Origin: an uncultured bacterium
Lineage (GTDB): Bacteria; Methylomirabilota; Methylomirabilia; Rokubacteriales; CSP1-6
Length of the DNA: 8,487 nt
Assembly (NCBI GenBank): GCA_946479205.1
Contig: CAMLFJ010000110.1
Coordinates: 1 to 8,487, forward strand
Direction: 5' to 3'
Position 1 is the first letter of the stretch. Each line of letters starts with the position of its first letter. The position numbers and the translations under genes are program-made. Positions 1 through 8,487 of the stretch are shown piece by piece. The notes below the pieces were generated by a model. It saw nothing but the letters and a program-made list of their open reading frames with translations, made no database searches and was not told where the DNA came from.

Positions 1-247
1 CGTTGGAGAGCGCCTTGAGCGGCGAGACGTAGAGGATCGCAGTGCGGTCTCCTAGCCGGCCGTCCACCGCCTCCCGGAACAGCCGGTCGAGGCAGGCCAG
101 GAACGCCGCGAGGGTCTTGCCGGAGCCGGTGGGCGCGGTGAGCAGCACGTCCCGGCCCTCCGCGTTCAGCGGCCAGGCGCCCGCCTGCACCGGGGTGGGC
201 TCGGCGTAGCGGGCGCGGAACCAGGATTCGACGACCGGGTGGAACAT
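1..247 (-). CDS. Lhr-type DEAD/DEAH-box ATP-dependent helicase, N-terminal fragment (partial at left edge)
   Basis: The first 82 codons of a superfamily 2 helicase are visible; the rest lies beyond the window. The ATG is at 247-245. Seen in the sequence: an FHPVVESWF opening, a Q-motif-like TPVQAGAWP at residues 18-26, Walker A APTGSGKT at residues 38-45 followed by LAAFLA, and motif Ia ILYVSPLKALSN at residues 71-82. The spacing and wording of these motifs match the start of Lhr (large helicase-related) proteins, which unwind RNA:DNA or DNA duplexes during repair. The gene is divergent from the flavoprotein at 304, with a 56-bp gap. No Shine-Dalgarno precedes the ATG, but a TATACT box ends 6 nt upstream, so the mRNA may be leaderless. 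The family call is firm. Whether this is a full Lhr or an Lhr-core/ligase-associated form cannot be decided from the fragment. Confidence 0.88.
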   Translation of the reverse strand, partial: MFHPVVESWFRARYAEPTPVQAGAWPLNAEGRDVLLTAPTGSGKTLAAFLACLDRLFREAVDGRLGDRTAILYVSPLKALSN

Positions 248-253
248 CGCAAC

Positions 254-259
254 AGTATA
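254..259 (-). promoter_or_regulatory. Putative -10 box of the helicase gene (leaderless geometry)
   Basis: On the minus strand TATACT (259-254) is followed by six bases and then the helicase ATG at 247. This would put the transcript start at or next to the initiation codon. A weak -35 match, GTGACG at 281-276, lies 16 bp upstream and shares TGAC with the consensus. The plus strand of the same spot reads TATAGT (256-261), which could serve the divergent flavoprotein gene. This is a pattern call only. Confidence 0.45.
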
Positions 260-303
260 GTCAGATTGACTCGGCCGTCACACCTCCGTAGCCTTGTCGC
301 GTC

Positions 304-1560
304 ATGGCGACGCGGCACGAGACGGTGATCGTGGGCGGCGGACACGCCGGGCTCGCGCTCAGCTACCACCTGGGCCGGCTCGGGCGCCCGCACGTCATCC
401 TCGAGCGGGGGCGCGTGGCCGAGCGCTGGCGGAGCGAGCGCTGGGATTCGCTGATGTTCCAGTTCCCCAACTGGAGCCTCCGCTTGCCCGGCCAGGAGTA
501 TCGAGGGAGCGAGCCGGACGGCTTCGCCACGCGCGGCGAGGTGATCGCCTTCATCGAGCGCTATCGCGAGCTCGTGGCCGCGCCGGTGCGAACCGGTGTG
601 CGGGTGGATCGGGTCCACGCGGGGGACGGCCGGTTTCGGCTCGAGACCACGGAGGGGCCGATCGAGGCCACCAACGTCGTCGTCGCCACCGGCCCGTATC
701 AGGAGCCGGTCCTGCCCCCGCTCCGCCACGCGCTTCCGCCGGGCGTGCTCCAGGTTCACGCGAGCGGGTATCGTAATCCGGCGCAGCTCCCCGCGGGCGC
801 GGTGCTCGTCGTCGGCTCCGGCGCCTCCGGGTGCCAGATCGTGGAGGACCTGCTCTCGGCGGGCCGTGCCGTGTACCTCTCGGTGGGCCGCCACCGTCGC
901 TATCCGCGCCGCTACCGCGGCCGCGACATGTTCTGGTGGATGGAGCGGATCGGCGCGCTCGACCAGACCCGCGACGAGCGCCCCGAGGCGCGGGAGCGGC
1001 CGAACCCGCTCGTGACCGGGGTCGGCGGCGGCCACGACATCGACCTGCGAGACTACGCGGCCGCCGGCGTCACGCTGCTCGGGCATCTCGTGGACGTCAT
1101 CGGCTCGCGCCTGCGCCTGGCCGATGACCTGACCGCGCTGCTGGCCGCCGGCGACGAGAGCGTCGGGGTGTTCACGCGCGCGGTGGACGCCTACGTCGCC
1201 CGGTCCGGGCTCGCGGTGCCGGTGGAGACGCCGCCCGTGATCGCGCCGCCGCCCGCGGCGCCGCCCGCGCCGATTCGGGAGCTCGACCTGGCCGCTTCAG
1301 GCATCATGTCGGTGGTCTGGGCGACCGGTTTCCGGCGCGACTTCGGGTGGATCGACGCGCCCGTCCTCGACGAGCGGGGCGAGCCGATCCACCAGCGGGG
1401 GATCACCGGCTGCGAGGGGCTCTACTTCCTGGGGCTGCCGTGGCTCCACAAGCTCAAGTCGTCCGTGCTGTGCGGGGTCGGAGACGACGCCGCCCATCTC
1501 GCCGACCATATCGCCGCGGGCGCCGCGCGCCCCCGGCCGGGACTGATCAGGAGGGCGTGA
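304..1560 (+). CDS. FAD/NAD(P)-binding monooxygenase-like flavoprotein (CzcO / flavin-containing monooxygenase type)
   Basis: A 418-residue flavoprotein of the CzcO/FMO-like group, whose members use FAD and NADPH in oxygenation or redox reactions. Seen in the sequence: an N-terminal FAD Rossmann motif VGGGHAGLALSYHLGRLG (residues 10-27), with an acidic residue ending strand 2 in HVILERG; a second dinucleotide-binding motif VGSGASG (residues 170-176), expected to hold NADPH; and a C-terminal WATGF motif (residues 339-343), then LGLPWLHKLKSS and a final helix, as is usual for the family. The length is normal. The ATG at 304 has no clear Shine-Dalgarno. The stop overlaps the next start by one base (TGATG), so it heads an operon with the LLM-class monooxygenase and the FMN reductase. 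That context suggests oxidation of an organosulfur or other small organic compound, but the substrate cannot be read from the sequence. Confidence 0.88.
   Translation: MATRHETVIVGGGHAGLALSYHLGRLGRPHVILERGRVAERWRSERWDSLMFQFPNWSLRLPGQEYRGSEPDGFATRGEVIAFIERYRELVAAPVRTGVRVDRVHAGDGRFRLETTEGPIEATNVVVATGPYQEPVLPPLRHALPPGVLQVHASGYRNPAQLPAGAVLVVGSGASGCQIVEDLLSAGRAVYLSVGRHRRYPRRYRGRDMFWWMERIGALDQTRDERPEARERPNPLVTGVGGGHDIDLRDYAAAGVTLLGHLVDVIGSRLRLADDLTALLAAGDESVGVFTRAVDAYVARSGLAVPVETPPVIAPPPAAPPAPIRELDLAASGIMSVVWATGFRRDFGWIDAPVLDERGEPIHQRGITGCEGLYFLGLPWLHKLKSSVLCGVGDDAAHLADHIAAGAARPRPGLIRRA
1549..1555 (+). promoter_or_regulatory. Shine-Dalgarno site that sets the start of the LLM-class monooxygenase
   Basis: AGGAGGG lies 4 nt before the ATG at 1560, inside the last codons of the upstream flavoprotein. 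It supports starting the monooxygenase here rather than at any codon further upstream in the same open frame, which would overlap the flavoprotein by about 200 bp. Confidence 0.7.
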
Positions 1561-2663
1561 TGGCCATCGAGTTCATCGGGATGATCGGGGTACGGCCCGA
1601 AGGGGCCGACGGCGCCGCGGTGCACGTGATCGGCGGCGCGATCGACATGGCCTGGGTCCGGGAGTTCTCCCAGGCTCACGAGCGCGCCGGCTTCGACAAG
1701 GTGCTGGTCGGCTACACGTCGACGGCCGCGGACGGCTTCCTCGTCTCGGCGTACGCCGCCGCCCACACCGAGCGGCTCGGGTACCTGCTCGCCCACCGCC
1801 CCGGCTTCGTCGCGCCCACGCTGGCCGCGCGCAAGGCGGCCACGCTCGATCAGCTCTCGGCGGGCCGGCTCGCGCTCCACATCATCACCGGGGGCAGCGA
1901 CGCCGACCAGGCGCGCGACGGCGACTTCGTGGACCACGACACGCGCTACCGCCGCACCGACGAGTACCTCGGCCTGATGCGGCGGGTGTGGACGGAGGCG
2001 CGGCCCTTCGATCACGCGGGCGAGTTCTACCGGGTGACCGCGGCCTACTCGGACGTGAAGCCGGTGCAGCAGCCGCACGTGCCGCTCTACTTCGGCGGCG
2101 CCTCCGAGGCCGCGCATCGGATCGGCGTCCGGCACTGCGACGTCTACATGCTGTGGGGCGAGCCGCTCGCCGCGATCCGCGACCGCATCGCGGGCGTGCG
2201 CGCGGCCGCGGCGGGCGCCGGCCGGGCGCCGGGCCTGCCGCGCTTCAGCGTCTCGCTGCGGCCGATCATCGCGCCGACCGAGGCGCAGGCCTGGGCCAAG
2301 GCGCGCGCGATCCTGGAGCAGGTGCAGGCCAAGCAGGGGGCGCGCGGCGTACCGCAGCCCGAGGCGGTGGGCGCGCGGCGGCTCGTGGACTTCGCCCAGC
2401 AGGCCGAGGTGCACGACAAGCGGCTGTGGACGCCGATCGCGGCGGCGGTGGGCGGCCAGGGCAATACCACCGCGCTCGTGGGCACGCCCGAGCAGGTGGC
2501 CGAGGCGCTCCTGGATTATCACGACCTCGGCGTCACCACGCTGCTGATCCGCGGCTTCGATCCGCTCAACGACGCGATCGAGTACGGCCGCGAGCTGATC
2601 CCCCTGGTGCGCACCGAGGTCGCCCGCCGCGAGCGGGATCGCGCGGCGGCGCTCGCGCGGTGA
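1560..2663 (+). CDS. LLM-class flavin-dependent monooxygenase, alkanesulfonate monooxygenase (SsuD)-like
   Basis: A 367-residue bacterial luciferase-like (LLM-class) enzyme of the SsuD group. SsuD oxygenates alkanesulfonates using reduced FMN delivered by a partner reductase. Seen in the sequence: LLAHRPGFVAPTLAARKAAT beginning at residue 76, then LDQLSAGRLALHIITGG; DGDFVDHDTRYRRTDEY; QQPHVPLYFGG (the last four residues are 177-180); and the C-terminal GTPEQVAEALLDYHDLG. All line up with known SsuD sequence blocks in the same order. The start is the ATG that overlaps the upstream stop, with a good Shine-Dalgarno. The stop overlaps the FMN reductase start by 4 nt (GTGA), so both flavin partners are translationally coupled. 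No sulfonate transporter is in view. Related LLM enzymes act on dimethyl sulfone, nitrilotriacetate or other compounds, so the substrate is open; the family call is firm. Confidence 0.88.
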   Translation: MAIEFIGMIGVRPEGADGAAVHVIGGAIDMAWVREFSQAHERAGFDKVLVGYTSTAADGFLVSAYAAAHTERLGYLLAHRPGFVAPTLAARKAATLDQLSAGRLALHIITGGSDADQARDGDFVDHDTRYRRTDEYLGLMRRVWTEARPFDHAGEFYRVTAAYSDVKPVQQPHVPLYFGGASEAAHRIGVRHCDVYMLWGEPLAAIRDRIAGVRAAAAGAGRAPGLPRFSVSLRPIIAPTEAQAWAKARAILEQVQAKQGARGVPQPEAVGARRLVDFAQQAEVHDKRLWTPIAAAVGGQGNTTALVGTPEQVAEALLDYHDLGVTTLLIRGFDPLNDAIEYGRELIPLVRTEVARRERDRAAALAR

Positions 2664-3232
2664 CCCGGCTCCTGGCGGTGGTGGGCGCGGTGACGCCGCC
2701 CGGGCGTCTCGACACGGCGGTGCGCTTCGCGGCCGATCTTGCGGCCGAGCGGTCGGCGGTCGCCGCGACCGTGCTCAGCCTGGGCGAGCATCGCGTCTCG
2801 TTCGCGGACGGGCGCGCGCTCGACCGCTACCCCGACGACACCGCGCGCGTCGTCGGCGCGATCGCCGAAGCCGACGCGGTCCTGCTCGCGAGTCCCGTCT
2901 ACCGCGCCTCGTTCACCGGCGCGCTCAAGAACTTGCTCGATCTCACGCCGGTGGAGGCGCTGCGGGCCAAGCCGGTGGGCATCGTGGCCATGGGCGCGAC
3001 GCTCCATCACTACCTGGGGGTGGACTGGCAGCTTCGCGCGGTGCTCGCGTGGTTCGGGGCGCTGGTGGTGCCGACCAGCGTGTACCTCGAGTCCGGTCAC
3101 TTCCAGGACGGCAAGCTCGCCGATCCGGCCGCGCGCGCCGGCCTCGGCGATCTGGTGGGTGCGCTCGTCGCGATGGCGGCCCACGCCCGCGACCAGGCGG
3201 GCCCGCCGCCACTGGCCGCCGGCCGCGGCTAG
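2660..3232 (+). CDS. NAD(P)H-dependent FMN reductase, SsuE/MsuE-like
   Basis: A 190-residue flavodoxin-fold reductase that would supply reduced FMN to the preceding LLM-class monooxygenase. It starts at GTG 2660, which overlaps the upstream stop as GTGA. The longer open frame upstream is only the out-of-frame shadow of the monooxygenase. Seen in the sequence: an N-terminal strand and loop LLAVVGAVTPPGRL at the FMN-phosphate position; the family signature SPVYRASFTGALKNLLDL starting at residue 78; and then IVAMGATLHHYLGVDWQLRAVLAWFGA, matching the flavin-binding and dimer region of SsuE. The C-terminal tail, roughly residues 175-190, is Pro/Ala/Gly-rich and probably disordered. The gene converges on the thioredoxin-like gene with only 4 bp between stop codons. 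Confidence 0.87.
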   Translation: MTRLLAVVGAVTPPGRLDTAVRFAADLAAERSAVAATVLSLGEHRVSFADGRALDRYPDDTARVVGAIAEADAVLLASPVYRASFTGALKNLLDLTPVEALRAKPVGIVAMGATLHHYLGVDWQLRAVLAWFGALVVPTSVYLESGHFQDGKLADPAARAGLGDLVGALVAMAAHARDQAGPPPLAAGRG

Positions 3233-3236
3233 CCGG

Positions 3237-3791
3237 TCAGCGTTTCGGGGCGACGAAGCCGCGGATGACCTCGCGGGCGGCGGCGGCGCTCCAGTCGCCG
3301 CCGCCGATCATCCGGCCGACCAGCCGCCCCTCGCGGTCCACCAGGTAGACGGTGGGCGGCCCGAAGACGCCGTAGCCCCGGCCGGTGACGTCACCCGAGG
3401 TGTCGAGCAGCACCGGCGCGGTGTAGCCGCGCTCGGTCACCGTGCGCTTCACGAGATCCGCGCTCTCGCGAAAGCTGATCAGCAAGACTTCGAGCCCCTG
3501 GCCCTTGAATTCCTCGTACAACCGATTGACGGAAGGTAACTCCTCCCGGCAGGTCGGTCACCAGGTGGCCCAGAAGAAGAGCAGCAGCGCCTTGCCCTTC
3601 TGATCCTCGAGCCGCACGGTGCGCCCGTCGAGCGCGGGCAGCGCGAAGGCGGGCGCGGGTCTGGGTGATTCGTAGGCCTGGACGCCCAGCTTCGCCCAGG
3701 CCGGCGGCGCGGCGGCGGGCTGCGCCGCCGCGGCCCCGGCCCAGAGCACCGCCGCGATCAGGATGGACGCGGCGAGCGGGCGCGTGCTCAC
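3237..3791 (-). CDS. Exported TlpA/thioredoxin-like selenoprotein with UxxC active site (in-frame UGA = Sec78)
   Basis: This gene appears broken by a UGA at 3560-3558, but the frame continues on both sides as one 184-residue thioredoxin-fold protein. Residues 1-24 form a signal peptide with hydrophobic core ILIAAVLWAGAAAA and an Ala-rich cleavage site. After it come FALPALDGRTVRLEDQKGK, the strand ALLLFFWATW and the active site U78-P-T-C81, continuing as REELPSVNRLYEEF. The family motif there is WCxxC, so UGA replaces exactly the nucleophilic first cysteine. GPPTVYLVDREG supplies the cis-proline (Pro146). A 7-bp hairpin starts 9 nt after the UGA. The start is GTG at 3791, overlapping the peroxiredoxin stop by 4 nt, with AAGGA at 3805-3801. 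Likely role: an exported disulfide/selenenylsulfide reductant serving the upstream peroxiredoxin (inference). A pseudogene or a sequencing error is the alternative, but the exact position and the hairpin argue strongly against it. Confidence 0.85.
3530..3548 (-). promoter_or_regulatory. Putative bacterial SECIS hairpin of the thioredoxin-like gene
   Basis: Starting 9 nt after the UGA, the mRNA reads CGGGAGG, loop AGUUA, CCUUCCG. This forms a 7-bp stem with one G-U pair and a 5-nt loop that has G as its second base. There are 16 nt between the UGA and the loop, within the range I recall for bacterial SECIS elements bound by SelB. The codons covering the loop and 3' side (TTA, CCT, TCC, and AAT just after) are unusually AT-rich at third positions for this DNA, as expected if RNA structure constrains them. 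Confidence 0.75.
3558..3560 (-). other. Recoded UGA (selenocysteine) codon of the thioredoxin-like gene
   Basis: Codon 78 of the thioredoxin-like gene reads TGA on the minus strand. It sits between WATW and PTCREELP, at the catalytic cysteine of the CxxC motif. Coding continues in the same frame to the TGA at 3239-3237. UGA is the ordinary terminator of most genes in this window, so recoding must be local rather than a changed genetic code. Confidence 0.85.
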
Positions 3792-4339
3792 ACCCCCGCG
3801 TCCTTGACGGCCTTCAGCACCTCGGCCGGATCCAGCAGATCGAGGGCGTTCTCGTTGATCTTCATGTACCGGACCACGCCGTTCCTGTCGATGACGTAGT
3901 AGGCGCGCTTGGCGTAGCGGAAGATCGGGCTCTTCTCGTCGGTGACCAGCGCGTCGTACCCGGGGAGCATCGCGCGGCGGAAGTCGGACAGGAGGGGATA
4001 GCTGATCTTGTTCTGCTTGGTGAAGGCGTCCAGCGTGGCCGCGTGGTCGGCGCTCACGCCCACGACCTGGGCGCCGGCGGCGGTGAACTTCGGCAGGCTC
4101 TCCTCGAAACCGAGGAGCTCTTTGGTTCAGGTATTGGTGAACGCCTGGATGAAGGTGAAGACGACGACCGGGCCCTTGGCGGTCAGCTCGGACAGCTTCA
4201 CGGGCTTGTTGCCGGGGCCGGGCAGGGTGAAATCGGGCGCCTTCTGGCCGACTTCCAGGGCGGCAGCCGGGCCGGCCGAGCCGAGGCCGACGGCGGCCAG
4301 CAGCAGGGTCGCGAGCAGCAGCGGGGTCATTCGACGCAT
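3788..4339 (-). CDS. Exported peroxiredoxin (AhpC/TSA, AhpE-like) selenoprotein with Sec at the peroxidatic position (Sec71)
   Basis: The frame is interrupted by a UGA at 4129-4127, yet both halves join into one 183-residue peroxiredoxin. Residues 1-28 are a signal peptide (hydrophobic LLLATLLLAAVGLG, cleavage near PAAA-LE). LEVGQKAPDFTLPG is the classic peroxiredoxin opening. VVVFTFIQAFTNT-U71-TKELLGFEESLPKF matches the AFTxxCTKE...F..S..KF block around the peroxidatic cysteine, with UGA exactly at that Cys. VVGVSADH, the conserved arginine R145 in KRAYYVIDRNGVVRY, and a helical C-terminus complete the fold. The protein has no cysteine at all, so it would be a 1-Sec enzyme needing an external reductant. 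The ATG at 4339 has a good AAAGGAG site. Its stop overlaps the thioredoxin-like selenoprotein start (GTGA). Expected role: reduction of hydrogen peroxide or organic peroxides outside the cytoplasm. A hairpin starts 9 nt after the UGA. Confidence 0.87.
4100..4117 (-). promoter_or_regulatory. Putative bacterial SECIS hairpin of the peroxiredoxin gene
   Basis: Nine nt after the UGA the mRNA reads CUCCUCG, loop GUUU, CGAGGAG. This is a perfect 7-bp stem with a 4-nt loop opening with G. The loop begins 17 nt after the UGA, the same offset as in the neighbouring thioredoxin-like gene. The short stem, small loop with an early G, and 16-nt spacing fit the bacterial SECIS model. The hairpin lies within coding sequence, where it encodes part of LLGFEE. 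Confidence 0.78.
4127..4129 (-). other. Recoded UGA (selenocysteine) codon of the peroxiredoxin gene
   Basis: Codon 71 reads TGA between FTNT and TKELLGF, at the peroxidatic cysteine of the peroxiredoxin family. The downstream frame stays open for 112 more codons and encodes the remaining peroxiredoxin fold, including the conserved arginine. A point mutation destroying the gene could fall anywhere, so its placement on the one codon that Sec replaces in known selenoproteins is telling. Confidence 0.87.
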
Positions 4340-4345
4340 GGCGTG

Positions 4346-4352
4346 CTCCTTT
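4346..4352 (-). promoter_or_regulatory. Shine-Dalgarno site of the peroxiredoxin gene
   Basis: AAAGGAG lies 6 nt before the ATG at 4339. It selects this ATG over the in-frame ATG three codons later and shows that the selenoprotein operon has a 5' leader, unlike the divergent MpaB-family gene on the other side of the 87-bp gap. I see no convincing -35/-10 pair for this operon. Confidence 0.7.
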
Positions 4353-4414
4353 CCGGGATAGGGGGTGACTCCCAGACAACGGGCGACGGGCTCCCGAAGT
4401 TTCCGGGCCACGCG

Positions 4415-4420
4415 CATAAT
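4415..4420 (+). promoter_or_regulatory. Putative -10 box of the MpaB-family gene (leaderless geometry)
   Basis: CATAAT differs from the TATAAT consensus by one base and ends 6 nt before the ATG at 4427, where no Shine-Dalgarno is present. The same 6-nt spacing is seen at the helicase and tmk starts. No -35 match is evident. Confidence 0.4.
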
Positions 4421-4426
4421 GCTCGC

Positions 4427-5251
4427 ATGCGCGGGTCGATCTCCGCCGAGGCTTTCGTCGCGGGCGGCATGGCCTGGAGGATACACCGGGAGCGGGTGCT
4501 CCTGGCCGGCTGGGGCCGGGCCATCCTGCTCCAGATCGCGCACCCGAAGGTGGCGCGCGGGGTGGCCGAGCACAGCGGGTTCACGACCGACCGCTGGGGG
4601 CGGTTCCGGCGCCTGCACCGGACGCTCTCCGCGATGCTCGCGCTGACCTTCGGCTCGGAGGACGAGGCCGCCGGCTCCGCGGCCAGGATCAACGCCATTC
4701 ACGACCGGGTCCACGGTCGGCTCGACGAATCGGCGGGCGGCGAGTCGTACAGCGCCCACGATCCCGAGCTGCTCACCTGGGTGCACGCGACCCTGGTCGA
4801 GTCGTTCCTGCTGACGTATCGGCTCTTCGTGGGGCCGGTGTCCCCCGCGGAGGCGGATCGCTACTGCGAGGAGGCCGGCGGGATCGAGTCGGCGCTCGGG
4901 ATCCCGTCCGGCCGGCTGCCGCGAACGGAGGGCCGGCTCCGCGAGTACCTGGACGCGATGCTCGGCGCGGGCGTGATCGAGGTGACCGACACGGCCCGTC
5001 GGCTTTCCCGCGAGATCATCCGGCCCCCCGCGCCGGCCGTCGTCCGGCCCGCGCTCTGGCTGGCCGCGCTGCCGGCCGTCGGTCTCCTGCCCCCCGCGAT
5101 CCGCGCGGCCTACGGCTTCCCATGGGACCGCCGTCGCGAACGCGTGATGCGGGGCCTCGCCGCCGCCACGCGCGGCGCCCTCCCGCTGGTGCCGCCGGCC
5201 CTCCGCTACTGGGCGGTGGCCCGGCGCGCCGAGCGACGGCCGGGCCGATGA
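4427..5251 (+). CDS. MpaB/DUF2236-family (oxygenase-like) protein
   Basis: A 274-residue, mostly helical protein of the DUF2236 family, which includes the heme-dependent oxygenase domain of MpaB and relatives of latex-clearing protein. Seen in the sequence: WRIHRERVLLAGWGRAILLQIAHPKVARGVAEHSGF, given here as motif blocks WRIHRERVLL, LLQIAHPKVA (His39) and GVAEHSGF (His49); then AHDPELLTWVHATLVESFL with Trp118 and His120. The HP...H and DPxxxxWVHATLVES blocks are the family hallmarks and hold the histidines expected near the heme or metal. A hydrophobic stretch around ALWLAALPAVGLLPPAIRAAYG is near the C-terminus. The start at 4427 keeps the domain complete; the frame is open far upstream only as the antisense of the selenoprotein genes. 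The stop overlaps the GNAT gene start (ATGA), so the two are co-translated. The substrate is unknown; the family call is good. Confidence 0.82.
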   Translation: MRGSISAEAFVAGGMAWRIHRERVLLAGWGRAILLQIAHPKVARGVAEHSGFTTDRWGRFRRLHRTLSAMLALTFGSEDEAAGSAARINAIHDRVHGRLDESAGGESYSAHDPELLTWVHATLVESFLLTYRLFVGPVSPAEADRYCEEAGGIESALGIPSGRLPRTEGRLREYLDAMLGAGVIEVTDTARRLSREIIRPPAPAVVRPALWLAALPAVGLLPPAIRAAYGFPWDRRRERVMRGLAAATRGALPLVPPALRYWAVARRAERRPGR

Positions 5252-5706
5252 CCGAGATCACGCTGCGGATCGAGTCGCCCCGGCAGGCCGAGGTGATGCG
5301 CCTGATCGAGGCGCTCGACGTCTACCAGAGCGGCCTCTACCCGCCGGAGAGCAACCACTTCCTGGACGTGGAGGCGCTGGCGGGACCGAGCGTGCGGTTC
5401 TTCGTTGCGCGGCGGGACGGGCAGGCGCTGGGCTGCGGCGCGCTCCGGATCGATCCGGCGGGATGGGGGGAGCTGAAGCGGATGTTCGTATCCCCGGAGG
5501 CCCGGGGACTCAAGCTCGGGCGCCGTCTCCTCGAGCGGCTCGAAGAGGAGGCGCGACGGGAGGGGCTCGGCCTCCTGCGCCTCGAGACCGGCATTCACCA
5601 GCCGGAGGCGGTCGGGCTCTACCGCTCCGCGGGCTACGTGGAGCGTGAAGCCTTCGCCGACTACACCCCGGATCCGCTCAGCGTCTTCATGGAGAAGCGC
5701 CTCTGA
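5248..5706 (+). CDS. GNAT-family N-acetyltransferase
   Basis: A 152-residue single-domain acetyltransferase that would transfer acetyl from acetyl-CoA to an amine. Seen in the sequence: SVRFFVARRDGQALGCGALRI (given as blocks FFVARRDGQ and GCGALRI, residues 51-68), the strand ELKRMFVSPEARGLKLGRRLL (blocks ELKRMFVSPE at 75-84 and RGLKLGRRLL at 86-95), which is the acetyl-CoA-binding motif A variant RGxxxG, then LLRLETGIHQPEAVGLYRSAGY (motif B, blocks LRLETGIHQ and AVGLYRSAGY). The N-terminal NHFLDVEALAGP and the spacing resemble small GNATs close to the YjgM/PhnO style. It starts at the ATG overlapping the MpaB-family stop. Its 3' end overlaps the convergent small membrane protein by 46 bp. The acetyl acceptor is unknown. 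Confidence 0.88.
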   Translation: MTEITLRIESPRQAEVMRLIEALDVYQSGLYPPESNHFLDVEALAGPSVRFFVARRDGQALGCGALRIDPAGWGELKRMFVSPEARGLKLGRRLLERLEEEARREGLGLLRLETGIHQPEAVGLYRSAGYVEREAFADYTPDPLSVFMEKRL

Positions 5707-6017
5707 CGGCCCCACCACACGCTGCCCAGCACCGCGGCGGTGCCGCCGACCCCGATCGCGCCCAGCATCATGCCGCGCCGGATCGCCTCCCGGCCGCGAC
5801 TCACGCGCATCACCACGTGGCCCGGAATGGCGTCGATGTCGGCGCGAATGCGCCAGCGGGCGAAGGCGAGCGGATCCGCGGGGTGCCAGAAGCTGCCGCG
5901 GTCGTCCGAGACACAGAGGTGAAGGTCGCAAGTTTGCGGGTCGGCGCACCGCTCGGCCCGCCAGCCGAGTCCGCGGCCACGCATCCCCGTGCTCTGTAGC
6001 GCCAAGCTGCTCTCCAT
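5661..6017 (-). CDS. Small hypothetical protein with a C-terminal membrane segment
   Basis: I do not recognise this 118-residue protein. The ATG at 6017 is preceded by GGAGG (6031-6027) at a 9-nt spacing, which argues against the in-frame GTG at 6035 that sits inside the Shine-Dalgarno region. Third codon positions are strongly G/C, as in the known genes here. Seen in the sequence: an N-terminal soluble part with three cysteines (C24, C30, C35) in RCADPQTCDLHLC, then WHPADPLAFARWRIRADID, and one hydrophobic stretch at about residues 82-102 (GMMLGAIGVGGTAAVLGSV) ending in WWGRQRR. The basic residues on both flanks leave the topology open. It converges on the GNAT gene, with a 46-bp 3' overlap. 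It could be a conserved small protein of the host lineage; a spurious frame is not excluded. Confidence 0.55.
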   Translation of the reverse strand: MESSLALQSTGMRGRGLGWRAERCADPQTCDLHLCVSDDRGSFWHPADPLAFARWRIRADIDAIPGHVVMRVSRGREAIRRGMMLGAIGVGGTAAVLGSVWWGRQRRFSMKTLSGSGV

Positions 6018-6323
6018 GGTGTCGCCCCTCCCCACCCGACGTGACTTGGACCCGCGGCGGAGGCGGGTTGAACCTCGCTCAGAACCGGTGTGTGGCGAGG
6101 ACCCCGCACTTCTTCAACCCGCGCTCCGCCTCGAGCGTTCCAGAGAAGAGCAAGAGGCGCGCCACCGCGTGTTCCAACGGAAAGACGCGTTCCGTGCCGG
6201 TTCTCGTCCGGTTCGCTGCTGCGCGTTAGGAACGGTGAGGCGCCAACTGTGGAAGAAATTACCCTGAGCTAGCCCCAAGGTGGCGAGGGCGCCCCCGCCA
6301 AATCAGTGTGTTAGAGTACGCCC
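6018..6323. other. Intergenic region between the small membrane protein and tmk
   Basis: This roughly 300-bp stretch is less regular in composition than the flanking genes, and I see no convincing gene. It holds the Shine-Dalgarno of the minus-strand small protein (6031-6027) and a possible tmk promoter box near its right end. A short GC hairpin (GGCGAGG, loop GCGC, CCCCGCC with one A-C mismatch) lies at 6282-6299 without a following T-tract, so it is not a standard terminator. A short minus-strand frame ending at about 6070 reads like protein (LEHAVARLLLFSGTLEAERG) but lacks a good start. Confidence 0.5.
6312..6317 (+). promoter_or_regulatory. Putative -10 box of tmk (leaderless geometry)
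   Basis: TAGAGT fits TANNNT and ends exactly 6 nt before the tmk ATG at 6324, which has no Shine-Dalgarno. This is the same arrangement as at the helicase gene. No -35 match is evident. Confidence 0.4.
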
Positions 6324-6965
6324 ATGCCTGCGGTGCTGATCACGGTCGAGGGCGTCGAGGGATCCGGCAAATCCACCCAGTGCGCGCGGCTGGAGCAGCA
6401 TTTATCGGGGCGCGGCCTCCAAGTTGTGCGGACCAGCGAGCCTGACGGCACCCCGCTCGGCGTCGGGGTGCGGGCGTTGTTCGAGGCCGCAGGTCCCACG
6501 CCGACCCCGCTCACCCAGACCTTCCTCTTCATGGCCGCGCGTCAGGAGCACGTCACGCGTGTCATCGCGCCGGCACTCGCGCGCGGCGCGGTGGTGATCT
6601 CCGACCGCTACGCGGACGCGACGGTGGCCTACCAGGGCTACGGCCAGGGCATGGACGTCCAGACGATCCGGGAGCTGAACATGCTGGCGACGGGCGGGGT
6701 CCTGCCCGACCTCACCCTGGTGCTGGATCTCGATCCGGTCGCGGGCATGCGGCGCATCCGCGGGCGCGCGCTCGACGCCTTCGAGAAGATGGACACCGCC
6801 TTCCACCGGCGCGTGCGCGAGGGGTATCTGGAGATCGCGCGCGCGGACAAGAATCGCGTGGTCGTGCTGGACGCCGACCGCGATCCGGACGCGCTCCACG
6901 CCGACGTCGTGCGCGCGGTGGACGAGCTGCTGGCGCGCCGTGGAGGAGGCGTCCGTGGCGCTTGA
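6324..6965 (+). CDS. tmk: Thymidylate kinase (dTMP kinase)
   Basis: A 213-residue cytoplasmic kinase that phosphorylates dTMP to dTDP with ATP, a required step in dTTP synthesis. Seen in the sequence: P-loop VEGVEGSGKST (residues 8-18); TSEPDGTPLG, the equivalent of the usual EPGGTxxG dTMP loop, with Gly replaced by Asp; FLFMAARQEHV; the SDRYADATVAYQGYG block with the DRY motif at residues 94-96; LPDLTLVLDLDP; and an arginine-rich LID region RIRGRALDAFEKMDTAFHRR followed by VREGYLEIA. Length and motif order are normal. It heads the tmk-holB-ricT cluster, and its 3' end overlaps holB by 11 bp. The only oddity is the EPDG substitution, which is conservative in position and probably tolerated. 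Confidence 0.95.
   Translation: MPAVLITVEGVEGSGKSTQCARLEQHLSGRGLQVVRTSEPDGTPLGVGVRALFEAAGPTPTPLTQTFLFMAARQEHVTRVIAPALARGAVVISDRYADATVAYQGYGQGMDVQTIRELNMLATGGVLPDLTLVLDLDPVAGMRRIRGRALDAFEKMDTAFHRRVREGYLEIARADKNRVVVLDADRDPDALHADVVRAVDELLARRGGGVRGA
6942..6949 (+). promoter_or_regulatory. Shine-Dalgarno site that decides the holB start
   Basis: GGAGGAGG lies 5 nt before the GTG at 6955, within the end of tmk. The alternative in-frame GTG at 6940 lies immediately before this site and has no such sequence at the right distance, so 6955 is the better start. Confidence 0.7.
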
Positions 6966-7842
6966 CGCGATCCGCGATCAGGCCGAGGCGGTGACGCTGC
7001 TGCGGCGCGCGATCGCCTCGGAGCGGGTCGCCCACGCCTACGCCTTCGTCGGCCCCGAGGGCTCGGGCCGCAAGGCCACCGCGCTGGCCTTCGCGTCCAC
7101 CCTCGTCGCGCCCCAGGGGGGGCCCGCCGCCGCCCGCGTCGAGCGCGGCAGCCATCCCGACGTGCACCTGCTGGGGCCGACGCCGCCCCCGAGCAATCCC
7201 AAGGGCACGCCCGCGCTGCGCATCGAGGCGATCCGGGAGCTGGAGCGCCGGGCTTCGCTCAAGCCCGCCGAGGCGGCCTGGAAGGTCTTCATCGTGGACG
7301 AGGCGGAGAAGATGACCGCCTCGACGCCGCAGGCCCTGCTCAAGACGCTCGAGGAGCCCCCGGCCCGGACCGTGATCATCCTGGTCCTCTCCCAGATCCG
7401 CGCGCTGCCCGCCACCGTGCTCTCGCGCTGCCAGGTCGTGCGCTTCCGCCCGCGGCTCGTGGCGGGCGCGCCCGCGCTCCTCCCCGACGTGAGCGGCGAG
7501 GCGCATGCCCGCAGCCTGCGGCTCCTGGCCGAGGCGCGCGAGCAGGGTGTCGAGGCCATCCTGCGCCTGGGCGATCAGGTCGGCCGCGACCGGCCGGCCG
7601 CGGAGACGTTCGTCCAGGCGTGCTGGCTCTGGCACCGCGATCTGCTCTGCGCGGCGGCCGGCGCCCCGGGCCTGGCCGTCTTCGGCGAGGCCACCGCGAA
7701 GGCGGGCGGGCCACGCTCGCTCGATCAGGTGCTGGGCGCGCTGCGCGATTGTCGCGAGGCGTGGTTCGCGCTGCAGGGGAGCGTCTCGCCCAGGCTGAGC
7801 GTGGAAGTGCTGCTGGGCCGACTCACCGGAAAGGCCGCCTGA
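6955..7842 (+). CDS. holB: DNA polymerase III subunit delta' (clamp-loader)
   Basis: A 295-residue AAA+ protein. Delta' is the stator subunit of the clamp loader that opens and loads the beta clamp during replication. Seen in the sequence: VAHAYAFVGPEGSGRKATAL (residues 25-44), where the Walker A lysine position is Arg39 with Lys40 next to it; a Walker B-like KVFIVDEAEKM (residues 110-120); ALLKTLEEPPARTVIIL; and the SRC motif (residues 157-159) in VLSRCQVVRF, which carries the arginine finger. The small zinc-binding cysteine cluster that commonly sits between Walker A and B in DnaX/delta' proteins is missing. The degenerate Walker A suggests it does not hydrolyse ATP, as in other delta' subunits. 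The C-terminal part is weakly conserved, as usual. It overlaps tmk by 11 bp and ends 1 nt before the ricT ATG. Confidence 0.88.
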   Translation: MALDAIRDQAEAVTLLRRAIASERVAHAYAFVGPEGSGRKATALAFASTLVAPQGGPAAARVERGSHPDVHLLGPTPPPSNPKGTPALRIEAIRELERRASLKPAEAAWKVFIVDEAEKMTASTPQALLKTLEEPPARTVIILVLSQIRALPATVLSRCQVVRFRPRLVAGAPALLPDVSGEAHARSLRLLAEAREQGVEAILRLGDQVGRDRPAAETFVQACWLWHRDLLCAAAGAPGLAVFGEATAKAGGPRSLDQVLGALRDCREAWFALQGSVSPRLSVEVLLGRLTGKAA

Positions 7843-7843
7843 C

Positions 7844-8487
7844 ATGACCGAGCCGCTCGAGCCCGCCGCGACCGCCGCCTCGGTGGCCGAGGAGACGCCG
7901 CAGTACCTGATCGGGGTGCGGCTGCGCGAGCCGCTCCTGGCCGAGGACCACCTGACCACCGACACCGATCTCCACGTGGGAGACCTCGTGGTGGTGGACA
8001 TGGGCGGCGGCAGCGCGGTGGGCGAGGTGCGCCGCCCCAAGCGCGCGCTGCCCGCCTTCAAGCGCGACCGGGTCTACCGCCGCGTGGTCCGGCGCGCCAC
8101 CACCGCGGAGGCTGGGGAGTGGCGTGACCGCCGGGCGCGCGAGGTGCGGGGCGTGGAGACGTGCCAGCGGATGGCCCGGGCGCGCGCGCTCGCCATGAAG
8201 ATCGTGGACGTGGAGATCGAGGCCTCTCGCCGCCGCGTCACCGTCTTCTTCAACTCGGAGGAGCGGGTGGACTTCCGCGACCTCGTGCGCGACCTCGCCC
8301 GCGAGTTCCACGCGCGGATCGAGATGCGCCAGATCGGGGCGCGCGACACCACCAAAATGCTCGACGGCATCGGCCCCTGCGGCCGGCAGCTCTGCTGCTC
8401 GTCGCACCTGCGCAAGTTCGATCCGATCTCGGTGAAGATGGCCAAGGCCCAGGACATGCCGCTGACCGACAGCCGGCTCCTCGGCAA
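7844..8487 (+). CDS. ricT: RicT (YaaT)-like PSP1-domain protein, partial at right edge
   Basis: The first 214 codons of a PSP1 C-terminal-domain protein; the 3' end is outside the window. In Bacillus, RicT (YaaT) joins RicA and RicF in an iron-sulfur-containing complex that assists RNase Y-dependent mRNA maturation and affects sporulation, competence and biofilm formation. Seen in the sequence: YLIGVRLREPLL; GDLVVVDMGGGSAVGEV; VDFRDLVRDLAREFHARIEM; and the diagnostic block IGARDTTKMLDGIGPCGRQLCC (split here as IGARDTTKML and DGIGPCGRQLCC), then LRKFDPISVKMAKAQDMPL. Cys179, Cys184 and Cys185 correspond to the conserved CxxxxCC expected to bind the cluster. The N-terminal 18 residues are Ala/Glu-rich and variable. 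The ATG at 7844 lies 1 nt after the holB stop with GGAAAGG (7828-7834) upstream. The tmk-holB-ricT order is a common bacterial arrangement, often followed by metG. Confidence 0.92.
   Translation, partial: MTEPLEPAATAASVAEETPQYLIGVRLREPLLAEDHLTTDTDLHVGDLVVVDMGGGSAVGEVRRPKRALPAFKRDRVYRRVVRRATTAEAGEWRDRRAREVRGVETCQRMARARALAMKIVDVEIEASRRRVTVFFNSEERVDFRDLVRDLAREFHARIEMRQIGARDTTKMLDGIGPCGRQLCCSSHLRKFDPISVKMAKAQDMPLTDSRLLG

Follow-up and report, generated by a model that had tools for sequence, protein, structure and literature searches.

The minus-strand gene at positions 3237..3791 of the 8,487-nucleotide stretch of DNA analysed here (the window) almost certainly encodes a thioredoxin-fold oxidoreductase of the Prx-like/TlpA-ResA type, probably exported, whose UxxC nucleophile would be a selenocysteine (Sec) decoded via a SECIS element; the gene upstream of it would, at the same high confidence, encode a one-Sec peroxiredoxin without cysteine. 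Both kinds of selenoprotein are already known, and the additions made here are a new member and the overlapping pair.

The tlpA-like gene and its product

The tlpA-like gene (TlpA/ResA-like, PF00578, UxxC) starts with GTG at 3791, comprises 184 codons and ends with a TGA stop at 3239-3237 on the minus strand. The first-pass annotation had described a TlpA/thioredoxin-like gene in which UGA replaces the first Cys of WCxxC, and this was confirmed: codon 78 (3558..3560, minus strand) is an in-frame TGA within FFWATW-U-PTCREELPSVN, the frame is open on both sides of it, and the second residue of the UxxC pair, Cys81, is encoded at 3549..3551 on the same strand. The TGA occupies a redox-active position at which homologues carry Cys, as in selenoprotein genes. 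The start agrees with relatives, 98 of the 120 N-terminal pieces listed (the best 120 of 353) being 77 residues long. The signal peptide claimed earlier stands as a resemblance of the N-terminus judged by eye, and the protein is probably exported.

With Cys substituted for U, the protein matched the AhpC-TSA domain (PF00578) with an E-value of 9.5e-27, and Redoxin was also matched. Its scores lay below the NCBIfam cut-offs for ResA (98.6 of 170 bits), TlpA (71.4 of 230 bits) and DsbE (55.4 of 123 bits), and we therefore filed it under the Prx-like thiol:disulfide oxidoreductases, defined by a PF00578 domain with UxxC, here U78 and C81. An AlphaFold2 model built from a 40-sequence alignment reached a mean pLDDT of 90.2, with low values for residues 1-30. 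The best PDB matches of the model were ResA, followed by TlpA and Geobacter thioredoxin-like proteins, and a PDB search by sequence ranked a Geobacter thioredoxin-like protein first. The GPPT motif reported downstream of the active site was found at residues 144-147, with Pro146 and Thr147 invariant in a 30-sequence alignment whose rows all cover it. The protein thus shares the thioredoxin fold, the W-x-x-x active-site position and the cis-Pro motif with the exported thiol-disulfide oxidoreductases ResA, TlpA and DsbE, which have Cys (the first of WCxxC) where it has Sec. A UxxC site exchanges electrons with disulfides.

The predicted protein also resembles the Prx-like thiol:disulfide oxidoreductase selenoproteins (PF00578, UxxC/UxxU) of PMC9312934 and PMC13188914 in its PF00578 domain and UxxC pair; compared with the descriptions given in the available text of these papers, it differs in its probable Methylomirabilota host and in being coupled to a Prx selenoprotein gene.

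The overlapping prx-like gene and the rest of the window

The prx-like gene (peroxiredoxin-like, PF00578, TxxU; 3788..4339, minus strand) lies upstream of the tlpA-like gene on the same strand, starts with ATG at 4339 and consists of 183 codons and a TGA stop, which the tlpA-like start overlaps by four bases, GTGA (3788..3791, minus strand). A second UGA at the catalytic position of this adjoining gene had been put forward in the first-pass annotation as an argument against chance, and the argument holds: the in-frame TGA is codon 71 (TNT-U; 4127..4129, minus strand), at the peroxidatic position in the context AFTNT-U-TKEL, and U71 aligned to the Cys of PDB 2ywn. The product matched PF00578 with an E-value of 2.9e-30, shows the TxxU motif of Prx selenoproteins (T68-N-T-U71) and contains no Cys besides U. 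It scored below the NCBIfam cut-offs for PrxU (29 of 270 bits) and thiol peroxidase PRK09437 (53.6 of 140 bits). When the 112 residues behind the UGA were used as a query, all 120 homologues listed (the best 120 of 2016) started behind it, and 118 of them contained no Cys. With the selenoprotein peroxiredoxin (Prx, TxxU) of PMC9312934, PMC13188914 and PMC1088965 the prx-like protein has PF00578 and TxxU in common; as far as the available text of these papers describes Prx, it differs in having no further Cys, in its apparent signal peptide and in the unreached PrxU cut-off.

A prx-like search of 199 Acidobacteriota genomes at E 1e-25 matched five, and four of the five matches carried one TGA, aligned with codon 71. 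In all four of these genomes selB exceeded the cut-off and tRNA-Sec scored 68-76 bits. The genome of the fifth match, a Cys form, had selB and gave a weak tRNA-Sec match, 48.9 where the cut-off is 47, a level that 5 of 14 control genomes also reached. No Prx match was obtained in 400 Chloroflexota genomes at E 1e-25, an empty answer that by itself shows nothing, and the 169 records from a plasmid scan all had less than 60% identity to the prx-like protein.

The eight other window genes examined, all on the plus strand, were ordinary; none contained an inner stop, and TGA terminates six of the seven complete ones. Three of these genes follow one another (304-3232, plus strand), an arrangement that suggests a unit for organosulfur use; they encode a flavin-dependent oxidoreductase, an alkanesulfonate-monooxygenase-like luciferase-family protein and an FMN reductase. 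The remaining plus-strand genes encode an MPAB_Lcp-type protein, a GNAT acetyltransferase, a thymidylate kinase, a DNA polymerase III delta'-like protein and a PSP1/RicT-type protein. Rfam returned no match in the window at E-values up to 1, and PADLOC none for the prx-like or the tlpA-like protein. ARAGORN proposed a tRNA-like fold at 3232-3325 (plus strand), which lacks a proper anticodon and extends over the end of the tlpA-like gene; we took it as probably spurious.

Conservation of the interruption in homologues

Database relatives of the tlpA-like protein are broken at the same residue. In a search with the N-terminal 77 residues, all 120 homologues listed (the best 120 of 353) stop exactly at the site, at lengths of 75-78 residues, 119 of them ending in WATW and one in WTTW. 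Among the best 120 of 541 homologues of the full protein, 106 do not cover the Sec site and 14 do. Neither these counts nor those of the N-terminal and prx-like searches are unbiased frequencies, since the search applies a length filter by which pieces of particular lengths are favoured, and the best 120 are counted. The first query residue aligned in the 106 was residue 85 in 98 cases, 80 in five, and 79, 84 and 91 in one each. The 14 that span the site have Cys (11), Gly (one), Trp (one) or Ser (one). The three without Cys (P0004, Gly; P0005, Trp; P0042, Ser) would reflect either a UGA read by the gene caller under another code or a genuine loss of the nucleophilic residue.

Methylomirabilota bacterium (P0026, P0142, P0174, P0266) and Candidatus Rokuibacteriota bacterium (P0324) occur as sources of the listed homologues, and so do Dormibacteraeota (P0173), Solirubrobacterales (P0204) and Deferrimicrobiaceae (P0337). 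The 77-residue N-terminal pieces (P0253-P0362 and others) are often named cytochrome oxidase Cu insertion factor (SCO1/SenC/PrrC family) by JGI, and the C-terminal pieces are annotated as peroxiredoxin, a systematic misannotation that records one selenoprotein as two short proteins. A further entry (P0003, 131 residues, from a 573-base contig) has a C-terminal piece joined to an N-terminal piece that ends at WATW, the position of the Sec codon; this joined form is probably an assembly artefact.

At the DNA level, a tlpA-like search of 395 genomes, whose phylum we take to be Desulfobacterota, gave matches in 116 at E 1e-22. At least 15 of the homologues among the matches listed have one inner stop, and in all 15 it is a TGA at codon 78, with Cys81 kept. 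Matches were also found in 20 of 297 Acidobacteriota genomes (E 1e-24), and no inner stop in any of the 20. The first-pass annotation had proposed asking whether relatives have TGC/TGT or TGA at this codon, and had named unrelated stops or frameshifts elsewhere in the gene of close relatives as the sign of decay. The first question is answered by 68 distinct sites read as DNA, 16 of which have TGA (the window included) and 52 a Cys codon; these derive from 65 loci, each set of identical sequences being entered once and alignments left out, uncounted, where E exceeded 1e-18 or the site fell in a gap. Cys81 is kept at all 16 Sec sites and all 52 Cys sites. As to the second, stops elsewhere in the gene were not seen among the matches listed. 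An inner TGA in the elongation-factor match of two Acidobacteriota was discarded as the normal end of an EF-Tu-like frame.

Three Desulfobacterota genomes (G746, G861, G948) have two TGA-bearing tlpA-like genes each, some of them with Cys paralogues too, so the Sec form has been duplicated there. A selB gene was present in 11 of 12 Desulfobacterota genomes with a TGA gene and equally in 11 of 12 genomes chosen for comparison, for which no TGA match was listed, and its presence therefore does not discriminate the genomes with a TGA gene; one of the latter, G909, gave no selB match. When genome contigs were scanned for DNA of close relatives, the 80 loci retained all carried Cys at the site, with an identity of at most 42%, and two scans of viral contigs confirmed no relative. 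We infer that the stop of the close relatives at codon 78 is TGA.

A stop within an otherwise open frame, from what is probably a metagenome assembly, could also point to a decaying gene or to a sequencing or assembly error, the UGA then being either a nonsense mutation or a Cys codon read wrongly. We consider this extremely improbable: the same codon is interrupted in all 120 of the N-terminal homologues listed (the best 120 of 353), TGA stands at codon 78 in 15 distant homologues, the next gene has a second UGA at its catalytic codon, and there is no further inner stop in either selenoprotein gene or in the eight other window genes. Hardly any probability attaches, likewise, to an altered genetic code that assigns UGA to Trp or Gly organism-wide. 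The full-length homologues with Trp (P0005) and Gly (P0004) may stem from gene calling under such a code, but TGA terminates both selenoprotein genes as well as six of the seven plus-strand window genes that are complete, in-frame TGAs occur only at the two catalytic codons, and 11 of the 14 site-spanning relatives listed (among the best 120 of 541) have Cys. Decoding of the UGA as Sec is the reading that we adopt.

SECIS-like hairpins

UGAs of this kind are decoded by SelB together with tRNA-Sec. At the UGA of the tlpA-like gene (3558-3560), a SECIS hairpin directly behind the codon would recruit SelB with tRNA-Sec, and for that reason the ribosome would read the UGA as Sec; Sec insertion is predicted accordingly from the codon and the hairpin. 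The candidate element (3530..3548, minus strand) has a stem of 7 bp and a loop AGUUA that begins 16 nt behind the UGA, in a register common to 15 Desulfobacterota TGA homologues. A similar hairpin behind the UGA of the prx-like gene (4100..4117, minus strand) has a stem of 7 bp and a loop GUUU, also from 16 nt behind the UGA.

The available text of PMC13188914 sets the limits of a bSECIS at a loop of 3-9 nt with G in the first two places, a stem of 4-16 bp, a spacing of 16-37 nt and an energy of at most -7.5. Both window hairpins lie within these limits, which are weak alone, being also satisfied at 505 (22%, strict) or 613 (27%, folded) of 2283 other window codons; a 7-bp stem in the fold was found at 100 of the 2283 other window codons within the limits. 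Folding z-scores were -2.46 (tlpA) and -1.15 (prx) on 46 nt, and -1.45 and -0.38, respectively, on 71 nt. Of the 15 Desulfobacterota elements, 11 lie within the limits and four outside when folded at minimum energy.

The comparison in a fixed register separated Sec from Cys homologues. Among the window and the 15 TGA homologues, six pairs form in 15 of 16 sequences (five in the remaining one) and the loop has G[G/U] in 16 of 16, compared with six pairs in none and G[G/U] in one of the 52 distinct Cys sites, which are the best-scoring loci and not a random draw. The Cys sites form three pairs in 24 cases, four in 15, two in nine, one in three and five in one. Because the register was set from mutually similar Sec sequences, the contrast arises partly by construction or shared ancestry, and changes on both sides occur in only one pair, 13-23 (A-U in 12, G-C in three, G-U in one). 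For the tlpA-like gene the contrast between Sec and Cys sequences is strong. In a post hoc test, random recoding of the window peptide with window codon usage gave six pairs in 479 of 200,000 trials, 13 of which also had G[G/U].

The tlpA-like loop uses TTA, one of two TTA codons among the 2504 codons of ten genes. Leu is written as the first residue in 49 of the 120 full-query homologues listed (the best 120 of 541), which implies a TTG start there. A rare TT-type Leu codon that supplies the GU of the loop thus seems to recur in relatives, a pattern that the length filter favours. In the four Acidobacteriota prx genes with TGA, a hairpin with G first in the loop lies 23 nt behind the TGA, and one of these hairpins, at -6.6, falls short of the energy limit. 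The register of the window prx hairpin is therefore without comparative support.

Gene callers record relatives of the tlpA-like protein as 77-residue and 101-residue proteins, and the frame could accordingly be taken to give two products (77 residues, and 101 residues from an inner TTG), or to hold a regulated stop that is read through with an ordinary amino acid. This appears very unlikely, if marginally less so than gene decay or an altered code: two products would cut the modelled thioredoxin fold inside its active site, the Cys homologues form one chain, and the SECIS hairpin and its loop are kept with the TGA codon and not with the Cys codon. The proposal of a secreted UxxC selenoprotein, made from the window alone, is upheld as the best reading, supported by the conserved TGA and by the in-register hairpin that separates Sec from Cys homologues.

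A possible selenol relay

According to their available text, PMC9312934 and PMC13188914 list selenoproteins of both kinds, Prx-like UxxC and Prx TxxU, which PMC1088965 and PMC2398784 describe. One Methylomirabilota genome is predicted to hold 63 selenoprotein genes (PMC13188914, citing Deng et al. 2026), and the accessible part of the same paper states that co-localised selenoprotein genes often act in one pathway. Ocean reads with Prx adjoining other redox selenoprotein genes (PMC2398784, available text) resemble the window in having two such genes side by side; the window pair differs in joining Prx to a TlpA/ResA-like UxxC gene through a four-base overlap, although one published read, Prx/Prx-like 2, may be of the window type. 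We found no paper on the prx/tlpA-like pair in Rokubacteria/Methylomirabilota in the open-licence literature.

The overlapping gene pair suggests a selenol peroxidase that acts outside the cytoplasm and is served by a selenol reductase of its own. Both proteins would be exported. The prx-like selenol would reduce peroxides outside the cytoplasm, the UxxC protein would reduce the oxidised selenium of the prx-like protein, and a putative membrane partner of the DsbD/CcdA type would in turn re-reduce the UxxC protein. The prx-like protein, in which Cys is absent, would need an outside reductant, and the coupled UxxC neighbour is the natural candidate. In a work cited by PMC13188914 a selenoprotein glutaredoxin reportedly reduces selenoprotein MsrA, which would be a precedent for selenium on both sides of such an exchange. 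We put this division of labour forward tentatively, at roughly one chance in three.

Four Prx and TlpA N-terminal pieces have longest contigs that are equal in size and come from the same sources (673,773; 53,128; 3,106 and 2,010 bases), circumstantial support in which sizes and not names were compared and for which a rough jitter test expects about 0.3 coincidences by chance at sizes of at least 2,000 bases. The C-terminal pieces of Prx and TlpA shared no equal contig size of at least 2,000 bases. In Desulfobacterota, no Prx match was found within 15 stretches of 3.3-7.1 kb around the tlpA-like gene, and the partnership is unsupported by neighbourhood there.

The in-register SECIS comparison over two phyla provides a clean nucleotide-level test that distinguishes Sec from Cys. 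Many of the database proteins listed are pieces cut at the UGA (106 of 120 with the full query, 120 of 120 for the prx downstream part and 120 of 120 for the tlpA N-terminal part, the best 120 in each case), and a redox pair that is seemingly common in public assemblies is consequently hidden from annotation. It is possible, though we hold it doubtful, that the pair forms a dedicated extracytoplasmic selenol relay with selenium at both electron-transfer steps, the one-Sec peroxiredoxin, which has no resolving Cys, being reduced by the UxxC selenoprotein translationally coupled to it; the pair would then be a conserved and abundant unit of soil Methylomirabilota that databases have cut into fragments. 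If the gene overlap does reflect a partnership, the pair would offer a relay open to testing, with selenium at work in both steps by which peroxide is removed.
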